DNA from: Candidatus Moraniibacteriota bacterium
Lineage (GTDB): Bacteria > Patescibacteriota > Minisyncoccia > Moranbacterales > GCA-2747515
NCBI GenBank assembly: GCA_027039165.1
Contig: JALWEZ010000057.1
Location: forward strand, 1 to 5,079
DNA: 5,079 nt
Reading direction: 5' to 3'
Positions 1 through 5,079 of the stretch are shown here, one piece after another (within the stretch, counting starts at the first letter, position 1; every line of letters starts with the position of its first letter). The notes beneath the pieces were generated by a model. It saw nothing but the letters and a program-made list of their open reading frames with translations. It made no database searches and was not told where the DNA came from. Made by a program: the position numbers and the translations under genes.

Positions 1-2
1 CT

Positions 3-476
3 TTAAATCTGTACATAGGAGCCGTTTTTTTTAAATTTTTCTCCATTATGTTTAATTATCCAATCCGTAGATAAATGGGGTACACTGGTATCAGGTTCGT
101 TTAATATTATATGTAAACCATTTATATCTACATAGATATCTTTTACATAAGGTTGTTCTATATACATAATAGGTTTCAATGGTTCTAATCTTATCTCTGC
201 TGTATTAATAATAGGTTCAGGTCCTATCCAATCATTATTAGATACTATATTACCATTACTATCTTTGAAATGTCTCAACGCTCTTACGTAATATACTTTA
301 TTGGTAGGTATAGCTAAATTTACATTCCATGTATTCAAGTGTGTAGTAGATTGATTTTCTTGTAGTATCACATGGTTAGTAGATAGGTTATCTAGTATCT
401 GCCATGTAGTAGCATAATGATGTAGTCCTGTAGATTCGTCCCATTTACCTATATGAAATATTTTAGTACTAGCCAT
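3..476 (-). CDS. Phage virion-type protein with fibronectin-III-like fold (157 aa)
   Basis: This is a complete leftward frame that starts at ATG 474-476 behind a good Shine-Dalgarno site and stops at TAA 5-3. No signal peptide or membrane segment is visible. Residues ~15-90 have the beta-rich pattern of a fibronectin type III domain: a Trp (TTWQIL), alternating hydrophobic strands, the hallmark strand KVYYVRALRHF, then a turn and GPEPI. From residue ~110 a second similar unit seems to begin (VDINGLHIIL, STDWIIKHNG), but the protein ends before that unit could be complete. Such domains are common in phage tail, fibre and capsid-decoration proteins, so a virion or host-contact role is inferred; no named family is recognised. 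It is transcribed away from the recombinase gene. It could also be a hypothetical phage protein that only resembles FN3. That it is coding is fairly sure; the exact role is not. Confidence 0.7.
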   Translation of the reverse strand: MASTKIFHIGKWDESTGLHHYATTWQILDNLSTNHVILQENQSTTHLNTWNVNLAIPTNKVYYVRALRHFKDSNGNIVSNNDWIGPEPIINTAEIRLEPLKPIMYIEQPYVKDIYVDINGLHIILNEPDTSVPHLSTDWIIKHNGEKFKKNGSYVQI

Positions 477-480
477 AATT

Positions 481-488
481 CTTCCTTT
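481..488 (-). promoter_or_regulatory. Shine-Dalgarno site of the leftward virion gene
   Basis: Read on the minus strand this is AAAGGAAG, with its AAGGA core 6 bases before the ATG at 476. It supports that ATG as the true start. Such strong sites occur only in the phage-like flank of this window. Confidence 0.65.
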
Positions 489-526
489 GTTTTAGTCTAA
501 TATGTTCAAACTATCGTCTATTCATA

Positions 527-535
527 TGGTATAAT
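527..535 (+). promoter_or_regulatory. Extended -10 promoter for the recombinase gene
   Basis: TGGTATAAT is a perfect extended -10 element (TGn plus the TATAAT consensus). The only -35 candidate is a weak TTCAAA at 505-510 with a 19-base spacer, which suits an extended -10 promoter that depends little on -35. Transcription would begin near 542 and give a leader of about 45 bases before the ATG at 587. The match to a sigma-70-type promoter suggests use of host RNA polymerase. The background is AT-rich, so one such match could occur by chance, but its place in the divergent spacer favours function. Confidence 0.55.
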
Positions 536-575
536 TCATTTTTATAGCTACTACTCTGTTGAACTATTACTTATT

Positions 576-581
576 AAGGAG
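576..581 (+). promoter_or_regulatory. Shine-Dalgarno site of the recombinase-derived frame
   Basis: AAGGAG lies 5 bases upstream of ATG 587 and fixes the start of the hybrid reading frame. None of the genes between 1638 and 4945 has a comparable site, which separates the two kinds of sequence in the window. Confidence 0.75.
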
Positions 582-586
582 AAAAT

Positions 587-1618
587 ATGTCTGTATTACA
601 GAAGTTAGGTATAAATAAAAATATGTCTATGAAACCATTGTTTAATGTAGGAGCATTATTAGATATCCCTACTGGATCTATTGTAACCGGTAAGTATGGA
701 GAATCTATTATTAATGGAGGATTATCCACTATAGAAGGTTTTGTAGGTCCCGGTAACAATTTTAAGTCTACAATAATGCACTATATGATGTATACGGCTG
801 CAGATAGAGCAGCTGCTAGTTTTCCTGATGTAGAAATGATAACATATGATACAGAAGACAACATGTTATTAAATGTAGATAGATATAACAACTTTATTAA
901 TAACCATACTAAATATTTAAATAAAGATCCTATAAATATAGGGCAATGGGTAATTATACCTAAATCACAAATGTCTGCTGATGTATGGGTGAAAGAAGTT
1001 TTATATCCTTATACTACAGAAAAAGAAAAAGATAATAAAAATTCAAGTACTTACTCAACAAATTCGTTAAATCAGATAAAAATTCAGAGTACTTCCACTG
1101 CTGTTTCAGATTTTTCAAAAAATCTAAAAGAAATTGATAAAAATTTAGAGAAAGAAAATAATTCAAACTTGATAGGATTTAATGTAGTAGATAAAGATAA
1201 TAAAAAACTTTCATTCAGATCTTTTTGTAGCGTAATAAGTATTAATTTACCAGAGTCAATAATTTCTAATATAGATGATGATTTTGTTGTATATGCTTAT
1301 CGAAGTCCAGTTACTTTAGTGACAAGGTTTAGTATTGTCGCTAAATCCTTAAATTCAGTAATGCTCAAAAAATCTTTGAATAGTTATGAAGCTAATTTGG
1401 TGAATTCTATGTATCCTTTATTTATTGAGAAAATATCTAAGCGTTCAGATGTTGTATTTGAAGATAGCGAGTATGATTCAAATAGAATAAGATTTTTTAA
1501 CTTTAAAGATGGAACCAATAAATCTATAGATTATTCGGTGGTAGGTGATAAATTGTTTATAGCTACAAGTATGGAAACAATGCATTTTTTGATGGACACA
1601 CTACTTTTTAAAAAATAA
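587..1618 (+). CDS. Hybrid frame: N-terminal UvsX/RecA-like recombinase joined to the tail of an unrelated bacterial protein (343 aa)
   Basis: Residues 1 to ~141 look like the start of a phage UvsX/RecA recombinase, an ATP-dependent strand-exchange protein for phage recombination and repair. Walker A is GPGNNFKST (54-62), with the FKS ending typical of T4 UvsX. ITYDTED (85-91) matches the strand carrying the catalytic glutamate, here Glu90. The usual protein is about 350-400 residues. Walker B, the DNA-binding loops and the rest of the core are absent. From about residue 143 the sequence becomes a Lys/Asn/Ser/Thr-rich linker and then a ~170-residue mixed alpha/beta region with no recombinase features. 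The start is fixed by AAGGAG and the upstream promoter. The frame passes through the join at about 1000-1050 without a stop. As it stands the product could bind nucleotide but should not be an active recombinase. I take it as two gene fragments fused by chimerism, not an evolved fusion. Confidence 0.75.
   Translation: MSVLQKLGINKNMSMKPLFNVGALLDIPTGSIVTGKYGESIINGGLSTIEGFVGPGNNFKSTIMHYMMYTAADRAAASFPDVEMITYDTEDNMLLNVDRYNNFINNHTKYLNKDPINIGQWVIIPKSQMSADVWVKEVLYPYTTEKEKDNKNSSTYSTNSLNQIKIQSTSTAVSDFSKNLKEIDKNLEKENNSNLIGFNVVDKDNKKLSFRSFCSVISINLPESIISNIDDDFVVYAYRSPVTLVTRFSIVAKSLNSVMLKKSLNSYEANLVNSMYPLFIEKISKRSDVVFEDSEYDSNRIRFFNFKDGTNKSIDYSVVGDKLFIATSMETMHFLMDTLLFKK
1000..1050. other. Left phage/bacterial junction (approximate)
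   Basis: Recombinase-like sequence ends around WVKEVLYPYT and the Lys/Asn-rich linker of a different protein begins. No inverted repeat, att-like core, transposase or integrase lies at the join. The only match to the right edge is the short, AT-rich TTATATC at 1001-1007 and 4908-4914, which is expected by chance. Confidence 0.55.
1014..1618 (+). pseudogene. C-terminal fragment of a CPR-type hypothetical protein (~200 aa, 5' end missing)
   Basis: This is the downstream part of the hybrid frame, listed separately because it seems to belong to the bacterial operon. It begins with a charged, low-complexity linker (TEKEKDNKNSS and on), followed by an ordered region running to TAA 1616-1618. Visible pieces include a DDDFVVYAY strand, a central KSLNS helix region, and VGDKLFIATS near the end followed by a helix. 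The strand-turn-strand-ATS ending resembles surface proteins whose last repeat reads 'dg-LVIATS-ea', but I cannot name the family. In Patescibacteria genomes I recall similar proteins with an N-terminal membrane anchor and a disordered linker near solute-binding protein and pilin genes; that anchor would be the missing part. The methyltransferase starts 19 bases downstream. The exact left boundary is uncertain by about 20-30 bases. Confidence 0.5.
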
Positions 1619-1637
1619 CTAAATATATAATATAAAA

Positions 1638-2168
1638 ATGAATAAAGAAATACAAGTGTTAAATCCCAAAAAGATACTTATAGACGCGGGATTAGAAGGA
1701 AATGAATCTGTTGCAGATTTTGGATGTGGCCCTGGAATTTTTACTATTCCTGCTTCTGAATTAACTAATGGGATTATCTATGCCCTGGATATTCAAGAGT
1801 CAGTTCTTGAAGCTCTTACAAATCAAATACATATTCATAATATTCCAAATATAAAGGTAAGTAGAGTGAATTTAGAGTCTATTGGAGGTAGTAAACTGAA
1901 AGATAAGTCTATTTCTTTTGTTATAATGAGGAAAATATTATTACAAAATGATAGAAAGGATATTATCTTAGAAGAGGCTTATAGAGTACTTAGGGATAAT
2001 GGTGTATTAATTGTTGTTGGATGGACAGAAACCGCTTTAATTGGACCAAAAGTTTCTGATAGATTAGAACAAGGAAAGCTCATTTCTTTAGCTAATGATG
2101 TCGGTTTTATTGTAAAGAAGCAATTATTGGAGGATGATAATCATTACGCTATAATGTTCTCTAAATAA
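1638..2168 (+). CDS. Class I SAM-dependent methyltransferase (176 aa)
   Basis: This is a small Rossmann-fold methyltransferase, probably cytoplasmic, that transfers a methyl group from S-adenosylmethionine to an unknown substrate. Motif I is VADFGCGPG (25-33), the SAM-binding glycine loop. ALDI (49-52) ends strand 2 with Asp51, the expected ligand of the SAM ribose. SFVIMRKILL (93-102) corresponds to strand 4, and EAYRVLRDNGVLIVVGW (113-129) is the helix-strand 5 element typical of the UbiE/Methyltransf_11 type. At 176 residues it is the bare catalytic core without an added substrate domain, so the target cannot be read from the sequence. ATG 1638 is the first start after the preceding stop (19-base gap). 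It has no Shine-Dalgarno site, only an A/T-only leader. The next gene follows 35 bases downstream. A menaquinone-type role is not supported by the context; modification of a surface component is only a guess. Confidence 0.88.
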   Translation: MNKEIQVLNPKKILIDAGLEGNESVADFGCGPGIFTIPASELTNGIIYALDIQESVLEALTNQIHIHNIPNIKVSRVNLESIGGSKLKDKSISFVIMRKILLQNDRKDIILEEAYRVLRDNGVLIVVGWTETALIGPKVSDRLEQGKLISLANDVGFIVKKQLLEDDNHYAIMFSK

Positions 2169-2203
2169 AAAATTGATAAATTGTAAAATATTAATTTGTA
2201 ATT

Positions 2204-3634
2204 ATGACTCAAAAGAAAATCATTCAAATAGCTGTTGTTATCGGAGTAATACTCGTTATTGTGATAACTGGTTTGTTTGTTTTCGGAAAAAAAGAAAAGC
2301 CAAAAGGAAGGTATACTATGGATTTAGAAGTATGGGGTGTTTTTGATAATTCTAGCGATTATAGTGCAGTATTTGATGATTATGCTAAATTAAATCCACA
2401 TATTGAAGATATAGAATACAAAAAGTTTACAATAGATAAATATAAAAAGGAATTAATAAATGCACTTGCGGCAGATAAAGGACCAGATATTTTTATGATA
2501 AAAAATACATGGCTTCCTGAATTTGAAGATAAAATTGTAGCTGTTTCACCTCAGATAATAACAGAAAAAGCTTTTGATGAAAATTTTGTTGAAGTAGTGT
2601 CTCATGATGCAAAAGATGGTTCAGATATATATGCGGTTCCAATGTCCGTTGATTCGCTAGCTCTTTATTATAATAAGGACATATTTAATTCTATGGGTAT
2701 TATATCACCACCAACTACATGGGAAGAACTTAGTGAAGATGTTAAATTGATAACTAGATATGACGATGAAAGTAATCAAATAATTCAAAGTGGAATTGCA
2801 TTAGGAACAGCGCAAAATATAAATTCAGCAGCTGATATATTAACTGTTCTTATGATGCAAGGTGGAGCTGAAATGTCGCGAAATGGTATAGCTACTTTTA
2901 ATAATATGATTGAGTTAGCTGGAAAAACAGTTAATCCAGCAGAAAGAGCTTTACAGTACTATACACAATTTGGTAGAGTTACTAATTCTAAATTATATAC
3001 TTGGAATGATGAGCAACACTACTCTTTAGATGCATTTGCAGAAGGTAAAACTGCTATGATGATAAATTATTCTTGGCAAATAGAGTCAATTAAACACAAA
3101 AATGAAAAGTTAAATTTTGCAGTTGCACCTCTTCCACAAACTGATGCAAAAAATAAAAGAATTTACAAGGCAAATTATGCGAATTACTGGATGTTTGTTG
3201 TAGCAAAGGACAAGAAACTTTCGCAATCTGATAGTTCTAGTAAAATAAAATTAACAAACAAAATAAGAATTCATGAAGCATGGCAATTTATCAAAGCACT
3301 TACTTTTCCAAGTAAAAATGGTATAATCTTGACAGATGCAACTACTGGCGTAGCAAGAAAGTATATGCCAACTATGGATTATACGAAGGAATATTTAGAT
3401 ATCACTAAAAAGCCAGCAGCTAGATTGGATTTAATTAAGGAACAAAGAAAAGATCCCGTTATGGAACCATTTGTCCTAGGTAATTTAATAGCGAAAAACT
3501 GGTATCATCCAAATGCTGATGCGGTAGAAAGAATTATAGCTAATATGATAACACAATATAATTCAGGTGAGGTAGCTTCAATTGAAGAAGCTCTAGGACT
3601 AGCTAGTCAACGAATTAATAATTTAATGAGATGA
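2204..3634 (+). CDS. Membrane-anchored extracellular solute-binding protein, ABC sugar-binding type (476 aa)
   Basis: The fold is that of a family 1/8 bacterial extracellular solute-binding protein, the capture subunit of ABC importers, commonly for sugars. An N-terminal membrane segment (about 6-28) is followed by GKKEKPKG. There is no lipobox cysteine, so it is probably held by the uncleaved helix rather than by lipid. Characteristic pieces are LEVWGVFDN (41-49), YKKELINALAADKGPDIFMI (80-99), YAVPMSVDSLALYYNKDIF (143-161), TWEEL (172-176), YTWNDE (265-270), DAFAEGKTAMMINYSWQ (276-292) and LNFAVAPLPQ (303-312). The length is normal for the family and the C-terminal INNLMR is where relatives I recall end. 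The stop is TGA, overlapping the next ATG by four bases, so the pair are probably translationally coupled. No permease or ATPase gene is nearby, so either the transporter is encoded elsewhere or the protein has a surface-binding role. The ligand is unknown. Confidence 0.9.
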   Translation: MTQKKIIQIAVVIGVILVIVITGLFVFGKKEKPKGRYTMDLEVWGVFDNSSDYSAVFDDYAKLNPHIEDIEYKKFTIDKYKKELINALAADKGPDIFMIKNTWLPEFEDKIVAVSPQIITEKAFDENFVEVVSHDAKDGSDIYAVPMSVDSLALYYNKDIFNSMGIISPPTTWEELSEDVKLITRYDDESNQIIQSGIALGTAQNINSAADILTVLMMQGGAEMSRNGIATFNNMIELAGKTVNPAERALQYYTQFGRVTNSKLYTWNDEQHYSLDAFAEGKTAMMINYSWQIESIKHKNEKLNFAVAPLPQTDAKNKRIYKANYANYWMFVVAKDKKLSQSDSSSKIKLTNKIRIHEAWQFIKALTFPSKNGIILTDATTGVARKYMPTMDYTKEYLDITKKPAARLDLIKEQRKDPVMEPFVLGNLIAKNWYHPNADAVERIIANMITQYNSGEVASIEEALGLASQRINNLMR

Positions 3635-4134
3635 ATTTTATGTTAAATAGCAAAATTTTTACTTCTGTGTTTTTGATGGCCATTATGTTTTTTAGTATTT
3701 CTATTCCTTCAATAGTTAGTGCGGAAGATCCAGTTCCGGATGAGGGTTTGGTTCCTTGTGGCACAAAAAAACATCCAGAAAGATGCACGATATGTCATTT
3801 GTTTGTATTAGCTCAGAGAATTATAGCAAAACTTACAAGTTGGATTTTTGTAACGGCTGTTGTAGTGATTGCTATCGCTGGTGTAATATATATTGTTTCA
3901 GTAGGGAATCAAACAATGACTAGTATGGCAAAAACTGCTATAAAATCTGCACTTTTGGGTTCGACTATAATTTTAGTCGCTTGGCTTGCTATATCTACTA
4001 TAATGCTTGCTATGGCACTAAAAAATGAAGGTGTATCAAAAGATGGAAAAGGACTTATTTTACAACGTGCTTCAAAAGATGACGATGGAAAACCAGTAGG
4101 TATAATCACTAGTTGGAAATTTGTGTGTAAGTAA
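3631..4134 (+). CDS. Type IV secretion pilin-like membrane protein with signal peptide and cysteines (167 aa)
   Basis: A signal peptide is visible: hydrophobic residues ~9-28, with probable cleavage after SIVSA (27-31). A short exported segment follows with VPCG and RCTICHLFVL, placing cysteines at 43, 52 and 55. Two membrane helices follow at about 70-91 and 105-129, separated by the polar VGNQTMTSMAKTAIKSA loop, then a hydrophilic tail with a last cysteine at 166. The two helices with a small polar loop are the VirB2/TrbC pilin architecture, and the C-x8-C-x2-C head matches the T4SS-pilin type I recall from Patescibacteria. The cysteines may form disulfides outside the cell; this is inference. 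The start at 3631 overlaps the upstream stop by four bases (ATGA); ATG 3640 is an alternative, and the signal peptide is intact either way. No Shine-Dalgarno site is visible. Confidence 0.78.
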   Translation: MNFMLNSKIFTSVFLMAIMFFSISIPSIVSAEDPVPDEGLVPCGTKKHPERCTICHLFVLAQRIIAKLTSWIFVTAVVVIAIAGVIYIVSVGNQTMTSMAKTAIKSALLGSTIILVAWLAISTIMLAMALKNEGVSKDGKGLILQRASKDDDGKPVGIITSWKFVCK

Positions 4135-4151
4135 TTTTTATTTAAACAAAT

Positions 4152-4415
4152 ATGAACATTGCTCATGCGGGAGTTATAACAGATGCTCCATCGATAAGTG
4201 AAATTATCTTGAACTTTATACAAATGTTTTTGAGTTTTGTTGGTGGATTGGCAGTTTTACTTATTTTAATTTCTGGAATTCTCTATATGACTTCTACTGG
4301 AGATTCAAGTAGAAGTGAATTTGCAAAAAAAGCCTTGACTGGCAGTGTTGTTGGATTAGTTTTTGTTATTTTATCTTTTGTTATATTAAAAGTTATCGCA
4401 AAAGCTCTTATTTAA
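4152..4415 (+). CDS. Second small VirB2/TrbC-type pilin-like protein (87 aa)
   Basis: This is a minimal two-helix membrane protein. Hydrophobic segments lie at about 17-47 (with FVGGLAVLLILISGILYM in the middle) and 65-87. They are separated by the polar turn TSTGDSSRSEFAKKALTGS, in which the G-D-x-S-R-x-E-x-A-K-K-A pattern is typical of bacterial T4SS pilin-like proteins. It has no cleavable signal peptide and none of the cysteines of its neighbour. It begins 17 bases after the preceding stop and ends 14 bases before the next gene, clearly in one operon. It probably sits in the cytoplasmic membrane and may assemble with, or as an alternative to, the larger pilin-like protein. No VirB4, VirB6 or VirD4-type gene is in the window, so a secretion or conjugation role cannot be claimed. 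ATG 4152 has only an A/T-rich leader with no Shine-Dalgarno site. Confidence 0.78.
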   Translation: MNIAHAGVITDAPSISEIILNFIQMFLSFVGGLAVLLILISGILYMTSTGDSSRSEFAKKALTGSVVGLVFVILSFVILKVIAKALI

Positions 4416-4429
4416 TTTATTCCTAAAAT

Positions 4430-4945
4430 ATGTCAAAAAAAGAAAAAATTTCTAATGTAATAGATTTAGTGATAAAAAAACTTTTAGTAATTTTTGCTTT
4501 TGTTTTTCCAGTTTTTTTTGTGTCAAATATTACATTACAAAACATAATTTTTCAAAAATTCTATTTTTTCTATATCTGTGTATTTTTTATTATAATATTG
4601 TTTATATGTAGGTCTTTTTTAAAAGGCATCTTCGAATTAAAAAGACATAGAATAGACATCTTTGTCTTAAGTTTTCTTTTTGTGTCCGGGATAGGAACAT
4701 TTCTTTCAATTGATAAATATCACAGTTTTTTTGGTTTTTTAAATGTTCCAAGTCAAACATTTTTATCTATAATTTTATTATCAGCCCTGTATTTTATAAT
4801 AAATTTTTATGCAGACAAAAAACTCATCAAAAATATAATCATTGCGCTCATATTGAGTAATATAATTATTTTTATTTGGAGTATTTTAGGGTTATTGGGT
4901 TTTTTGCTTATATCATTACTAAAAATAATTCCATTGGATATATAA
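4430..4945 (+). CDS. O-antigen ligase/polymerase-like membrane protein, C-terminally truncated (171 aa left)
   Basis: The sequence is highly hydrophobic, with membrane segments at about 17-36, 45-65, 77-95, 111-128 and 133-158. Between the third and fourth segments lies LSIDKYHSFFG (92-102), a loop I associate with the N-terminal half of Wzy/WaaL-type O-antigen ligase family proteins, which join or polymerise surface glycans. Full-length members have 10-12 membrane segments and at least 400 residues; Patescibacteria versions often carry C-terminal TPR repeats. Here the frame stops after about five segments, and the large periplasmic loop with the catalytic residues is missing. The protein is therefore a fragment. 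The stop at 4943-4945 lies where the sequence changes character, so it probably comes from joined flanking DNA rather than a true gene end. It starts 14 bases after the pilin-like gene without a Shine-Dalgarno site. Confidence 0.68.
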   Translation: MSKKEKISNVIDLVIKKLLVIFAFVFPVFFVSNITLQNIIFQKFYFFYICVFFIIILFICRSFLKGIFELKRHRIDIFVLSFLFVSGIGTFLSIDKYHSFFGFLNVPSQTFLSIILLSALYFIINFYADKKLIKNIIIALILSNIIIFIWSILGLLGFLLISLLKIIPLDI

Positions 4946-5078
4946 ATAACCGTGGCGTATCAATAAGAGTAATATTTCCAAAATCAAATTTTTGAATATC
5001 TTTAAAATCATTTTTATTAAATTGTATATGATATAAAGGATGTGGAAATATACTCTTTTTAGAACGCTCATATTCAGA
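4908..5078 (-). CDS. C-terminal end of an unidentified leftward gene, probably phage (56 aa visible)
   Basis: A minus-strand frame stays open from the right edge of the window to TAA 4910-4908 and begins upstream of what is visible. The peptide starts SEYERSKKSIFPHPLYH and continues through KNDFKDIQKFDFGNITLIDT to PRLFIYPMELFLVMI. It looks like ordinary soluble protein sequence up to about LFIY. The last dozen residues lie over the membrane-protein gene on the other strand and are probably junction read-through rather than the true C terminus. I do not recognise a family. It overlaps the 3' end of the O-antigen ligase-like frame tail to tail. The frame does not continue the recombinase, which would need plus-strand coding here. 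It is too short for a firm call. Confidence 0.4.
   Translation of the reverse strand, partial: SEYERSKKSIFPHPLYHIQFNKNDFKDIQKFDFGNITLIDTPRLFIYPMELFLVMI
4925..4955. other. Right bacterial/phage junction (approximate)
   Basis: The membrane-protein frame loses its pattern after KIIPLDI and stops at once. To the right all three plus-strand frames meet stops within short distances, while one minus-strand frame stays open to the window end. The exact base cannot be placed by eye. Confidence 0.45.
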
Positions 5079-5079
5079 A

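Follow-up and report, generated by a model that had tools for sequence, protein, structure and literature searches.

Chimeric scaffolds are known in metagenome assemblies, and paired-read support and coverage are named among their signs in PMC7111523. Searches of the literature at the level of titles and abstract openings returned no phage-bacterium contig of the kind described here. The UvsX-like recombinases of large phages belong to PHROG 97, and four full-length relatives (P0006–P0009) have lengths of 487–492 residues. In Candidatus Moranbacteria TAG_MAG_00007 (G001), an operon encodes, in order, PNPase, a membrane protein, a methyltransferase, a solute-binding protein, and two pilin-like proteins.

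The window, which is the whole stretch of 5,079 nucleotides analysed, comprises the complete contig C57 of genome G000, an assembly of 265 contigs and 1.15 Mb. Sequence comparison shows that in C57 the opening parts of two large-phage genes are joined to an incomplete stretch of a Moranbacteria-type chromosomal operon, very probably through a false join during assembly. The phage-bacterium splice is present in the sequence but most likely artefactual. A deliberately constructed splice, also mentioned in the initial annotation, need not be invoked, since C57 comes from an existing genome assembly.

A large-phage gene pair at the left end

Positions ~39–1035 of the window are collinear with large-phage contigs. 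Two phage contigs, 186 and 185 kb long, align at the DNA level over positions 126–1029 and 145–1035, respectively, with 67–68% identity. At the nucleotide level, none of 50,697 phage records searched matched the window. The flank is composed of the starts of two genes arranged head to head, an arrangement kept in all eight of the IMG/VR phage loci found. The minus-strand gene (3–476) retains ~146 codons (157 as read), is 33–56% identical to the IMG/VR loci in tblastn, and has full-length relatives of 604 and 610 residues in phages L068 and L069. At E 0.1 it matches neither Pfam nor PHROG families, and its last ~11 codons (bases 3–38) do not align. The plus-strand gene (587–1030) encodes the beginning of a UvsX-type recombinase, assigned to PHROG 97 with an E value of 6e-9. 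It is 46–71% identical to the eight loci, with 71% and 64% identity to the contigs of 185 and 186 kb. The gene is cut by the left junction, which leaves its reading frame incomplete.

The start signals of the pair also follow the phage relatives. The left-flank genes reach duplex energies with the anti-Shine-Dalgarno sequence of -5.6 and -9.2 kcal/mol; in two phage relatives, the left gene has -5.4 and uvsX -8.7 kcal/mol. The five starts inside the bacterial segment, as listed, have values from +0.8 to -3.1 kcal/mol, or down to -4.8 if the first pilin-like gene starts at 3640, and five host starts of G001 range from +1.3 to -3.9. The contrast in Shine-Dalgarno sites outside and inside the segment, noticed initially by inspection, is thus borne out by the energies.

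A hybrid reading frame leads into a bacterial operon

The open reading frame 587–1618 (343 residues) is a hybrid, in which the first ~145–148 residues are of the UvsX type and the last ~198 are bacterial. Alignment to phages L069 and L068 stops at 1029 and 1035, alignment to the host genome G001 begins at 1028, and identity with the bacterial protein P0002 begins at hybrid residue 146, which corresponds to base 1022. The left junction therefore lies at 1022–1035, within some 14 A-rich nucleotides which, judged from the relatives, are compatible with either parent, phage or bacterial. The sources on the two sides differ, being phage-like at ~39–1035 and Moranbacteria-type from 1022. Full-length homologues of the hybrid protein in related genomes had been proposed as a sign of one natural locus; among the 120 matches listed, of 542 in total, only the query itself spans more than 72% of the hybrid. 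The hybrid is a separate entry, P0001, in the protein collection searched.

The bacterial segment (3.9 kb) and a chromosomal operon are collinear, except for the last gene, which the nearest relative carries on a separate contig. Over positions 1028–4016 it has 72.9% DNA identity to G001, which belongs to the same genus. A contig scan with P0002 for same-species DNA to compare yielded no genome other than this one of the same genus. The first gene (1022–1618, plus strand) contains the final ~198 codons of a membrane-protein gene whose 5′ part is missing, as the initial annotation had stated. Its relatives have 500 residues in G001 and 514 in P0002. The window part is 64% identical to residues 308–499 of the G001 protein, and differs from the C-terminus of P0002 by four mismatches from hybrid residue 146 onward. 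The membrane segment was judged by eye from the sequence.

Four complete genes follow on the plus strand. They encode a SAM-dependent methyltransferase (1638–2168; Pfam Methyltransf_31, E 1.2e-12; 71% identity to its G001 orthologue, with gene order kept), an extracellular solute-binding protein (2204–3634; Pfam SBP_bac_1, E 2.6e-24), and two small membrane proteins resembling T4SS pilins. The first of these (3631–4134, start possibly at 3640) is 56% identical to its G001 counterpart and matches T4SS_pilin with an E value of 0.0012, a score under the curated cut-off. The second (4152–4415) is 61% identical to G001 and exceeds the cut-off (E 1.5e-9). The last gene (4430–4938, plus strand; open reading frame as read 4430–4945) is the start, ~169 codons, of a large membrane/TPR protein with relatives of 901 (P0121) and 939 (G001) residues, and is cut by the right junction. 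The window part differs from P0121 by four mismatches in residues 1–169, and the initial view that this gene lacks its 3′ part stands.

The right end of the contig

Agreement with P0121 ends after residue 169, which places the right junction at 4937–4942, followed by a stop codon at 4943–4945. The bacterial segment had been delimited initially as 1000–4955; its broken edges are upheld, while both positions shift to the junctions given here. Phage character had been ascribed to both edges. It holds for the left edge, with UvsX and eight IMG/VR loci, and was not confirmed for the right one. For the tail of 137 bases (4943–5079), phages, IMG/VR, six individual phage records, plasmids, genome contigs, and the protein database gave no significant match. 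Of these searches, those of IMG/VR and the genome contigs would pick up only close relatives, and the protein search accepts only proteins of similar length to a 56-residue query that includes about 11 residues of the bacterial side. There is likewise no Pfam match at E 10. Searching flank and middle separately, as had been recommended, thus yields phage for the left, Moranbacteria-type for the middle, and no significant relative for the tail.

The sole lead for the tail is a sub-threshold match of 28 residues with 39% identity (E 0.042 and 0.060) to a 226-residue gene of phage locus L071, which has relatives in three of seven other phage loci. This possible similarity is below significance and too weak to use. 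It would fit a large phage of the habitat that acquired, within its uvsX gene, some 3.9 kb of surface and pilin genes from Moranbacteria, a scenario that we consider very improbable. The underlying event, in which illegitimate recombination within uvsX brings host chromosomal DNA into a phage genome, could also explain phage and bacterial DNA in one contig and the short A-rich microhomology at the left join; it is just as improbable. Such a capture would disrupt a UvsX-type recombinase gene, and the host genes at the two edges would be left incomplete. The L071 gene lies ~9 kb from uvsX and is not its continuation, and the tail matches none of six phage records at E 1 in a search run without a positive control. 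The solute-binding gene was found in 34 of 35 genomes searched, G000 among them, and in none of eight phage records, again without a positive control and with several records that may be fragments. Further parts of both cut host genes occur at contig ends of the same assembly. The suggestion that a phage had captured host surface genes is therefore not supported.

Origin of the joins

P0002 and P0121 are intact, near-identical counterparts of the first and the last bacterial gene, respectively. For each, one contig of 16,219 bp is recorded, and the equal size suggests that both are on one contig. A false join is the most likely explanation because these unbroken versions of both cut genes are on record. 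Further parts of both genes are in G000 itself. Residues 1–127 of P0002 are encoded at the end of contig C147, residues 314–514 in C57, and none between. The end of C147 carries about 125–127 N-terminal codons of the membrane-protein gene and then an unrelated ClpB-type tail (PF17871, E 9.5e-26); the two further ClpB-like sites detected in G000 share 42% and 32% identity with it. The start of the last gene is in C57, and its residues 274–939 in G001 numbering are in contig C226, up to base 7009 of 7011. Exact overlaps of 12–16 nt between C57 and C147 or C226 gave nothing convincing among the matches listed, which are short A/T-rich words. The host pieces of C57, C147, and C226 resemble a single locus that was split at two gaps and gained unrelated tails. 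The different sources of flank and middle, the unbroken genes, and the parts on C147 and C226 favor the chimeric assembly proposed initially.

We hypothesize that read coverage failed within both edge genes, and that the ends of C57 may have been extended into unrelated sequence, on the left via the short A-rich overlap. A chimera formed in the laboratory by ligation or whole-genome amplification, rather than an assembler error, is a less likely origin, though one with an appreciable share of the probability assigned above to the false join. The A-rich overlap would fit it, and a contig with foreign ends would look alike. In our judgement, extension by the assembler accounts slightly better for the unrelated tails, which are present at three of the four contig ends next to the two gaps.

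Binning placed the contig with a Moranbacteria-type genome, as would be expected of phage DNA inserted naturally into the chromosome, for example a decaying prophage fragment. We regard such an insertion as highly unlikely, given that both cut genes have intact, near-identical counterparts and that the other part of the first gene has a different, ClpB-type tail. In agreement with the initial annotation, no integrase or transposase family was detected in the nine segments scanned, and no convincing att-like repeat pair occurs at the two edges among the 20 of 34 direct families and 25 of 67 inverted pairs listed. The window contains no tRNA. The UvsX half was found in one of 35 genomes, G000 itself, where the first 19,999 of the 20,393 bases of L068 gave no second match to the phage neighbourhood.

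Several observations count against a false join. The step in base composition across C57 is small. The fusions in C57 (left) and C147 are both in frame, with a chance of about one in nine. In G001, the TPR protein gene is not behind the pilin-like genes. The single sub-threshold lead for the right tail likewise points to a phage gene.

Broken contig ends in the assembly

A census of breaks compared 24 contigs of G000 with open reading frames from 951,862 bases of G001. C57, C147, C226, and C93 were included because they had matched earlier, and 20 more were picked by number, of which nine had no G001 match and 11 were judgeable. One of the 11, C50, has a possible broken end, 150 bp from the contig end. 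Flags in C52, C63, and C140 lie deep inside the contigs and are read as shared domains or divergent termini, and the remaining seven have none. The census overlooked the break in C147 because the N-terminus there is poorly conserved. False joins are not everywhere in the G000 assembly, with one possible further broken end in 11 judgeable contigs, and at least one more contig, C147, has a foreign-looking end.

Comparison with phage and host loci

Were the splice true, it would record infection of an ultra-small Patescibacteria host by a large phage that captured and shuttled the host's surface genes. If it is an artefact, caution is needed, as C57 could be misread as evidence of a phage-host pair. 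At its right end, the only sequence beyond the host segment is the short tail described above. At its left end, C57 has the same collinear gene pair and start signals as the large phages, with 71% and 64% identity in the recombinase, of which it keeps only the first ~145–148 of about 490 codons. The middle has five genes in the same order as the G001 operon, with 56–72% protein identity; PNPase and the 5′ part of the membrane-protein gene are cut off. The start of the TPR gene follows the pilin-like genes in C57, whereas the G001 copy, 50% identical, is located near the end of contig C11.

Composition of the contig

The left part of the window is phage-like. It contains a minus-strand gene (3-476) and, on the plus strand from position 587, the first part of a UvsX-like recombinase gene (PHROG 97); both are collinear with two IMG/VR phage contigs (185 and 186 kb). 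DNA alignments to the two phage contigs cover 145-1035 (68%) and 126-1029 (67%). The UvsX-like gene has tblastn matches in 169 phage records. The left gene is positioned head to head with the UvsX half in all eight IMG/VR phage loci found with that half (L068-L075), a conserved pairing. Among 35 genomes searched, only the genome of the window, G000, contains the UvsX half, and no other match to the phage neighborhood L068 (first 19,999 bases of 20 kb) was found elsewhere in G000. In two phage relatives the left gene encodes 604 and 610 aa, and its part in the window is without a Pfam or PHROG match. The last approximately 11 codons of this gene, at window positions 1-38, cannot be aligned with the phage relatives and are followed by a stop; this contig end is possibly another one of low quality.

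The region from approximately 1022 to 4942 is bacterial and comprises six genes, the first and last of which are partial: the end portion of a membrane protein gene (from ~1022), genes for a methyltransferase, a solute-binding protein, and two T4SS-pilin-like proteins, one of them short of the Pfam cut-off, and, last, the opening portion of a large membrane/TPR protein gene (to ~4942). The host side of the window is Moranbacteria-type Patescibacteria. Positions 1028-4016 share 72.9% DNA identity with the same-genus relative G001. The solute-binding gene is present in 34 of 35 genomes, G000 counted, and the middle part is therefore ordinary chromosomal content.

The contrast in start signals described in the initial annotation is borne out by anti-Shine-Dalgarno duplex energies: the two left genes have values of -5.6 and -9.2 kcal/mol, the five listed host starts +0.8 to -3.1 kcal/mol (-4.8 for an alternative start at 3640). 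The same two left genes in phage loci L068 and L069 give -5.4 and -8.7 kcal/mol, and five G001 starts give +1.3 to -3.9 kcal/mol. The contrast fits two different genomes. A good Shine-Dalgarno match is absent at most host starts, both at 1638-4430 of the window and among the five G001 starts (contig locus L033).

Broken genes and junctions

The open reading frame at 587-1618 encodes a 343-aa hybrid of a UvsX start and a membrane-protein end. Among the matches listed from a protein search (120 of 542), none except the query itself spans more than 72% of the hybrid, and full-length homologs, which would have spoken for one natural locus, are missing from them. The eight matches that were aligned separate into a bacterial set (P0002-P0005) and a phage set (P0006-P0009), unrelated to each other. 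The four phage relatives are intact UvsX proteins of 487-492 aa, whose likeness to the window ends at about residue 145-148; bacterial P0002 (514 aa) differs from the hybrid at four positions from residue 146 onward. Bacterial P0121 (901 aa) differs from residues 1-169 of the last gene at four positions, three of them within the final 14 residues ahead of the right join. The genes at both edges are broken, as had been proposed, and P0002 and P0121 are unbroken versions of them. P0002 and P0121 each have a single listed contig, 16,219 bp long in both cases, and for P0005 and P0124 the shared length is 7,794 bp; from these listings, we infer that the first and last genes belong to a single uninterrupted locus in each case.

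The left join was placed at 1022-1035, in an A-rich stretch of approximately 14 nt that, going by the relatives of each parent, is compatible with both. The right join lies at ~4937-4942. Mismatches to P0121 crowd at the right junction (window 4895-4942): residues 156-162 hold three of them and residues 1-155 a single one, a pattern that a poor consensus at this point would produce.

None of the collections searched yielded a significant relative of the 137 bases beyond the right join. One sub-threshold match (E 0.042 and 0.060) spans 28 residues with 39% identity and falls within phage locus L071, in a gene of 226 aa (13332-14009) that lies ~9 kb from uvsX. This gene has relatives in three of the seven other phage loci, and L071 provides the sole match to the right tail. 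The match hints that the tail may be phage DNA too, though not a continuation of uvsX; taken by itself it does not justify the earlier assignment of the right flank to a phage. Capture of host genes by a phage, which would place phage DNA on both sides, is without significant support, and the weak match does not alter our estimate that such an event is very improbable.

Origin of the joins

The G000 assembly has 265 contigs with 1,151,606 bases and is 92% complete; the window is its contig C57 in full (5079 bp). Residues 1-127 of P0002 match the end of contig C147, adjoining PNPase, and residues 314-514 match C57, with those between 127 and 314 unmatched in G000. The G001 large protein matches C57 with residues 6-178 and contig C226 from residue 274 on, up to base 7009 of 7011. 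Because of these split matches, C147, C57, and C226 look like consecutive parts of one chromosomal locus. Comparison with the intact proteins puts the gap between C147 and C57 at ~187 codons (560 bases), all in the first gene, and that between C57 and C226 at 98 codons (~290 bases), in the last gene.

Four contig ends border these two gaps: those of C147, C57 left, and C57 right carry unrelated sequence, and the C226 end is clean. Past residue ~125 of the first gene, the C147 frame becomes an AAA lid domain of ClpB type (PF17871, E 9.5e-26), with 42% and 32% identity to the two other ClpB-like places found in G000. C147 thus provides a second chimeric-looking end in this genome (locus L077, 2-286), an in-frame fusion of ~125 first-gene codons to a ClpB-type tail. 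When 24 contigs were surveyed, 20 of which had been chosen by number, one possible further broken end emerged, in C50, among the 11 of these 20 that could be judged; false joins therefore seem local rather than general in this assembly. At 5011-5161 of C50 (locus L091), a G001 protein match stops 150 bp before the contig end, with 534 residues missing.

The observation of a phage-bacterium splice largely stands, and its best explanation is a chimeric contig formed at two assembly gaps, the join having been made by the assembler or by a chimeric library molecule. In its treatment of genome curation, PMC7111523 describes scaffolds chimeric between two organisms as rare; their typical signs are missing paired-read support, very different coverage, or different phylogenetic profiles on either side.

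The large TPR gene of G001 is located beside a uvrA-like gene on contig C11, ~440 bp from the contig end. Unlike in the window, it does not follow the pilin-like genes of G001 contig C62 (33,293 bp); either this region of G001 was rearranged or its assembly is broken there. The first five bacterial genes of the window occur in G001 in identical order, downstream of PNPase.
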